Of a stretch of 64,000 nt of DNA, positions 1 through 64,000 are shown one piece after another (the stretch's first letter is position 1; each line of letters starts with the position of its first letter). The translations under genes were made by a program, and so were the position numbers. This DNA comes from Bacillota bacterium (lineage in GTDB: Bacteria; Bacillota; Dehalobacteriia; UBA4068): the NCBI GenBank assembly GCA_024679955.1, contig JAILCQ010000022.1, forward strand, positions 1-64,000, read 5' to 3'. The notes under the pieces were generated by a model. It searched no databases. It saw only the letters and a program-made list of their open reading frames with translations, and was not told where the DNA came from.

Positions 1-85
1 TTGTCGCCAAATTCAATTTTCTGAATAAAAGTATTTGCTTTTTCATAAAACTTATGGTAAGCTGATGTTAGTAGGCGTTTTTGAC

Positions 86-107
86 AAGTGGGGTAATCCC
101 ACTTTTT
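86..107 (+). terminator. Leader hairpin before rimP, possible attenuator
   Basis: Seven-base arms AAGTGGG (86-92) and CCCACTT (98-104) enclose a 5-base loop and run into a T tract (103-107). It sits 18 bases before the rimP start codon. A short intrinsic terminator at this place would either end upstream transcription or attenuate the rimP-infB operon. The stem is short, so strength is uncertain. Confidence 0.55.
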
Positions 108-124
108 CTTTTGCGAGGCAACGT

Positions 125-613
125 ATGGCGAAAAAAAAAGGCATTGTTTGCGATTATAGCCAAATCGAACGGGATATTTGGCAGCTGGCAGAAGCGACGG
201 TAGCGGAAAACGGCGCGGAACTGATCGATGTGGAATTCACCGCCGAAGCCGGCAATCATTTTCTGCGCATCTTTATCGATCGGGACGGCCAGCCGGTGGA
301 TCATCAGCTTTGCGAAACGGTCAGCAATGCGCTGGATCCCCTTTTGGACGAAGCCGATCTGATCCGGGAAAGCTATTATCTGGAAATATCTTCCCCGGGA
401 TTGGAACGCCCGCTGAAACGGCCCGCGGATTTTATCCGCTATGCCGGTCAAGACGTTACCCTGCATCTTTACGCCCCCTGGCAAGGGCAAAAACAGATCG
501 ACGGCCGGCTGATCGGCCTGGCGGGCGACTGTATCCAAATCGACGCGGACGGGCAAACCCTTGCCTTTCCTCTGGCCCAGGTGGCCAAGGCCCATCTGCG
601 GATCACTTTCTGA
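125..613 (+). CDS. rimP: Ribosome maturation factor RimP
   Basis: 162-residue RimP, which helps the 30S subunit mature. The N-terminal domain (about residues 10-85) contains the family pattern ending in the segment ISSPGLERPLK near residues 91-101, and a C-terminal SH3-like domain follows. The ATG at 125 is chosen because RimP proteins start close to this point and a GCGAGG ribosome-binding site lies about 7 bases upstream; an ATG at 35 would add 30 residues encoded by the leader hairpin. First gene of the rimP-nusA-ylxR-ylxQ-infB-rbfA order that is standard in Firmicutes. Identification is confident. Confidence 0.93.
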   Translation: MAKKKGIVCDYSQIERDIWQLAEATVAENGAELIDVEFTAEAGNHFLRIFIDRDGQPVDHQLCETVSNALDPLLDEADLIRESYYLEISSPGLERPLKRPADFIRYAGQDVTLHLYAPWQGQKQIDGRLIGLAGDCIQIDADGQTLAFPLAQVAKAHLRITF

Positions 614-673
614 ATCGACTCTACCGCCGGAAACTGCTTCACGAACGTGCAATGGAATAAGGAGAGAACAATC

Positions 674-1885
674 ATGAATATCGAATTTATCGAAGCCCTG
701 AAAGATTTGGAAAAAGAGCGGGGCATTGATGCCGACGTTTTACTGGAAGCCATCGAAACGGCCTTGATTTCCGCCTATAAAAAGCATTACGGTTCGTCCC
801 AGAACGTGCGGGTAGAAATCAACAAAAACACCGGCGATATCCATGTGCTGTATCGGAAAACAGTGGTAGAAGAAGTAGAAGACGACCGGACGGAGATTTC
901 CCTGGCGGAAGCCCAAACCTACGACCCGGATTTTGAAATCGGCGATATGTTTGAATCCGAAGTCACCCCCCGGTCTTTCGGCCGCATCGCCGCCCAAACC
1001 GCCAAACATGTGGTCATCCAGCGGATACGGGAAGCGGAACGCAACCTGGTCTACGATCAATACGCCACCCGCAAAGACGACATCGTCACCGCCACGGTTT
1101 TGCGCATCGAAGGGCGGAACGTCTTTATCGATCTGGATAAAACCGAAGCCCTTTTGGCCCCTTCGGAGCAGATCCCCCGGGAAAATTACTATCAGGGAGA
1201 AAGGCTCAAAGTCTATATCCTGGAAGTGCGCCGCACCACCAAAGGCTCGCAGATCATGGTTTCCCGCACCCATCCGGGGCTGCTGAAATGCCTGCTGGAA
1301 CAGGAAGTGCCGGAAATCTCCGACGGCACCGTGGAAATCAAATCGGTGGTCCGGGAACCGGGATGGCGCTCCAAAATCGCCGTATACAGCAAAAACGAAA
1401 ACGTAGACCCGGTGGGGGCCTGCGTAGGCGCCAAAGGCATGCGCATCCAATCGGTGGTCAATGAATTGGCCGGAGAAAAAATCGAAGTGATACGCTGGGA
1501 TGAAGATCCGGCGGTCTATGTCAGCAACGCCCTGTCCCCTGCCAAATGCGTATCCGTAGAAATAGATGAAAAAGAAAAATTCACCCGGGTGGTGGTGCCG
1601 GATTACCAGCTGTCCCTGGCCATCGGCAAAGAAGGTCAAAACGCCCGGCTGGCGGCGCGCTTGACCGGTTGGAAGATCGATATCAAGAGCGAAAGCCAAA
1701 TGGAGGAATGGCTGGCCAACGGCGGCGGGCAGGAAGCGGCGGCGGAAGACGCGCCGGATGCGGAAGCCCCGGAACAAGCTCCGGAACAGATTTTGGAGCA
1801 TGCGGAACAAGCCCCGGCCCCTGCGGACAGCATGCCGCCGGAAGAGGAGGATATGCCGGAAGAATCCGGGGAAGAACAAGAATAA
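674..1885 (+). CDS. nusA: Transcription termination/antitermination factor NusA
   Basis: 403-residue NusA, an RNA polymerase-binding elongation, pausing and termination factor. The N-terminal domain begins MNIEFIEAL, followed by an S1 domain (about residues 135-200) and two KH domains with the motifs VGACVGAKGMRI and LAIGKEGQNARLAARLTGW. The C terminus ends in an acidic Ala/Glu/Pro-rich tail (about residues 355-403) instead of the extra repeats of proteobacterial NusA. ATG 674 follows the purine-rich site AAGGAGAG. Lies 60 bases after rimP in the same operon. Confidence 0.96.
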   Translation: MNIEFIEALKDLEKERGIDADVLLEAIETALISAYKKHYGSSQNVRVEINKNTGDIHVLYRKTVVEEVEDDRTEISLAEAQTYDPDFEIGDMFESEVTPRSFGRIAAQTAKHVVIQRIREAERNLVYDQYATRKDDIVTATVLRIEGRNVFIDLDKTEALLAPSEQIPRENYYQGERLKVYILEVRRTTKGSQIMVSRTHPGLLKCLLEQEVPEISDGTVEIKSVVREPGWRSKIAVYSKNENVDPVGACVGAKGMRIQSVVNELAGEKIEVIRWDEDPAVYVSNALSPAKCVSVEIDEKEKFTRVVVPDYQLSLAIGKEGQNARLAARLTGWKIDIKSESQMEEWLANGGGQEAAAEDAPDAEAPEQAPEQILEHAEQAPAPADSMPPEEEDMPEESGEEQE

Positions 1886-1929
1886 AGCGTATATCGTTGA
1901 TAATGGATCATGCATGAAGAGGAAAGGCC

Positions 1930-2223
1930 ATGGCAAAGATCAAAAAACGGCCGGAACGGATGTGCGTAGCCTGCCGGGAAATGAAAGACAAACGCAGTTT
2001 GATCCGCCTGACGCGGACGCCCGAGGGCGAAGTGCGCATCGACGAAAGCGGCAAAATGGCCGGCCGGGGCGCGTACGTTTGCCGGGACGCGGCCTGTTTG
2101 AAAAAAGCCGCCAAAGGCCGGATCCTGGAAAAGGCGCTGAAGACCAAAATCCCCCCGGAGATTTGGCAGCAACTGGCCCAGGAAGAAGCGGCAAATACGC
2201 CGGAAGCAACAAAACAAGAATAA
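1930..2223 (+). CDS. ylxR: YlxR family (DUF448) RNA-binding protein
   Basis: 97-residue YlxR/DUF448 protein. The diagnostic segment RMCVACREMKDKRSLIRL is near the N terminus, and GRGAYVC is near residue 50. Family members are small basic proteins in the nusA-infB operon; a role in RNA binding or RNase P/transcription regulation has been proposed for relatives, but I infer function only by family and position. It lies 44 bases after nusA with a GAGGAAAGG ribosome-binding site. Confidence 0.9.
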   Translation: MAKIKKRPERMCVACREMKDKRSLIRLTRTPEGEVRIDESGKMAGRGAYVCRDAACLKKAAKGRILEKALKTKIPPEIWQQLAQEEAANTPEATKQE

Positions 2224-2257
2224 TGCAGAGAGAATCATACAGAGAAAGAAGAAAACG

Positions 2258-2608
2258 ATGAAGCATCCCGACGGGCAAACGCCGGTACATGTTGAATATT
2301 CGCCGCAGACGGAACGCAAAATCGCCGGTTATTTGGGCATCGCGCAAAAAGCCGGCAAACTGGCGGCAGGCGATATGGCGGCCGCCAACGCCTTGCGGCA
2401 AGGCCGGGCCTTTTTGCTGGTTTTGGCGGCAGACGCCGGGCCCCAGGTAAAAGAGGAGCTTTTTTCTCTCCTGGGCGATACGCCGTTGATCTATTGGAAA
2501 AACAAAAGCGATTTGGGCAAAATCGTGGGCAAAAGCCATCGCGGCGCGGCGGCGGTTTTGGACGAAGGTCTGGCTGCCGCCATCCGCAAAGCCATAGACA
2601 CGGCCTAG
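2258..2608 (+). CDS. ylxQ: L7Ae-family RNA-binding protein YlxQ
   Basis: 116-residue L7Ae/L30e-type protein. The fold signature includes GYLGIAQKAGKLAAGDMAA, AFLLVLAADAG and the helix around KSDLGKIVGKSHRG. L7Ae relatives bind K-turn RNA; the YlxQ group sits between ylxR and infB in Firmicutes, as here. The spacing (34 bases after ylxR, 96 before infB) fits one operon. The exact RNA target is unknown. Confidence 0.88.
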   Translation: MKHPDGQTPVHVEYSPQTERKIAGYLGIAQKAGKLAAGDMAAANALRQGRAFLLVLAADAGPQVKEELFSLLGDTPLIYWKNKSDLGKIVGKSHRGAAAVLDEGLAAAIRKAIDTA

Positions 2609-2704
2609 CGCCCGGGGCATACCATCACAACGTCGGTTTTTATTTTTTCTTTATACTTTTCAATATAGGATATGAAGCGAAACAGGGGTAAGGAGTTGGT
2701 TGGT

Positions 2705-5599
2705 TTGGCAAGAGTAAAAATATATGAACTGGCAAAAGAATTGTCGGTAGAAAGCAAGGACATCGTCCGCAAGCTGCACAAAATGGGCATAGACGTAAAA
2801 AGCCATATGAGCAGCATCAGCAATGAAGAAGCGGATATGATACGCGGTTTTTTGGCGAAATCGGGCAAAGAAAGCGTAACGCAGGCTTCCTCCAATGAAA
2901 GCTTCGTGCCTCGGGTGAAGCGTATCCCCAAGGCCGTGGTGGAACAGGAGCAAGCCCAGGAAATCCGCGCCGCGGAAGAAGCGGCCGCAGCCAACGCCGG
3001 TGAAAGCGCCGGCGCCCCTGCCGCCATGCCGGAAGCAGCGCCGGCAGCCGCAGAACCGGCTCAACCGGCCGCGCCCCAGCAGCCTGCAGCGGCCATGAAC
3101 GCCCCCGCGCCGGCGGCCTCTGCCCAGCCGTCCGCACCGGCGGAAAAACCGCAAAAGGCGGAGCCCGCCGCCCAACCGGCAGCCCAGCCTACCCCGGCTG
3201 CCGAGGCCAAAGAAGCCCCTGCCAAACCGCAGGCGGCGCCGGTGGCTGCCGTCAAAGACAACCAACCCATCCCGTCTGCCCCCATAAAACCGGCAACGCC
3301 CAGCAAGGAACAAACCGCAGCGCCAGAACCGGCCGCTGCCAAAGAACAAACGGTCCCGCCGCAACCGGCAGCCCAGCCCAGGGCAACCGGCAATGCGGCA
3401 AACGCCGCGCCGGCGGCTGCAGCCGCTCAGAACAGGCCCGGCGGCGGCTATCGCCGGGACGGCCAAGGCGGTCAGGGTGGTTATCGCCGGGACAGCCAGG
3501 GCGGTTATCGCAAGGACGGGCAGAACAAGCCCGGCGGCGGTTATCGCCGGGACGGCGGCTACGCCAAAGATAAAGACGCGGACACGCAAAGCAATCACCG
3601 CAAAGATCAAAACAAACGCGGCCATAGCGGCAAAAACACCGGCGGCATGGGCATGAGCGCGCCTGCTTTGGAAAAACCGTCGGCCAATTACCGTCCCAAT
3701 CCCAAGAAACCGTCGGTCAAAGACATGGTAATGGAAAAGGCTTCGGCGGAAGAAAGACAAAGAGGCAACAAATCTTTCGCGAAGAATAAGGGCAACCGCA
3801 AAGACCATAAAAACAAAAAAGAGACGAAAATGGTGATGCCGCCGGTAACGCCCAAGAAGATCACCATCGGCGAAACCGTTGTTTTGGGTGAATTGGCCAA
3901 AACCATGGGCAAATCCGCCGGGGAGATCATCAAAAAGCTGTTTACCATGGGCATCATGGCAACCATCAATCAGGAGATCGATTCCGACACCGCCATTCTC
4001 CTGGCGGATGAATTCGGCGTCACCGTGGAAGTAAAAGAAGACAAAGCCGCCATCCTCTTGGACGACACCCTGGACGATGAAAAAGACCTGCAATTGCGTC
4101 CGCCGGTGGTGACCATCATGGGCCACGTGGACCACGGCAAAACCTCTCTATTGGATTCCATACGGCATACCAACGTCATCAGCACCGAAGCCGGCGGTAT
4201 CACCCAGCATATCGGCGCCTATCAGGTGGAGATCAAAGGCCGGAAAATCACCTTCCTGGACACCCCCGGCCATGAGGCCTTCACCGCCATGCGGGCCAGA
4301 GGCGCGCAGGTCACCGATATCGTCATCATCGTCGTGGCGGCGGACGACGGCGTAATGCCGCAAACCGTAGAAGCGATCAACCACTCCAAAGCCGCCGGCG
4401 TGCCGATCATCATCGCCATCAACAAAATCGACAAGCCCGGCGCCAATCCGGACCGGGTCAAACAGGAATTGATGGAACACGGCCTGGTCTCGGAAGAATG
4501 GGGCGGCGACACGGTCATGGTGAACGTTTCCGCCAAGGCCAAAATCAATCTGGAAAACCTGCTGGAAATGATCCTGCTGGTGGCCGACGTCAACGAATTG
4601 AAAGCCAACCCCAACCGGCAGGCCCGGGGCACCGTGGTAGAAGCCAAATTGGATAAAAACCGGGGCCCGGTGGCAACCTTATTGGTACAGAAGGGTACCC
4701 TGCATGCGGGGGACAATGTTTTGGCCGGCGCGGTATTCGGCAAGGTGCGGGCCATGAACGACGACAAAGGCAACAAAGTACGGCATGCCGGTCCTTCCAT
4801 GCCCGTAGAAATACTGGGCTTTTCCGAAGTGCCGCCGGCCGGCGAAGTGTTCGTGGCGGTCAAGGACGAAAAAGACGCCAGAGCCGTGGCAGCCCGCCTG
4901 CAGAGCAAAAAGCGGGAGGAAGAGCTGCATAAAACCGCCCGGGTCAGCCTGGACGATCTGTTCAAACAAATCGCCGAAGGCGAGATACAGGAATTGAACC
5001 TGGTGGTCAAGGCGGACGTACAAGGCTCGGTGGAAGCCCTTACCCAAAGCCTGTACAAACTCAATACCGACGAAGTCAAGGTCAACGTCATCCACTCCGG
5101 CGTAGGCGGCGTTTCCGAAAGCGACGTGATGCTGGCGGCGGCCTCCAATGCCATCATCCTCGGCTTCAATATCGTGGCCCCGGCCGCAGCCCGGGCCGCG
5201 GCGGAAAGCGAAAACGTGGATATCCGCCTATACCGGGTGATCTACGATGCGCTGGAGGATATCAAAAAAGCCATGAGCGGCCTGCTGGCGCCGGAATATA
5301 AAGAAAACGTCATCGGTCATGCGGAAGTACGGGCGGTATTCAAGGTGCCCAAAGCCGGCATGGTGGCCGGCGCCTATATCACCCAGGGCAAGATCACCCG
5401 CAACGCGCAGATCCGCGTGATCCGCGACAATATCGTCATTGCCGAAGACAAGATCAGCAGCCTGCGGCGTTTCAAAGACGACGCCAAAGAAGTGCTGCAG
5501 GGCTTTGAATGCGGCATCGGCCTGGAAAACTTCAATGACATCAAAGAAGGCGACATTTTTGAAGCCTTCGTCATGGAAGAAATCGAAAGAGAATTATAA
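2705..5599 (+). CDS. infB: Translation initiation factor IF-2
   Basis: 964-residue IF-2, the GTPase that places initiator tRNA on the 30S subunit. TTG at 2705 is preferred: AGGAG lies at 2691-2695 and the product then begins (M)[12 protein letters not shown] as in the family; an ATG at 2672 would add 11 residues with no good ribosome-binding site. Domain order: IF2_N (1-50), a long Ala/Pro/Gln-rich linker (about 75-240), a Gly/Arg/Tyr repeat segment (about 242-290), a second IF2_N (about 382-430), the G domain with GHVDHGKT (about 473-480), DTPGHEAF (about 519) and NKID, then the C-terminal beta-barrel domains. Confidence 0.96.
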
Positions 5600-5600
5600 A

Positions 5601-5634
5601 AAAACGGCCCGGGGAAAAGAGCCGGGCCGTTTTT
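5601..5634 (+). terminator. Intrinsic terminator after infB
   Basis: Twelve-base stem (AAAACGGCCCGG at 5601-5612 with CCGGGCCGTTTT at 5622-5633) and a 9-base purine-rich loop, ending in T residues, two bases after the infB stop codon. It lies between infB and rbfA, so rbfA-nrnA-truB must receive either read-through or an unseen promoter. Confidence 0.85.
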
Positions 5635-5675
5635 GCTGCCGCGGCATACGCCGCCGGGGAAAGGAGAAGGAAACC

Positions 5676-6080
5676 ATGGTGAGTCGCCGCGTTGGCCGGC
5701 TTTCCGGAGAATTGCAAAAAGAAATCGCCGCCATCCTCAGCCGGGAGATCAAAGACCCCCGCCTGGGCCAGCTTTCGGTGGTATCCATCGATATCGCCCC
5801 GGACGGCTGCTCCGCCCGGATATATCTCAGCCCCATGGCCGGGACGGAAACGGCGGAAGAGGATATCACCCAGGCTTTGGATAAGGCCAAGGGCTATATC
5901 CGCCGGGAATTGGCAAAACGCCTGAAAACCCGGGCTGTGCCGGAGCTGTACTTTTATGTGGACAAAAGCATCGCCTACGGCGTGGCGATGATCAATAAAA
6001 TCAACAAGCAGATCCAGGCCGACGAGGCAGCCGCCCAAGGCCGTCCGCCGATCGAGGAAGGGGTATACAAAGAACCATGA
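5676..6080 (+). CDS. rbfA: Ribosome-binding factor A
   Basis: 134-residue RbfA, a KH-type 30S maturation factor. The ATG at 5676 follows AAGGAGAAGG and gives the family start MVSRRVGRLSGEL; core motifs include DPRLGQLSVVSIDI, KAKGYIRRELAKRL and VPELYFYVDKSIAYG. It overlaps the next gene by 4 bases (ATGA), indicating translational coupling. Separated from infB by an intrinsic terminator. Confidence 0.95.
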   Translation: MVSRRVGRLSGELQKEIAAILSREIKDPRLGQLSVVSIDIAPDGCSARIYLSPMAGTETAEEDITQALDKAKGYIRRELAKRLKTRAVPELYFYVDKSIAYGVAMINKINKQIQADEAAAQGRPPIEEGVYKEP

Positions 6081-7066
6081 ACGAATTGTACCGGCAGATG
6101 ATCGAGATTTTGCAAAGGCAGCGCAATCTATTGCTGGTGGGCCATGTGGAACCGGACGGCGATTGCGTGGGTTCCCTGTTGGGCCTATATTTTGCCTTTC
6201 AGGGACGGGAGAAAAACTGGCGTTTGGTGACGGAAGACGCGCCGGCGGCCTGTTTGGGTTTTCTGCCCGGCATCGATACGATCATTCGCCCGGAAGCGAT
6301 CGATATCGTTCCCCAGGCCATATTGACGGTGGATTGCTGGACGCTGAACCGCACCGGCTACTGGCTGTCGGACTATTTGCAGCCGGGGCTGCCCTTCTAC
6401 TGCATCGATCATCACCGGACTTCCCATTTCCAGGGGGACTTGGCGGTGATTGAGCCCCAGGCGGCGGCCTGCGGTGAAATCGTCGCCGCCCTGATGCAGC
6501 AGGCCGGGATAGAGCCGGACGCGGATACGGCCACGGCGCTGTATACCGCTTTGGCGGCGGATACCGGCTGCTTCCGCTTTGGCAGCACCCAAAGCCGCAC
6601 CCTGGCCCAGGCGGCCTGGCTGCGTCCCCAGGTGGATATCGAACAAATACGCATCGCCTTATACGAAAGCCGCAGCCGCGGCAATATGCATTTGTTGACC
6701 CAGGCGTTGAACCATCTGCATTACAGCTGCGACGGCGCTTTTTGCTACACCGTATTGCGCCGGGAGGATTTTCAGGAGGCCGGCCAGGCCCTGGCCAGCG
6801 ATATCGTGAATTTTACTTTGGTCTCCACCGGCGTCAAAATCGGTATGCTCCTGGAAGAACATGACGGCTATGTGAGGGTGAGCCTGCGCAGCCGTCCCGG
6901 CTATCCGGTAGATCAACTGGCCCGCGACCTGGGCGGCGGCGGTCACCGGCAGGCCGCCGGCTGCCGCCGGGAGGGGGATCTGCAAACGGAAGAAGCCGTG
7001 CTGACGGCGGCGGTGGAAAACTATCTGGCGCAGCTGGAACAAACGCCGCCGGCCGGCCGCGATTAA
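6077..7066 (+). CDS. nrnA: DHH-family phosphoesterase NrnA (nanoRNase/pAp phosphatase)
   Basis: 329-residue DHH/DHHA1 protein. Motifs are VGHVEPDGDCVGSLLGL (metal site), a DC pair near residue 84, CIDHHRTS (DHH motif) and the C-terminal DHHA1 glycine motif GGGGHRQAAG. In Bacillus, NrnA degrades short RNA oligomers and dephosphorylates pAp; the same is inferred here. Overlap of 4 bases with rbfA, and position before truB, is the usual Firmicutes arrangement. Confidence 0.9.
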   Translation: MNELYRQMIEILQRQRNLLLVGHVEPDGDCVGSLLGLYFAFQGREKNWRLVTEDAPAACLGFLPGIDTIIRPEAIDIVPQAILTVDCWTLNRTGYWLSDYLQPGLPFYCIDHHRTSHFQGDLAVIEPQAAACGEIVAALMQQAGIEPDADTATALYTALAADTGCFRFGSTQSRTLAQAAWLRPQVDIEQIRIALYESRSRGNMHLLTQALNHLHYSCDGAFCYTVLRREDFQEAGQALASDIVNFTLVSTGVKIGMLLEEHDGYVRVSLRSRPGYPVDQLARDLGGGGHRQAAGCRREGDLQTEEAVLTAAVENYLAQLEQTPPAGRD

Positions 7067-7092
7067 AAAAACGGGAATGGGTCAAGCGACAG

Positions 7093-8934
7093 ATGATGGA
7101 CGGTTTTATCAATTTAAACAAACACATAGGACCTTCTTCGCAAAGCGCCGTATCCGCTTTGAAGCGGCTGTTTCGGGTAAAGGCCGGGCATTGCGGCACC
7201 CTGGATCCGGCCGCTCAAGGCGTATTGCCGGTAGCGCTGGGCTCCGCCACCCGGCTCACGGAATATGTGATCGGCAATGGCAAAACCTATCGTACGGAAA
7301 TCGTCTTCGGCGTGGAAACCGATACCTATGACGGAGACGGGAACATCGTGGCCGAAGCGGACGCCTCTTCTTTGACCGCCGGTGATTTGCACCAGGCCCT
7401 GCTGGGTTTTTGCGGGGATATCATGCAGACGCCGCCGGCGGCCTCCGCCCTGAAGCAAGGGGGCGTGGCGGCCTATAAACGGCTGCGCCGGGGCGAAACC
7501 GTTACCATGCAGCCCCGTCCGGTGCATATCGACGCTTTGCAGCTGGAAAGCTTTCAGCCTGGCCGCCAGGCCCGGGCCACCCTGCGCATCCGCTGCGGCA
7601 AAGGGGTGTATGTGCGCTCTTTGGCCCATGATCTGGGCGCTTTGTTCGGCGTAGGCGGACATGTGGCGGCCCTTACCCGTTTGCAGGTGGGCATGTTCCG
7701 CATCGAACAGGCCTATACCGTAGAACAAATCGCCGCCATGGCCGCAGCCGGGGATTATTCTTTTCTGCTGCCCAGCAGCTATCCCTTGGCGCATATCCCG
7801 GTGTTTACGGTCCGGGACGACCAGCGGCAAACCATTCTCTACGGCAATCCCACGCCAATCGATCCCTATGCCGCCGCAGCGCCTCTTTATCGCATCGAAG
7901 ATTCGGAAGGCTGCCTGTTGGCCATAGGTACGGCCATACGCCAGCCGGACGGCGCTTGCCTGCTGCAGCCGGAAAAGGTGCTGCAGCCTCCGCCGCCCCC
8001 CAAGGGGCGAGGCTATCAGGCCGTGGCCATAGGCAATTTCGACGGGGTGCATTTGGGGCATCGGGCTTTGCTGCAGGATCTGGCGGAACAAAAACGCCTC
8101 TATGGCGGCAAGACCGCCGCCCTGACCTTTTCCCCCCATCCGCTGGCGGTGATCTGCGGCCAAGCGCCGCCGCTGTTAAGCAGCGACGAACTGAAAAAGC
8201 ATCTGATCTGCGACGTATATCAGGCGGACGATTTGATCACCCTGCCCTTTGACCGCCGTTTGATGAACGCTGCGCCGGAAGAATTCTTCCGGGAGGTCTT
8301 GCAAAACAAACTGCGGGCCCAAAGCGTGGTGGTGGGCTATAATTTCACCTTTGCCGCCCACGGCCACGGCACCGCCGCCACCCTGCGGCAATTGGGAGAG
8401 GCCGCCGGCATGGAGGTGCGCATCGTCGGCGAGATCGCCGGCGAATGCGGGCCGATATCCTCCAGCGCCATCCGCAACCATATCGCCAAAGGCGATATGC
8501 AGGCCGCCAACGCCATGCTGGGCTATTGGTACAGCCTGAGCGGCGTGGTCATCACCGGCAACCGCCTGGGCCGCACCATCGGTTTTCCCACCGCCAACGT
8601 AGCGCCCCGGGAGGATCTGGTCATGCCGCCTTTGGGGGTATACGCCGCCCGCGTCCTCTACGACGGCCAAAGCTTCGACGGCGTGGTCAATTTCGGCTAC
8701 AAGCCCACCATAGGCGGGGAAAACAAACCCCTGCTGGAGGCGCATATTTTCGACCGGGATATGGATCTGTACGGCCGGGAGATCACCGTGGCCCTGGGCA
8801 AATTCCTGCGGCCGGAAAAACGTTTTGCCGGCCTGCAGCAATTGCAGCGGCAAATCGATGAGGACAGCCAAAAAGCCCGGCTATTCCTGGCCGGCCAGGC
8901 AGCAAATTGCCACTTGCCAAAACCGATCGGCTAG
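7093..8934 (+). CDS. truB-ribF: Fused tRNA pseudouridine-55 synthase (TruB) and FAD synthetase/riboflavin kinase (RibF)
   Basis: One uninterrupted 613-codon frame. Residues 1 to about 295 are TruB: catalytic motif HCGTLDPAAQGVLPVALG with Asp38, then KTYRTEIVFGVETDTYDGDG, and GVYVRSLAHDLG. A proline-rich linker (QPPPPPKGRG, about residues 298-307) leads into RibF: GNFDGVHLGH (314-323), SPHP, SSSAIR, then the flavokinase domain with GRTIGFPTANV (about 493) and NFGYKPT. TruB makes Psi55 in tRNA; RibF turns riboflavin into FMN and FAD. The genes are normally separate neighbours, so loss of the stop/start between them is the simple explanation. Start ATG could be 7093 or 7096. Confidence 0.92.
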   Translation: MMDGFINLNKHIGPSSQSAVSALKRLFRVKAGHCGTLDPAAQGVLPVALGSATRLTEYVIGNGKTYRTEIVFGVETDTYDGDGNIVAEADASSLTAGDLHQALLGFCGDIMQTPPAASALKQGGVAAYKRLRRGETVTMQPRPVHIDALQLESFQPGRQARATLRIRCGKGVYVRSLAHDLGALFGVGGHVAALTRLQVGMFRIEQAYTVEQIAAMAAAGDYSFLLPSSYPLAHIPVFTVRDDQRQTILYGNPTPIDPYAAAAPLYRIEDSEGCLLAIGTAIRQPDGACLLQPEKVLQPPPPPKGRGYQAVAIGNFDGVHLGHRALLQDLAEQKRLYGGKTAALTFSPHPLAVICGQAPPLLSSDELKKHLICDVYQADDLITLPFDRRLMNAAPEEFFREVLQNKLRAQSVVVGYNFTFAAHGHGTAATLRQLGEAAGMEVRIVGEIAGECGPISSSAIRNHIAKGDMQAANAMLGYWYSLSGVVITGNRLGRTIGFPTANVAPREDLVMPPLGVYAARVLYDGQSFDGVVNFGYKPTIGGENKPLLEAHIFDRDMDLYGREITVALGKFLRPEKRFAGLQQLQRQIDEDSQKARLFLAGQAANCHLPKPIG

Positions 8935-8942
8935 TATATAAT
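8914..8942 (+). promoter_or_regulatory. Sigma-A promoter for rpsO
   Basis: TTGCCA (8914-8919), 17-base spacer, perfect TATAAT (8937-8942). It lies within the last codons of the truB-ribF frame and just past its stop, giving rpsO an independent start near 8949. Confidence 0.8.
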
Positions 8943-8948
8943 TGTTTT

Positions 8949-9034
8949 GTTGTACAGTTTGCCCTGCCTGGGTGTGAAGCTACTCCGGCGCACTCTCGGA
9001 CACGGGCGTATTAAAAAAAGGAGGTTCCACGATT
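8949..9034 (+). promoter_or_regulatory. rpsO 5' leader, possible S15 autoregulatory structure
   Basis: About 86 bases between the predicted start and rpsO. GCCC and GTGT near 8961-8975 can pair with the contiguous ACACGGGC at about 9000-9007, leaving a bulge on the 5' side. S15 is known to repress its own mRNA through different leader structures in different bacteria. That this leader does so is inference only. Confidence 0.35.
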
Positions 9035-9301
9035 ATGATGGACACGGCAACCAAACAGGAAATCATTGCCAAATATCAAACCCATGAAGGCGATACCGGT
9101 TCCCCGGAAGTACAAATCGCCATTCTCTCTTATCAAATCAACCATTTGACCGAGCACTTGAAAGTTCACAAAAAAGACTTCCATAGCCGCCGCGGCCTGT
9201 TGAAAATGGTCGGCCGCCGCCGCAGCCTGCTGAACTATCTGAAATCCAAAGATATCGACCGCTATCGGAAGATCATCACCAGCCTCGGTTTGAGACGCTA
9301 A
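9035..9301 (+). CDS. rpsO: Small ribosomal subunit protein S15
   Basis: 88-residue S15, an early 16S rRNA binder. Family signatures are [38 protein letters not shown] and [16 protein letters not shown] at 9018-9024 is well spaced for ATG 9035 (9038 is possible). It has its own promoter and terminator. In many bacteria pnp follows; here the hydrogenase operon follows instead. Confidence 0.97.
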
Positions 9302-9391
9302 AGCACGCTGTGGTTTGCGCAAAGGTTTTCCGGCGCAAAATACGTCTCCGCAATACAACGGTTTTTTGCGAAACAGCCATCGGAAAAATCG

Positions 9392-9422
9392 AAGACGCCG
9401 CTGTGCAGGCGGCGTCTTTTTC
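9392..9422 (+). terminator. Intrinsic terminator after rpsO
   Basis: Perfect 8-base GC stem GACGCCGC/GCGGCGTC (9394-9401, 9409-9416) extended by A-T pairs, 7-base loop, then a T tract. It lies 90 bases after rpsO and closes that unit. Confidence 0.88.
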
Positions 9423-9456
9423 TTTTGCCCATAGCCTGTAAGTATGGCGGAAATAC

Positions 9457-9471
9457 CATGCTTAGAGCATG
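9457..9471. promoter_or_regulatory. Palindrome upstream of hydrogenase operon, candidate operator
   Basis: CATGCT-TAG-AGCATG, perfect six-base arms with a 3-base spacer, 75 bases before the -35 box at 9546. It is part of TTAGAGCATGCA (9462-9473), which recurs on the opposite strand at 16036-16047 in the DUF134 leader. A second 6-3-6 palindrome, GAAATT-GGA-AATTTC, is at 9482-9496. Binding factor unknown. Confidence 0.4.
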
Positions 9472-9545
9472 CATCTTTGTTGAAATTGGAAATTTCTTAA
9501 TATTTATAATAATGAAAAACTAACGTTCTTTCCATCAATAGGCGG

Positions 9546-9574
9546 TTGACAAAATCGAAGATATTCGGTATAGT
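9546..9574 (+). promoter_or_regulatory. Sigma-A promoter for hydrogenase operon
   Basis: TTGACA (9546-9551), 17-base spacer, TATAGT (9569-9574). Predicted start is near 9581, 312 bases before hydC. A second, weaker candidate is TTGCCA (9772-9777), 16-base spacer, TATTAT (9794-9799), which would give a much shorter leader. Confidence 0.7.
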
Positions 9575-9580
9575 TATTTG

Positions 9581-9892
9581 TGGAACAGAATATAAATATG
9601 CTTGCTTCGTTACAGTTCTTTATGTTCCCATTGTTTCACCAATAATAGCTTAAAAAATTGTTTTATCATTGGCGAATAGGCTGTGACCAGCTGCGATTAT
9701 ACCGGTTCGGGTAAGGGCAAACTGCGTTGCGAGTCGTTCGCGGCGCTGTTTTTTTCATGCGCGCCGTTGTTTTGCCAAGGCAAAGATTTTTGTTATTATT
9801 GTTTTCCATTAAACATTTATATTATACAGCGAGGTGATTTTGGACTGGTTTTTGTAAGAATGGCAATTTTAAAATTTGTTAGGAGGTAAAAA
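9581..9892 (+). other. Long untranslated leader of hydrogenase operon
   Basis: I see no convincing gene here. Visible structures are a bulged pairing of GGAACA with TGTTCC around 9583-9630, CCAAT/ATTGG arms around 9640-9676, and CGGCGC/GCGCCG (9741-9746, 9761-9766) around a T-rich loop. A 68-codon frame at 9683-9889 has no family features and is not called. I recognise no known riboswitch class. Confidence 0.4.
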
Positions 9893-10405
9893 ATGAGCGA
9901 GGAAACCAAAAATGCTCCCGTTCTCGAAACAACCGATGAGGCGGAAGAAGAAAGACAAAAGTTGGCTGCAATCGCCGAAGTGATCGATACATACAAAGAT
10001 CAGCCCGGCAGTTTGATCAAGGTTCTGCACGCAGCACAGAACATTTACGGCTATCTGCCCCTTTCTTTGCAGAAAGTTATCGCCACAGGGATGAACATGC
10101 CTCTGTCGACGATTTCCGGCGTCATTTCTTTCTACGCGTTCTTTTCCACCACCCCCAAAGCCGACAATACCATCAAAGTATGTTTGGGTACTGCCTGCTA
10201 TGTCCGGGGCGGCCAGAAAATTATGGACCGGCTTCAGAACATCCTGGGCATCAAACCCGGCGAATTGACGGAAGACAGAAAATTCTCCATCGAGGTCACC
10301 CGTTGCCTGGGCGCTTGCGGTTTGGCCCCCGTCATCATGGTCAATGACGACGTCCATCAGCAAGTAAACCCCGATAAGCTGGAAAAATTGCTGGCGGCAT
10401 ATTAA
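9893..10405 (+). CDS. hydC: Hydrogenase subunit C (NuoE-like [2Fe-2S] protein)
   Basis: 170-residue NuoE/HndA-type thioredoxin-like ferredoxin. The four cluster cysteines are visible in CLGTACYVRG and CLGACGLAP. The N-terminal half is the helical NuoE domain (SLIKVLHAAQNIYGYLP). It is the electron-transfer subunit of trimeric cytoplasmic [FeFe]-hydrogenases of the HydABC type. A strong AGGAGG site precedes ATG 9893. First gene of hydC-hydB-hydA, with 20 bases between its stop and the GTG of hydB. Confidence 0.92.
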   Translation: MSEETKNAPVLETTDEAEEERQKLAAIAEVIDTYKDQPGSLIKVLHAAQNIYGYLPLSLQKVIATGMNMPLSTISGVISFYAFFSTTPKADNTIKVCLGTACYVRGGQKIMDRLQNILGIKPGELTEDRKFSIEVTRCLGACGLAPVIMVNDDVHQQVNPDKLEKLLAAY

Positions 10406-10425
10406 ATTTGAGTGGAGGTGAACCC

Positions 10426-13400
10426 GTGAGTATCAAAACTATACAGGATTTGGCAAACATCAAACAATCCTTTAACGACAAAAAAGCTGCCTACAAACAG
10501 CGCATTTACGTTTGCGGCGGCGGCGGTTGTATTTCTTCCAATTGTCTGGAAACCAAAGACGCGGTGGTTCAAAGCCTTAAGAACAACCACCTGGAAGACA
10601 CGGTAGACGTGGTCTTCACCGGTTGTATGGGCACCTGCGCCGTGGGCCCGGTGATATACATTGAGCCGGACGACGTATTCTATACCAAAGTTACCGCGCA
10701 AAAAGCCGAAGAGATCATCCAATCCCATATCATCGGCGGCAAAGTCCTGACCGATTATACCTTCTTCGACAACAACCTGCAGCAGCATATCCCGCATCTG
10801 GCGGATATCCCCTTCTTTGCGCAGCAGGTTCAGATCGCTCTGCGCAACTGCGGTAAAATCGACTTCGCTTCCGTAGAAAACTACATCGCCAAAGACGGTT
10901 ATGCGGCCATCGCCAAAGCCGTTACTTCCATGACCCCGGCGGAAGTGGTCGACGAAGTGAAGAAATCCGGTTTGCGCGGCCGTGGCGGCGGCGGTTTCCC
11001 CACCGGCATCAAATGGGAAGCCGGTATGAATGCGGTGGGCGATCAGAAATATATCGTCTGCAACGCGGACGAAGGCGATCCCGGCGCGTTTATGGACAGA
11101 AGCTTGCTGGAAGGCGACCCCCACGGCATCATCGAAGGTATGATGCTGGGCGGTTATGCCATCGGCGCCAACATGGGCTATATTTATGTCCGCGCTGAGT
11201 ATCCTATCGCCGTGGACCGCTTGGGCGCGGCCATTGAAGAAGCCCGCAAGCAAGGCATTCTGGGCAACAACATCTTCGGCAGCAACTTCAACTTCGATCT
11301 GGAGATCCGCATCGGCGCCGGCGCTTTCGTCTGCGGCGAAGAAACCGCTTTGATGGCCTCCATCGAAGGCGAGCGCGGCGAACCGAAACAAAAACCGCCG
11401 TTCCCCTTTGAACGCGGTCTGTACGGCTGCCCCACCATCATCAACAACGTGGAAACTTATGCCAACGTGCCCGCCATCATCAACAAAGGCGCCGACTGGT
11501 TCGCTTCTTTCGGCGTGGGCAAGAGCAAAGGCACCAAAGTTTTCGCTTTGGCCGGCGATATCGTCAACACCGGTTTGGTGGAAGTTCCCATGGGCATCAG
11601 CCTGGGCGATTTGATCTACAAAATCGGCGGCGGCATCCGCGGCGGCAAGAGCTTCAAAGCCGCTCAGGTCGGCGGACCTTCCGGCGGCTGCCTGACCAAA
11701 GAATATCTGAACACCTCCGTGGATTATGAATCCCTCACCGCCCTCGGGGCGATCATGGGTTCCGGCGGTTTGATCGTCATGAGCGAAGACACCTGTATGG
11801 TGGATACCGCCCGTTTCTTCCTGGACTTCATTCAGGACGAAAGCTGCGGCAAATGCACACCCTGCCGTTTGGGCACCAAACGCATGTTGGAGATCCTGCA
11901 GCGGATCACCAAGGGCGAAGGCACGCCGGAAGATCTGGACGCCTTGGAAGAATTGGCCCACACCATCAAAGACACGGCTATGTGCGGCCTGGGACAAACC
12001 GCTCCCAATCCCATCCTCTCCACGATGAAGAACTTCCGTCGTGAATACGAGGATCACATCCTGGACAAACACTGCACCGCCGGCGTTTGCTCCGCCATGT
12101 TCATCTCTCCCTGCCAGAATGCCTGCCCCGCCGGCATCAACGTGCCCGGCTATATGGCTCTGATCCAGGAAGGCAAATTCATCGAAGCTTACAACCTGAT
12201 CCGTCGCGAGAATCCGTTCCCGGCAGTCTGCGGCCGCATCTGCACCCATCCCTGCGAAGCCAAATGCCGCCGCGGCCAAAGAGACGAAGCCTTGGCGATC
12301 TGCGATCTGAAACGTTTCGTGGCCGATTATGCTATGAGCCATGAAGACGAAATGGTCAACGACGAAGCGCCGGTAGCCAAAAACGGCAAGAAAGTGGCGA
12401 TCATCGGCGCCGGCCCCTCCGGCCTGACCTGCGCCCATTATCTGGCCCGTCTCGGTTATGAAGTGGACGTTTTCGAATCTCAACCCATCGCCGGCGGCGT
12501 TTTGGCCTACGGCATTCCCGAATACCGTCTGCCCAACGATGTGTTGGAATATGAAGTCAACCAAGTCCGTCAACAAGGCGTCAACATTCACCTCAACTGC
12601 GAAGTGGGCAAGGACGTTTCCTTCCAAAGCCTGCGCCAGGACTATGACGCCGTATATGTAGCCACCGGTACCCAATTCCCGAACAAAGCCGGCGTGGATG
12701 GCGAAGACCTGAAAGGCGTATACTATGGTCTGGACTTCCTCCATGACGTAGCTTTGGGCAAACCTGTCCAGATGGGCAAAAAGGTAGCCGTCATCGGCGG
12801 CGGCAACACCGCCATCGACGCGGCCCGCACCGCCGTCCGCATGGGCGCGGAGAGCGTGACCATCGTCTACCGCCGCACCCGCGACGATATGCCCGCCGAC
12901 AAACGGGAAATCGCCGAAGCTCTGGAAGAAGGCGTACAACTGATGACCTTGACCGCTCCGGTTCGCTTCGTGGGCGAAAACGGACAACTGAAAGGCATGG
13001 ATTGCGACAAGATGCAACTGGGCGAATATGACAGAGGCGGACGCCGCAAACCCGTGAAGGTCGAGAATTCTCAATTCTTCCTGGAAGCGGATATGATCAT
13101 CCCCGCCATCAGCCAGCATGCCGACTTCCCCTTCATCACCCAAGATGATATCCAGCTGACCTCCTGGGGTTCTCTGGTCACCGACCGCGCCAATCTGATG
13201 ACTTCTCTGGACGGCGTATTCGCCGGCGGCGACGTGGCCCGCGGCTCCGATATGGCCATCACCGCCATCGCCGACGGCAAAAAAGCCGCTGCCAGCATCG
13301 ATAAGTACCTGGGCGGCAAAGGCGAACTGAACAAAGGCGAAGATATTGAAATCCCCGCCGGCACCGTGGACGATGATCCCGCTGCATACAATCGTTTCGC

Positions 13401-13518
13401 CATGGAAATCCTCTCCCCCGAAACGCGCAGAAACAACTTCCGGGAAGTGGTCCAAGGTTACCGTAAATTGAACGCTGTTGCGGAAGCGAACCGTTGCCTC
13501 CGCTGCGACAGAAAGTAG
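10426..13518 (+). CDS. hydB: Hydrogenase subunit B: NuoF-like flavoprotein fused to GltD-like NAD(P)H oxidoreductase
   Basis: 1030 residues from GTG 10426 (GGAGGTG at 10414-10420). Order: thioredoxin-like [2Fe-2S] domain with CGGGGCISSNC and CMGTC (about 20-95); NuoF FMN/NADH site GLRGRGGGGFPTG (about 183) and CNADEGDPGAFMDR; SLBB region; [4Fe-4S] motif ESCGKCTPCRLG (about 474). From about residue 560 comes a GltD-type module with CQNACPAG and CGRICTHPCEAKC cysteines, FAD site IIGAGPSGL (about 658) and NADPH-type site VIGGGNTAID followed by YRR (about 790). Typical HydB proteins end after the NuoF part. The fusion suggests NAD and NADP (or a second flavin) in one electron-bifurcating complex; that is inference. 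Confidence 0.93.
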   Translation: MSIKTIQDLANIKQSFNDKKAAYKQRIYVCGGGGCISSNCLETKDAVVQSLKNNHLEDTVDVVFTGCMGTCAVGPVIYIEPDDVFYTKVTAQKAEEIIQSHIIGGKVLTDYTFFDNNLQQHIPHLADIPFFAQQVQIALRNCGKIDFASVENYIAKDGYAAIAKAVTSMTPAEVVDEVKKSGLRGRGGGGFPTGIKWEAGMNAVGDQKYIVCNADEGDPGAFMDRSLLEGDPHGIIEGMMLGGYAIGANMGYIYVRAEYPIAVDRLGAAIEEARKQGILGNNIFGSNFNFDLEIRIGAGAFVCGEETALMASIEGERGEPKQKPPFPFERGLYGCPTIINNVETYANVPAIINKGADWFASFGVGKSKGTKVFALAGDIVNTGLVEVPMGISLGDLIYKIGGGIRGGKSFKAAQVGGPSGGCLTKEYLNTSVDYESLTALGAIMGSGGLIVMSEDTCMVDTARFFLDFIQDESCGKCTPCRLGTKRMLEILQRITKGEGTPEDLDALEELAHTIKDTAMCGLGQTAPNPILSTMKNFRREYEDHILDKHCTAGVCSAMFISPCQNACPAGINVPGYMALIQEGKFIEAYNLIRRENPFPAVCGRICTHPCEAKCRRGQRDEALAICDLKRFVADYAMSHEDEMVNDEAPVAKNGKKVAIIGAGPSGLTCAHYLARLGYEVDVFESQPIAGGVLAYGIPEYRLPNDVLEYEVNQVRQQGVNIHLNCEVGKDVSFQSLRQDYDAVYVATGTQFPNKAGVDGEDLKGVYYGLDFLHDVALGKPVQMGKKVAVIGGGNTAIDAARTAVRMGAESVTIVYRRTRDDMPADKREIAEALEEGVQLMTLTAPVRFVGENGQLKGMDCDKMQLGEYDRGGRRKPVKVENSQFFLEADMIIPAISQHADFPFITQDDIQLTSWGSLVTDRANLMTSLDGVFAGGDVARGSDMAITAIADGKKAAASIDKYLGGKGELNKGEDIEIPAGTVDDDPAAYNRFAMEILSPETRRNNFREVVQGYRKLNAVAEANRCLRCDRK

Positions 13519-13529
13519 GAGGTGAAAAA

Positions 13530-15335
13530 ATGGCTAATATGGTAAATATCACGATCAACGGCAAAGCGATCTCCGTTGAAGAAGGCAAAACGATTCTTCA
13601 GGCTGCCAAAGAAAACAATATTTATATCCCCACCCTGTGCTATCTGGAAGGTATCCACCAATTCGGCGGCTGCCGCATGTGTATGGTAGAAGTGGAAGGC
13701 GCCCGTACCTTAATGGCCTCCTGCATGGTTCAGGTTAAAGAAGGTATGGTGATCCACACCAATACCGCCAGAGCGCGCCATGCCCGCAAAGTTATGCTGG
13801 AATTGATCCTTTCCAACCATCCGCAGGATTGCTTGAGCTGCCCCAGAAGCGGCAGCTGCGAGCTGCAGGAATTGTCCCAAAAACTGGGCATCACCGAAGC
13901 CCGTTTCAAAGGCGAAAAATCCATTGACATTCTGGACGTTACGCCCTCTATCACCAGAGACACTTCCAAGTGCATCCTCTGCCGCCGCTGCGTATCCGTC
14001 TGCAACAAGATCCAGCATGTGGGCATTTTGAACGCGCAAAACCGCGGTTTCAAAACCGTCATCGGCCCCGCTATGGATCTTTCCATGAACGATGTGGACT
14101 GCGCGCTGTGCGGACAGTGCGTGACCGTTTGCCCGGTCAACGCCTTGCAGGAAACCGACGCCATCAAACCGGTATGGGAAGCCATCAACGACCCGAACAA
14201 ACGGGTGATCGTGCAAGTGGCCCCTGCGGTGAGAGTGGGTATCGGCCAGGAATTCGGCCTGCCCATCGGCAAAGCCACCACCGGCAAACTGGCCTCCGCT
14301 TTGAGAGAATTGATGTTCGACGATGTTTTCGACACCAACTTTGCCGCCGACTTGACCATCATGGAAGAAGGCACCGAATTCCTGACCAGAGCCAAAGCGG
14401 CTTTGACCGGCGGCCATGCGGTCCTGCCGATGATCACCAGCTGCAGCCCGGGCTGGATCAAATTCGTGGAACACACCTTCCCCGAAGAATTGGATCATAT
14501 CTCCACCTGCAAATCTCCGCATATGATGGAAGGCGCCGTGATCAAATCCTACTACGCGGAAAAACTGGGTATCGACCCCAAAGATATGTACGTCGTATCG
14601 GTCATGCCCTGCACCGCCAAGAAATTCGAAATCACCCGTCCGGAAATGGTCAACAACGGCGTTCCCAATGTGGACGCGGTGCTGACGGTTCGGGAACTGG
14701 CCAGAATGATCAAAGAAGCCGGCATCGACTTCGCCAACCTGCCTGAAACCGATTTCGACGCTCCCTTGGGTCTGGGCAGCGGCGCGGCGGACATCTTCGG
14801 CGTCACCGGCGGCGTTATGGAAGCGGCTTTGCGTACCGTTTATGAACTGGTTACCGGTCGCGAACTGCCTTTCGATAAGCTGCATGTCACCCCCATCGTG
14901 GGCTTCCAGCAAATCAAAGTGGCCGAGCTGAAATTTGAAAACGTCAAACCCGATTTCAGCTTCCTGGAAGGCTTCACCGCCAAAGTCGCCGTTACCAGCG
15001 GCTTGGAAGGTGCCCGCAAACTGTTGGAACAGGTTGCCAAGGGCGAAGGCGGCTATCACTTCATCGAAGTGATGGGTTGCCCCGGCGGCTGCATCGCCGG
15101 CGGCGGTCAGCCCAGACTGACCGACCAAACGGTGAAAGAGTTGCGTATGGCTGGTATTTACGAAGAGGACGAAGGCAAGACTCTGCGTAAATCCCATGAG
15201 AACAAAGATATTCAAACCCTGTACGCCGAATATCTGAAAGAGCCCTTGGGCCATAAATCTCATGAGCTGCTGCATACCACTTACACCAAACGTGGAGAAT
15301 TCAATGAATATCTCCATCCGGAACAAGCTGAATAA
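13530..15335 (+). CDS. hydA: [FeFe]-hydrogenase catalytic subunit A
   Basis: 601-residue monometallic-cluster-rich hydrogenase. N-terminal [2Fe-2S] domain (GGCRMC), His-ligated [4Fe-4S] motif (HPQDCLSCPRSGSC), two [4Fe-4S] motifs (CILCRRC and CALCGQCVTVCP), then the H-cluster domain: TSCSPGW (303-309), MPCTAKKFE (from 359) and MGCPGGCIAGGGQP (from 515). The L1 motif has Ser306 where CpI-type enzymes have a proton-relay cysteine. ATG 13530 follows AGGAGGTG. With HydB and HydC it should form a soluble NAD(P)H/ferredoxin-linked hydrogenase. Ends at a strong terminator. Confidence 0.96.
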   Translation: MANMVNITINGKAISVEEGKTILQAAKENNIYIPTLCYLEGIHQFGGCRMCMVEVEGARTLMASCMVQVKEGMVIHTNTARARHARKVMLELILSNHPQDCLSCPRSGSCELQELSQKLGITEARFKGEKSIDILDVTPSITRDTSKCILCRRCVSVCNKIQHVGILNAQNRGFKTVIGPAMDLSMNDVDCALCGQCVTVCPVNALQETDAIKPVWEAINDPNKRVIVQVAPAVRVGIGQEFGLPIGKATTGKLASALRELMFDDVFDTNFAADLTIMEEGTEFLTRAKAALTGGHAVLPMITSCSPGWIKFVEHTFPEELDHISTCKSPHMMEGAVIKSYYAEKLGIDPKDMYVVSVMPCTAKKFEITRPEMVNNGVPNVDAVLTVRELARMIKEAGIDFANLPETDFDAPLGLGSGAADIFGVTGGVMEAALRTVYELVTGRELPFDKLHVTPIVGFQQIKVAELKFENVKPDFSFLEGFTAKVAVTSGLEGARKLLEQVAKGEGGYHFIEVMGCPGGCIAGGGQPRLTDQTVKELRMAGIYEEDEGKTLRKSHENKDIQTLYAEYLKEPLGHKSHELLHTTYTKRGEFNEYLHPEQAE

Positions 15336-15350
15336 TCGTTCCAAAAGCAG

Positions 15351-15387
15351 ACAAGGTTGCCGCAAAAGCGGCAACCTTGTTTTTTTA
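15351..15387 (+). terminator. Intrinsic terminator of hydrogenase operon
   Basis: Perfect 13-base stem ACAAGGTTGCCGC/GCGGCAACCTTGT with an AAAA loop and a run of eight T residues, 15 bases after hydA. Confidence 0.95.
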
Positions 15388-15524
15388 TGCACCTTAGACA
15401 AAACGCCATAGAGACGGGACTTCCGAAAGCATGGCCTGCCGCCAACCGGGCTTGGCCCGTAGGCGACCGGGCAAGAAGCCTGCCTCCCCGTTTGCAGGGA
15501 AGCGGATCAGGGGTGTAGGAGCAT

Positions 15525-15908
15525 TTATTCTTGTGGAGCCCCGTCGCCGGCCTGCCGGCATGAGCCGCCTGCCGTCCGTTTGGGGCATTTTTCGCAGCCG
15601 CACACCGCCTGCCCGTCGCAAAGCAGGTATTCCCCGCCTTCTATCTTCAATTCCCGGCGGTTGACCAGGCAATCCGCCAGTTTTTTCCGGGCATTGGTAT
15701 AAATCGATTGCACCGTGGTACGGGCAACGCCCATCTGTTCCGCGCATTTTTCCTGGGTCAAGCCCTGCCAATCGATGAGGCGTATGGCTTCATACTCGTC
15801 CACCGTCATGGCGACGGCCAGGCCGGACCGGGCCTGACTATCCGCCGGGGCGAAACGGCGGCAGGCCGGCAAAGCGCATATTCTTCTTCTTTTGCAAGGG
15901 CGCGGCAT
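15525..15908 (-). CDS. DUF134 (UPF0251) family putative DNA-binding protein
   Basis: 127 residues. It begins MPRPCKRRRI as DUF134 proteins do, followed by MTVDEYEAIRLIDWQGLTQEKCAEQMGVARTT split over a sigma-like helix-turn-helix (about residues 40-75), GGEYLLCDG, and a C-terminal cysteine cluster (CGCEKC). ATG 15908 has GGAAAGGAGAGGG just upstream. The frame stays open upstream to an ATG at 16040 and would add 44 residues including (LDR) repeats, but that start lacks a clear ribosome-binding site. It converges on the hydrogenase operon. A redox-related regulator is plausible but unproven. Confidence 0.85.
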   Translation of the reverse strand: MPRPCKRRRICALPACRRFAPADSQARSGLAVAMTVDEYEAIRLIDWQGLTQEKCAEQMGVARTTVQSIYTNARKKLADCLVNRRELKIEGGEYLLCDGQAVCGCEKCPKRTAGGSCRQAGDGAPQE

Positions 15909-15979
15909 ACATCCCTCTCCTTTCCCCAGCCGGCGCATAGCGCCGAAGGCTGATTCGCATATAGAATGGCAGTCCTTTG

Positions 15980-16024
15980 CCAACCGATCCAACCGATCCA
16001 ACCGATCCAACCGATCCAACCGAT
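15980..16024. repeat. Five perfect 9-bp tandem repeats in DUF134 leader
   Basis: Five uninterrupted copies of CCAACCGAT (ATCGGTTGG on the transcribed strand). They lie 72-116 bases before the DUF134 start codon, inside the predicted 5' leader. Unit length is a multiple of three and the open frame encodes repeated Leu-Asp-Arg. Confidence 0.95.
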
Positions 16025-16081
16025 CTAAATGGGCTTGCATGCTCTAAATTTTCGCATTATTTTTCATACCATATTACTTGT

Positions 16082-16110
16082 ATTATATATCATGCTTGGC
16101 ATAAATACAA
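16082..16110 (-). promoter_or_regulatory. Promoter for DUF134 gene
   Basis: On the - strand: TTGTAT (16110-16105), 17-base spacer, perfect TATAAT (16087-16082). Start near 16075 gives a leader of about 167 bases holding TTAGAGCATGCA (16047-16036) and the five 9-bp repeats. Confidence 0.7.
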
Positions 16111-16208
16111 TTCTATTTTTTTGTAAAGGCAGGTCGAGGGGCGGCAAAGACGCCTCCCCTGTCCCCGGCAAAGAAAACCCTGTTTGACAAAATATTTTCT
16201 AAAAAACC

Positions 16209-16237
16209 TTGCCAAACGTTATATTTTTTTGTATAAT
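16209..16237 (+). promoter_or_regulatory. Promoter for tRNA-Ser
   Basis: TTGCCA (16209-16214), 17-base spacer, TATAAT (16232-16237), the same box pair and spacing as the rpsO promoter. The tRNA begins about 80 bases after the predicted start. I see nothing else in 16111-16323. Confidence 0.75.
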
Positions 16238-16323
16238 AAATAAGCTGTGACAATATGGTTAAGCTACTGTTGGGAAGCGTTCCCCGGGGCGGCGCAGCAT
16301 ACGATGATCATAAACCAATATAG

Positions 16324-16416
16324 GGAGAAGTCGCGTAGTTTGGTCGAGCGCGCACGACTGGAAATCGTGTAGGCCTCAAAAGGGTCTCGAGGGTTCGAAT
16401 CCCTCCTTCTCCGCCA
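16324..16416 (+). tRNA. tRNA-Ser, anticodon GGA, with encoded CCA
   Basis: Acceptor arms GGAGAAG (16324-16330) and CTTCTCC (16406-16412) pair fully, G73 and CCA (16414-16416) follow. Anticodon stem CACGA/TCGTG encloses CTGGAAA with anticodon GGA at 16360-16362; a long variable arm and the GGTTCGAATCC T-loop identify a class II serine tRNA reading UCC/UCU. Confidence 0.96.
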
Positions 16417-16418
16417 TA

Positions 16419-16460
16419 ATTGCACGCTAATTTTGATAGAATTAGCGTGCAATATTTTTC
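16419..16460 (+). terminator. Terminator after tRNA-Ser
   Basis: Perfect 14-base stem ATTGCACGCTAATT/AATTAGCGTGCAAT (16419-16432, 16440-16453) with loop TTGATAG, then ATTTTTC. The same loop and inner AATT pairs occur with different outer arms at 20018-20050. Confidence 0.88.
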
Positions 16461-16531
16461 GCCTTAAAACCTCTAAAAACTGTTTATTATCGCAAGACCT
16501 GAACATTTTTCGGTCATATTATACTCCAAAT

Positions 16532-16565
16532 GCCGCCACGGAGCTTTCTTCCGTAGCGGCCGTTT
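16532..16565 (+). terminator. Second hairpin of left island flank
   Basis: GCCGCCACGGA (16532-16542) pairs with TCCGTAGCGGC (16550-16560) with one C/A mismatch, 7-base loop, then CGTTTG. Terminator-like but with a poor T tract. Counterpart at 20107-20144. Confidence 0.5.
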
Positions 16566-16604
16566 GTTGTTATGTAAACTTTCCGTTCTTCTCCTCCCTT
16601 ACAA

Positions 16605-16678
16605 ATCGTTCAAACAGAGGAGGTATCGTTCAATTTGAGGGGTATCGTTCTCACAGAGGGGAAATCGTTCAATTTGAT
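16605..16678 (+). repeat. Four ATCGTTC iterons at 19-20 base spacing
   Basis: ATCGTTC at 16605, 16625, 16644 and 16664. Copies 2 and 4 extend to ATCGTTCAATTTGA, copies 1 and 3 to ATCGTTC plus ACAGAGG three bases later, so two unit types alternate. The last copy overlaps the -35 region of the RM operon promoter. Two more copies are at 20184 and 20203. Confidence 0.85.
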
Positions 16679-16704
16679 ATTTGGTATTGCTTTTTCAATA
16701 TAAT
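16674..16704 (+). promoter_or_regulatory. Candidate promoter of RM operon
   Basis: TTGATA (16674-16679) and TATAAT (16699-16704) with a long 19-base spacer, just before the GGAGGT site (16730-16735) of the RM gene. The -35 box lies in the fourth ATCGTTC iteron, so a protein bound to the array would block it. The spacer length lowers confidence. Confidence 0.5.
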
Positions 16705-16743
16705 TATTGTAATTTAAATACATAACACTGGAGGTGTCATTAT

Positions 16744-18666
16744 ATGGATAGAGTATCAATGTGCAACCGCATTGGGAATGAATACAAGACTTCAAACATT
16801 GAGGGCGGCGAGTATTCTTATGTCCAAGCAGCAGGCTCGAAGGAAAAGTTAATTAGAGCTATCGGCTACGAACCTGAGCATTTTAAGCTGGATATTAGGT
16901 TTGAGCATAATGGCGTCGTTGTTCTGGTCGAGACAAAGCAGGTTTTTGCGGATGCCGATGAAAAGCAGCTCCGGGAGTATTTGATGGAGGAACAGATGAT
17001 CCATTTTTCAAAGAAGATTATCTGTATTCTGGCAAATACGAACAATGACAAGATAAAGGTTTGGAAGTCAGAGATGGATGATGATCATCTTCTGAAAGAC
17101 GAGACTGTTCTTGACACGATGGAGCATTATGTGAGTCTGTTTGAGATAAACAGACAAAATAACCGTGAGGCTGTTCTGAAGAATACATATGCGTTAAATG
17201 AAACGCTCCATCGCAAGGATATTGATGAGGCGCTGCGTAGTCAGTTTGTGGGTACTACCCTTCTTTATCTGCGTGACGTGCTGAAAAAGCAAGGCATTAC
17301 CATGATTACGCCTGATGCAAGACAGAAGTTGAAGGATTACTGGGGCGGTTTGTCTCCTACTATGATTCGTAGCAGTATCGGAGAGACCCTTTCCAACCTG
17401 CTTGATGGCTCCGATAACAAAGCATTGAAGATCGAACTGCTTCAGCGAAATGTTATCAACAATCAAAAGGTCAAGAAACTGGCGCTGAAAGACTGGATAG
17501 AGGTTCTGGATGAGATTGTAGGAAATATCTATAAATATATCAACGATGACAGTTCCGAAGGGCAAGATATCCTGAACCTGTTCTTTATTGCCTTTAACAA
17601 GTACACAGGTAAGGAAGATAAGAATCAGGCGTTTACTCCTGACCATATCACGAATTTTATGTGTCGTGCGACTGGTGTTGACAGGACAAAGCGTATCTTT
17701 GACGGAACGTGCGGTTCTGGTTCATTCCTTGTTCAAGCAATGGTACTGGAATTGATTGACTGCAATCGCCAGCGGGCTACTGAGGCTGAAAAGCAAGTGA
17801 TGCGGGAAGCGGTCGCAAAAGAACATATTTACGGCATAGAAATTGAGGAAAAAGCGTTTGGCCTTTCCACGACAAATATGCTCATTCATGGCGATGGTAA
17901 TTCGAATATTAAGCACGCCAGTTTGTTTGATAGTGAGGCGTTTTTCAGACAGGCAAACCCCGATATTATACTGATGAATCCGCCTTATAACGCAAAGCCA
18001 ATCAATATCCCCGCAGCGTATAAAAGCGGATGGAAATCTGATGCCAAAGAAGACCCAACAAAAGGCATGGTATTTCTGAAGTATATTTCTGACATTGTGT
18101 CAAAAATAAATAAAGAACGTTTGTCAGCTGGTAAACCAAAGAAGGAAGTAAAAGTTGCGATTCTTCTTCCTGTGGCCGCTGCTATCGGAACAAGCAGCTT
18201 TATCTCGGATAAGAAGAAAGAATTACTGGAAGATAATACTTTGGATGCCGTGTTTACATTACCACCTGAAGTGTTTTACCCTGGTTCATCTACAAATGCG
18301 TGCTGTATGGTTTTTACACTTGGCAAACCGCATGTGATGGCTGACGGAACAGTTCCGAAGACGTTCTTTGGATATTACAAAGAGGATGGACATAAGAAGA
18401 AAAAGAACCTCGGGCGGATTGAGCAGTTCGACAAAGAAAACAATAGTATCTGGAAGCGGATTGAAGAAGAGTGGCTGGATTTATATCGAAACAAAACGGT
18501 AAAAGACGGTATGTCTGCAATGCAAGCCGTGACAGGCGATGACGAATGGCTTTGTGAAGCATACATGAAGACTGACTATAGCAAGTTGACGGAGGCTGAT
18601 TTCCAGCAGACTTTGAACAATTATCTTGCGTACCTGATGAAGGAGGGCAGGATATATGAATCTTGA
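16744..18666 (+). CDS. BcgI-like fused restriction nuclease and N6-adenine methyltransferase (RM subunit)
   Basis: 640 residues. An N-terminal PD-(D/E)XK-type nuclease core shows Asp50 and Glu63-Thr-Lys65 (LDIRF and VLVETKQ). A helical stretch leads to a gamma-type adenine methyltransferase with SAM motif FDGTCGSGSFL (about 318-328) and catalytic NPPY (about 412). There is no translocase helicase, so this is not HsdR. Size and layout match the A subunit of BcgI (about 640 residues) which pairs with a separate specificity subunit, as the next gene does. Type IIB cleavage on both sides of a bipartite site is inferred. The coding sequence is AT-rich relative to the flanks. Confidence 0.85.
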   Translation: MDRVSMCNRIGNEYKTSNIEGGEYSYVQAAGSKEKLIRAIGYEPEHFKLDIRFEHNGVVVLVETKQVFADADEKQLREYLMEEQMIHFSKKIICILANTNNDKIKVWKSEMDDDHLLKDETVLDTMEHYVSLFEINRQNNREAVLKNTYALNETLHRKDIDEALRSQFVGTTLLYLRDVLKKQGITMITPDARQKLKDYWGGLSPTMIRSSIGETLSNLLDGSDNKALKIELLQRNVINNQKVKKLALKDWIEVLDEIVGNIYKYINDDSSEGQDILNLFFIAFNKYTGKEDKNQAFTPDHITNFMCRATGVDRTKRIFDGTCGSGSFLVQAMVLELIDCNRQRATEAEKQVMREAVAKEHIYGIEIEEKAFGLSTTNMLIHGDGNSNIKHASLFDSEAFFRQANPDIILMNPPYNAKPINIPAAYKSGWKSDAKEDPTKGMVFLKYISDIVSKINKERLSAGKPKKEVKVAILLPVAAAIGTSSFISDKKKELLEDNTLDAVFTLPPEVFYPGSSTNACCMVFTLGKPHVMADGTVPKTFFGYYKEDGHKKKKNLGRIEQFDKENNSIWKRIEEEWLDLYRNKTVKDGMSAMQAVTGDDEWLCEAYMKTDYSKLTEADFQQTLNNYLAYLMKEGRIYES

Positions 18667-19711
18667 TATACAGGCTTGGAAGCCGTTCATTACATCAAGG
18701 CTGTTCCCTGTAATGGAAAACGGGAAAGCAAATCAGCAGATGCTTGATGATGGAAACGAGTGCTTTTATGTCGGAGCAAAAAGGGATGATAATGGCGTAA
18801 TGATACATTGCCAACGTGACGAGTCCCTTATTACGAAAGGAAATTGTATTGTTTTCATTTGTAACGGACAAGGATCAGTTGGTTTTGCAAACTATATGGA
18901 TGTTGATTTTATAGGAACAACAGATATTGTTGCAGGTTATAATGAACATCTGAATGAGTTTACAGGTACTTTTCTGGCTACAGTGTATTCACAGGAACGG
19001 CCAAAGTATTCTTTTGGGCGGAAGTGGAAAACACATCTCCGTGAAACAGAAGTAATGCTCCCAATTCAGCATAACAGTGATGGTTCAACACGCTTTGACA
19101 TTTCGCATCGTTATTCTGATGAAGGTTATATCCCTGACTGGCAGTTTATGGAGGACTATATAAAGTCGCTTCATCATAAGCCGTTGACAACGAAGAACAA
19201 GGTCGGTCAAGCGCCTGAGTTGAACGTCAAAAAGTGGAGAGAGTTTCGAGTGGGTGATTTCTTTGATATTCATCCCACAAAGGCAATTGATGGAGTTTCG
19301 GCCGATGATTGTGTTGGATTTGGTGTTCCACTAATAGTGAATTCTGCTGAATACAATGGTGTAGCTGGTCTTTGTGATTTGCTCCCTACAGAAGATGGCG
19401 GGATTATTACTTTTAGTGATACAACTGATGGTAATACTTTTTTCTATCAGCCTAATCCTTTCATTGGATTTGCACATGTTCAGGGCATGTATCCTAAAAC
19501 AAGAACATGGACAGAAGGCGAATTGCTATTTTTCTGTACTATGCTGATGTTTGATGCGCGAGGCCGATATAATTATGGACGAAAAATGCGTAGAGATACT
19601 ATCGCCGAAGTAATGTTAAAACTCCCTGTGGATGCTGATGGACTTCCTGACTGGCAGTTCATGGAAGAGTATATAAAAGCTCTTCCTTATGGTGACAGAC
19701 TGGAGGGTTGA
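18656..19711 (+). CDS. BcgI-like specificity (S) subunit with two recognition domains
   Basis: 351 residues, overlapping the RM gene by 11 bases. Two target-recognition halves are marked by an internal duplication: WKPFITSRLF near the N terminus and WREFRVGDFF near residue 197, with closing segments PDWQFMEDYIKSL (about 160) and PDWQFMEEYIKAL (about 330). This matches type I-like S subunits used by BcgI-type enzymes (BcgI B is about 340 residues). It would set the bipartite DNA site for both methylation and cleavage. The recognition sequence cannot be read from the protein. Confidence 0.83.
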   Translation: MNLDIQAWKPFITSRLFPVMENGKANQQMLDDGNECFYVGAKRDDNGVMIHCQRDESLITKGNCIVFICNGQGSVGFANYMDVDFIGTTDIVAGYNEHLNEFTGTFLATVYSQERPKYSFGRKWKTHLRETEVMLPIQHNSDGSTRFDISHRYSDEGYIPDWQFMEDYIKSLHHKPLTTKNKVGQAPELNVKKWREFRVGDFFDIHPTKAIDGVSADDCVGFGVPLIVNSAEYNGVAGLCDLLPTEDGGIITFSDTTDGNTFFYQPNPFIGFAHVQGMYPKTRTWTEGELLFFCTMLMFDARGRYNYGRKMRRDTIAEVMLKLPVDADGLPDWQFMEEYIKALPYGDRLEG

Positions 19712-19713
19712 AT

Positions 19714-19902
19714 ATGGCTCGTCCAAAGAAGGAGTCCTGTCCGGTAACAATTAGAATGGACAAAAAAGTATACGATCGCCTAAACACCTTTTGTGAACGA
19801 TCCGGTCAGCCCAAAACGACTGCCATTGAACGCGCCTTAACAGAATACATAGACGCTTATGATAAGCTGATGGAACGCACGACAGAAGGAAAGCATGAGT
19901 GA
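19714..19902 (+). CDS. Ribbon-helix-helix DNA-binding protein
   Basis: 62 residues beginning MARPKKESCPVTIRMDKKVYD, the beta strand and first helix of an Arc/CopG/MetJ-type RHH domain, followed by the second helix (KTTAIERALTEYIDAYDKL). ATG 19714 is 2 bases after the S-gene stop, with TGGAGGG at 19701-19707, so it is the third gene of the operon. RHH dimers bind short tandem DNA repeats, so it is a candidate autoregulator acting on the ATCGTTC or TGCACCCCC arrays; an orphan antitoxin is the alternative. Confidence 0.8.
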   Translation: MARPKKESCPVTIRMDKKVYDRLNTFCERSGQPKTTAIERALTEYIDAYDKLMERTTEGKHE

Positions 19903-19908
19903 CTTTTT

Positions 19909-19977
19909 TGCACCCCCTTTGCCGTTTGCACCCCCCTAAAACGAGATGCACCCCCCCTGAACAGGCGGTGCACCCCC
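19909..19977 (+). repeat. Four TGCACCCCC iterons after the RHH gene
   Basis: TGCACCCCC begins at 19909, 19927, 19947 and 19969 (spacings 18, 20 and 22). The units share only this core. They follow the RHH stop codon closely. They could be operator sites, or the repeated end sequence of an insertion element whose transposase has been lost. Confidence 0.8.
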
Positions 19978-20017
19978 TCATGCAGAATTCTATCAAAACA
20001 GTGAAACAAATCCAGAA

Positions 20018-20057
20018 AAGAACGGTAATTTTGATAGAATTGCCGTTCTTATCTTTT
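20018..20057 (+). terminator. First hairpin of right island flank
   Basis: AAGAACGGTAATT (20018-20030) pairs with AATTGCCGTTCTT (20038-20050) with one G-T pair, loop TTGATAG, then ATCTTTTTG. Loop and inner pairs are identical to the tRNA-Ser terminator. An inverted copy of the core, GAATTCTATCAAAA, is at 19985-19998. Confidence 0.75.
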
Positions 20058-20106
20058 TGCTCGAAAAGCCTTCGTTTCAAGCACTTGCGGCCATCGGCCA
20101 CCACGA

Positions 20107-20144
20107 AAACAGCCGCCACGGAGCTATTTCAAAGGCGGCTGTTT
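20107..20144 (+). terminator. Second hairpin of right island flank
   Basis: Perfect 11-base stem AAACAGCCGCC/GGCGGCTGTTT (20107-20117, 20134-20144) with a 16-base loop containing ACGGAGCT, as in the left counterpart at 16532. Confidence 0.6.
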
Positions 20145-20183
20145 CTCGTTCTTGCGTGCTCCCGGCGCCCCTCTCCCGGACAA

Positions 20184-20216
20184 ATCGTTCCCACAAAAGG
20201 GTATCGTTCAATTTGA
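20184..20216 (+). repeat. Two ATCGTTC iterons at right island end
   Basis: ATCGTTC at 20184 and 20203; the second extends to ATCGTTCAATTTGAG. The stretch matches the first two units of the left array (16605-16639) with a few changes and in the same direction. Confidence 0.8.
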
Positions 20217-20236
20217 GTTCTAATGCTCATCTGCAT

Positions 20237-20446
20237 TCAAAAATCAAACAGCGGTGAAGTGAAAGCAAGGCTCTCAACCTTTCGTGGTTGCACTTCTTTT
20301 CCTGTTTTTGCCCAATGGATAGCATCCTTATCCTTTGCAGTGACAGGAATAAGCAGGATACACCTTGTCTTTGGGTCAATCTCAATCCTGACATGTTCAC
20401 AATTGTTGAGAGCAGTTACCGATCTCTTTTTCATCATCCATGCCAT
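20237..20446 (-). pseudogene. Short coding remnant of unknown type
   Basis: A 69-codon - strand frame from ATG 20446 whose sequence looks protein-like (for example ALNNCEHVRIEIDPKTR and KDKDAIHWAKTGKEV, then PRKVESLAF). I do not recognise it with confidence; it resembles accessory-element proteins and seems cut short. No convincing ribosome-binding site is visible. It lies just outside the right repeat array. Confidence 0.3.
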
Positions 20447-20464
20447 GCTTTTTATCTGAGTCCA

Positions 20465-20734
20465 GGAACGGGACGTATTATAATGGCTGGCTGGACGTGC
20501 CCGATGTGGCCCCCAGCGATACATGCGAAAACGACTACGGCACCATCGCCGTCATCGACAGCACGGCGGATACACGCCAGCCCCAGCCGGGCGAGCGGGT
20601 CAAGATCATGGCCAAGCTGGTCAGCGGCTACACCTTTGCAGGGCGACGAACAGCACAACCTGCTGCCCGGCCAGGGCGCGACCCGTGCCCAGGTGGCAGC
20701 CATACTCATGCGCTTTGCGGAAAGCGCAAAATAA
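20465..20734 (+). pseudogene. 3' remnant of an SLH-domain protein
   Basis: One frame encodes YYNGWLDVPDVAPSDTCEND and continues to about 20640; after a frame change a second frame encodes GQGATRAQVAAILMRF, the typical end of an S-layer homology domain, and stops at 20734. The 5' part of any such gene is missing. A forward terminator follows. It is best read as the decayed tail of a surface protein, perhaps truncated by the island next to it. Confidence 0.6.
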
Positions 20735-20768
20735 CTTGCATCCTTCACTCTTATGGTTTCTTATGGTT

Positions 20769-20803
20769 CGGGAAAGGCGCGCTAAGGCGCGCCTTTCCCG
20801 TTT
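20769..20803 (+). terminator. Terminator after SLH remnant
   Basis: Perfect 14-base stem CGGGAAAGGCGCGC/GCGCGCCTTTCCCG (20769-20782, 20787-20800), TAAG loop, short T run. Confidence 0.75.
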
Positions 20804-20819
20804 GTATGGCCTGGGACGC

Positions 20820-20853
20820 AAAACCGCCTTTACCGGGAACCCGGCAAAGGCGG
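20820..20853 (-). terminator. Terminator of lipoprotein gene
   Basis: On the - strand CCGCCTTTGCCGGG pairs with CCCGGTAAAGGCGG around a very short loop and runs into TTTTGCG; 33 bases beyond the lipoprotein stop codon. Confidence 0.75.
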
Positions 20854-20885
20854 TGGTGGTAAGAGATGTATGCTTTTGTTTTGGC

Positions 20886-21389
20886 TTATTCGGCGGGGAC
20901 TGCAAAGGTTTCCGGGTCGGCTTCCGGCACGAATTCAAAGGTATAGACAACGGTTTTGTCGGCATATTCAAAAGTACCGGTGTTGTCGCCGGTGCTGAAG
21001 GCAGCCGGGGTCACGTCATCCGCGGAGCCAAAGTGGAACACCGCGTTCAGGCCGTTCTGCTCGCAGGTGAAGGGCACGCCGCCGGTGCCGTCCGCTTTTT
21101 CCGTGCGGCCGTTGTTCTCATCCGTGAAGATGAAATAGGTATCCACTTCGCCGTCGATGCTGGCGGACCAAACGCCCTTTTGGAACAGAACGGTGAATTC
21201 CATATCGTCTTCCCCGTCCACAGGCTCGCTGTCGGGCGTTTGCGTATCCTCGATGGGCGCGCCGTCGGACGTTTGCGTATCCTCCACGGGCTCGCTATCC
21301 GGCGCTTGCGCGCAGCCGGAAACCGACGCCACAGCGCCGAGCATGACCGCCAGGGCCAGAAGGACTGCCAATGTTTTTTTCGATTTCAT
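20886..21389 (-). CDS. Putative secreted lipoprotein
   Basis: 167 residues starting MKSKKTLAVLLALAVMLGAV with a lipobox ending at Cys26 (VSGC), so it should be lipid-anchored outside the membrane. After it comes an acidic linker with repeated EDTQT/DSEPV units, then a small beta-rich domain ending in TVVYTFEFVPEADPE. ATG 21389 has AAAGGAGCG upstream; the frame extends 23 codons further without a better site. No named family recognised. It is transcribed alone between a promoter at 21430-21458 and its terminator. Confidence 0.75.
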   Translation of the reverse strand: MKSKKTLAVLLALAVMLGAVASVSGCAQAPDSEPVEDTQTSDGAPIEDTQTPDSEPVDGEDDMEFTVLFQKGVWSASIDGEVDTYFIFTDENNGRTEKADGTGGVPFTCEQNGLNAVFHFGSADDVTPAAFSTGDNTGTFEYADKTVVYTFEFVPEADPETFAVPAE

Positions 21390-21429
21390 ACTATCGCTCC
21401 TTTGTAAACAGAATACAACAAACAGATGT

Positions 21430-21458
21430 ATTATAGCACTTTGGGACGGACATATCAA
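21430..21458 (-). promoter_or_regulatory. Promoter of lipoprotein gene
   Basis: On the - strand TTGATA (21458-21453), 17-base spacer, perfect TATAAT (21435-21430), about 41 bases before the start codon. Confidence 0.75.
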
Positions 21459-21628
21459 TTATTTATAATCATCTATAATATCCGTTTATGCCGGGGCGGG
21501 CGGCCACCGGAGCCGCAACCGAAAATAACAAAAAAAATAAAAAATTGTTGTCTTCGGTTGGTGGAAATTGCGGCAACTATACATTACAATGATCATAGAA
21601 ATCATACAAATCGAATGCGGAGGCGCGT

Positions 21629-22351
21629 ATGAGCATTGTAGAAGTCAGCAATCTGCGAAAAGTATATCCCGCCTTTCAGCTGCGGGACGTATCCTTTTCC
21701 ATCCAACAGGGGAACATAACCGGTTTTATCGGACGGAACGGAGCCGGGAAAACCACCACTATCAAATCCATCCTCAACCTGGTCCATCCGGACGGCGGCG
21801 ATATCCGCTTTTTCGGCCAACCGCTGGCCAGCCATGAAGCGGAGGTCAAAAAGCGGACCGGCTATTCTACGGGGACGGTCAGCTGGTATCCGCGAAAAAA
21901 GATACGGGACATCGTGAGCATTATCCGCAATTTTTACGAGACCTGGGACGACCAGGCCTATCGCCGGTATCTGCAGTTGTTCCATCTAGATGAGAACAAA
22001 ACGCCGCTAGAGCTTTCGGAAGGCATGAAGGTGAAATTCAATCTGCTGACGGCCCTTTCCCACCGGGCGGAGATATTGATCCTGGACGAACCCACCAGCG
22101 GCCTGGACCCCTTCTCCAGAGACGAGCTTCTGGGTATCTTTTCCGAGCTAAAGGCCCATGGCGTCGCCATATTTTTCTCCACGCATATCACCTCCGACCT
22201 GGAAAAATGCGCGGACGATATCGTCTACATCTCCCATGGCAAAATCGTAGCGGCTATGCCGAAGACGGCGTTTACCGCGGCATATGCCGAAGACGGCGAA
22301 AGCCTGGAGGATACCATTCTGCGGATGGAAAGGGGTATGGGAAATGCATAA
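21629..22351 (+). CDS. ABC transporter ATP-binding protein
   Basis: 240 residues. Walker A GRNGAGKTT (about 35-43), a signature loop LSEGMKVKF in place of LSGGQ (as in the YtrB-like group), Walker B ILILDEPTSGLDP and the switch His in STHI. It would energise the membrane protein encoded next, whose start overlaps this gene by 8 bases. Likely an exporter or drug/peptide-resistance transporter; substrate unknown. Confidence 0.9.
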   Translation: MSIVEVSNLRKVYPAFQLRDVSFSIQQGNITGFIGRNGAGKTTTIKSILNLVHPDGGDIRFFGQPLASHEAEVKKRTGYSTGTVSWYPRKKIRDIVSIIRNFYETWDDQAYRRYLQLFHLDENKTPLELSEGMKVKFNLLTALSHRAEILILDEPTSGLDPFSRDELLGIFSELKAHGVAIFFSTHITSDLEKCADDIVYISHGKIVAAMPKTAFTAAYAEDGESLEDTILRMERGMGNA

Positions 22352-22997
22352 TATCTTGCGCAAGGAAATGAAGCTCAGCGCTTCCCCGCTTTGCTATCTG
22401 TTCATTCTTTTCGGATTTATGTTTTTTCTGCCGGGATACCCGGTGCTTTGCGGCGCTTTCTTTGTGACGCTGGGATTGTTCCAGGGCTTTCAGTATGCCC
22501 GGGAGGCCAACGATATCGTATTCTCGGCGCTGCTGCCCATCGGCAAAAAAGACGTGGTCAAGGGTAAATATCTGTTCGTCTGTTTTATTGAAGGCTGCAG
22601 CCTGCTGCTGATGCTGGCGGCGACGCTGATCCGCATGACGGCGCTGGCCGGTTCCGCCGTGTACCGGACCAACGCCTTGATGAACGCCAATCTTTTTGCC
22701 CTGGGCGGGGCGCTGCTGATTTTCGGCCTTTTCAATATGATTTTTGTGGGCGGCTTTTTCAAAACCGGCTATAAGCTGGGCAAGCCCTTTGTCGTCTACA
22801 TCATCGTGGCTTTTCTCACCATCGGCGTCCTGGAATCCCTGCACCATATCCCGGGATTGGCAGCCGTCAATGCCTTTGGCTTTGAACATCTTGGCCTGCA
22901 ATGCCTCTTTCTCCTGGCCGGCTTGGCGGCCTTCCTGGCCCTGACCTGGCTTTCCTACCGATATGCCTGCCGGCATTTTGAAAAGATCGACCTGTAA
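22344..22997 (+). CDS. ABC-2 type transporter permease
   Basis: 217 residues from ATG 22344, inside the end of the ATPase gene. About six hydrophobic segments (for example PLCYLFILFGFMFFLPG, LFALGGALLIFGLFNMIF and CLFLLAGLAAFLALTWL), with the cytoplasmic stretch SALLPIGKKDVVKGKYL typical of ABC-2 permeases of the YtrC/BcrB kind. It forms the membrane half of the exporter with the preceding ATPase. An upstream in-frame start at 22284 is inside ATPase codons and is not favoured. Confidence 0.85.
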   Translation: MHNILRKEMKLSASPLCYLFILFGFMFFLPGYPVLCGAFFVTLGLFQGFQYAREANDIVFSALLPIGKKDVVKGKYLFVCFIEGCSLLLMLAATLIRMTALAGSAVYRTNALMNANLFALGGALLIFGLFNMIFVGGFFKTGYKLGKPFVVYIIVAFLTIGVLESLHHIPGLAAVNAFGFEHLGLQCLFLLAGLAAFLALTWLSYRYACRHFEKIDL

Positions 22998-23033
22998 CCG
23001 CATGCAGACAAGCCTAGGACCGGAGGTTTTCCT

Positions 23034-23507
23034 ATGTTAAAAGAGAATTTGATCATGCTTCGCAACATGCGCGGCTTTTCCCAGGAAGAGATCGCCGGAA
23101 AAATCCATATTTCCCGGCAGGCCTATGCCAAGTGGGAAAGCGGCGCCACCGTCCCGGATATCGAAAAATGCGCCCTGCTAGCCAAAGTTTACGGCGTGAC
23201 CGTGGACAGTCTGATCAAGGACGAAACGGTGGACGGCGTGGGCGTCATCCCCCCTGCGCCGGCTGGCAAAAGCATCTGGGGCACCGTCACGGTGAACGAC
23301 CGGGGGCAAATCGTCATTCCCAAGGACGCTAGGGACAAATTCGGCATCCGCGGAGGGACGCGGCTGATCGTGGCGGCGGATGAAATCGGCATCGCCCTGA
23401 TCCCGGTGGAGACCTTCGAGGCGGGGATGAAAAGAATCATGGAATACGCCTATATCGACGCCAATACATCCGAAAAAAACGACGCCGGGCAAGACGGAAC
23501 CGGCTGA
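23034..23507 (+). CDS. XRE-type HTH regulator fused to AbrB-like domain
   Basis: 157 residues. Residues 1-60 form an XRE helix-turn-helix (GFSQEEIAGKIHISRQAYAK), and residues about 75-125 form a SpoVT/AbrB swapped-hairpin domain (VNDRGQIVIPKDARDKFGI). Two DNA-binding folds in one short protein is uncommon but known in Clostridia. It follows the ABC permease by 36 bases with a GGAGG site, and so probably controls this transporter unit. Confidence 0.87.
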   Translation: MLKENLIMLRNMRGFSQEEIAGKIHISRQAYAKWESGATVPDIEKCALLAKVYGVTVDSLIKDETVDGVGVIPPAPAGKSIWGTVTVNDRGQIVIPKDARDKFGIRGGTRLIVAADEIGIALIPVETFEAGMKRIMEYAYIDANTSEKNDAGQDGTG

Positions 23508-23623
23508 GCCCAAAGCCCAAGCAGCGCCACTTGGTTTTACGCCATTGAGGCCTGCTTTTTCATTGCCAGATGAGCAGATATATGCTACCATTTATCTGTG
23601 ACCGTCGATCCGGAGGGAAAACA

Positions 23624-24565
23624 ATGACAGAAACCGCAAAGCATACGGCCTATGACAAAAAGCAAGTGGCCAAATATTTGCAATGGACCTTTGTCCTGGC
23701 TTATATCCTGCAGGCCGTGGCGGCCCGGATCTATAACGGCGGCGCTCCCCTGCTTGGCCAGGCGATCATCGCGGCGATGATGTTCATACCCACCCTGGGC
23801 GTGCTGCTGGCCGGGGCTACGCTGAAAGACATGGGCTGGAAGCTCCGGCTCCGCCGGAACCTCCGCTTCATCCTCATCGCCTGGTTCGGGCCGGCTATCC
23901 TCACTGCCCTGGGCGCTGCCATATATTTCCTGCTGTTTCCGGGGCATTTCGACCTGAGCGGCGGCTATCTGGCGGCAAACGGCGGCGGGGAAATCCTCCG
24001 GCAAATGGAAGCCCAGGGGCTTTCCTATCCTCTGTATGTGCTGGTCAGCGCCATCGGCTGCCTCACCTATGCGCCGCTGATCAATGTATTTTTGGGGCTG
24101 GGCGAAGAGATCGGCTGGCGGGGCTTTTTGTATCCGCAGCTGAAGGCTGGATTCGGCCGGCGGAAAGGCTGGCTGCTGGGCGGCGTCATCTGGGGCGCAT
24201 GGCATTGGCCGCTGATCTGGCTGATCGGCTACGAATACGGCGCGGCGGCCGGCAATTCCCTGGGCTATGCCGGCTTCCCGGTCTCCGGCATGCTGCTTTT
24301 CTGCCTGATCACCGTAGGCTGGGGCATACTCCATGATTGGCTGTATGAGAAAAGCGGCAGCATCTGGCTGCCGGCGCTGTTCCACGGCGCGATCAACGCC
24401 GCGGCCACCCTGCCTCTTTCCCTTTGTCTGACCGATACCGGTTCGGCCAGGCTGCTGGGCCCCGCGCCCATGGGGCTGGCCGCCGGTTTGCCGTTTTTGC
24501 TGGCGGCAACGGTATTGTTCCTTGGCGCAAAGGGAAAAGAGCGCTTTTCGGAGAAACAGAACTGA
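23624..24565 (+). CDS. CPBP family intramembrane metalloprotease
   Basis: 313 residues, about eight hydrophobic segments. The CPBP motifs are present: EEIGWRGFLYPQL (the EExxxR pair), GVIWGAWHWPLI with HxxP-type histidine, and LFHGAINAA. Family members act as prenyl-type or bacteriocin-immunity proteases in the membrane. ATG 23624 follows CGGAGGG. Lies downstream of the XRE-AbrB gene on the same strand, so it may belong to the same unit; its substrate is unknown. Confidence 0.87.
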   Translation: MTETAKHTAYDKKQVAKYLQWTFVLAYILQAVAARIYNGGAPLLGQAIIAAMMFIPTLGVLLAGATLKDMGWKLRLRRNLRFILIAWFGPAILTALGAAIYFLLFPGHFDLSGGYLAANGGGEILRQMEAQGLSYPLYVLVSAIGCLTYAPLINVFLGLGEEIGWRGFLYPQLKAGFGRRKGWLLGGVIWGAWHWPLIWLIGYEYGAAAGNSLGYAGFPVSGMLLFCLITVGWGILHDWLYEKSGSIWLPALFHGAINAAATLPLSLCLTDTGSARLLGPAPMGLAAGLPFLLAATVLFLGAKGKERFSEKQN

Positions 24566-24586
24566 GCATTCCCGCCGGGAGAGGTC

Positions 24587-24982
24587 ATGCAGATGAAATC
24601 CATAGAAGAATTGCTGAACGCCCCCTATTGGATCATGGATATCCTGCCGAAGCAGGTGCCGAAAGACGCGCCGGGGCAATATTTTGCCATCGAGGAATAC
24701 TTTCTCCGGGAAAGGCTACCGGAAATCAAGCAAAAGCATGTCGATGTGATTCTGAAATTGAATTGCTATAGGGATATTGTCATAGATGATATCGTAAATC
24801 CGTCTCCGGCACAGATCCGGGCGATCCTGAACGAAAGGTATGTCTATATTCTGACCGGCGACGCCATGATCCTTTCCGAACCGGACGACACCCATATGAC
24901 CGTTTTCAACCCGGACGCGCCCTTGCTGGATTTGCTGCAAACCATTGCCGCCGGAGAAGGATTGTTCGTTTGGCAGCCCTGA
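24587..24982 (+). CDS. Conserved hypothetical protein
   Basis: 131 residues; begins with MKSIEELLNAPYWIMDILP after an optional MQ. No signal peptide or membrane segment. It reads like a small cytoplasmic protein with a helical N-terminal half and a beta-rich C-terminal half (YVYILTGDAMILSEPDDTHMT). I recall similar unannotated proteins in Clostridia but cannot assign a function. It follows the CPBP gene by 21 bases with a GGGAGAGG site. Confidence 0.7.
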   Translation: MQMKSIEELLNAPYWIMDILPKQVPKDAPGQYFAIEEYFLRERLPEIKQKHVDVILKLNCYRDIVIDDIVNPSPAQIRAILNERYVYILTGDAMILSEPDDTHMTVFNPDAPLLDLLQTIAAGEGLFVWQP

Positions 24983-25042
24983 ACCGCTATACGCAAGCAG
25001 AAAACCCGCTGCGGATAAAACAGGGGTTGCCGAGGTGACATC

Positions 25043-25870
25043 ATGCATCTTTCAAAAAGGTATTTTCTGCCTATCCTAATACTCGCCTTATTTGAAGCGG
25101 TGGCGGTGACGCTGTGGCTGAGCAAAGACAATTTGTTCTATCTGCTCAATTTCAGCTATATCGGCATGGCCATAGCCCTGGGCATTTTTTTGTATTTGAG
25201 AAAATACCGGCATGCCCGGCGCGTGGTACAGCTCCTGGTCGGCCTGTATATGCTGGTTTATCTGGGGCTGATCTGCCGGGAAAACATGCAGATCGAGGGC
25301 TTTTGGTACTATCTTTTCTGCGGCGTGTTCGAAGCGGCCACCATCCATTATGCCGTAGCGAAGATATTCGGGCCGCTGATCTTTGGACGCGGCTGGTGCG
25401 GCTATGCCTGTTGGACGGCCATGGTTCTGGACTTTCTGCCCTATCCGGTCCCGGCGCAGCCCAGAAAAAACATCGGCTGGCTCCGTTATATCACCTTTGC
25501 GGCATCCCTACTATTCGTGGCTGTATTGTTTCTTGCCCCGATAGGACATATGCAATCCGTCATGTTTTGGGCTTTTATCGCCGGCAATGCCGTCTATTAC
25601 ACTGCCGGCATAGTTTTGGCATTTTTGTTTGAAGACAACCGGGCGTTTTGCAAGTATATCTGTCCCATCACGGTGTTTTTGAAGCCCATGAGCTATTTTT
25701 CCCTGCTGCGGATACGCTGCGATAAAGAAAAATGCATTTCCTGCGGCAAGTGTAAAAGGATATGCCCCATGAACGTGGACGTCACCGACAATTCCCGAAA
25801 GCGGAAAAACGGCACGGAATGCATCCTGTGCATGGAATGCGTAAAGAACTGCCCCCAAAATGCGCTTTGA
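25043..25870 (+). CDS. NapH-like membrane 4Fe-4S protein
   Basis: 275 residues. Five to six transmembrane segments, the motif FGRGWCGYACWTA (about 111-123), CKYICPI after the last membrane helix, and two C-terminal [4Fe-4S] motifs (CISCGKCKRICPM and CILCMECVKNCPQ). This is the NapH/CcoG/YccM type of polyferredoxin that passes electrons at the inner face of the membrane. No partner reductase is adjacent, though a flavodoxin gene lies 1.1 kb downstream on the same strand. Function inferred at family level only. Confidence 0.85.
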   Translation: MHLSKRYFLPILILALFEAVAVTLWLSKDNLFYLLNFSYIGMAIALGIFLYLRKYRHARRVVQLLVGLYMLVYLGLICRENMQIEGFWYYLFCGVFEAATIHYAVAKIFGPLIFGRGWCGYACWTAMVLDFLPYPVPAQPRKNIGWLRYITFAASLLFVAVLFLAPIGHMQSVMFWAFIAGNAVYYTAGIVLAFLFEDNRAFCKYICPITVFLKPMSYFSLLRIRCDKEKCISCGKCKRICPMNVDVTDNSRKRKNGTECILCMECVKNCPQNAL

Positions 25871-26161
25871 TAAACCCCGGCCAGCCGGGGCTGTGCCGGA
25901 GAACGATACACTGCCGGAAAGAGGGGCCGGAATCCTGCGCCGGGGATATGAAGGCCTTTTTGGAGCGGGACTGGCCGCAGGCCCAAAAGATCGGCCTGGC
26001 AGGCTATCAGCCCGCTTCGGCATTACCGCCGCCGGCGCTTGCCGGCTGCTGGGCTGGAAGAGGATCTGTTTCGCCCATCTGTATGAGAACGAAACGGTCG
26101 CGGCCCCGAAAGAGCGCAAAGAAACGGAACCACAAATCTGCTTTTCACGGAGGAAAAGACA
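25871..26161. other. Intergenic stretch without a supported gene
   Basis: Begins with a CCCCGG/CCGGGG inverted repeat right after the iron-sulfur gene. A 101-codon frame (25860-26165) overlaps the previous gene and has no family features or ribosome-binding site. The GGAGG of the next gene is at its right end. Confidence 0.5.
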
Positions 26162-26923
26162 TTGACAAACGAACAACCTTCTTTTTTGGACGTATTGCTG
26201 GAAACCCATATCGGTTTGGAACGGCAGGGTCCGGGCAGTCCCCAGGCGGTGCGGCAAGCCCTGGGCTTTTTGGGGCCGCTGGACCGGTTGCGGCAAGCGG
26301 CGGATCTGGGCTGTGGGACCGGCGGACAGACCATGCTTTTGGCGGAATATTTGCCGGGCACGATCACGGGCCTGGATATGTTCCCCGCTTTTATAGACGT
26401 TCTCAATCAAAAAGCTAGAAGCAAACATCTGGAAAACCGGGTCCACGGCATTGCCGGCAAAATGGAAGACCTGCCCTTTGCCAAAAAATCCCTGGACTTG
26501 ATTTGGTCGGAGGGCGCCATCGACAATATCGGTTTCCGAGAAGGGCTTGCCCATTGGCATGATTTTCTGAAGCCGGGAGGCTTTGTGGCGGTCACCTGCC
26601 CTTCCTGGCTGAGCAAAGAGCGCCCGGCCATCGTGGAGCGATTCTGGTCTGATGCGGGAAGCCGCCTGGACTCGATCGAAACCGATACCGAGATCCTGCA
26701 GGACTGCGGCTATCGCTTCATCGCCGCTTTTGCCCTGCCCGAAACCTGCTGGACCGACCAGTATTATTATCCCAGGGAGGCGGCCATCCGGGCGCTGGAG
26801 AAAAAATATCCGCAAAGCGACATGATGAAAGCTTACACGGAACAAAACCGCTATGAGGTGGAATTATATTTGCAATACAAGCAACACTATGGCTATGTGT
26901 TCTATATCGCCCAAGCGATATAG
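26162..26923 (+). CDS. Class I SAM-dependent methyltransferase
   Basis: 253 residues, TTG start 9 bases after a CGGAGGAAAA site. SAM motif I is DLGCGTGGQT (about 48-57), the acidic residue closing strand 2 is in GLDMF, and motif IV-like DLIWSEGAID follows. The fold matches UbiE/Methyltransf_11 type enzymes on small molecules. Substrate unknown. It is followed 59 bases later by a flavodoxin gene, and both may be one unit. Confidence 0.82.
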   Translation: MTNEQPSFLDVLLETHIGLERQGPGSPQAVRQALGFLGPLDRLRQAADLGCGTGGQTMLLAEYLPGTITGLDMFPAFIDVLNQKARSKHLENRVHGIAGKMEDLPFAKKSLDLIWSEGAIDNIGFREGLAHWHDFLKPGGFVAVTCPSWLSKERPAIVERFWSDAGSRLDSIETDTEILQDCGYRFIAAFALPETCWTDQYYYPREAAIRALEKKYPQSDMMKAYTEQNRYEVELYLQYKQHYGYVFYIAQAI

Positions 26924-26982
26924 AGGGCAGACGCGGTTTTGCAAAACCGGGGCGCAAAAATCACTGCCGGGAGGTAAAGAAA

Positions 26983-27462
26983 ATGAAAACGATCCTTGTC
27001 TACTATTCATTGGATGGGAATACCGATTTTGCCGCAAAAAAAATCGCCGCGGCCACCGGCGGGGACACGCTGCGGCTTTTCCCCAAAAAGGCTTATCCGA
27101 CAAGCGGCTTTGGCAAATTTTTCCGGGGCGGCATGCATGCGGTCTTGGGCAAAAAGCCCCCGCTGGAAACCTATGCCTTTGACGCCGCCGCCTACGACCG
27201 GGTGATATTGGGCTTTCCCGTTTGGGCCGGCCATGTGGCCCCGCCGCTGCTGAGTTTTCTCCGGGACAACGACCTGAGCGGCAAGCAGATCGCCGCCTTC
27301 GCCTGCCAAAGCGGCTCCGGCGGGGAAAAAGCCCTGGCACAGCTGAAAAGCTGTCTGGGCCGGGAAGAACTGGATGCGGAACGGATACTGATCGATCCCA
27401 AAAGCAAACCCAGCCCGGAAAACGAACAAAAAATCCGCGAATTCTGCGAGAAATTGCGGTAA
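26983..27462 (+). CDS. Flavodoxin-like protein
   Basis: 159 residues. The FMN phosphate loop is at the N terminus (LVYYSLDGNTDFAA) and the isoalloxazine loops are GFPVWAGHVAPP and CQSGSGGEK. The family carries electrons or acts as a small quinone/flavin reductase. ATG 26983 follows GGGAGG. It ends the accessory gene run and shares a bidirectional terminator with the surface-protein gene. Confidence 0.88.
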   Translation: MKTILVYYSLDGNTDFAAKKIAAATGGDTLRLFPKKAYPTSGFGKFFRGGMHAVLGKKPPLETYAFDAAAYDRVILGFPVWAGHVAPPLLSFLRDNDLSGKQIAAFACQSGSGGEKALAQLKSCLGREELDAERILIDPKSKPSPENEQKIREFCEKLR

Positions 27463-27500
27463 ATCGCGCCTGCCGCGGCCAGTTCCGGCAACTGCGCGAA

Positions 27501-27537
27501 AAGAGAGCGCCGGGATAATCCGGCGCTCTCTTTTTGT
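27501..27537. terminator. Bidirectional terminator
   Basis: Perfect 13-base stem AAGAGAGCGCCGG/CCGGCGCTCTCTT with a 6-base loop; T tract on the + side and an A tract that becomes a T tract on the - side. It closes the flavodoxin unit and can end the convergent surface-protein transcript. Confidence 0.9.
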
Positions 27538-27576
27538 TCCGATCCTATCTTAGGCAGCCGGATAGCCTGCCGGTTT

Positions 27577-30500
27577 TTACAGTTCCAATCCGGCCCAATC
27601 CACAGCTTTATTGATTTTCGTCCAGCGCTCGGTATGATTGGCCTTGCGCTCATAATCATGGCTGTTGGTGGCTTCCTGTACATCCAGATAATACCACTTG
27701 GCCGTATCCATATTGTCCGGCCATTTGATCATATCCTGCAGCAAATCGGCGGGACTTTCCGGGTTGCGGTTCAGCACCCGGTTGATCAGGGCCATGGCCT
27801 CGGCTCTGGTGATGTACTGATCCGGCTTAAAGGTATTGTCCGTATAGCCGTTTACCCAACCGTTGGCCGCCGCTTTGCCGATCTCTGCTTTTGCCCAGTG
27901 TCCGCCGATATCCGTAAAGCTGGCCGCATAAACCGAGGGCGTACGGTCGAACCGGGCCGCAATGGCGGCGAACTCCGCCCTGGTGATAAAACCGTTGGGC
28001 TTGAATTGGCCGTTGGGATAGCCTTTGATAATGCCCAAACCGCTCATGGTGGAAACGGCCGTATTGTACCAATTGCCCAGGTTTACATCCCGGAAGCTGT
28101 TGTCTTTGCGCAGATTGGCGTTGCGTACGTTTTCATCCAGCAGGCGGAAAAAAATGGTGGCGGTTTCCGCCCGGGTGATTCGGGCCTGCGGATGCACCAA
28201 TCCGTCCGGATAGCCAATGACATAGGCAAAATGGTCGCCGTCATTGAGCATCGGCGGGGTTTCCGTTTTCTCGTTTTTCACGACGATATCGCTTTCGGAA
28301 GCCTTGGTGGAGGTATAGCGTTTGGTCGTATCCAGCGTATAGCCGGTGGGCGGCTGGGTCTCCACCCAATAATACTCGCCGCTTTGCGTAACGGTGACGC
28401 GGATCACACCTTTTTTATTGGTGGTAAAGCTGCCCACTTTCTTTTCTTTGATTTTGTCCACCCGATACAGGTCGAATTTTGCGCCGGACAATGTACTGCG
28501 TTTGTCGGCGGCGTCCACCTTGGTCAAGGACAAGCTCCATTCGTCATCGTTTTCGGCGGGCGAATAGTTGTAAATGTTCTTAAAGGTCATATGGCGGGCA
28601 TATTGGTCGTCCAGGCTCCCTGGGACGCTGGTATTGTAGAAATACAGCGCGTCGATTTGCCCGCCGGCATTCAACTGGGGAACCACATGCCAAACGGTCG
28701 TATCATATTGCCAGCGGGGGGCGTAGCCGTTGATTTCCCGCACATAGAAGCCTTCGGAGATGTTTCCCAGGGCCTCCCGGTAGAATTCCTGCGGCACACG
28801 GATTTCGATCTTGCCGTTAAAGCTGCCCGCGCCGTTGGTGTAAACGCTGAGGCCGGTAACGGTATATTGGTAATTCGTAGGATCGAAGCCAAAGTCGAAT
28901 ACCTCATAGGTAAAGGCAGCGGCTTTGGGGGCGGCGGAACCGCCCTGGACTACCGTTTTGGTAAAGGGGACTTCCAGCAGCAGGACCGTGGAGCCCGCAT
29001 TTTTGCTGTTGACGAAAGTCGCCGTTTGCAGTTCGTCTTCATTGATGATCCCGCGGACGCCGTTGGGATGGGAGCAAACATAGCCGTCGTAATCCGATTC
29101 GTTCACGATATAACCCATGCCGTCCGGCAAGCCTTCCACATCCTTGTATTGGCCGCCTTTCAGCTGGAAGGTGGTTTGGCCGTCCCGGAAGGTCAGGCCG
29201 CTGAAAGTGCCGTTGACGGAATCATCATCCAGGGTGACGGTGAAGGTAAATGCTTTGTCATAATCCACGCCGTCCCCTTCCAGCAATTTTTTCACCCTCA
29301 GACTGCCTGTGGGGGCGTCGTTTTGGCTGTAGCGGTTGACAAGGGTTGCCGGTTCGCTGGGAACTGCGGCGATACTACCGGTCAGGCCGGTGGAGGCCTG
29401 GGCGTCAAGGGAGAACCCCGCCGGCAGGTCTTGCTCCGTCACGGTATAGGCAACGCCCAGGGGGACGCCGCTGATCATCGCCGTCTGTCCTGCTTTCAGC
29501 CGGATGACGCCGTTTGCGGGGATATCCGCCGGGTCGCTTTGATACGTATCGCTGCGGATCGCATATTTGCCGCCGCTCCAGTCGTCATTTCCCTGCTTGA
29601 AAGCGATCTTTATGGAAAACGACGCGTCCGCAGGCGGATTGATGCCGGCAGCCGCCGTTACGGTCTTGCGGATTTCAAAACCGCCCAAAAGGGTATTGGT
29701 GGCCGTCACAGGGGCGGCATCCGTAGCCGTTTTCTGCATGACCCCGTCTACGATCATGGGATGGAAGGTTTCTCCGGCGAACTGATAATTCCCGGAGACG
29801 TCCGTTTCGTTGACGGTGTAGTCATGACCGGGAGCCAGGGTCTTACCGCCGGTGATGATGCCCGGCGCTACAAAAACCGTTCCCGTCCAATCACTGGCCG
29901 CCGTCAGGGTCACTTCGGCATATACGGCGTTATCCCGTTTGATCTGCAGCTTGACGCTGCCCGGGCGGGTATTCGCCGCGTTATTGCCGTCCGCCCATTC
30001 TTTTTTCACGGTCAGCGAAGAATAGCTCAGCGGGATCTCGTTGCCGGCGCTGATCTCGCTTGTGCCGTCGGTTTCTTTAACGCCGCTGTAAATCCCCGTA
30101 TCCGGGTCGTAGGTGTAGATGAATCCGTCGGCAGCCGGCTGCCCTTCCGCATAGCCTTCCGGCCGCTCCGTGGTGGTTTTGGTTTGGACCTGGGTATAGG
30201 AGATCTCCGCGCCCGTATTGGTTTTCAGGCCGTAACCGCCGCTATTCGCCACGATCTGCGCTTTTTCTTCCGCCGTCAGATCGTCGTAATCCTTCATGCC
30301 GTTGTTGAGGTCCGCCGCCAGATCAAAAGCGTCTTGGTCGGGCCATACGGTGAAGCTGACCGTGTAGGTGACGCCGTTTTCCAAAGTCATATCGCCCAAA
30401 TCCCAGGTAACCGTATGGGCGTCGCTATCGTATACGGCGGCGGGGGCGTTGTCCCAAGTCGTTCCGCTGCCATACACGCCGCCGGCGCGGCTATAAGTGA

Positions 30501-31596
30501 AGCCCGTGGGGTCGGTTTCCACCAAGGCGGTGGTCATGCCGGACAAACCGTCGGTAAACGCCACATTTTTATAGCCCAAGGCGTTGGTGATCTCGTTGCC
30601 GATATTGGCAAAAACGGAAAGCAGCGCGGCCTGATCCGCCGCTTCATAATAGTTGCCGGCCGGCGCGCCTGCGTCCGTCACCAGAGACTGCATCCTGTCC
30701 GCATCGCCGAAGGCGCTGATGCCGTAGAGCTTTTTGCCATGTTGGACGATGGCTTGGGCGGCAGGCAAGGCATTGTTATAGCAGGTACGGACATTGCTGC
30801 TATCCTCTCTCCCGCTGCCGCCCAGCTCCCCGTTGCCCCGTATATAGTAGGTGGGGTTTCCGTCGGAGACAAAAATCACATAGACGGCGGCATTCTCCCG
30901 GGTCTCAATGCCGTCCGCCTGTTTCAGAGCATCCTGCCAGTTGGTGCCCCCTGCGTTCGCATTCAACTTATTGACTTCGCCGGTAAACATAGACAAATCC
31001 GACGTGCCGGAAATCTTTTCATTCGCTCTATCCCCAAAGGTGATCAGGGACAGACGTACCGCGGGGTTCGTCTCGCTATTGTTGCGCAAGAGTTCTTGCG
31101 CCAGGGCGTTAACGGCGTCTTTGGCTACGGCGATACGGCTTGAAGTCTGCCTCGTGTATCGGGTGCCGTCGTACTGCCGGTATTGGCCGAACCAGCCGCT
31201 GCCGCTGCGATAGTATACGATACCTGCATAATTGTCATTGTTGAGCGCCTCATAGGACGTACCAAACCAGGAATCCTCTTCCCGATACAGCCGTACGTAT
31301 TCGCCGTTTACCGATCCGTACCGGCCGGTAGCGTGCTCGGTATAGCTATAGGTATCCCTGGCCATACTGTTGGACAAGTCCAATACCACGATGACGTCCG
31401 CCAAATTGTACGTTGATGTGCTCTCCGCCCGGCCGGTGACGCTGAGCGAAATGGTATAGGTGCCGTCATTGTTTGCCGTAAGGGTCTTGGCAGCCTGAAG
31501 CGGCGTAGCCGCATCCGCCGCCAGGGCCGCGCTGCTTACGGCGAACAGCAAAGCCAAACAGAGGAACAGAGACAACAGCTTGCTTAACTTTCTCAT
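27577..31596 (-). CDS. Large cell-surface protein: VWA domain, Cna-B-like repeats, three SLH domains
   Basis: 1339 residues. Signal peptide MRKLSKLLSLFLCLALLFAV and following, cleaved near ALA-AD (residue 26). A von Willebrand A domain follows with MIDAS motif DLSNS (73-77), to about residue 330. Next are several Cna-B-like beta-sandwich repeats (for example PGSVKLQIKRDNAVYAEVTL and LSGAKFDLYRVDK), and three C-terminal SLH domains from about 1115 (YVIGYPDGLVHPQARITRAE, IIKGYPNGQFKPNGFITRAE, WVNGYTDNTFKPDQYITRAE). There is no LPXTG, so it anchors through SLH domains. Likely an adhesin or surface-layer component. ATG 31596 has AGGAAAGGG upstream. Confidence 0.9.
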   Translation of the reverse strand: MRKLSKLLSLFLCLALLFAVSSAALAADAATPLQAAKTLTANNDGTYTISLSVTGRAESTSTYNLADVIVVLDLSNSMARDTYSYTEHATGRYGSVNGEYVRLYREEDSWFGTSYEALNNDNYAGIVYYRSGSGWFGQYRQYDGTRYTRQTSSRIAVAKDAVNALAQELLRNNSETNPAVRLSLITFGDRANEKISGTSDLSMFTGEVNKLNANAGGTNWQDALKQADGIETRENAAVYVIFVSDGNPTYYIRGNGELGGSGREDSSNVRTCYNNALPAAQAIVQHGKKLYGISAFGDADRMQSLVTDAGAPAGNYYEAADQAALLSVFANIGNEITNALGYKNVAFTDGLSGMTTALVETDPTGFTYSRAGGVYGSGTTWDNAPAAVYDSDAHTVTWDLGDMTLENGVTYTVSFTVWPDQDAFDLAADLNNGMKDYDDLTAEEKAQIVANSGGYGLKTNTGAEISYTQVQTKTTTERPEGYAEGQPAADGFIYTYDPDTGIYSGVKETDGTSEISAGNEIPLSYSSLTVKKEWADGNNAANTRPGSVKLQIKRDNAVYAEVTLTAASDWTGTVFVAPGIITGGKTLAPGHDYTVNETDVSGNYQFAGETFHPMIVDGVMQKTATDAAPVTATNTLLGGFEIRKTVTAAAGINPPADASFSIKIAFKQGNDDWSGGKYAIRSDTYQSDPADIPANGVIRLKAGQTAMISGVPLGVAYTVTEQDLPAGFSLDAQASTGLTGSIAAVPSEPATLVNRYSQNDAPTGSLRVKKLLEGDGVDYDKAFTFTVTLDDDSVNGTFSGLTFRDGQTTFQLKGGQYKDVEGLPDGMGYIVNESDYDGYVCSHPNGVRGIINEDELQTATFVNSKNAGSTVLLLEVPFTKTVVQGGSAAPKAAAFTYEVFDFGFDPTNYQYTVTGLSVYTNGAGSFNGKIEIRVPQEFYREALGNISEGFYVREINGYAPRWQYDTTVWHVVPQLNAGGQIDALYFYNTSVPGSLDDQYARHMTFKNIYNYSPAENDDEWSLSLTKVDAADKRSTLSGAKFDLYRVDKIKEKKVGSFTTNKKGVIRVTVTQSGEYYWVETQPPTGYTLDTTKRYTSTKASESDIVVKNEKTETPPMLNDGDHFAYVIGYPDGLVHPQARITRAETATIFFRLLDENVRNANLRKDNSFRDVNLGNWYNTAVSTMSGLGIIKGYPNGQFKPNGFITRAEFAAIAARFDRTPSVYAASFTDIGGHWAKAEIGKAAANGWVNGYTDNTFKPDQYITRAEAMALINRVLNRNPESPADLLQDMIKWPDNMDTAKWYYLDVQEATNSHDYERKANHTERWTKINKAVDWAGLEL

Positions 31597-31617
31597 GATT
31601 AAAAATCCCTTTCCTGA

Positions 31618-31655
31618 TATACTTGATACATGCGCATATTTATCGATCAAGTATA
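31618..31655. promoter_or_regulatory. Inverted repeat upstream of surface-protein gene
   Basis: Perfect ten-base arms TATACTTGAT (31618-31627) and ATCAAGTATA (31646-31655) separated by 18 bases, 22 bases before the start codon. It could be an operator or an mRNA leader stem. No clear -35/-10 pair was found nearby, and I see nothing else in 31656-31831. Confidence 0.5.
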
Positions 31656-31831
31656 TTTGATTGATAACTTTATTCATAACATATCCGGACACATATGAAA
31701 CAAACATAGGGCCGCTTCATTCCGTAGGATTTTTAAGAGTTTTTTGTTTATCTGTTTTACTATGCCATATATAGAATATTGTTTTAGAGAGATAAAGTTA
31801 CATGTCTGATACTACGCCGCGCATGGGCGGC

Positions 31832-31862
31832 AAAAAAACAGCGCCGGCCATATGGCCGGCGC
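31832..31862 (-). terminator. Terminator of the fatty acid operon
   Basis: GCGCCGGCCATATGGCCGGC extended to a 22-base perfect palindrome (31841-31862), followed on the - strand by a run of seven T residues (31838-31832). Lies 44 bases after degV. Confidence 0.93.
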
Positions 31863-31905
31863 CTTCGCTTGATCTTTGGATATACGGTTTTGATTTGCTG
31901 CCGGT

Positions 31906-32748
31906 TCAGCGCATGCTTCTGCGCTCTTCGCCAGGGCGGGGCTCGAACCACATCGCCCCCAGTACGTCCACGCCCAAATGAATGCCCAATACCGGGCCCA
32001 GCTGGCGGATGGTCGCTTGCGTGCCGCATTTTTCCTGGATTTGCGCGGCCAGAGCCATGGCTTCCCGTTTTTGGCGGATGTATTGCACGGCGATGGGGTT
32101 GGCGTTTTCCGGGATGGCCTGGATGATACCCCGCCGCTGCTCCACCCGGCCCCTGGCGGCGCCGCAAGCCACCACCGCACCGTCGCGACAGGTCAGCAAC
32201 GGACGGATGTTCAAGATCGTACCCACGCTTTGCCGCACCGGCCCCAAACGGCCGGAACGGCGCAAGGGGGTCATATCCTCCACGGAAAATACGGTTTTGA
32301 CCTGGTCGCGGCAGGCTTCGATGGCCCGGGCGGTTTGCTCCAAATCATAGCCGTCCCGGATCAACCGCCGGGCTTCGTAAATCAAAAAAGCCAGGCCGAT
32401 AGCGGTGGTGCGGGTATCCACCACCCGCACGCCGGGGATATCCCCGGCGCAGCGGACCGCATTGGCATAAGTGCCGCTCAAACGGGAGGATATGGTCAAG
32501 CACAGCACTTCAAAACCGGCCCGCCGCAGTGTGCGGAAGGTACGCTCATACGCGCCGATGGCCGGCTGCGAAGTATGCAAATCCTTTTCCCCGGCGATCA
32601 AATCCGCAAAATCGCCGTTGGAACCGGCATAGCTTTCCGTATAGGCAACGCCGCCGGCACTGTATGTCATGGGGATATATATGGCCCCCAATTGCCGCGC
32701 TTCCTGCTTGGTCAAACTGGCGGTACTGTCGCTGGCAATCACAATCAT
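31906..32748 (-). CDS. DegV family protein (FakB-like fatty acid-binding)
   Basis: 280 residues. N-terminal DegV motif IASDSTASLTKQE, the lipid-pocket segment TSQPAIGAYERTF, TISSRLSGTYANA and VVDTRTT, then a C-terminal domain with RRSGRLG. DegV proteins bind a fatty acid; FakB members deliver it to the FakA kinase. The gene starts 2 bases after accA and shares its transcript, so a role in handling free fatty acids is likely. It lacks any visible kinase partner in this window. Last gene of the operon. Confidence 0.87.
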   Translation of the reverse strand: MIVIASDSTASLTKQEARQLGAIYIPMTYSAGGVAYTESYAGSNGDFADLIAGEKDLHTSQPAIGAYERTFRTLRRAGFEVLCLTISSRLSGTYANAVRCAGDIPGVRVVDTRTTAIGLAFLIYEARRLIRDGYDLEQTARAIEACRDQVKTVFSVEDMTPLRRSGRLGPVRQSVGTILNIRPLLTCRDGAVVACGAARGRVEQRRGIIQAIPENANPIAVQYIRQKREAMALAAQIQEKCGTQATIRQLGPVLGIHLGVDVLGAMWFEPRPGEERRSMR

Positions 32749-32750
32749 GC

Positions 32751-33533
32751 TTACATCCTCCCAAATTTCCGGAATTTTTCATACCGTTCCTGCAAAAGCG
32801 CATCCACCGGCAGGCCGGTCAATCTGTCCATCTCTTCGCTTAGAGCCCGGCGCAGCTCTTGATACAGCGGCGCGAAAGACTGGCCCGGCGACGGTTCCGC
32901 AAACACCCGGTCCGCCGCTCCCAGGCGGAACAAATCGGCGGATACCAGGCCCAAAGCCTCCGCCGCTTCCCGTACCAGGGAGGCGTCTTTCCAGATGATG
33001 CTGGCCGCCCCTTCCGGCGAGATCACCGAATACACGGCGTTTTGCAGCAGCCAGATCCGATCCGCCACCGCCAAGGCCAAAGCGCCGCCGGAGCCGCCTT
33101 CGCCGATAAACAGAGAGATCACCGGCGTGCGCAGGGCCGACATTTCCATGATATTGGCGGCGATGGCGCTGCCCTGTCCCCGTTCTTCCGCGCCGACGCC
33201 GCAATAAGCGCCGGCGGTATCGATCAGACAAATCACCGGGCGATGAAATTTTTCCGCTTGCTTCATCAGGCGCAAAGCTTTGCGATAGCCTTCCGGGTTG
33301 GCGGAACCGAAATTGCGGGCGATTTTTTCCTTGGTACCCACCCCTTTTTCCGTGGCGATCACCGTCACCGGCCGTCCCGACAAACGGGCCAAACCGCCGA
33401 TGATCGCCGGATCGTCACCGTACAGGCGGTCGCCGTGCAATTCAAAAAAGCCGTCGAAAACCGCGTCGATAAACGCCGCGGCGGTGGGGCGGTCCTTATC
33501 CCTGGCCAAACAAATCTGATCATAGGCGCTCAT
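32751..33533 (-). CDS. accA: Acetyl-CoA carboxylase carboxyltransferase subunit alpha
   Basis: 260 residues. Carboxyltransferase motifs include LHGDRLYGDDPAIIGG, TEKGVGTKEKIARNFGSANPEGYRKALRL, DTAGAYCGVGAEERGQG (biotin/acyl-CoA site) and GEGGSGGALAL. It is shorter than E. coli AccA (319 residues), lacking the N-terminal helix extension as in Firmicutes forms. With AccD it transfers carboxyl from biotin to acetyl-CoA. Overlaps accD by 4 bases (ATGA). Confidence 0.95.
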   Translation of the reverse strand: MSAYDQICLARDKDRPTAAAFIDAVFDGFFELHGDRLYGDDPAIIGGLARLSGRPVTVIATEKGVGTKEKIARNFGSANPEGYRKALRLMKQAEKFHRPVICLIDTAGAYCGVGAEERGQGSAIAANIMEMSALRTPVISLFIGEGGSGGALALAVADRIWLLQNAVYSVISPEGAASIIWKDASLVREAAEALGLVSADLFRLGAADRVFAEPSPGQSFAPLYQELRRALSEEMDRLTGLPVDALLQERYEKFRKFGRM

Positions 33534-34390
33534 GCTTCCTTCCCCCTTGCCAGGCCGTTTTCGCTATGCAAACGCAGCAGCTCGCCGACGACCTCTTTCT
33601 GCCGTTGCCGGGGCACAATGGCGTCTACGAAACCTTTTTTCAACAGAAACTCCGCCTTTTGAAAGCCCTGGGGCAATTTTTGCCGCAACGTCTGCTCGAT
33701 GACCCGGGGCCCGGCGAAACCGATCAAAGCCCCCGGCTCCGCCAGAATCACGTCGCCCTCCATGGCAAAGGAGGCGGTTACCCCGCCGGTGGTGGGATGC
33801 GTCAACAAAACCCCGTAAAACAGACCGGCGTCGCTATGGCGGCGCACGGCGGCGCTGGTTTTGGCCATTTGCATCAGGGACAGGATGCCCTCCTGCACCC
33901 TGGCCCCGCCGGAAACGGTCACGCCGATCACCGGCAAAGCGTTGGCCGCGGCATATTCAAACAGGCGGGTGATTTTTTCCCCCACGGTGGGGCTCATGGA
34001 GCCCATCATAAAATCCGCCTCCATGGCAAACAAGGCGCAGGGCGTTTCCTGTATGGCACAAACGCCGCTGATCACAGCCTCCTTTTCACCGCTGGCCTTT
34101 CTGGCGGCGTCCAGCTTTTCTTCATATTGCGGAAAATGCAGGCGGTCGCAGGCGGTCAAATCCCCGTCCAGTTCCCGAAAGCTATCCGCATCCGCCAGCA
34201 TGGCGATGCGCTTTCTGGCGCCAATGCGGAAATGATAGCCGCATAAAGGACAAACCTGCAGGTTTTCTTCTTTTTCCCCAGCGGTCAAACGGCGCCGGCA
34301 TTGCGGGCATGGGGTCAGAGCCGGGGCGGCGTCGTTGCGGCGGCCTTCCAAAGCTATATTCGGTTTAATAAACAGGCTTTTCTTCAGCAT
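33530..34390 (-). CDS. accD: Acetyl-CoA carboxylase carboxyltransferase subunit beta
   Basis: 286 residues. N-terminal zinc ribbon CPQC...CPLCGYHFRIGARKRI (about 28-60), then the crotonase-like carboxyltransferase core: AVISGVCAIQETPCALFAMEADFMMGSM over two lines of structure, GGARVQEG and HPTTGGVTASFAMEGD. Partner of AccA, to which it is translationally coupled. In the order accC-accD-accA. Confidence 0.95.
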   Translation of the reverse strand: MLKKSLFIKPNIALEGRRNDAAPALTPCPQCRRRLTAGEKEENLQVCPLCGYHFRIGARKRIAMLADADSFRELDGDLTACDRLHFPQYEEKLDAARKASGEKEAVISGVCAIQETPCALFAMEADFMMGSMSPTVGEKITRLFEYAAANALPVIGVTVSGGARVQEGILSLMQMAKTSAAVRRHSDAGLFYGVLLTHPTTGGVTASFAMEGDVILAEPGALIGFAGPRVIEQTLRQKLPQGFQKAEFLLKKGFVDAIVPRQRQKEVVGELLRLHSENGLARGKEA

Positions 34391-34416
34391 GGCTTTTCCT
34401 CATGGCTTTCCTCTCG

Positions 34417-35757
34417 CTAACCGGCGACGCCGTTTTCATGCAGCAACCGGTTCAACGTCCCCGTATCGTAGCTGCCGTCCAAAAAAGACGGATCCGCCAT
34501 CAAATCCAACAGCAATTCCCGGTTATGCTCCACGCCCTCGATCACCATTTCGCATAAAGCGGCCTGCATTTTGCGGATGGCTTCTTCCCGGGTGGGGGCG
34601 TGGACGATCAATTTGGCGATCATGGCGTCATAATAGGGCGGCACCGTATAGCCCTGATACAAAGCGGTGTCGAAACGAACCCAGGGCCCGCCGGGCACAT
34701 GCAGCAATTCGATCACGCCGCATTTTCGCCGGGGATTTTCCGCGCAGATGCGGCATTCTATGGCATGACCGCGCAAAGAGATATCCGCCTGGGTAAAATC
34801 CAGTGGCTGGCCGGCGGCCACGCGGATCTGCCATTTGACCAGATCCACGCCGGTCACCATTTCGCTGACCGGGTGCTCCACCTGCAGGCGGGTGTTCATT
34901 TCCATAAAATAAAAGCGGCCGTCTGAGAGCAGGAATTCCATGGTGCCCAGGCCCTGATAGCCGATTTCCGACAAAGCCGTCACGGCCTGCCGGCAAAGGC
35001 GCTGCCGCAATTCAGGCGACACCGGCGCGCAGGGAGATTCTTCCAGCACCTTTTGATTTTTGCGCTGCATGGAGCATTCCCGCTCGCCCAGGCAAAGGAT
35101 ATGCCCCTGGCTGTCGCCGATCATTTGCAATTCCACATGCTTGGCCGGGGCGAGGAATTTTTCCAAATAGACCCCGCCGTCGCCGAAAGCCGCCTGGGCC
35201 TCGGCGGAAGCGGCCAAAACGCTGGCCGCCAAATCCTTTTTTTCCCGCACCAGGCGTATCCCCCGGCCGCCGCCGCCGCTGCGGGCTTTCACCAGCAGGG
35301 GGAAACCGATCTTTTCCGCCCAGGCCGCGGCTTCTTCCTCGTTTTCCACCACGTCGCTGCCGGGAATGGTGGGCAGGCCCGCTTGGGCCATGGTGCGCCG
35401 GGCCCGGTCTTTGTCGCCCATCCGCTCTATCGTATCCCCGTCGGGGCCGATAAAGGCCAGCCCCGCCTGGGCGCAGCGGCGGGCGAAGACAGCGTTTTCC
35501 GACAGCAGGCCGTAACCGGGGTGTATGGCCTGGGCCCCGGAAAGCAAAGCCGCGCTGAGGATCGCCTCCTGATTCAGATAGCTTTGACCGGCGGGGGCGG
35601 GGCCGATGCAAAAGCTTTCATCCGCCAAAGACACATGCAGCGCGTCCCGGTCGGCCTGGGAAAATACCGCTACCGTGGCCACGCCCATTTCTTTGCAGGC
35701 GCGGATGATGCGCACGGCGATCTCCCCCCGGTTGGCAATTAGAATTTTCGCGAACAC
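34417..35757 (-). CDS. accC: Biotin carboxylase subunit of acetyl-CoA carboxylase
   Basis: 446 residues from GTG 35757, which gives the family start (M)FAKILIANRGEIAVRII and has AAAGGAGCGG upstream. ATP-grasp core: SGGGGRGIRLV (glycine loop), EFLLSDGRFYFMEMNTRLQVEHPVSE read across the metal and bicarbonate site, and the C-terminal GHAIECRICAENP. It carboxylates the biotin on AccB. It starts 2 bases after the fabZ stop codon. Confidence 0.96.
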   Translation of the reverse strand: MFAKILIANRGEIAVRIIRACKEMGVATVAVFSQADRDALHVSLADESFCIGPAPAGQSYLNQEAILSAALLSGAQAIHPGYGLLSENAVFARRCAQAGLAFIGPDGDTIERMGDKDRARRTMAQAGLPTIPGSDVVENEEEAAAWAEKIGFPLLVKARSGGGGRGIRLVREKKDLAASVLAASAEAQAAFGDGGVYLEKFLAPAKHVELQMIGDSQGHILCLGERECSMQRKNQKVLEESPCAPVSPELRQRLCRQAVTALSEIGYQGLGTMEFLLSDGRFYFMEMNTRLQVEHPVSEMVTGVDLVKWQIRVAAGQPLDFTQADISLRGHAIECRICAENPRRKCGVIELLHVPGGPWVRFDTALYQGYTVPPYYDAMIAKLIVHAPTREEAIRKMQAALCEMVIEGVEHNRELLLDLMADPSFLDGSYDTGTLNRLLHENGVAG

Positions 35758-35759
35758 CC

Positions 35760-36179
35760 TTACCGCTCCTTTTCTACCGCAAAGATCAAATCGCCCTGGC
35801 AGCACAACTCAGCCCCTACCCGGGCCCGGGCATGGATGAAATAAAAGCTGCCTTTGCTTTTGGTCAAAATCCCCTGCACCTCCATCACATCGCCGGGCCG
35901 TACCTTGCGGCGAAAACGGACGTTTTCGATACCGGCGTAATAGGCGACGCCGCCTGCCGTCTGCTCCGACAGCAGCAAAGCGCAGGATTGGGCCATGATT
36001 TCCAACTGTATCACCCCCGGCGTCACCGGATTGCCGGGGAAATGGCCCTGCAAAAACCATTCGTCGCCCCGCACGGTATAGCTGCCGTGAGCAACGCCCG
36101 TTTCATCCAGATACGCTTCATCCACCAGCAGCATCGGTTCCCGATGGGGCAATACCGTTTTGATTTGCTCTCTGTCCAT
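35760..36179 (-). CDS. fabZ: 3-hydroxyacyl-ACP dehydratase FabZ
   Basis: 139-residue hot-dog-fold dehydratase. It begins with LPHREPMLLVD, and the active site shows the catalytic His in GHFPGNPVTPGV and Glu in QLEIMAQ. It removes water from 3-hydroxyacyl-ACP before FabK reduction. Lies between accB and accC, with 9 bases to accB, as in the streptococcal and clostridial operons. Confidence 0.94.
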   Translation of the reverse strand: MDREQIKTVLPHREPMLLVDEAYLDETGVAHGSYTVRGDEWFLQGHFPGNPVTPGVIQLEIMAQSCALLLSEQTAGGVAYYAGIENVRFRRKVRPGDVMEVQGILTKSKGSFYFIHARARVGAELCCQGDLIFAVEKER

Positions 36180-36188
36180 CGCCTCTCC

Positions 36189-36650
36189 TTAATACAGTTT
36201 AAACAAAGTCTGTCCAAATTCCACCACATCGCCGTCGGCGACGCAAATATCGACGATTTGCCCGTCTCTTTCGGCGGTGATCTCATTCATCAGCTTCATG
36301 GCTTCCAAGATGCACAGCACGTCGCCCTGCTTGACCCGGCTGCCCACTTCCACGAAAGGCGGCTTGCCCGGCGCGGGAGCGGCATAAAAAACGCCCACCA
36401 TCGGCGCGGTGACCGGCTGCACGTCGCTGAAATCCATGCCCAGATCGTCCCCTGTCTCCGGCGCGATCTTAGGCAACGTTTCGCCGGGCCCTTCGGCGGA
36501 AGCCAGGGCGGCGGACAAAACCGCCGGCGCCACCGGTCCGCAGGCGGCACGCTCCAAATGCAGTTTGTCTTCGCCTTCGCAAAAATCCAAACAGGTCAAG
36601 TCATAGGTTTCCATTATTTTCGCCAATTCGCGAACGGTTCGTATATTCAT
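36189..36650 (-). CDS. accB: Biotin carboxyl carrier protein
   Basis: 153 residues. N-terminal helical region (MNIRTVRELAKIMETYDLT), an Ala/Pro/Glu-rich linker (about 35-75), and the C-terminal biotinyl domain with EAMKLMNE; the biotinylated residue is Lys119. Carries the carboxyl group between AccC and AccAD. Overlaps fabF by 4 bases. Confidence 0.94.
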   Translation of the reverse strand: MNIRTVRELAKIMETYDLTCLDFCEGEDKLHLERAACGPVAPAVLSAALASAEGPGETLPKIAPETGDDLGMDFSDVQPVTAPMVGVFYAAPAPGKPPFVEVGSRVKQGDVLCILEAMKLMNEITAERDGQIVDICVADGDVVEFGQTLFKLY

Positions 36651-37891
36651 GCGTTCTCCTCCATAGGACGTAGGGCCAAACAGGCGTTATGGCCGCCGAA
36701 ACCAAGAGATAAAGACAGGGCCAACGCGATCGGGCCCCGGCGGGCTTGGTTGGGCACATAATCCAAATCGCATGCCGGGTCCGGCTGCCGGTAATGTATG
36801 GTGGGCGGGGCGATCCCGTCTTTCAGCGCCAAAGCGCAGACGGCGGCTTCCGTCGCCCCGGCCGCGCCCAGCATATGGCCGGTCATGCTTTTGCTGGAAC
36901 TGATCCAGGCTTTGCGGGCCTGTTCTTCTCCCAGGGCCAGCTTGATGGCGGCGGTTTCCGCTTTATCGTTCAGAGGCGTACCGGTGCCGTGGGCGTTGAT
37001 GTACAGCAACTGATCCGGCTGCCAGCCCGCTTCCCGGGCGGCCATGGCGATGGCCCTGGCGGCGCAGGAACCGTCCGGCCGGGGGGCGGTGACATGATAG
37101 GCGTCGCAGGTATTGCTGTAACCGGCGATTTCCGCATAGATATGCGCGCCCCGGGCTTTGGCATGAGCATAGGATTCCAAAATCAGCACCGCGGCCCCTT
37201 CCCCCATGACGAAGCCGTCCCGGCGGGCGTCGAAAGGCAAAGAAGCGGTCTCCGGATCCTGGGACAGGCTCAAGGCCTGGCAACTGGTAAAACCGGCCAC
37301 CGCCAAAGGATTGATGGTGGCTTCCGCGCCGCCGGCCAAGATCGCGTCGGCATAGCCCTGGGCCACAGCCCGATAGGCTTCGCCAATGGCATGGCTGGAG
37401 GTGGCGCAGGCCGTCACCGTAGGCAGGCAAGGTCCCTGGGCGTTGAAAGCGATGGCGATATTGCCGGCGGCGATATTGCCGATCATCATCGGGATGAAAA
37501 AGGGCGATACCCGGCCCGGCCCCCGATCGAGCAATTTTTCCGTTTCCTGGATAAAAGTTTGCATGCCGCCGATACCGCTGCCCACGTAAACGCCGAAACG
37601 TTCCGGCTCCACCGTGCCCGCCAAAGCGCCGTCTTCCATGGCCAATGTGGCCGCGGCCATGGCGTATTGGCAATACAGATCCATTTTGCGGGCGCTGGGC
37701 ACGTCCATGCCGTAATCCGCCGGTGAAAAATCCCGCACCTGGGCCGCTACCTTCACCTTGAAGTCCTGGGTATCGAAACGGTCCAATAAACCGATCCCGG
37801 ATCGTCCGGCGCAGAGATTGCGCCAAAAAGCGTCTTTTCCATTACCCACCGGAGAAATCACCCCGATGCCGGTAATTGCCACGCGCTGCAT
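36647..37891 (-). CDS. fabF: 3-oxoacyl-ACP synthase II FabF
   Basis: 414-residue condensing enzyme. It begins QRVAITGIGVISPVGNG; the active-site Cys is in VTACATSSHAIGEAYR (about residue 164), and the two His are in NAHGTGTPLNDKAE and SKSMTGHMLGAAGATE. It elongates acyl-ACP with malonyl-ACP. Lies between fabG and accB. Confidence 0.96.
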   Translation of the reverse strand: MQRVAITGIGVISPVGNGKDAFWRNLCAGRSGIGLLDRFDTQDFKVKVAAQVRDFSPADYGMDVPSARKMDLYCQYAMAAATLAMEDGALAGTVEPERFGVYVGSGIGGMQTFIQETEKLLDRGPGRVSPFFIPMMIGNIAAGNIAIAFNAQGPCLPTVTACATSSHAIGEAYRAVAQGYADAILAGGAEATINPLAVAGFTSCQALSLSQDPETASLPFDARRDGFVMGEGAAVLILESYAHAKARGAHIYAEIAGYSNTCDAYHVTAPRPDGSCAARAIAMAAREAGWQPDQLLYINAHGTGTPLNDKAETAAIKLALGEEQARKAWISSSKSMTGHMLGAAGATEAAVCALALKDGIAPPTIHYRQPDPACDLDYVPNQARRGPIALALSLSLGFGGHNACLALRPMEENA

Positions 37892-37903
37892 TGCTACACC
37901 TCC

Positions 37904-38644
37904 TTACATCGAAAGCCCGCCGTCCACCGGTATGACCGTCCCGGTGATATAGGAAGCGGCGGGGGAACACAAAAAGCCTACCAAAGCCGCCACCTCTTGG
38001 CTTTGGCCGGCTCTGGCCAGGGGTATCCGCGCCAAAAGGGCCTCCTGGGCCGCCGGCGGCAGGGCTTTGGTCATATCCGTTTCGATCAGGCCGGGTGCCA
38101 CCACATTGCAGGTAACGCCCCGGGGCGCCAATTCTCTGGCGATGGATTTGCTAAGGCCGATCAGTCCCGCCTTGGCGGCGGCATAATTGGCCTGGCCGGC
38201 ATTGCCGTTGATCCCGGCCACCGAAGATATATTGACGATACGCCCGCGTTTTTTCCGGAGAAAGCCGGGGCAGCACTGGCGTATCAAATAAAAAGCCCCT
38301 TGCAGATCCACATCCAGCACCCGGCGGAAATCTTCGTCCCCCATCCTCAGCGCCAGTTTGTCCCTGGTAATGCCCGCGTTGTTGATCAGGGCGTAAACCG
38401 GCCCCATATCCCGCTCCACTTGGGAGACCACCCGGGCTACCGCCTGGGAATCCGCGACGTCGCAGGCATAGCAGCAGACCCGGGCCCCTTCCTGCTCCGC
38501 CAGAGCTTTGCTTTCTTCGGCGGCGTCGCCGTTGCCGGCGTAAATCATGGCGATATCCATACCGGCGGCCGCCAGGGTAACGGCGATGGCCCGGCCGATG
38601 CCCCGGGAAGCGCCGCTGATCAATGCTATATCTTTCTCAGTCAT
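37904..38644 (-). CDS. fabG: 3-oxoacyl-ACP reductase FabG
   Basis: 246-residue short-chain dehydrogenase. NADPH site [12 protein letters not shown] (about 10-21), NNAGITRD, catalytic Ser-Tyr-Lys in [21 protein letters not shown], and the C-terminal PVDGGLSM. It reduces 3-oxoacyl-ACP. Its start lies 8 bases inside fabD. A 12-base gap with AGGAGG leads into fabF. Confidence 0.96.
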
Positions 38645-39560
38645 GACAAAGTCCTTTTACATCCAACGCAGCTTTTTGACAGGTATCTGCGTTTTCCACA
38701 TTCATGCAACGAAAAACCCCCGGCATTTTGCGCAAAAAGCCGCTTAAGGTATGGCCGGGCCCCAATTCCACAAAAACGTTTACCTGATCCGCCAGCATAT
38801 TTTCCATGGTTTTTTGCCATAGCACCGGGCTTTTCACCTGCAGCGGCGTCAATACCCGCGGGTCGCCGTACAAAGCGGCGGTGGCGTTGGCGTATAAGGG
38901 GATACGCGGCGGCGCAAAGTCCAAATCCCGGATATAGGCGGATAAAGCGTCGGCGGTCTCCGCCATAAACGGGCTGTGAAAAGCGCCGCTGACCTTCAGG
39001 CGTATGGCTTTGCCCTTGGCCGCCGCCACCTGCTTTTCAAAATCCGCCAATTGGCCGGGTTCGCCCGCTACCGTCACCTGTCCGGGACAATTCCAATTCA
39101 CCGGAAAGACCCGGCTGTATCCGGCGCAGAGGGCGGTTACGGTTTCCTCATCCAGCCGCAGCACGGCCGACATTTCTCCGGGATGCCGCCGGGCGGCGGC
39201 CGCCATCCATTCCCCCCGGCGGCAAACCAGGGAAAAGGCCTGTTCAAAGCTAAGCAGGCCGCAAAAAGCCAAAGCGGCGATCTCCCCCAGGGAAAAGCCG
39301 GCGGCGCAATCCGCCTGTACGCCCGTTTCCGTCAAGGCGGCGGCGCAGGCCAAATCCACCGTAAACAAGCAGGGCTGATTGTTTTCCGTTTGCCGCAGCG
39401 TTTCCTCGCTGCCGGCAAAGCATTGTTCCATGGTGCCGGGACGCAAAGCCTCCGCCTGTTGGAACACCCGGCGTGCCGCCGGGGAAGTTTCGTACAGGCT
39501 TTGGCCCATGCCCGGATATTGCGCGCCTTGGCCGGCGAAGAGAAAAGCGGTTTTAGGCAT
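38637..39560 (-). CDS. fabD: Malonyl-CoA:ACP transacylase FabD
   Basis: 307 residues from ATG 39560: (M)[19 protein letters not shown]. Catalytic Ser in [10 protein letters not shown] (about residue 88), and His in SGAFHSPFM (about 200). It loads malonyl groups on ACP. The frame is open far upstream through fabK but that part is the fabK sequence in another frame; ATG 39560 has GGAGGAACCCC upstream and overlaps the fabK stop. Confidence 0.95.
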
Positions 39561-40527
39561 GGGGTTCCTCCTTGGATAAAAACCGATCGGCGGCGGACAA
39601 AGCGTCCTGGGCTTCCCGGAACATGTCGGCGATGATTTGTTCCGCCGTTTTTTCCTCGTGAAGCATGGCGGCGCATTGCCCCGCCATGACGCTGCCATTT
39701 TGCACATCTCCATCCAAAGCCGCCCGGCGCAAAGCGCCGGAACCGAAGGCTTCGATTTGCCGGTCGCTGACGGCGGCGTCGTATTCCATATCGGCAAATT
39801 GCCGGCTGAAGGCATTTTTAAGGGAACGCACCGGATGCCCCAGGCGTTTGCCGGTGACGATGGTGTCGATATCCTTGGCTTCCAGTATTTTCCGTTTGTA
39901 ATTGGCGTGAACGCCGCATTCTTTGGCGGGCAAAAAGCAGGTGCCGCATTGTACGCCTGCCGCCCCCAACAGCAAGGCCGCCGCCACGCCACGGCCGTCG
40001 GCAATGCCGCCGGCGGCGATCACCGGTATGGATACGGCGTCCGCCACTTGCGGCGTCAACACCATGGTGGTCAAATCCCCCACATGGCCGCCGCTTTCGC
40101 CGCCTTCGGCCACCACGGCGCAAGCGCCCAGCCGGGCCGCCATTTTGGCCACGCCGGTAGAAGGCGCCACCGGCACCACCTGTATGGAGGCGGCCAGCCA
40201 TTTTTTCATATAGGGCGTGGGCAAACCGGCCCCGGTGATCACCACGGGCACCTTCATTTCCACGACGATATCGGCAGCAGCCGCCGCCAGCGGGCTCATC
40301 AGCATAATGTTGACGGCAAAAGGCAAACGGCCGTCCCTCAACAGGCTGCGGCAGGTTTCGATTTCCCGGCGCAAGGCTTCCGGCCCCTCGTTTATTGCGG
40401 AGATCACGCCCAAACCGCCGGCGTTGGATACGGCGGCGGCCAATTTGCCGTCGCTGATCCAGGCCATGCCCCCTTGGATGATGGGATATTTCAAACCGAA
40501 CAGCCGGTTGACTTCCGTAACGATCAT
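39553..40527 (-). CDS. fabK: Enoyl-ACP reductase II (FMN-dependent) FabK
   Basis: 324-residue nitronate monooxygenase-like TIM-barrel flavoprotein. It begins with [31 protein letters not shown] in two motif blocks; the FMN phosphate site is in GESGGHVG and [11 protein letters not shown], then [12 protein letters not shown]. FabK replaces FabI in many Firmicutes and is resistant to triclosan. It overlaps acpP by 4 bases and fabD by 8. Confidence 0.95.
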
Positions 40528-40745
40528 GCCTTTTTCGCCTCGATCAGTTTCACCAGATCCTCCACGTTCTGCAGGGACTGTTCCATATCGATTTCAATGC
40601 CAAAAGCGTCTTCCAGGCTCATGACGATCTCCACCGTGTCCAGGGAATCCAGCCCCAAAGAAGCGAAGGTGGCGTCCCGGGTGATGGTGGCAGGATCTAC
40701 GTCTTTGTACTCTCCTAAAATTTTGGCTACCGTTTCGAATATCAT
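40524..40745 (-). CDS. acpP: Acyl carrier protein
   Basis: 73 residues, acidic, with the 4'-phosphopantetheine site GLDSLDTVE (Ser34). It holds the growing acyl chain. A 92-base A/T-rich gap separates it from fabH; its ribosome-binding site is GGGAGGAT. Translationally coupled to fabK. Confidence 0.95.
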
Positions 40746-40837
40746 TTTGTATCCTCCCTTTGTATTGCGTATTTTTCGCGTTTTATTTTATTGCGTTGCT
40801 TGCGTTTTTGTCCCGTTTTATCCCAGCGTATCGGGGG

Positions 40838-41782
40838 CTACCATTTCAGCAAACAGGAGCCGGTGGTCAAACCCGCGCCGAATGCGCTGAGAATCACGGT
40901 ATCGCCGGGCTGCAATTTGCCCTGTCGGTTGACTTCGTCCAGCAACAGGGGCAAACCGGCGGAGGAAGTATTGCCATAGCGGCGGACATTGCTGGGGAAT
41001 TTCTCCGGCGGCTGCCGCAAATGGCTGCGCACGGCTTCCACGATACGGGCGTTGGCCTGATGCAGCAGGAAATAATCCACCTGCTCCAAACCGATGCCCG
41101 CCTGCCCGCATAAATACTGTATATCCGCCTGAGAAGACTGCACCGCGAATTTATAAACCTCCTGCCCTTTCATGACCAACGGCGTTTCCCGCCTGTCGCT
41201 TTTTTCATAGGGGCAATTGCCGGGCCCATGATAGGCGTAAATCGCCTGGTCGTTGGAGACCACGCCCATTTTGAACAGGGGCGCTTCCCCTTCCGGAACG
41301 GCGATGGCCGCCGCCGCCGCGTCGCCGAATAAAACGCAGGTGGAGCGGTCGTGCCAATCCACCATACGGGTAGGCTCCTCGGCGCACAAAAGCAAAATCC
41401 GCTGATAGCGCCGGCTTTGCAAATGGGCTGCGGCAATTTCCAAAGCATAGACGAAACCGGCGCAAGCGCCGTTGATATCCAGGCAAGGACAGGATGCGCC
41501 GATCAACCCCTGCACCACGCTGGACAAAGACGGGGTCAAATAGCGGCTGTGTACATTGGAACATAAAATCAAATCCAGTTGACCGGCGGACAGCCCTGCG
41601 GCGGCCAAAGCGTTTTGCGCCGCCCGGGCGGCCAGCATTTCCAGATCGCCCTGGTGTATGCGTCTTTGTTCGATGCCGGTCCTTTCCCGTATCCATTGAT
41701 CGGAGGTGTCCAAAAAACCGGTCAATTCCTGATTGCCCACGATCAAATCCGGGACCGCGCTGCCTGTGGCTACTATTTTCAT
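40838..41782 (-). CDS. fabH: 3-oxoacyl-ACP synthase III FabH
   Basis: 314 residues. Catalytic triad: Cys107 in DINGACAGF, His near 241 in LLHQANARI, Asn near 270 in GNTSSAG. It starts fatty acid synthesis by joining acetyl-CoA and malonyl-ACP. The N terminus MKIVATGSAVPDLIVGNQEL is family-typical. It overlaps the fabT stop by 4 bases, so repressor and first enzyme are co-translated. Confidence 0.95.
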   Translation of the reverse strand: MKIVATGSAVPDLIVGNQELTGFLDTSDQWIRERTGIEQRRIHQGDLEMLAARAAQNALAAAGLSAGQLDLILCSNVHSRYLTPSLSSVVQGLIGASCPCLDINGACAGFVYALEIAAAHLQSRRYQRILLLCAEEPTRMVDWHDRSTCVLFGDAAAAAIAVPEGEAPLFKMGVVSNDQAIYAYHGPGNCPYEKSDRRETPLVMKGQEVYKFAVQSSQADIQYLCGQAGIGLEQVDYFLLHQANARIVEAVRSHLRQPPEKFPSNVRRYGNTSSAGLPLLLDEVNRQGKLQPGDTVILSAFGAGLTTGSCLLKW

Positions 41783-42258
41783 GCTTGCTGATCTTCACCG
41801 CCGTTCATACCGGCCAATTGCCGTTTTAAAAACAAATCGATATCCTGCATGGCCTGCAACAAAGCGGGACGCTGCTGCTCCGGGATATTGCGCAGCAATG
41901 ACCGCACCATACGTTCATGGAAATAGGCGTGCATGGCATAATACTTGTGGCCGTTGCGGGTCAGGGAGACCTGCACCACCCGGCCGTCCTGCGGACCCCG
42001 CCTTTTTTCTACCAATCCCTTTTTTTCCAGCTTTTGCACAGCCACGGTCATGGAAGGCAAAGAGACCTGCCGTGCCTGGGCCAAGTCGCTGATGGTGCAG
42101 GGCTCGCCGTTCATTTTGCCGATGGCCTCCAAAATATGCAGCTCGCTGATGGTGAGATTCTTTACGCTGCGGGCCAGCATTTGTTCTTCCAAACGCATGA
42201 TGGAATCGTAAACCCGAATGATCGTTTCATTCAGGAGTGATGCGTAGGCGTCCAGCAT
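41779..42258 (-). CDS. fabT: MarR-family repressor of fatty acid synthesis (FabT-like)
   Basis: 159-residue winged-helix protein. The recognition helix region is TISDLAQARQVSLPSMTVAVQKLEKKGLV and the wing is RGPQDGRVVQVSLTRNG. In streptococci FabT, aided by acyl-ACP, represses the fab operon that it heads; position and the palindrome across its own -10 box support the same role here. AGGAAGGGG precedes ATG 42258. Confidence 0.9.
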   Translation of the reverse strand: MLDAYASLLNETIIRVYDSIMRLEEQMLARSVKNLTISELHILEAIGKMNGEPCTISDLAQARQVSLPSMTVAVQKLEKKGLVEKRRGPQDGRVVQVSLTRNGHKYYAMHAYFHERMVRSLLRNIPEQQRPALLQAMQDIDLFLKRQLAGMNGGEDQQA

Positions 42259-42295
42259 AGGGAAAATTCCCCTTCCTAAAAAAATACCAAAAAAT

Positions 42296-42314
42296 TAATT
42301 AGACTAACTAATTA
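42296..42314. promoter_or_regulatory. FabT-type operator
   Basis: TAATTAG-ACTAA-CTAATTA: perfect 7-base arms with a 5-base centre. It overlaps the -10 box and the predicted start site of the fab operon promoter, so a bound dimer would exclude polymerase. Confidence 0.75.
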
Positions 42315-42339
42315 TAATACCGCCGCCATTTTTTGTCAA
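42311..42339 (-). promoter_or_regulatory. Consensus promoter of fatty acid operon
   Basis: On the - strand TTGACA (42339-42334), 17-base spacer, TATAAT (42316-42311): perfect match to consensus at both boxes. Start near 42304, 46 bases before fabT. Confidence 0.93.
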
Positions 42340-42409
42340 CCAAACCGCCGGAAAAAGCCCTTTTTCGTCATACAAACCCATTATTATAAACAGCTAAGCA
42401 CAACATACA

Positions 42410-42458
42410 AACGCCTCATTTGCCGGCGGCAGCCATACCGTCTGACAAATGAGGCGTT
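42410..42458 (-). terminator. Hairpin after murA
   Basis: Perfect 13-base arms AACGCCTCATTTG (42410-42422) and CAAATGAGGCGTT (42446-42458) with a 23-base loop, 78 bases beyond the murA stop. The T tract is poor on both strands, so efficiency is uncertain. Confidence 0.6.
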
Positions 42459-42535
42459 ATTTGCTATTATTATTGCATATGATTATTCAATTTAATATTA
42501 TCTGTTCTTGTCTATTTCCTGCGGGGAAATCCCTT

Positions 42536-43789
42536 TTAACTTTCCACGGTTTTGATCCGCGCGCCTACCGCCGCCAATTTGTCGCAAATATTCTCATAGC
42601 CCCGTTGGATATGATCGATATGATCGATAGTGGTGACGCCTTCGGCGATGCAGCCGGCGATGATCATGGCCGCGCCGGCCCGCAGGTCGGTGGCGCTGAC
42701 CTCCGCGCCCCGCAAGCGGCTGACCCCGTTGATCACCGCGCTGTGTCCGTCGATTTTGATATCCGCGTTCATCTTTTGCAATTCCGCCACGTGCATGAAG
42801 CGGTTTTCAAAAACCGTTTCCGTCACCACGCTGGCCCCTTTGGCAATGGCCAGCAGCGGCATGAATTGGGCCTGCATATCCGTGGGAAAGCCGGGATAAG
42901 GCAAAGTCTTGATATCCAAAGGATGGATATGCTCGTTGCCGATGACATGCACGCCGTCGTAGCCGATCTCCACCACCACACCGGCTTCCTGCAATTTGGC
43001 GATCACCGATTTCAGGTGCTCGGCGATGACATTGGAAATGATCAATTCACCGCCGGAGGCCGCCGCCAGCACCATGAAACTGCCCGCCTCTACCCGGTCG
43101 GGGATGACGGTATGCATGGCCGGCCGCAAGGAAGACACGCCGTTGATGCGGATGATGCTGGTGCCCGCGCCTTTGATATTGGCCCCCATGGCCGACAGCA
43201 TATTGGAAAGATCGACGATTTCCGGTTCCTGGGCGGCATTATCGATGATGGTCGGCCCCTCCGCCAGGGAAGCGGCCATCATCAGATTTTCCGTAGCGCC
43301 GACGCTGGGGAAATCCAAATAGATATGGGCGCCGGTCAATTTTGGCGCTTCCGCTTCGATATAGCCCGGGCCGATGGAGATCCGCGCGCCCATGGCCTCA
43401 AAGCCTTTCAGATGCAAATCGATAGGCCGGGCGCCGATGGCGCAGCCGCCGGGCAAAGACATGCGCACCTTGCCGAAGCGGGCCAAAAGCGGCCCCATGA
43501 TCAAAAAGGAGGCCCGCATTTTCCGCACCAATTCCCCGGGGGTAGCCACGGATTTCAAACCGCAGGTATCGATGGACAACCGATTGTCGCTAAACCCCGT
43601 CTTCGCGCCCAGATATGTTAAAACCCGGCACATCGTATCTACATCCGACAGCCAAGGGCATTCGTCGATAGTGCAAACCCCTTCGGTCAACAAGGTTGCG
43701 GCTATCAAAGGCAACACTGCGTTTTTCGCGCCGCTGACATGGATCTCTCCCCGAATCGGCGCGCCGCCCTCAATCACAATCTTTTTCAA
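42536..43789 (-). CDS. murA: UDP-N-acetylglucosamine 1-carboxyvinyltransferase MurA
   Basis: 417 residues, EPSP-synthase fold. It begins KKIVIEGGAPIRGEIHVSGAKNAVLPL, with the substrate Lys22-Asn23, and the fosfomycin-target cysteine is Cys116 in LPGGCAIGARP; the C-terminal RGYE lies in HIQRGYENICDKL. First committed step of peptidoglycan synthesis. Divergent from spoIID, which in Bacillus lies next to murAA. Confidence 0.96.
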   Translation of the reverse strand: MKKIVIEGGAPIRGEIHVSGAKNAVLPLIAATLLTEGVCTIDECPWLSDVDTMCRVLTYLGAKTGFSDNRLSIDTCGLKSVATPGELVRKMRASFLIMGPLLARFGKVRMSLPGGCAIGARPIDLHLKGFEAMGARISIGPGYIEAEAPKLTGAHIYLDFPSVGATENLMMAASLAEGPTIIDNAAQEPEIVDLSNMLSAMGANIKGAGTSIIRINGVSSLRPAMHTVIPDRVEAGSFMVLAAASGGELIISNVIAEHLKSVIAKLQEAGVVVEIGYDGVHVIGNEHIHPLDIKTLPYPGFPTDMQAQFMPLLAIAKGASVVTETVFENRFMHVAELQKMNADIKIDGHSAVINGVSRLRGAEVSATDLRAGAAMIIAGCIAEGVTTIDHIDHIQRGYENICDKLAAVGARIKTVES

Positions 43790-43859
43790 TGGTCTGCCTC
43801 CCGCGCTCTACCGGTTCGCCATAAGCCGTACTTAGGGAACGTTTTATCCTTTTAACTTT

Positions 43860-43888
43860 ATCATATCCGATATAAAATAGCAAGACAA
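43860..43888 (-). promoter_or_regulatory. Promoter of murA
   Basis: On the - strand TTGTCT (43888-43883), 17-base spacer, TATGAT (43865-43860), about 70 bases before the start codon. Confidence 0.6.
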
Positions 43889-43895
43889 AGCCAAA

Positions 43896-43924
43896 GTCAT
43901 AAAGGAGCGTCCTTCACATATACA
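43896..43924 (+). promoter_or_regulatory. Sigma-E-like promoter of spoIID
   Basis: GTCATAA (43896-43902), 14-base spacer, CATATACA (43917-43924). This resembles the Bacillus mother-cell sigma-E pattern (ATATT-type -35, CATACA-type -10) used by spoIID. Predicted start near 43932. Match is partial. Confidence 0.4.
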
Positions 43925-43953
43925 TCATATATATGCGTCCGGGAGGAATTTGC

Positions 43954-44910
43954 TTGCGGCTAAAAATGTTTTTTTTGTTTATCGTTGTGCTTTTGTCCCT
44001 TTTGTGGGTCGTTTGCCGGCCGGACAGTCCGCCGATGGCCTCGGATGAGGCTTTGGGCGGACCTTTGATCCCGGTGGAAAAGGCTCCCGGCCAGATTATG
44101 GAAGCGCCTTTGGAAGATTTTCTGATCCAGGTATTGGCCGCGGAAATGCCCGCCGCTTTTCATCCCGCCGCCTTGCAGGCTCAGGCGGTGGCCGCCCGCA
44201 CCTATATCGCCGCCCATTTGCCGCCCTATGGCGCTTACCGGCACCCCCAGGCCGCCGTATGCTGCGATCCCGGCCATTGCCAGGCTTACGCTTCTTTGGA
44301 AACCTTGCAGGCCGACTGGGGGGATGCCTATGCGGAAAATTGGCAAAAGATCCGGCAGGCGGTGGCCGCCACCGCCGGTCAAATCCTGTTCTATGAAGAA
44401 AACGTGGCGGAAACGCCCTATCATTCCTGCTGCGGCGGCAGTACCGAGGCCGCCGGGGCTTGCTGGAGCCAGGCTTTGCCCTATTTGCAGGCCCATGCCT
44501 GCCCCTATTGCGCCCGATCGCCCAAGCTGGCGGGCAGCCGCGTTTTATCCCTGGAACAAGCGGCCCAGGCGGTGCCCTGCGGCAAAGAGGATCTGCTGCA
44601 TATGGCCGCCGTCTCCCATACCCCCGGCGGCAGGATCGGGTTTTTGCGCATCGGCGGCAAAAACTACCGGGGCACGGAATTGCGGCAAATCTGGCAATTG
44701 CCTTCCGCCGCTTTCACCTGGCTGATCCAGGGAGACCATATCGCTTTTCTCTCTTTGGGCTACGGCCATGGCGTGGGATTGTGCCAATACGGCGCGGATG
44801 GCATGGCCGCCGCCGGCAAAACCTACCGGCAGATCCTGGATTTTTATTATCCCGGCTGCCGCTTGTGGCAGATGGACGGGTATGCGCAATATGCAACGGA
44901 AGATCGCTAA
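43954..44910 (+). CDS. spoIID: Stage II sporulation protein D (SpoIID/LytB peptidoglycan enzyme)
   Basis: 318 residues. A single N-terminal membrane anchor (MFFLFIVVLLSLLWVV) leads to the SpoIID domain with EDFLIQVLAAEMPAAFHPAALQAQAVAARTY in two blocks, and the C-terminal motif GYGHGVGLCQYGADGMA. SpoIID is a lytic transglycosylase that drives engulfment during sporulation. The TTG at 43954 is chosen because GGGAGGA (43941-43947) is 6 bases away; ATG 43933 would coincide with the predicted transcript start. Unusually rich in Cys-Cys and Cys-x-x-Cys pairs (CCDPGHC, CCGGS, CPYC). Confidence 0.88.
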   Translation: MRLKMFFLFIVVLLSLLWVVCRPDSPPMASDEALGGPLIPVEKAPGQIMEAPLEDFLIQVLAAEMPAAFHPAALQAQAVAARTYIAAHLPPYGAYRHPQAAVCCDPGHCQAYASLETLQADWGDAYAENWQKIRQAVAATAGQILFYEENVAETPYHSCCGGSTEAAGACWSQALPYLQAHACPYCARSPKLAGSRVLSLEQAAQAVPCGKEDLLHMAAVSHTPGGRIGFLRIGGKNYRGTELRQIWQLPSAAFTWLIQGDHIAFLSLGYGHGVGLCQYGADGMAAAGKTYRQILDFYYPGCRLWQMDGYAQYATEDR

Positions 44911-44964
44911 ACAAAAGCAAACGGATGGGACCATAGGCGCAGGCGCTATCCGTTTGCTTTTGTT
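44910..44964. terminator. Hairpin between spoIID and the M23 gene
   Basis: Perfect 17-base arms AACAAAAGCAAACGGAT (44910-44926) and ATCCGTTTGCTTTTGTT (44948-44964), loop 21 bases, T-rich on the + strand and T-rich in the reverse direction too. It starts at the spoIID stop codon and can serve both convergent genes. Confidence 0.8.
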
Positions 44965-45003
44965 GTATTCTCGGCAGTTTTCGCAAGGGTTGGGCCGCCG
45001 CCG

Positions 45004-45732
45004 CTAACGGTTATACAGCGGCAGCGGGTCCACTTCTTCTTCGTTCAAATACACCTCAAAATGCAAATGGCTGACCTGGGCCGCTTCCGCCAAAGGCGAA
45101 TCGATCACGCTGCCGATGCTTTCCCCTACGCTGACCGGCTCGCCGGCCTGCACCCGGGGGGTCAGGCATTTGTACACGGTGGTCCATCCATGTCCGTGAT
45201 CCACCGTCACCACCCCGCCCCAAAGATCGTCGTTGGCCACAGACAGCACCACGCCGTCGGCTGCGGCATAGACCAGGCTGCCGATGGGCAGCTGCATATC
45301 GCAGCCGGGATGAAAGCGAAAATCCCCGTGGGTGGGATCGTAATCATAGCCGAAGCCCCGGTCGAACTCTCCGTCTCCCGGCAAAAACCACATGGCCGGT
45401 TCAGCCATGACCGCGGCGGTTCGTTCCGCTTCCGGGTAGGCTGCGGCTTGGCTTTCCTGCTCCCCGGCGGCAAGCAGGCCGTTTTCCGGTTCCGGCTGCC
45501 GGACGGCCTGGGTATCCCCGGCTGCCGACGGATCCCGGGGCAGCACCGTCACCGCCGGAAGCGTCTCCGCCGTCTCCTTGGCCGGCGCGGCGGAGCCGTC
45601 CGGCCGGGAAACGGATACGGCCAGCAACAGCAATACCGCAGCGCAGGCCGCGGCCGCTTTGATGCGGCGGCCGTCTTCCCGCCACCAAGCCCATTGCCAA
45701 AAATGCGTTTTATGAATGCGATATAGATTCAT
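45004..45732 (-). CDS. spoIIQ: M23 family metallopeptidase, SpoIIQ-like
   Basis: 242 residues. One membrane segment (about 25-43, AACAAVLLLLAVSVS), a Pro/Glu-rich linker, and a C-terminal LytM domain with zinc ligands HPGCD (HxxxD) and HLHFE (HxH). Bacillus SpoIIQ has lost a ligand, but clostridial SpoIIQ keeps them, as here. With SpoIID encoded next to it, a role in engulfment is likely. A general cell-wall hydrolase is the alternative. No sigma-F-type promoter was recognised. Confidence 0.8.
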   Translation of the reverse strand: MNLYRIHKTHFWQWAWWREDGRRIKAAAACAAVLLLLAVSVSRPDGSAAPAKETAETLPAVTVLPRDPSAAGDTQAVRQPEPENGLLAAGEQESQAAAYPEAERTAAVMAEPAMWFLPGDGEFDRGFGYDYDPTHGDFRFHPGCDMQLPIGSLVYAAADGVVLSVANDDLWGGVVTVDHGHGWTTVYKCLTPRVQAGEPVSVGESIGSVIDSPLAEAAQVSHLHFEVYLNEEEVDPLPLYNR

Positions 45733-45881
45733 GGGGCGTCCTCTGTCCTTTCCTATTCCTGTTTGTTTTTCATTCGGCCCGGCGGACTGCCTGCGAGCAA
45801 GCCGGCAAGCCGGTTTTTATGCACATGGCCAGTATGCCCGAAACGGCCTGAAAATATACCCTATTTTCCGCAACAAAATCC

Positions 45882-45910
45882 TTCCCGTTTCATATAAAAA
45901 ATGTTATAAT
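45882..45910 (+). promoter_or_regulatory. Candidate promoter of cysS
   Basis: Perfect TATAAT (45905-45910) with a weak -35 TTCCCG (45882-45887) at 17 bases, about 41 bases before the cysS ATG. Confidence 0.45.
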
Positions 45911-45951
45911 AAATAATTATTGGTGCAAAATCAACGGAAAGGAGTCTGAAC

Positions 45952-47349
45952 ATGGTCATTCGTTTATACAATACCAAACACAACCGCAAGGAGGAGTTCG
46001 TTCCCCTCCAACCGGGAAAGGTGGGTATGTATTGTTGTGGACCGACCACGTATAACTATATTCACTTGGGAAACGCCCGTCCTTTGGTGGTTTTCGACGC
46101 CATTCGCCGCTATTTGATCTGGCGGGGCTATGAAGTAACCTATGTGCAGAATTTCACCGACGTGGACGATAAGATCATCAAACGGGCGGCGGAAGAACAC
46201 AGTTCCGCCCAGGAGATCGCGGAAAAATATATCGCCGCTTATTTTGAAGACACCGCCGCTTTGAACACGATCCCCGCCGACGTGCATCCCCGGGTCACCC
46301 AACATATGGACGATATCATCCAATTGATCCAGCAGATCCTGGACAACGGCCACGCCTATGTGGCGGAAGGGGACGTCTATTTCGACGTGCGCTCCCTGCC
46401 CAGCTACGGGGAACTGTCCGGCCGGGATATCGACGACATGCGGGCCGGCGCCCGGGTGATGCCCGGCGATATCAAACGGGATCCTTTGGATTTTGCCCTG
46501 TGGAAAGCCGCCAAGCCCGGCGAGCCCTATTGGGACAGTCCCTGGGGCAAAGGCCGCCCCGGCTGGCATATAGAATGCTCCGCCATGAGCTGCAAATATT
46601 TGGGGCGGGATTTCGATATCCATGGCGGCGGCGCGGATCTGATTTTCCCCCACCATGAAAACGAAATCGCCCAAAGCAAAGCCGCCGGCGGCAATTTTGC
46701 CAAATATTGGCTGCACAACGGTTTCATCACCGTCAACGAAGAAAAAATGAGCAAATCTCTGGGCAATTTCTTCCTGCTGCGGGATATTTTAAGCAAATTC
46801 CCCGGCGACGTGATCCGCTATTATCTGCTGGCCACCCATTACCGCAGCCCCATCGATTTTGCCGACGATAAACTGGAAGCGGCGGCCAAAAGCCTGGAAA
46901 GGATACGCAACAGCTACTTCCTGCTGCAGGACGCGGCCAAGCGGGCGGTAGACGGCCCCTGCCATATACAGGAACAGATCGACAATGCCCGGCAGGCCTT
47001 CATCGAAGCCATGGACGACGATTTCAACACCGCCCTGGCCTTCTCCGCCGTGTTCAACTTCTGCCATGAGTTAAACGCCTATCTGGCGCAAAACCTGGCC
47101 ACCAAGGAAGACGTCGCCCAGGCCCAAAAGCTCTTTGAAGACCTGGACAGCGTTTTGGCGGTCATCATCGAGCCTGCCGCCGAAAACGCCGGTTTGGAAG
47201 ATCAGTTGATGGATCTGATCCTGGATATCCGTCAAAACGCCCGTTCCAAAAAGGATTGGGCCACAGCCGACGCCATTCGCGACGGTCTGAAAGCGTTAGG
47301 CGTCGTTATTGAAGATACGCCCCAGGGCGCCCGCTGGAAAAAAGGATGA
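45952..47349 (+). CDS. cysS: Cysteinyl-tRNA synthetase
   Basis: 465-residue class I synthetase. CCGPTTYNYIHLGNARP (zinc Cys and HIGH-type motif), HIECSAMS and HHENEIAQ (other zinc ligands), KMSKSLGN (about residue 267). Charges tRNA-Cys. It overlaps mrnC by 4 bases. The cysS-mrnC-thyX order is usual in Firmicutes. Confidence 0.97.
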   Translation: MVIRLYNTKHNRKEEFVPLQPGKVGMYCCGPTTYNYIHLGNARPLVVFDAIRRYLIWRGYEVTYVQNFTDVDDKIIKRAAEEHSSAQEIAEKYIAAYFEDTAALNTIPADVHPRVTQHMDDIIQLIQQILDNGHAYVAEGDVYFDVRSLPSYGELSGRDIDDMRAGARVMPGDIKRDPLDFALWKAAKPGEPYWDSPWGKGRPGWHIECSAMSCKYLGRDFDIHGGGADLIFPHHENEIAQSKAAGGNFAKYWLHNGFITVNEEKMSKSLGNFFLLRDILSKFPGDVIRYYLLATHYRSPIDFADDKLEAAAKSLERIRNSYFLLQDAAKRAVDGPCHIQEQIDNARQAFIEAMDDDFNTALAFSAVFNFCHELNAYLAQNLATKEDVAQAQKLFEDLDSVLAVIIEPAAENAGLEDQLMDLILDIRQNARSKKDWATADAIRDGLKALGVVIEDTPQGARWKKG

Positions 47350-47732
47350 AACGCTACACCGAAGCAGAATTGAAGCAAATGTCCCCTTTGGCCCTGGCCT
47401 ATATCGGCGATTGCGTTTACGAGCTGACCGTCCGCCGGCATCTGGTGGATCACGGTCTGGTCAAAGTAAGCGATCTGCACAAAAGCGCCGTGCAGTATGT
47501 CAACGCAGAGCGGCAAAGCCGCCTGTACGGCGAAATCGAAAACCGGCTGAGCGAGACGGAAAAAGAAGTTTTCCGCCATGGCCGCAACGCCAAAAGCGGC
47601 CATCAGCCGCCCCATGCCAGCGCCGCCGTTTACCGCCGGGCCACCGGCATGGAAGCTTTGATCGGATGGCTGCATTTATCCGGCCAGGATCAGCGCCTGA
47701 AAGAACTGTTGTCCTGTTTGTTTGCGGAATAA
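47346..47732 (+). CDS. mrnC: Mini-ribonuclease III
   Basis: 128 residues, an RNase III catalytic domain with no dsRNA-binding domain. Signatures are LALAYIGDCVYELTVRRHL (catalytic acidic residues), RHGRNAKSG and ATGMEALIGWLHL. In Bacillus it matures 23S rRNA. Starts inside the cysS stop codon. Confidence 0.94.
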   Translation: MKRYTEAELKQMSPLALAYIGDCVYELTVRRHLVDHGLVKVSDLHKSAVQYVNAERQSRLYGEIENRLSETEKEVFRHGRNAKSGHQPPHASAAVYRRATGMEALIGWLHLSGQDQRLKELLSCLFAE

Positions 47733-47749
47733 AGGAATCGGATGCCGTT

Positions 47750-48430
47750 ATGCATGTACAATTGTTGACCTATACGCCCAATCCGGAACAAGTGGTGGCC
47801 GCCGCCGCCCGCTTATGCTATTCTTCCCAAAGCGGTGAAGAAATCGCCGCCGCCATGCAGGAACAGGATACGGCGGCCTTTATCGGCCGTTTGCGGCAAA
47901 TGGGCCATTTTTCCACTTTTGAACACGCTTCTTTTACCTTTGCCATCGACGGGGTCAGCCGCGCCCTTTCCCATCAGCTGGTCCGGCACCGTCTGGCTTC
48001 CTACAGCCAAAAATCCCAACGCTATGTAAAAGAAAATCATTTTTCCTATGTGGTGCCCCCCAGCGTCAGCCGTTCCCCCCAGACGGAGGAAGAATACCGC
48101 CGCTTGATGGAGGAGATCGGCGGCTTGTACAGCCGTTTGCTGGAACAGGGAGTAGCGGCGGAAGACGCCCGCTATATCTTGCCCAACGCCACCGTCACCA
48201 ATCTGATCATGACGATGAACGCCCGCAGCCTATTGAACTTTTTCCAATTGCGCTGCTGCAACCGGGCGCAATGGGAGATCCGCCATATGGCGCAGCTGAT
48301 GCGGCGGGAAGTGCAAAAAGTCGCCCCCGCTTTGTTCGCCCAAGCCGGCCCCACCTGCGAAAGCCAGGGGATTTGCTACGAAGGAGAAAAATGCTGCAAA
48401 AAAGGCCAGGTGGAGATACGGCAAAGATAG
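47750..48430 (+). CDS. thyX: Flavin-dependent thymidylate synthase ThyX
   Basis: 226 residues from ATG 47750. The ThyX motif RHRx7S is at 79-89 (RHRLASYSQKS), with FEHASFTF upstream and RSLLNFFQLRCCNRAQWEIR downstream forming the FAD and dUMP sites. It methylates dUMP using FAD and methylene-tetrahydrofolate. The open frame runs far upstream through mrnC, but the product there has no ThyX features. C terminus has a Cys-rich tail (CESQGICYEGEKCCKKG). Confidence 0.93.
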   Translation: MHVQLLTYTPNPEQVVAAAARLCYSSQSGEEIAAAMQEQDTAAFIGRLRQMGHFSTFEHASFTFAIDGVSRALSHQLVRHRLASYSQKSQRYVKENHFSYVVPPSVSRSPQTEEEYRRLMEEIGGLYSRLLEQGVAAEDARYILPNATVTNLIMTMNARSLLNFFQLRCCNRAQWEIRHMAQLMRREVQKVAPALFAQAGPTCESQGICYEGEKCCKKGQVEIRQR

Positions 48431-48508
48431 CCTTTCCCACCCGGCGCAGCCTGAAAAAGAACGAAACGGCACGCCCTGCGGCGCAGCCGAACAAAAGGAG
48501 TTACGAAT

Positions 48509-49342
48509 ATGTCAAAAACAAAAACCGGCGTCGCCGACCTGAACCGTAAAATGCTGGCCGGAGAAAAACTGGTGATGATCACTGCCCACGACTATCCCTC
48601 CGCCGTTTTGGCGGATCGGGCCGGCGTGGATATGATCCTGGTCAGCGACATTCTCGGCCCCACCGTGTTGGGATATGAAACGGTGATCCCCGTCACCATG
48701 GAAGATATGCGCCACCATTTAAAAGCGGCGGATCGGGGCTGCCGCCGGGCCATGCTGGTAGCGGCCATGCCTTTCGGTTCCTATCTGACCAATACGGAGG
48801 AAGCGCTGAAAAATGCCCTGGCCCTGATCCAGGACGGCGCCGACGCCGTAAAGCTGGAAGGAGGCAGCGAGATCGCGCCTTTGACTGCCGCCTTTACCCA
48901 GCGGGGCATACCGGTGATGGGACATATCGGCCGTTTGCCCCAAAGCGCCTGTCTGTGGCAGGAAGATATGCCGCAGGGCCGGGATGAAAGCGCCGCCTGG
49001 CAATTGGTGGAAGCAGCCCAGGCTCTGGAAGAAGCCGGCGCTTTTGCCATCCTGCTGGAATGGATCACGGCGGAAGTGGCCAAGCTGATCAGCGAAAAAG
49101 TGGATATCCCGGTGATCGGCATCGGTTCCGGCAGCCATTGCGACGGCCAATTGCTGTATTTCCAACAGATGTTGGGCTTGTTCCCGGAGCAGCCGCCCCA
49201 TTATGTTAAAAAATACGCCGATTTGGCCGGCACCATCACTCAAGCCATTGCCGATTTCACGGCAGAAGTAAAAAGCGGCGCTTTCCCACAAGAGCATCAT
49301 TCTTCCCCAATGGAAGAAGACGAAGCCCGTAAACTCTATTAA
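48509..49342 (+). CDS. panB: PanB-like ketopantoate hydroxymethyltransferase, divergent
   Basis: 277 residues with the PanB fold and most motifs: TAHDYPSAVLADRAGVD, VKLEGG (Lys115, Glu117), GHIG, Glu184 and IPVIGIGSGSHCDGQ. Several core residues differ from E. coli PanB: the metal-ligand Asp of LLADLPF is Ala86 (LVAAMPF), the GDSLG loop reads SDILG (Asp47 kept, Ser to Ile48), and GGYKVQG reads WQEDMPQG. It may be a PanB of altered metal binding or a paralogue acting on another 2-oxoacid. It is followed 24 bases later by a panE-type gene, which favours a pantothenate link. AAAGGAG precedes ATG 48509. Confidence 0.75.
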   Translation: MSKTKTGVADLNRKMLAGEKLVMITAHDYPSAVLADRAGVDMILVSDILGPTVLGYETVIPVTMEDMRHHLKAADRGCRRAMLVAAMPFGSYLTNTEEALKNALALIQDGADAVKLEGGSEIAPLTAAFTQRGIPVMGHIGRLPQSACLWQEDMPQGRDESAAWQLVEAAQALEEAGAFAILLEWITAEVAKLISEKVDIPVIGIGSGSHCDGQLLYFQQMLGLFPEQPPHYVKKYADLAGTITQAIADFTAEVKSGAFPQEHHSSPMEEDEARKLY

Positions 49343-49366
49343 AACCGCCAAAGGAGCAAGGTACGG

Positions 49367-50293
49367 ATGAAAACGATCATTATAGGCGCCGGTTCCATGG
49401 GTTGCTATTTCGCCGCAAATATGCAAGACGCTGGCGCGGAGGTGGGCCTTTACGACATCGACGGCAAAAAGCTGGAAAAAATCGCCGAAAACGGCATCGT
49501 CATCCGGGAAACAGACGGCGACAGCCGCCGGGTCATGGTGCCGGTATACCCGTCCCTGGAAGACGCGCCCACAGCGGATCTGCTGATCGTGCTGGTAAAA
49601 GCCTATCATACCGCCAGAGCGGCCCGGGATATCGCCCAGACAATGACTGCCAAAACCATGGTGATATCCCTGCAAAACGGCTTGGGCAATGAAGAAGAAC
49701 TGTGCAGCCGCATCCCCAAAAGCAAAATCTGCGTGGGCATCACCTACAACAGCGGTTATGAGCTGTCGCCGGGGGAGATCCAGCATACCGCCAGCGGTTT
49801 GACCATCGTCGCGCCTATGCTCAAAGAATCCCTGCAGCAAGCCATGGAGCAGGCCCGGCTCTTCAACAATTGCCGTCTGCCTGCCGGCGCCACCACGGAC
49901 ATCGAGCCCCTGCGCTGGAAAAAGCTGATCATCGACTCGGTGATCAACCCCCTGTCCGCCATCCATAAGCTTAACAACGGCGCTTTGCCTAAAAACCCCG
50001 ATATCGTCCGGGATATGGTGGAATTGACCGTAGAAGGGGTGACGGTGGCGCAAAAAGCCGGCGTGCCCTTGGACTATGGCGAAATCTGGGCGGCGGTGTT
50101 GGACGCCTGCCGTTCTTCCGCCCAGCATCGTTCTTCTATGCTCAACGATGTGGAGCGGGGCCGTTTTACGGAAATCGAAGCCATCAACGGCAGCATCGTG
50201 CGGATCGGCGAGGTGAACGGCGTGGATACGCCGGCCAATGTCCGCACCATACGCCGGGTCGTGGCCATTCAGGGCAAACGGGACAGTTATTGA
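49367..50293 (+). CDS. panE: 2-dehydropantoate 2-reductase (ketopantoate reductase)
   Basis: 308 residues. Rossmann motif IIGAGSMGCYFAANM; catalytic Lys in the segment RWKKLIIDSVINPLSAI (about 184-200), and HRSSMLNDVERGRFTEIEAING in two blocks carries the substrate Ser and Glu. It reduces ketopantoate to pantoate with NADPH, the step after PanB, and lies directly downstream of the panB-like gene. No panC or panD is in the window. A terminator follows at 50367. Confidence 0.87.
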   Translation: MKTIIIGAGSMGCYFAANMQDAGAEVGLYDIDGKKLEKIAENGIVIRETDGDSRRVMVPVYPSLEDAPTADLLIVLVKAYHTARAARDIAQTMTAKTMVISLQNGLGNEEELCSRIPKSKICVGITYNSGYELSPGEIQHTASGLTIVAPMLKESLQQAMEQARLFNNCRLPAGATTDIEPLRWKKLIIDSVINPLSAIHKLNNGALPKNPDIVRDMVELTVEGVTVAQKAGVPLDYGEIWAAVLDACRSSAQHRSSMLNDVERGRFTEIEAINGSIVRIGEVNGVDTPANVRTIRRVVAIQGKRDSY

Positions 50294-50366
50294 TCCGGCT
50301 TCCCTGCCGCCGGCAACCAAAGGCGGCGGGGTTTTCATCCATACCGCTATACGAACCTATGGATAT

Positions 50367-50400
50367 AGGGACGGCGCAAGGGGCCGTCCCTTTTCTTTTT
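50367..50400 (+). terminator. Terminator after panE
   Basis: AGGGACGGC (50367-50375) pairs with GCCGTCCCT (50383-50391), 7-base loop, then TTTTCTTTTT. Confidence 0.88.
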
Positions 50401-50554
50401 CCCTTTGTCCGCCCATAAAAAACAGCGGCGGGAAGGCGAAAACCATTGCCGGCGCGAATTATATAATTTACGGCTTTGCCGAAGGCTGCCGGGAAACAAA
50501 AGACGGCGATCCAACGGCACAGCAAAACCAACAGAACGAAACGGGAGCGGCGAT

Positions 50555-51229
50555 ATGCAGATCAGCGGCGCAATATTCGATATGGACGGAACCTTGATCG
50601 ATTCCATGTATTACTGGCGTAACGCCGGCCTATTCTATTTGACCGATTTGGGCATCACGCCCCCTGACAATTACGGCGAATTGGTGCGCAATCGTACCCT
50701 GGAACAAACCGCCATCCTCTTTCATGATGTTTTTGCCGTATCCAAAGCGCCGGAGCAAATCGTTGGGGATATTTTTGCCGTAATGGAGTGGGCCTATCGG
50801 GAAAAAGTGCAATTAAAACCCGGCGCGGCGGAATTATTGGCCGGTTTGCGGCAGCGGGGCGTAAAAATGGCCTTGGCTACGGCCACCGACCGGGCGTTGT
50901 TGGAACCAGTTTTGAAAAAACTAGACATTTGGCAGTATTTTGATTATACGATTTGTTGCCGGGAAGCGGGCACGGACAAAAACCATCCCCAAATATTTGA
51001 ACAGGCTTTGGCCGCCCTGGGCGCCGGAAAAAAAGAAACGCCGGTATTTGAAGACTCCTATCATGCGATCTGCACCGCCCAGCAGGCCGGTTTTCCCACG
51101 ATTGCCGTGGCGGACTACTCCAATCAAACGCTGCGAGAGCAGATCATAGCGGCCGCCGATTTATTTCTGGATGATTTGACGGACTTTCCCTGGGAACAAA
51201 TGACGTTTCCCCGGAACAAGGAGGCATAG
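50555..51229 (+). CDS. HAD superfamily hydrolase, beta-phosphoglucomutase-like
   Basis: 224 residues from ATG 50555 (ACGGGAGCGG upstream). HAD motif I FDMDGTLIDS (8-17), motif II LATATDR, motif III/IV with Lys in TDKNHPQIF and FEDSYHA. A cap domain lies between motif I and II. Small-metabolite phosphatase or mutase; substrate unknown. Follows the panE terminator, so it starts a new unit with the methyltransferase 10 bases downstream. Confidence 0.85.
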   Translation: MQISGAIFDMDGTLIDSMYYWRNAGLFYLTDLGITPPDNYGELVRNRTLEQTAILFHDVFAVSKAPEQIVGDIFAVMEWAYREKVQLKPGAAELLAGLRQRGVKMALATATDRALLEPVLKKLDIWQYFDYTICCREAGTDKNHPQIFEQALAALGAGKKETPVFEDSYHAICTAQQAGFPTIAVADYSNQTLREQIIAAADLFLDDLTDFPWEQMTFPRNKEA

Positions 51230-51239
51230 GCAAACAGTC

Positions 51240-52031
51240 ATGCGCCAAAACCACAGCTTTTGGACGGCGGAATCCATCGAACAATACGAACGGGCCTGCG
51301 CCGCCGCGGACTATCCCCATCATCCCTTCGGCCCCTATTTGCGCCGGGGGATACGGCCCACGGATACGGTGCTGGATATCGGCTGCGGCCCCGGCGCGGT
51401 CAGCCTCTATATTGCGGCCTTTTGCCGCCAAGTCATTGCCGTGGACGCCTGCCCCACGGCTGTGGAGCATTTGCGCCGCCGCTGCCGGGAGCTGGGCATA
51501 AACAATATCCAGGCCCTGTGCGGCGATTTCCGGCAAATGGATCTGCCGCCGGCCCAGGTGACCGTGGCTTTTTATGTAACGGGCATGCTCAAGGGCTACG
51601 CCAACGCCCAAAGGATCGCCGGGCACACCCTGCGCCAGGGCTTCATCGTGACGACCCATACCAACGGTTTGGACGAATTGCGGCGGCAGGCGGCGGAAGC
51701 TCTGCACATCGCCGTCAAGGGGCATTCCTGTCATAACGGCTGCTTTATCGCCGCCCCGCTGCAGGAGATCTGCCATGATCTGCAATGCCGGCAGCTGCGT
51801 CATGATTTCGGACAGCCGCTGCGGGATCTCAGCGAAGCGGCCTCTTTTGTGGGGCGGATATTGAAAATACCGGCGGAACATACCGGCAGCCTGCCGGATC
51901 TGACCCGCCGTTTCGTACAAAAGCAGGGCGAGGGCTGGTATTTGCCCAATCCCCGCAAAAGTTGCTTCATCGAGTTTTGGCCGGCGGCCCAGGAACAGGA
52001 GCGGCCGGCGGCGGACGGCGGGGAGGTATAA
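51240..52031 (+). CDS. Class I SAM-dependent methyltransferase
   Basis: 263 residues. SAM motif I VLDIGCGPGAVSLYIA (about 44-59), VIAVDACPTAVEHL closing strand 2, and a probable motif IV around TVAFYVTGM. Rich in His and Cys in its C-terminal half (KGHSCHNGCF, CHDLQC). Target unknown. Lies between the HAD gene and addB, 4 bases before the addB ATG, so it is probably co-transcribed with the repair genes. Confidence 0.8.
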   Translation: MRQNHSFWTAESIEQYERACAAADYPHHPFGPYLRRGIRPTDTVLDIGCGPGAVSLYIAAFCRQVIAVDACPTAVEHLRRRCRELGINNIQALCGDFRQMDLPPAQVTVAFYVTGMLKGYANAQRIAGHTLRQGFIVTTHTNGLDELRRQAAEALHIAVKGHSCHNGCFIAAPLQEICHDLQCRQLRHDFGQPLRDLSEAASFVGRILKIPAEHTGSLPDLTRRFVQKQGEGWYLPNPRKSCFIEFWPAAQEQERPAADGGEV

Positions 52032-52035
52032 ACCT

Positions 52036-55000
52036 ATGGCGTTGAAAATGATTCTCGGCGCGGCGGGGACCGGAAAAACCGCCTATTGCCTGAACCGGAT
52101 CGTCCGGGCCCTGACCGCCGAGCCAATGGGGCGGCCTCAGGTGCTGATCGTACCGGAGCAGGCTACTTTTGTCTATGAAAGGATGCTGGCCCAGCTTTGT
52201 CCCGGCGGCGGTTTCAGCGGCGCGGAGGTCTCCAGCTTTCAGCGGCTGTGCCTGAAAGCCGCCCAAAGCCTGAACCTGCCGCTGCCGCCCAGCCTCAGTG
52301 ATTCCGGCAAAACCCTGTTGCTGAAAAAGCTGATCCGCAGCCGCCGGCAGGAGCTGACCACCTTTCATTCCGCTTATCTGCAAAACGGTTTTCTCAGCAA
52401 TCTCCGCTCCCTGCTGGAAGAATTCCATATTTACAATGTACGGCCCGAACAATTGCTGGAAATCGCCCAAACGCCGCAGCCGGCGGCCTGGAACGGTCGT
52501 TTCGGCGATAAGCTGCAGGACGTGGCCTTGCTGTATCAGGACTATCTGCAGGCTTTGAACAAAGGCTACGGCAGCTATCCCCAAGCCCTGGATATTCTGG
52601 CGCAAGCCGTCCGGGAAGGGGGCTTTTTGAGCGGCGCGGATATTTTTATCGACGGCTATTATCAGTTTACTCCCAAGGAACTGACGGTGATCGCCGCCTG
52701 GCAAAGCCGGGCCGCTTCTTTGAACATTACCCTGCCCCTGGACGCCGGGGAAGCCCTGAGCCCCTTAGGGGAAGAACAGGTGTTCTACCCGGCCTGGCAT
52801 TGCTACAGCCAGATTCGCCGCCTGGCGGAACAAAGCGGCGCGGCGGAAGAAGCGCCGGCCTTGCTGCCGCCGGGGCAGGGCCGTTTCGCGGGCGGCAATG
52901 AGATTTGCCCCTGGGAACGGGCGCTGGCCAATCCCAGCCTGCCCCTGGAGCCGGCTTTACCGGCGGAACAAGCGCCGGGCCAAATCCGCCTGGGACAAGC
53001 TACCGGCCGTCGGCAGGAGATCACAGCGGTAGGCCGGGAAATCATTCGCCTTACCCGGGAAGAAGGCTTGCGCTATCGGGATATCGCCATCATTCTCCGC
53101 TCGCCGGAGCCTTATGAACAATTGCTGCCGCAAATTTTTGACGAGATGGATATCCCCTACTTTATCGACAGCCGCAAAAGCCTGTTCTACCATCCTTTGA
53201 TCGAATTTTGCCGCGCCGCTTTGGAGATTTGGGCCTATCAGCCCCGGCAGGAACAGATATTCCGCTATTTAAAGAATCCCCTTTCCCCTTTGACCCCGGA
53301 GCAATGCGATATCCTGGAAAACTATTGCCTGGCCAACGGCGTGCAGCTTTGGCATTGGCGGCAGGAAACCCCCTGGACCGGCGAAAGAGGCCTGGAACAA
53401 TGGGACGTTTCCCTGCAGGAGATCGACACTTGGCGGCGGCAGGGCTATCAGGCGGTGCAGCGATTCTGCGCCGCTTTGGGCAAACAGGCCGCCGGGGCAC
53501 AAATCTGCCAGGCCCTGCTTGCCCTGCTGGACCAAACCGGCGTGGCCGATACCCTGCAGACCTGGGCGGAACAGGCGGCGCAGCAGGGAGACGGCAGCCA
53601 AAGTCAGATCCACCGGCAAGCCTGGGCCAGCCTGGAGCAGCTGTTGAACGAATCCGCCGCCCTGCTGGGGGATACGCCGCTGCAAGCGGAAGAAGCCATA
53701 TCCCTGCTGGACGGCGCCTGGCAGAATCTGACCGTTTCCTTAACGCCGCCCGGCCTGGATCAGGTGTTCGTCTCCGCCCTGGAGCGCAGCGTGCATCCGC
53801 CGGTGCAGGCGGCCTTTGTGCTGAACGTCAACGACGGCGTTTTTCCCCAAAAAATCGACGAAGACGGGCTGTTCGGCCTGACGGAACGCCGCCTACTGGC
53901 CAAAGCCCATATCATGCTGGCCCCGGACGGACGGCAAAGGCAGCTGGCGGAGAATTTTTTGGCCTATTTGGCCTTCACCCGCTGCGGCCAACGGCTGTAT
54001 ATCAGCTATATACAAAAAGAGGATGACGGAACGGCCTGCCCGCCTTCCCCGCTGATTTCCAGGCTGCAGGCATTGTATCCCGGCCTGGTCGCGGAAAATC
54101 TGGACGAGCCGGAGGATTGGCGGCAGCTTTGCGGCGGCGGCATGGACGCGGCCGCCCTGGCCAAACAGCTTTCCCAGGCTGCCCAGGGCCAAAGCATTTC
54201 CCCCTTCTGGTACGAGGCCTACCGTTGGTATGAAGAAAACCCCCAGGCCGCGCCGGAACTCAGCCAAATCCATCAAGGCTTGCGCTTTCAGGCCCAGGCG
54301 GGCCGTCTCGCCCCCGGTGTGAGCCGCAGGCTTTACGGCGGGCAAATCAGCGGCAGCGTGTCCCGGCTGGAAAAATTCCGCGCCTGCCCCTTCGCTTTTT
54401 TCGCCGGTTATACCCTGGGCCTCCGGCCCCGCCTGCGTTATCAGATCACCCCCGCCGACCGGGGAGAGCTGTTCCATCAATCCCTGGCGGAAATGGGCCG
54501 TATGCTGAAGCAGCGGCAAATGGATTGGAGCCGGGTAGATGAAAAACTGGCCGAGGATTTAAGCGAAAAAGCCTTTGCGCAATACGCCCCCCAATTCCTT
54601 TCCGGCATTCTGGCCAGTTCTTCCCGATACCGCTATATCTCCCGCCGCTTCCGCCGGGCTTTAAGCGCCTCTTTCCTGCTGGCGGCCCGGCATATCCAGG
54701 GCGGGAAGTTTATCCCGGCAGCCTTTGAACTGCCCTTCGGCGATGACAAACAAGGCTTACCGGCGCTGGTCATCGATTTGCCGGAGGGCCGGAAATTGAA
54801 GCTGTACGGGCAAATCGACCGGGTGGATAAGGCCCAAGGGCTGGATAAAACCTGGTTTCGCATCGTGGATTATAAAACCGGCCGGGCCAGTATGACGCCG
54901 TCGGATATTTTCAACGGCATACGTTTGCAACTGTTGCTGTATTTGCAAACGGTGCTGACCAACAGCTTCTATTTTACCGACCGGGAAGCGGCGGCGGCCG

Positions 55001-55464
55001 GCGTCTATTACGCGCCGGTGCGTGACGATTTTAACGGCGGCGCCGATGGGGACGACGCTTCGGAAATGCGGCTGAACGGACTAACCGTAAAAGACGAAGA
55101 AGCGGTTGTATTGGCGGATCGGGACATCAACGGTTTTTCCCGGCTGATCCAGGTAGCCTATTCCGAAAAAAGCGGCTTTTACGCCAATTCGCCGGGGGTC
55201 AGCCAGGAACAGCTGCGCCTGCTGCTGCTGCATTTGCGGCAATTGCTGACGGAAACCGCCGAACAGATGTATCAGGGCCTGATTGAGGCCCATCCCCGCC
55301 GTTTGGGCGGACGCCTCGCCTGCGATCTATGCGATCAGCGGCAATTTTGCGGCCTGGATCGGGAATTCGCTCCGGTAAACGAGAGTGAAAAGCTGAGCGA
55401 CGGGCAAATCTGGCAAAAACTGGCGGAAGAGCAAGGAGAAAAACAAAAGGAGGAAAACCGGTGA
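52036..55464 (+). CDS. addB: AddAB helicase-nuclease subunit B
   Basis: 1142 residues. Walker A GAAGTGKT (8-15), a degenerate UvrD-like helicase body, and a C-terminal RecB-type nuclease with IDRVDKAQG and VDYKTG. The iron-sulfur cysteines are a single Cys in FRACPFAF (about 785) and CDLCDQRQFC near the C terminus, as in Bacillus AddB. It resects double-strand breaks and responds to Chi. The last 4 bases overlap the addA GTG. Confidence 0.95.
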   Translation: MALKMILGAAGTGKTAYCLNRIVRALTAEPMGRPQVLIVPEQATFVYERMLAQLCPGGGFSGAEVSSFQRLCLKAAQSLNLPLPPSLSDSGKTLLLKKLIRSRRQELTTFHSAYLQNGFLSNLRSLLEEFHIYNVRPEQLLEIAQTPQPAAWNGRFGDKLQDVALLYQDYLQALNKGYGSYPQALDILAQAVREGGFLSGADIFIDGYYQFTPKELTVIAAWQSRAASLNITLPLDAGEALSPLGEEQVFYPAWHCYSQIRRLAEQSGAAEEAPALLPPGQGRFAGGNEICPWERALANPSLPLEPALPAEQAPGQIRLGQATGRRQEITAVGREIIRLTREEGLRYRDIAIILRSPEPYEQLLPQIFDEMDIPYFIDSRKSLFYHPLIEFCRAALEIWAYQPRQEQIFRYLKNPLSPLTPEQCDILENYCLANGVQLWHWRQETPWTGERGLEQWDVSLQEIDTWRRQGYQAVQRFCAALGKQAAGAQICQALLALLDQTGVADTLQTWAEQAAQQGDGSQSQIHRQAWASLEQLLNESAALLGDTPLQAEEAISLLDGAWQNLTVSLTPPGLDQVFVSALERSVHPPVQAAFVLNVNDGVFPQKIDEDGLFGLTERRLLAKAHIMLAPDGRQRQLAENFLAYLAFTRCGQRLYISYIQKEDDGTACPPSPLISRLQALYPGLVAENLDEPEDWRQLCGGGMDAAALAKQLSQAAQGQSISPFWYEAYRWYEENPQAAPELSQIHQGLRFQAQAGRLAPGVSRRLYGGQISGSVSRLEKFRACPFAFFAGYTLGLRPRLRYQITPADRGELFHQSLAEMGRMLKQRQMDWSRVDEKLAEDLSEKAFAQYAPQFLSGILASSSRYRYISRRFRRALSASFLLAARHIQGGKFIPAAFELPFGDDKQGLPALVIDLPEGRKLKLYGQIDRVDKAQGLDKTWFRIVDYKTGRASMTPSDIFNGIRLQLLLYLQTVLTNSFYFTDREAAAAGVYYAPVRDDFNGGADGDDASEMRLNGLTVKDEEAVVLADRDINGFSRLIQVAYSEKSGFYANSPGVSQEQLRLLLLHLRQLLTETAEQMYQGLIEAHPRRLGGRLACDLCDQRQFCGLDREFAPVNESEKLSDGQIWQKLAEEQGEKQKEENR

Positions 55465-58400
55465 GCGGCTATCGTTTTTCGGCGGAACAAAGACAAGCCA
55501 TCGAGACCCAGGGCGTCAATTTGCTGGTGGCGGCCGGCGCAGGCAGCGGCAAAACCAGCGTTTTGGTGGAAAGACTGATACGCCTGGTATGCCGGACGGA
55601 GCAACCCGGCTCTCTGCAAAGGACTTTGGTCTTGACCTTTACCAATGCGGCGGCCACGGATATGCGGCGCAAGATCGAAGCGGCCCTCATCGAACAGGTG
55701 CGGCAGCGCCCCGGCGACCGGCATTTGCTGCGGGAATTGCATCAGTTGCCCCAAGCGCCCATCAGCACCATCCATTCCTTTTGCCTGCATCTGCTGCGGC
55801 GGTATTATTACCGGCTGCAGCTGGACGGCGGCTTCCGCATCGCCAAGGAAAACGAGATCATCGCGCTGCAGCGGCAAACCCTGGAAAACTATCTGGCGGC
55901 CTGCTATGAAGAAAACAACGATTTGATCTGCGCCCTGGCCGACGACTACGGCGGCGACCGGGACGACGCCGCCCTGGCGGAGATCATCAGCGAATTGTAC
56001 GCCTTCAGCCGTTCCCAGCCCCAGCCGGAACAATGGCTGCGGCAAGCCGCCGCCCTTCAAGGCGATAGGCTGGAAGATTTTCCCTTCGCCGCCTATCTGA
56101 ACCGCTACATCGCCGCCCAGGCGGAACAAGCCGCCGCCTCTTTGCGGCTGTCCCGGTTCACCCCGGAGGAATTGCGGCAATACCTGCCGGAAACCTGGCA
56201 GGACAGCCTGAAAGCGGAACGGGCGCTGCTGCGGGAACTGGCCGGCCCCGGTCTGGGTCTGGACGAACGGCTGCAGCTGCTGGCGGCCTATGCCCCGGCG
56301 GTGTGGCGGGGCGGCAAAAAAGACCAAAATCAAGCCATGCGCCAGGAAATCAAGGACGCCCGCAATGCGGCGAAAGAGACGCTGAAAAAGCTGCAGAAGC
56401 AATTCGCCGGGCCGGCGGCGGATGTGCAGATCGCCGATCTGAACCGGGCCGGCCGCTTGATGCAGGGCCTGGCCGCGTTGACGGAAGGCTTCGGCAACAT
56501 GCTGGCGGAAGAAAAACGCCGCCGCAACTGTCTGGATTTCGGCGATATGGAGCATTTCGCCTACGCCTTGCTGCAGCAGGAAGATATCGCCGCCGAGCTG
56601 CGGCAAACCTTCGATCAGGTGCTGGTAGACGAATATCAGGATATCAACGCCGTCCAGGAGCAGATCCTCCTGCTTTTGCAGCGGGGGAACAACTGTTTTG
56701 CCGTAGGCGACGTGAAGCAAAGCATTTACCGCTTCCGTCTGGCGGAGCCCCATCTGTTTTTGGACAAATACGCCGCTTACGGCCAGGAAGAAGGCGGGAA
56801 AAGAATAGACCTGAACCGCAATTACCGCAGCGTGGCTTCGATCATTCACGGCGTCAATTACATCTTCCGCCAATTGATGAGCAAAACCGCGGCGGAACTG
56901 GATTATGACCAGGCGGCGGCCCTGAAAGCCGGCCGGGAAGAACAGGGGCAGCCCCCGGAATTCATGCTTTTGGCCCTAAACGGCGAAGAAAAACCGGATA
57001 CGGCGGCGGAAAACCGGGATCCGGAACAGAAACCGGAGCAGGCCCAGGAACAAAAGCCGGACCAGGAGCAAGAGGAGCTTTCCGCCATAGAGGCGGAGGC
57101 CCGTTTCATCGCCTGGCGCATCCGGGATCTGCATAGCAGGGAACAATACGCCTATGACGATATGGCCATCCTCCTGCGCTCCGTCAAAAACAAAGCCTCG
57201 GTATTGGCGGAGCAATTGCAGCGTTTGGGTATACCGGCCCAAACCGATATGGCGGAAAACATTTTGGACAGCCCGGAAACCGCCCTTTTCCTCTCCCTGC
57301 TGCAAATCATCGACAATCCCCGGCAGGATATGCCCCTGGCGGCGGTTTTGCGTTCCCCCTTGTTCGGCTTTACGCCGGAGCAATTGCTGGAGATCCGCCG
57401 GGAGAAAAGCGGCGATCTCTATCAGGCGCTGCAACGCCAGTCCGATAGCGACGGTGAAACCGGCCTGCGCTGCCGGGATTTTCTCCGGCGTTTGCAGGGC
57501 TGGCGGCAATGGGCCGGCCAGGAGCCTATATCCCTGCTGATGCGCCATTTGTGGCAGGATACCGGCCTCTACCGGCTGGCCGGGGCCTTGAGCGACGGCC
57601 CCCGGCGGCAAGCCCGGCTGGACGCCGTATACGCCCAGGCCTGCGCCTATGAAAAAAGCAACCGCCACGGCGGCTTGTATCGCTTTTTGCTATGGATAGA
57701 GCAATTGCGGCAGCAGGGCGGCGAGATCCCCGTGGCCTATGGACAAGCGCCCTCGGCGGTACGGATCATGAGCATACATCACAGCAAAGGCCTGGAATTC
57801 CCCGTGGTGTTCGTGGCCGGTCTGGGCAGCCGTTTCCACGGCGCGGCCCCCGGCGACGTGATCTGGCACAAGGATCTGGGCCTGGGCCCGAAGATCTGCC
57901 AAAGACAAAACCGGCGCAAATATCCCGGCCTGGCCTATCAAGGGGTGGCGCTGCGGCAAAAGCAGGATCAGGTAGCGGAAGAGCTGCGCATCTTTTATGT
58001 GGCCCTGACCCGGGCCAAAGAACGGTTGATTCTAAGCGCCGCTTTGCCCGATCCTTGGCAGGCATTGGGCAAATGGAGCCAGGATATGCCGGAAGAGCAG
58101 GTATTGCCGCCGGCCATCGTCTACGACGCCAAACAGCCGGCGGAATGGTTCGCCCGGGCTTTGCTGCGGCATCCGGACGGGGAAGCCCTGCGCCGCCCCG
58201 GCCTATGCGGGCGCGTCTTGCCCGCGGAAGGCCGCTGGGAGATACAGGTGCGTCCGGCGGCGGATTTCCCGGCCACAGCGGCCCGGGAAACGGCCGCCCC
58301 CTTGGGGCAAGCGCCGCCTGCCGATCCGCTGCTGGCGCGGCAGGTAGCCCAGGCCCTGGGCTTTCGCTATCCTTACCGCGCAGCCTGCGATTATCCGGCC

Positions 58401-59045
58401 AAATGGACGGTGAGCCGCCTGAATCAAGAGCAGCAAAGCCCTGTCCTGTTCCGGCCGTCGCCGGAAGCGGCGGGCCCGTCTTCGCCGGAACCGGCGCAAG
58501 CCGCAGCCAGGGGCAGCGCTTTGCATGGGCTGCTGCAGCGCTTGATTTTGCAGCGACCCTTGGCGCCGCAAATCGCCGCCTTGGAGCAAAGCGGCGGGCT
58601 GCCGCCGGGGACGATCGCCGCTGCGGATATAGAGACCCTGGAAGCCTTTGTCCGCAGCCCCTTGGGCAAACGCTTATGCGCTTCCCCCATCCTCCGCCGG
58701 GAAGTGCCCTTCACCATCACCCTGGAAACCGGCGAAAGGCTGCCTCCATCCCCGGAACATATTCTGGTGCAGGGCGTGTTGGACGCGGCCTTTTGGGAAG
58801 ACGGCGGCTGGGTCTTGCTGGATTACAAAAGCGGCGGGCGGCAGAAAAACGAAGAACAGCTGTTGGAGCAATACCGCCGGCAGATACAGCTCTACCGTTT
58901 GGCCATAGAACGGCTATGGCGGCAGCCGGTAAAGGAAGCCTATCTGTATATGCTGGACGGCGGCAGAATCATCCCCGTCCCGGCGCAAACCCCGGAGGAA
59001 GCCATGCCGGGGCCCCTGCCTGCGCCGCCCCTCGCGCAACCGTAA
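55461..59045 (+). CDS. addA: AddAB helicase-nuclease subunit A
   Basis: 1194 residues from GTG 55461 (AAAGGAGGAAAA upstream). UvrD/Rep helicase: Walker A AGAGSGKT (Lys31), VLVDEYQDINAVQ (Walker B), VGDVKQSIYRFR, SIHHSKGLEFPVVF and ALTRAKERL. The C-terminal nuclease shows GVLDAAFWEDGGWVLLDYKSG over two blocks. A Glu/Gln/Pro-rich linker (about 515-535) is inserted in the helicase. It supplies the motor of the AddAB complex. Confidence 0.95.
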   Translation: MSGYRFSAEQRQAIETQGVNLLVAAGAGSGKTSVLVERLIRLVCRTEQPGSLQRTLVLTFTNAAATDMRRKIEAALIEQVRQRPGDRHLLRELHQLPQAPISTIHSFCLHLLRRYYYRLQLDGGFRIAKENEIIALQRQTLENYLAACYEENNDLICALADDYGGDRDDAALAEIISELYAFSRSQPQPEQWLRQAAALQGDRLEDFPFAAYLNRYIAAQAEQAAASLRLSRFTPEELRQYLPETWQDSLKAERALLRELAGPGLGLDERLQLLAAYAPAVWRGGKKDQNQAMRQEIKDARNAAKETLKKLQKQFAGPAADVQIADLNRAGRLMQGLAALTEGFGNMLAEEKRRRNCLDFGDMEHFAYALLQQEDIAAELRQTFDQVLVDEYQDINAVQEQILLLLQRGNNCFAVGDVKQSIYRFRLAEPHLFLDKYAAYGQEEGGKRIDLNRNYRSVASIIHGVNYIFRQLMSKTAAELDYDQAAALKAGREEQGQPPEFMLLALNGEEKPDTAAENRDPEQKPEQAQEQKPDQEQEELSAIEAEARFIAWRIRDLHSREQYAYDDMAILLRSVKNKASVLAEQLQRLGIPAQTDMAENILDSPETALFLSLLQIIDNPRQDMPLAAVLRSPLFGFTPEQLLEIRREKSGDLYQALQRQSDSDGETGLRCRDFLRRLQGWRQWAGQEPISLLMRHLWQDTGLYRLAGALSDGPRRQARLDAVYAQACAYEKSNRHGGLYRFLLWIEQLRQQGGEIPVAYGQAPSAVRIMSIHHSKGLEFPVVFVAGLGSRFHGAAPGDVIWHKDLGLGPKICQRQNRRKYPGLAYQGVALRQKQDQVAEELRIFYVALTRAKERLILSAALPDPWQALGKWSQDMPEEQVLPPAIVYDAKQPAEWFARALLRHPDGEALRRPGLCGRVLPAEGRWEIQVRPAADFPATAARETAAPLGQAPPADPLLARQVAQALGFRYPYRAACDYPAKWTVSRLNQEQQSPVLFRPSPEAAGPSSPEPAQAAARGSALHGLLQRLILQRPLAPQIAALEQSGGLPPGTIAAADIETLEAFVRSPLGKRLCASPILRREVPFTITLETGERLPPSPEHILVQGVLDAAFWEDGGWVLLDYKSGGRQKNEEQLLEQYRRQIQLYRLAIERLWRQPVKEAYLYMLDGGRIIPVPAQTPEEAMPGPLPAPPLAQP

Positions 59046-59086
59046 CCTTCCGATTAAAAAAGAAAAAGCAAGAAAGCGGGAAGCCT

Positions 59087-60232
59087 ATGCGTTTTTTTCA
59101 TACCGCCGATCTACATCTGGGCAAAAAAATATATGAACACAGCATGCTGGAAGAGCAGCGGCATATCCTGGGACAGATCCTGGCCCTGGCAGAGGAATAC
59201 CGGCCGGACGCTTTACTGATCGCCGGGGATATATACGACAAGCCTTCGCCGCCGGCGGAAGCGGTCAGCCTGCTGGATGATTTTCTCACCGCCTGCTGCG
59301 AGGCGGAGCTGCCGGTATTGCTGATCGCCGGCAATCACGATTCCCCGGAGCGTCTGTCCTTCGGCGGACGGATCATGGCCCAACGCCAGGTGATACCGGT
59401 GGGGATATTCAGCGGCGAGCCTGGCTGCTGGCAGTTCCGGGACGATTTCGGCCCGGTGGAATTCCTGCTGCTGCCCTTTATCAAACCGGCCCTGGCCCGC
59501 CCCTTTTTCCCGGACCGGCCCATAGAGGATTATACCCAGGCGATGGCCGCCGCTTTGGGGCCGCCCCCAGAGAACGACGGCTGCCGCCGGGTGCTGCTGG
59601 CCCATCAGTTCATCACCGGCGGCGGCTGCGTCCCCCAACGCTCCGACTCGGAAACCGTCAATGTAGGCGGGCTGGATGAGGTGGACGCCGGGGTTTTGTC
59701 CGCCTTCGATTATGTGGCCCTGGGGCATTTGCACCGGCCCCAAAGCGTGGCCGCCCCCCATATCCGCTACGCCGGTTCGCCTTTGAAATATTCCTTTTCC
59801 GAAATCGATCATGCCAAAAGCCTGACCATGGTAGACCTGGCCGCCAAAGGGAATATGGAAATACAGCCGCTGCCTTTGACCCCCTGCCGCGACCTGCGGC
59901 AGTTGAAAGGCCCCTTGCCGGTTTTGCTGCAAGCGCCGCTCAGCGAAAAAGAACGCCAGGACTATATACGGGTGATCCTGACGGAACGCCCGGAAGAGGG
60001 GGATCCTTTGGCGCTGCTGCGCAGCCGCTACCCCAATCTGCTGCGGCTGGACTATCCCATGCCCGGGGAGTCCACGGACGTTTTGCCGGAAGAGGATTTG
60101 GCAGAAGAGCTGCGGGACCCGGTATCCCTGTTCAAAAACTTCTATTTTCTCCAGCATGGGGAAACCCTGAGCCAAGAACAGGAAAACCTGTTCCGCAAAA
60201 TTTTACAACAAGCGGAGGAGCGGGATCTATGA
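59087..60232 (+). CDS. sbcD: Exonuclease SbcCD subunit D
   Basis: 381-residue Mre11-type phosphoesterase. Metal motifs FHTADLHLGK, LIAGDIYDKP, AGNHDSPERL, LLAHQFITGG and ALGHLHRPQ are all intact. ATG 59087 gives the family start MRFFHTADLH; the frame stays open far upstream, but that part is the addA sequence read in another frame. Works with SbcC to cleave DNA hairpins and protein-blocked ends. Overlaps sbcC by 4 bases. Confidence 0.95.
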   Translation: MRFFHTADLHLGKKIYEHSMLEEQRHILGQILALAEEYRPDALLIAGDIYDKPSPPAEAVSLLDDFLTACCEAELPVLLIAGNHDSPERLSFGGRIMAQRQVIPVGIFSGEPGCWQFRDDFGPVEFLLLPFIKPALARPFFPDRPIEDYTQAMAAALGPPPENDGCRRVLLAHQFITGGGCVPQRSDSETVNVGGLDEVDAGVLSAFDYVALGHLHRPQSVAAPHIRYAGSPLKYSFSEIDHAKSLTMVDLAAKGNMEIQPLPLTPCRDLRQLKGPLPVLLQAPLSEKERQDYIRVILTERPEEGDPLALLRSRYPNLLRLDYPMPGESTDVLPEEDLAEELRDPVSLFKNFYFLQHGETLSQEQENLFRKILQQAEERDL

Positions 60233-63200
60233 GGCCATTGACTTTAAAACTGGGCGCTTTCGGCCCTTTCCCCGGCGAGACGGAAATCGATTTCAGCCGT
60301 TTCGGCGGCGGCGGTTTGTTTTTGGTCACCGGGGAAACCGGCGCGGGCAAAACCACGGTGTTCGACGGCATTTGCTTCGCCCTGTACGGCGCTTCCAGCG
60401 GCGGACGGCGGGAGCCGCGGATGCTGCGCAGCGATTTCGCCCTGCCGGAACAGGAGACCTTTGCCGAACTGCGCTTTTCCTATCGGGGCCATATCTATCA
60501 AATCCGCCGGCAGCCGGAATACAGCCGGCCCAAGAAAAAAGGCCAGGGCATGGTCACGCAAAAGGCGGACGCCGTCTTTACCTATGAAGACGGCCGCACG
60601 GTCAGCGGCATCAAGCCGGTAAACGAAACCGTGGAAAAAATCATCGGCCTGAATCTCAATCAGTTTTGCCAAATCGCCATGATCGCCCAAGGGGATTTTC
60701 TGCGGCTGATCCAGGCCAAAACGGAAGAACGCAGCAGCATTTTCCGGCATATTTTCGACACCCAGCTGTATCAAAGGATACAGGAAGAACTGAAAACCGC
60801 CGCCGCCCAACAGGAAAACGCCTGGCGGCAGCAAAAGGCGCTGATCGGCCAAACCCTGGCCAATCTGCGTCTTTGGGACGGCAGTCCTTTGGCCGGGATG
60901 CTGGACGTCGGAGAAAACCGGGACATAGAGGCGGAAAAGCTACCGGAACTTTTGCCTTATATAGAAGAATTGGTGGAGCAAGACCGGAAAACAGAACAAG
61001 ACCTGCAAAACCGCCTGAGCGAAATGGAAAAGCAAAGCCAGCGCCTGGCCCGGAATATGGCCGAAGCCGCGGATATCGACCGGCGTTTGCAGCAATTGGC
61101 CCAGGCGGAAGCAAATCATCAAGCGCTGCTGCGGCAAAGGGAGGATTATGCGGAACAATACCGCCGTCTGCAGCAGCATGACAGAGCCCGGCAATTGCAG
61201 CCCGCTGCGGAATTGGCCCGCCACGCCGCCGCCGCCGTGCAAACCCTGGAAGAAGAAATCGCCGCCGCCCAACAGCAGCAGGAAGAACTGACCCCCCGTT
61301 TGGCCGCCGCAGAGCAGCAATACCAACAGTTGGCGGAAAGCGGACAAATTCCCCGCCTGCAGCAAGAGATCGCTGCTTTGCGCCGGGACTTGCCCCGGTA
61401 TCAGCGGCGGGAACAATTGGCACGGGAACAGCAGCAGGCCCAGGCCCAGCTGCAAAGGCTGGAAAAAGAAACGGCGTCCTCTGCCCGGCAGCTGCAAGCC
61501 CTGGAAACGGAGCTGCAGCAGCTACAAAAAGAATTGGCGGCGCTGCCGGAACAAACCCAGGCCATGAGCCAATTGCAGATCCGCGTCCACAGCCAGGAGC
61601 AGGAACTGGAACAAATCCAGGAAGTCAACCGCCAAATCGCCCTGTATGACAAAAAAGCAAAAGCGTTGTCGAAGGTAGAAAAACAATTTTGGCAGCAAAA
61701 TGCCGATTATCAGCGGCTGCAGGATATCTATAACCAACGCTTGGCTCTTTTCCTGCAGGAGCAGGCCGGTTTTCTGGCCCAGGACCTGCAGCCGGGGCAG
61801 CCCTGCCCGGTATGCGGCTCTACCGCCCATCCCCGCCCCGCCCTTCTCAACCGGCAACCGGTGGACAAAAGCCAGGTGGAACAGGCCCGGGAACAAAGCG
61901 AGCAGGCCCAGAGCACTTGGCAGGAGCTGTCGGCCCAAGGCCAACGCCTGCGGGGAGAATGCGAGCAGCTCCGGGCGCAAATCGGGGAACAGAGCCGCAA
62001 GCTGCTCCCGGAGGAAGAAGCCGCCTCCATCCAGGCGCTGACCGCCGCCGTTCAAAACCGGGAGGCGCAAAACCGCCGGGCCCTGGCGCTGTCCCGCCAA
62101 CGATACGGCGAACTGCAGGAATTGCAGCAGCAGCGGGAGGAATATCTAAAAAAGCAAACGCAAAAAGAGGAAGCGCGCCGGGAACTCCGGGAAAAACATG
62201 GCGAGCAAAGCCGCTTGCAGACGGAAGCCGCCGCCACCGCCCAGGCCAAAAGCCGGGAATTGGCCGCCTACAGCCAGGATCTGCCCTTTGCCGGAGCGGC
62301 GCTGGCAGAAGCGGCGCTGCAGGACAAAGAAAACCGCCTGGCCCAGCTGGAACAAGAGACGGCCCAGGCGCAGCAGCATTGGCAAAACCTGCGGGAGCAA
62401 AACCAACGTTTGCAGCTGCGCCGGGAAGAAAAACAAGCCGGTTTGCAGCAGGCCCGGCAAAAAGCGGAGACGGAACAGGCCAACTTTGAAGCGGCCTTGC
62501 AAAAAGAGGGCTTTGCCGGGGAAGAAGCCTTTCGCCAGGCTTTGGGCTCAGAAGAATGGGCGGAACAGACCCGCCAGGCCGTGGACGAATATACGGCGGA
62601 AAAAAAAGCCGCCGCCGCCTTGCTGGACAGCCTGAAGCAAAGCTGCGCCGGTTTAGAACCGCCGGATCTGGCCGCCCTGCGCAGCCAAAGCGAAGCCCTG
62701 AGCCAAAGCAGCCGTCTCTTGCTGGAAGAACAGAAAGAAGCGTTCAGCCGCCGCAAAATCAATGAAGAGACCCGTGACAGGCTGCAGCGGCAATATGAGC
62801 GCTATCTGCAAACCGGCCGGCAATGGGCGCAAATCAAGGATTTGGCCGACACCGCCGCCGGACGCCTGCCCAACCGTCCCAAGCTGGCCTTGGAACGATA
62901 TATACAGGGCGCGTATTTTCAACGCATCATCCGCCGGGCCAATCGCCGCCTGCAAACCATGAGCGAAGGGCAATTCCTGCTCCTGCGCCGGCAGGAAGGC
63001 AGCGGCAACAGCCAAACCGGTCTGGATTTGGACGTTTGGGACAATTATACCGGCAAAAAGCGAGATGTGCGCACCTTATCCGGCGGCGAATCCTTTATGG
63101 CCGCCTTGGCCATGGCCTTGGGTCTGGCCGACATCATACAGGAATATGCCGGCGGCATACAGTTGGACGCTATGTTCATCGACGAAGGCTTCGGCTCCTT

Positions 63201-63366
63201 GGATGATCAGGCCTTGGAAAAAGCCCTGGCGGTTTTATGCCAATTAAGCGCCGGACAAAGGCTGGTGGGCATCATTTCCCATGTAAGCGAATTGCAGCAG
63301 CGCATCGACAAAAAAATCCTCGTCCGCAAAGGCAGGAACGGCAGCCGCCTGGAAATTTCCCTGTAA
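60229..63366 (+). CDS. sbcC: Exonuclease SbcCD subunit C (Rad50-like ATPase)
   Basis: 1045 residues. Walker A GETGAGKTTVFDG (about 34-46), long Gln/Glu/Ala-rich coiled coils on each side of the zinc hook CPVCG (about 526-530), signature LSGGESFMAALAMALG, Walker B AMFIDEGFGSLD and the His of the H-loop in IISHVSEL. It is the SMC-like partner of SbcD. Last gene of the addB-addA-sbcD-sbcC repair block. Confidence 0.95.
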   Translation: MRPLTLKLGAFGPFPGETEIDFSRFGGGGLFLVTGETGAGKTTVFDGICFALYGASSGGRREPRMLRSDFALPEQETFAELRFSYRGHIYQIRRQPEYSRPKKKGQGMVTQKADAVFTYEDGRTVSGIKPVNETVEKIIGLNLNQFCQIAMIAQGDFLRLIQAKTEERSSIFRHIFDTQLYQRIQEELKTAAAQQENAWRQQKALIGQTLANLRLWDGSPLAGMLDVGENRDIEAEKLPELLPYIEELVEQDRKTEQDLQNRLSEMEKQSQRLARNMAEAADIDRRLQQLAQAEANHQALLRQREDYAEQYRRLQQHDRARQLQPAAELARHAAAAVQTLEEEIAAAQQQQEELTPRLAAAEQQYQQLAESGQIPRLQQEIAALRRDLPRYQRREQLAREQQQAQAQLQRLEKETASSARQLQALETELQQLQKELAALPEQTQAMSQLQIRVHSQEQELEQIQEVNRQIALYDKKAKALSKVEKQFWQQNADYQRLQDIYNQRLALFLQEQAGFLAQDLQPGQPCPVCGSTAHPRPALLNRQPVDKSQVEQAREQSEQAQSTWQELSAQGQRLRGECEQLRAQIGEQSRKLLPEEEAASIQALTAAVQNREAQNRRALALSRQRYGELQELQQQREEYLKKQTQKEEARRELREKHGEQSRLQTEAAATAQAKSRELAAYSQDLPFAGAALAEAALQDKENRLAQLEQETAQAQQHWQNLREQNQRLQLRREEKQAGLQQARQKAETEQANFEAALQKEGFAGEEAFRQALGSEEWAEQTRQAVDEYTAEKKAAAALLDSLKQSCAGLEPPDLAALRSQSEALSQSSRLLLEEQKEAFSRRKINEETRDRLQRQYERYLQTGRQWAQIKDLADTAAGRLPNRPKLALERYIQGAYFQRIIRRANRRLQTMSEGQFLLLRRQEGSGNSQTGLDLDVWDNYTGKKRDVRTLSGGESFMAALAMALGLADIIQEYAGGIQLDAMFIDEGFGSLDDQALEKALAVLCQLSAGQRLVGIISHVSELQQRIDKKILVRKGRNGSRLEISL

Positions 63367-63398
63367 GCCCTTGACACAGTCGCGCCGCCCCTGCGTAC

Positions 63399-63427
63399 TT
63401 GACTTGCCTGCGGCGGCGTGCTATAAT
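63399..63427 (+). promoter_or_regulatory. Promoter of the decarboxylase-family gene
   Basis: TTGACT (63399-63404), 17-base spacer, perfect TATAAT (63422-63427). Start near 63434. Confidence 0.8.
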
Positions 63428-63443
63428 TTTCTACATTGAAACT

Positions 63444-63495
63444 GGGGGAAACGGCGCAAAGCCCGGGCGGCTTTGGCACAATCGCCGTTTTCCCC
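63444..63495 (+). promoter_or_regulatory. Nested hairpin in leader of decarboxylase-family gene
   Basis: GGGGGAAACGGCG (63444-63456) pairs with CGCCGTTTTCCCC (63483-63495) with one G-T pair; inside it AAAGCC (63458-63463) pairs with GGCTTT (63469-63474). It occupies the first 60 bases of the predicted mRNA and is followed by TTTCTCC. Attenuation or mRNA stability are possible roles. Confidence 0.5.
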
Positions 63496-63545
63496 TTTCT
63501 CCATCCAGCGGAAGCATGCAAAACGGATGACAAGGAGACAAGGGC

Positions 63546-64000
63546 ATGGCGGTTTTGGATCAATCTCGGGCGCCTCTCTATGAGGCGTTGGAAAACTTCC
63601 GCAAAATGCGGGTGGTTCCTTTTGACGTTCCCGGCCACAAACGGGGCCGGGGCAATCCGGAACTGACCCGTTTTTTGGGGGAACAATGCGTGGGCGTAGA
63701 CGTGAATTCCATGAAGCCGCTGGACAATCTTTGCCACCCCATATCCGTGATCAAAGAGGCGGAAGAATTGACCGCCGACGCTTTCGGCGCCAAGGCCGCC
63801 TTTCTCATGGTGGGCGGCACCACCTCGGCGGTGCAAAGCATGGTGCTGACCGCCTGCAAACAGCATGACAAAATCATTTTGCCCCGCAATGTGCACCGCA
63901 GCGTCATCAACGCCTTGGTGCTGTGCGGCGCTACGCCCATATACGTCAACCCCGGCGTCGACCGCAATCTGGGCATTTCCTTGGGCATGAGTCTGGCCCA
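63546..64000 (+). CDS. Orn/Lys/Arg decarboxylase-family PLP enzyme, 5' part
   Basis: First 151 codons; the gene runs past the window end. It reads MAVLDQSRAPLYEALENFR, then VVPFDVPGHKRGRG (the PGHK motif of the family), LDNLCHPISVIKEAEEL and FLMVGGTTSAVQSMVL (PLP phosphate-binding start), and PRNVHRSVINALVL with the His that stacks on PLP. In Firmicutes this type is near rRNA-processing or tmk-holB genes and may decarboxylate arginine or lysine for polyamines. Substrate cannot be set from this part. GACAAGGAGACAAGGGC precedes the ATG. Confidence 0.88.
   Translation, partial: MAVLDQSRAPLYEALENFRKMRVVPFDVPGHKRGRGNPELTRFLGEQCVGVDVNSMKPLDNLCHPISVIKEAEELTADAFGAKAAFLMVGGTTSAVQSMVLTACKQHDKIILPRNVHRSVINALVLCGATPIYVNPGVDRNLGISLGMSLA

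Follow-up and report, generated by a model that had tools for sequence, protein, structure and literature searches.

TruB and RibF are textbook enzymes, and the truB-ribF neighbourhood is common and known as two genes. In Blautia these form a truB-ribF operon of two genes of 239 and 278 amino acids (PMC4630832). RibR of B. subtilis is a monofunctional riboflavin kinase (cited in PMC2972280). A search of the open-access literature found no description of a TruB-RibF fusion. The locus analysed here carries both enzymes in one open reading frame. It lies in the window, that is, the whole 64,000-nucleotide stretch of DNA under analysis.

Anatomy of the fused gene and its locus

The fused truB::ribF gene occupies positions 7093–8934 on the plus strand, runs from an ATG start to a TAG stop and translates as one open frame of 613 amino acids with zero internal stops. 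Pfam places TruB_N at residues 28–174, TruB_C_2 at 175–218, FAD_syn at 309–458 and Flavokinase at 476–598, each above its curated cut-off. Both NCBIfam equivalog models also match the protein, TIGR00431 (TruB) with 202.7 bits against a cut-off of 151.45 and TIGR00083 (RibF) with 253.4 bits against 184.35. The sequence-only reading, which had placed TruB and RibF in one 613-residue protein, was correct in this respect.

The TruB half (7093–7983, plus strand; residues 1–297) comprises the catalytic domain and the C-terminal domain. The TruB catalytic-Asp motif GHxGxLDP is present as GHCGTLDP; its aspartate, Asp38, lies within GHCGTLDPAAQG and aligns with the motif GHTGALDPLATG of the TruB structures 1k8w/1r3f. 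The equivalent aspartate is established as the catalytic residue of TruB. Nearly the whole length of the TruB structure 1r3e, from T. maritima, aligns to residues 4–283, and the TruB half is therefore full length.

The RibF half consists of an FAD synthetase (FMN adenylyltransferase) module at 8017–8466 with the motifs HxGH and SSxxIR, and a riboflavin kinase module at 8518–8886 with PTAN and GxY, both on the plus strand. As defined for these two activities (PMC2972280), the adenylyltransferase motifs (H/T)xGH and SST/SxxR appear as VHLGH and ISSSAIR, and the kinase motifs PTAN and GxY as GFPTAN and GVY. The complete motif sets that had been claimed for TruB, including Asp38, and for both modules of RibF are thus all found. 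Between the halves lies the Pro-rich linker QPPPPPKGRG (7984–8013, plus strand; 10 residues, 298–307). It stands where a proline-rich linker had been proposed, but it is kept only within the window's genus, and fused relatives elsewhere have different linkers. The RibF half lacks the usual short leader and begins at the first strand after QPPPPPKGRG. An AlphaFold2 model of the fusion, built from two sequences, has a mean pLDDT of 32, too low to be informative on how the halves are arranged.

Upstream of the fused gene, on the same plus strand, lie rbfA (RBFA; 5640–6080, where 5640 is the first base of the stretch scanned) and a DHH/DHHA1 phosphoesterase gene (6077–7066); rpsO, encoding S15, follows downstream (9035–9301, plus strand). 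In nearly all fused loci with a long enough flank the DHH phosphoesterase gene is upstream in the same order, and rpsO is downstream in the tested fused and unfused relatives whose flank is long enough. Both adjoin the locus in fused and unfused relatives alike; together with rbfA they are ordinary neighbours of truB-ribF. The fused ATG stands 26 bases past the stop of the upstream gene, and the sequence before it (7073–7095, GGGAATGGGTCAAGCGACAG) shows no strong ribosome-binding site; in a congener, AGGAG is found about 15 bases ahead of the fused gene's ATG. Searched with Rfam, the whole window shows neither a riboswitch nor another regulatory RNA close to the fused gene, the sole match being a tRNA gene at 16324–16413 (plus strand). 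Further along the same strand, a 1036-residue frame (10408–13518) combines 2Fe-2S thioredoxin-like, NuoF-like FMN/NADH and GltD-like FAD oxidoreductase parts with Fer4_20. It directly precedes the large subunit of an iron-only hydrogenase (13494–15335) and would be a fused flavin subunit of a probable NAD-linked hydrogenase.

Distribution and origin of the join

The source genome of the window, a 1.92 Mb draft in 44 contigs that is 95.7% complete, yields one match each for TruB, FAD synthetase and flavokinase, all in the fused gene. In a draft of this kind an assembly or sequencing artefact could have joined two genes. However, the stop-free join recurs in an independent congener at 79% identity (L003; also the public record L052, from an uncultured Peptococcaceae bacterium) and in 12 further genomes of the window's family. 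We consider the chance of an artefact to be practically nil and reject this explanation: the TruB-RibF join is real and inherited. The earlier call of a gene fusion stands, and the refutation it had named, that no relative shares the fusion, does not hold, with 14 fused genomes in one family and three in another.

The window's family, f1, is Peptococcaceae-like and was sampled with 20 genomes; all the relatives are drafts of varying completeness. A match was obtained in 18 of them, and 14 of these 18 have the stop-free fusion, the other four (G006, G009, G010 and G012) having two separate genes. Across the class (43 genomes), the fusion occurs beyond f1 only in three genomes of family f7. In a sample of 398 genomes from the phylum, all listed matches that span both halves outside f1 and f7 contain at least one stop codon, at a sensitivity at which a long-linker fusion could register as two separate matches. 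At this sensitivity and among the stronger matches, which are those listed, the fusion is seen in f1 and f7 alone. Apparent long frames over both genes in other members of the phylum were examined separately, and in 11 of the 11 checked a stop codon separates truB from ribF. Outside f1 and f7, the relatives that were checked carry the two as separate genes side by side, in agreement with the sequence-only reading that this is the usual state in Firmicutes.

In a tree of both halves the 14 fused f1 rows form one clade (support 98/94) and the four unfused members of the family, among which it is nested, branch outside it, which indicates that the f1 fusion arose once; the same tree gives no instance of a reversal to separate genes. 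The f7 fusions form a clade of their own (support 100/100), and a topology constrained to unite every fused row is rejected, though weakly (AU p = 0.039). The junctions also differ: a longer leader survives in the f7 fusions, with an ATG close to where RibF would itself start, and is lost in the f1 fusions. The AU rejection and the differing junctions make two origins likely, and we regard the f7 fusion as a likely, though not certain, second and independent event. In a tree of RibF alone, which has low resolution, the fused row G005 stands apart from the other fused rows.

The unfused relatives point to a short route. The complete junction was read for G012 and G023, and there the two genes overlap in an ATGA that holds the ribF start and, in a different frame, the truB stop; in other unfused relatives a few bases lie between stop and start. 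With stop and start overlapping or nearly touching, a fusion needs merely a small change. We propose that in the ancestor of most of f1 truB and ribF already lay adjacent in the order rbfA-DHH-truB-ribF-rpsO, the stop of the first abutting the start of the second or separated from it by a few bases. A minor alteration there would then have removed the truB stop and the N-terminal start of RibF, and the join would have arisen once, in that ancestor.

A probable single polypeptide and the decay of RibF modules

Our preferred explanation, in which we place considerable confidence, is that the gene makes a single trifunctional polypeptide in which TruB would be tethered to RibF, with three active sites on one chain, a join that arose once and halves that act independently. 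Around the junction, the window species and its congener have no in-frame start codon in common: where the fused gene of the window has GTG296 and GTG311 the congener has GTA, and the ATG codons of the congener are missing from the window's gene. This makes a single intact trifunctional protein the most likely product.

Alternatively, there could be two products, the fusion being cut at the linker or RibF being initiated internally as well. The linker in the window's genus is Pro-rich and probably exposed, and an ATG stands near the expected RibF start in all three f7 genomes, yet no linker site is conserved across genera and the window's genus has no in-frame start near the junction common to both species; two products therefore seem very unlikely. 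The same two observations count against the earlier suggestion that the protein may still be cleaved into two. In f7, internal initiation of RibF is possible, to judge from the junctions: the independent-looking fusions L017, L020 and L021 retain the ATG near RibF's own start, and in L021 the sequence AAGGAGG lies upstream of it, such that RibF might also be made alone.

Both halves of the fusion are under purifying selection. Comparison with the congener gives dN/dS values of 0.12 for TruB, 0.04 for the FAD synthetase and 0.06 for the kinase; with dS near saturation, only the lowness of these ratios is informative.

The strongest indication that the flavin half is in use comes from three f1 relatives, G003, G011 and G017. 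Their fusions have a kinase module that lacks PTAN and is missed by the flavokinase model, and each genome carries a second, separate RibF (L062, L060 and L061, respectively). In these second proteins the kinase module is intact, while the FAD-synthetase half keeps HxGH and has lost NFxFG and SSxxR. A second flavokinase match is found in f1 only in these three genomes; in the remaining f1 genomes with a match, the one flavokinase is either fused to truB or next to it. At 83–84% completeness, these three drafts carry some risk of contamination, although every one of them shows the pattern. Judged by these motifs, the fused kinase and the separate RibF present a reciprocal division of labour. 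The second RibFs form one clade (support 100/100), and the fused kinase seems to have decayed on two occasions, once in G003 and once in the genus of G011 and G017. Such reciprocal decay argues for an FAD-synthetase module that is functional in the cell as part of the fusion, and for a kinase activity that a separate protein can provide in trans; it implies that the flavin half is in use, its FAD-synthetase part probably being kept as a working enzyme. By the same motif evidence, the module always kept with TruB appears to be the FAD synthetase. One genome of family f6 also has a second RibF-like protein (G041:C1:5382040-5382855), which matches the FAD synthetase strongly and the kinase weakly.

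Possible coupling of the halves and comparison with known systems

From the conserved motifs we infer that the fused enzymes are catalytically active. The TruB half would convert U55 of tRNA to pseudouridine, and the RibF half would phosphorylate riboflavin to FMN and adenylate FMN to FAD. The linker would be a short, freely drifting tether, and the halves most likely act independently, with little or no crosstalk. The join would act mainly by holding the two halves at a 1:1 ratio, both being translated from a single start, and may also influence where they are placed.

The sequence-only reading held that the fusion ties tRNA modification to flavin supply. The covalent link is there; the distributions of other enzymes lend no support to a functional coupling. 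TrmFO, an FAD-dependent tRNA methylase, is matched in 43 of the 43 class genomes (40 of them over the cut-off), which leaves no signal of a presence/absence link between it and the fusion. Lumazine synthase, of riboflavin synthesis, turns up in some fused genomes and was not detected in others, its occurrence among unfused genomes is patchy too, and a link to riboflavin self-sufficiency was likewise discarded. With TrmFO everywhere and lumazine synthase patchy, presence and absence give no sign of coupling.

The idea that tethering serves to bring the synthesis of flavins to the tRNA has points in its favour, in that the fusion is fixed across many genera and has probably arisen twice, the FAD-synthetase module stays joined to TruB also in the fusions with a decayed kinase, and TrmFO is present in the fused genomes. 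Yet all genomes of the class have TrmFO, with the fusion or without it, some f1 members have separate genes, the linkers are not conserved, and the stop and start that touch or nearly touch in unfused relatives make a neutral route easy. We hold this idea to be very unlikely, together with its variants, such as delivery of FAD to TrmFO (m5U54), delivery of FMN to Dus enzymes at neighbouring positions, or control of modification by flavin level. That TruB and FAD synthetase might be kept joined since FAD made near the tRNA matters, for example in the FAD-dependent methylation of U54 beside Psi55, and that the kinase step can relocate to a protein of its own, as in G003, G011 and G017, we rate as distinctly unlikely. 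The reading we retain is that of two tethered halves working independently.

The locus offers a clean natural case in which neighbouring genes of unrelated pathways became one protein, probably twice, with sister lineages still unfused. The reciprocal decay in three relatives shows how a bifunctional flavin enzyme can re-split in evolution, and these relatives are ready comparisons on whether the tether has a function. An annotation that names the fusion after just one of its halves would leave the other enzyme seemingly absent from the genome.

Compared with known systems, the fusion shares with TruB (TIGR00431; 1k8w/1r3f, 1r3e) the full domain set, the catalytic-Asp motif and the length through the C-terminal domain, but it bears RibF at its C-terminus. 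With RibF (TIGR00083; 2x0k, 1mrz) it shares both modules and their motifs; it differs in that the fused RibF has no start or leader of its own and is joined to TruB by its N-terminus, and in that the kinase module has decayed in the fusions of three relatives. The truB-ribF pair of Blautia matches the fusion in order and strand, with two genes there and one frame here. The second RibF of G003, G011 and G017 resembles RibR in appearing kinase-only; unlike RibR, these proteins keep a decayed FAD-synthetase half and complement a TruB fusion whose kinase has decayed.
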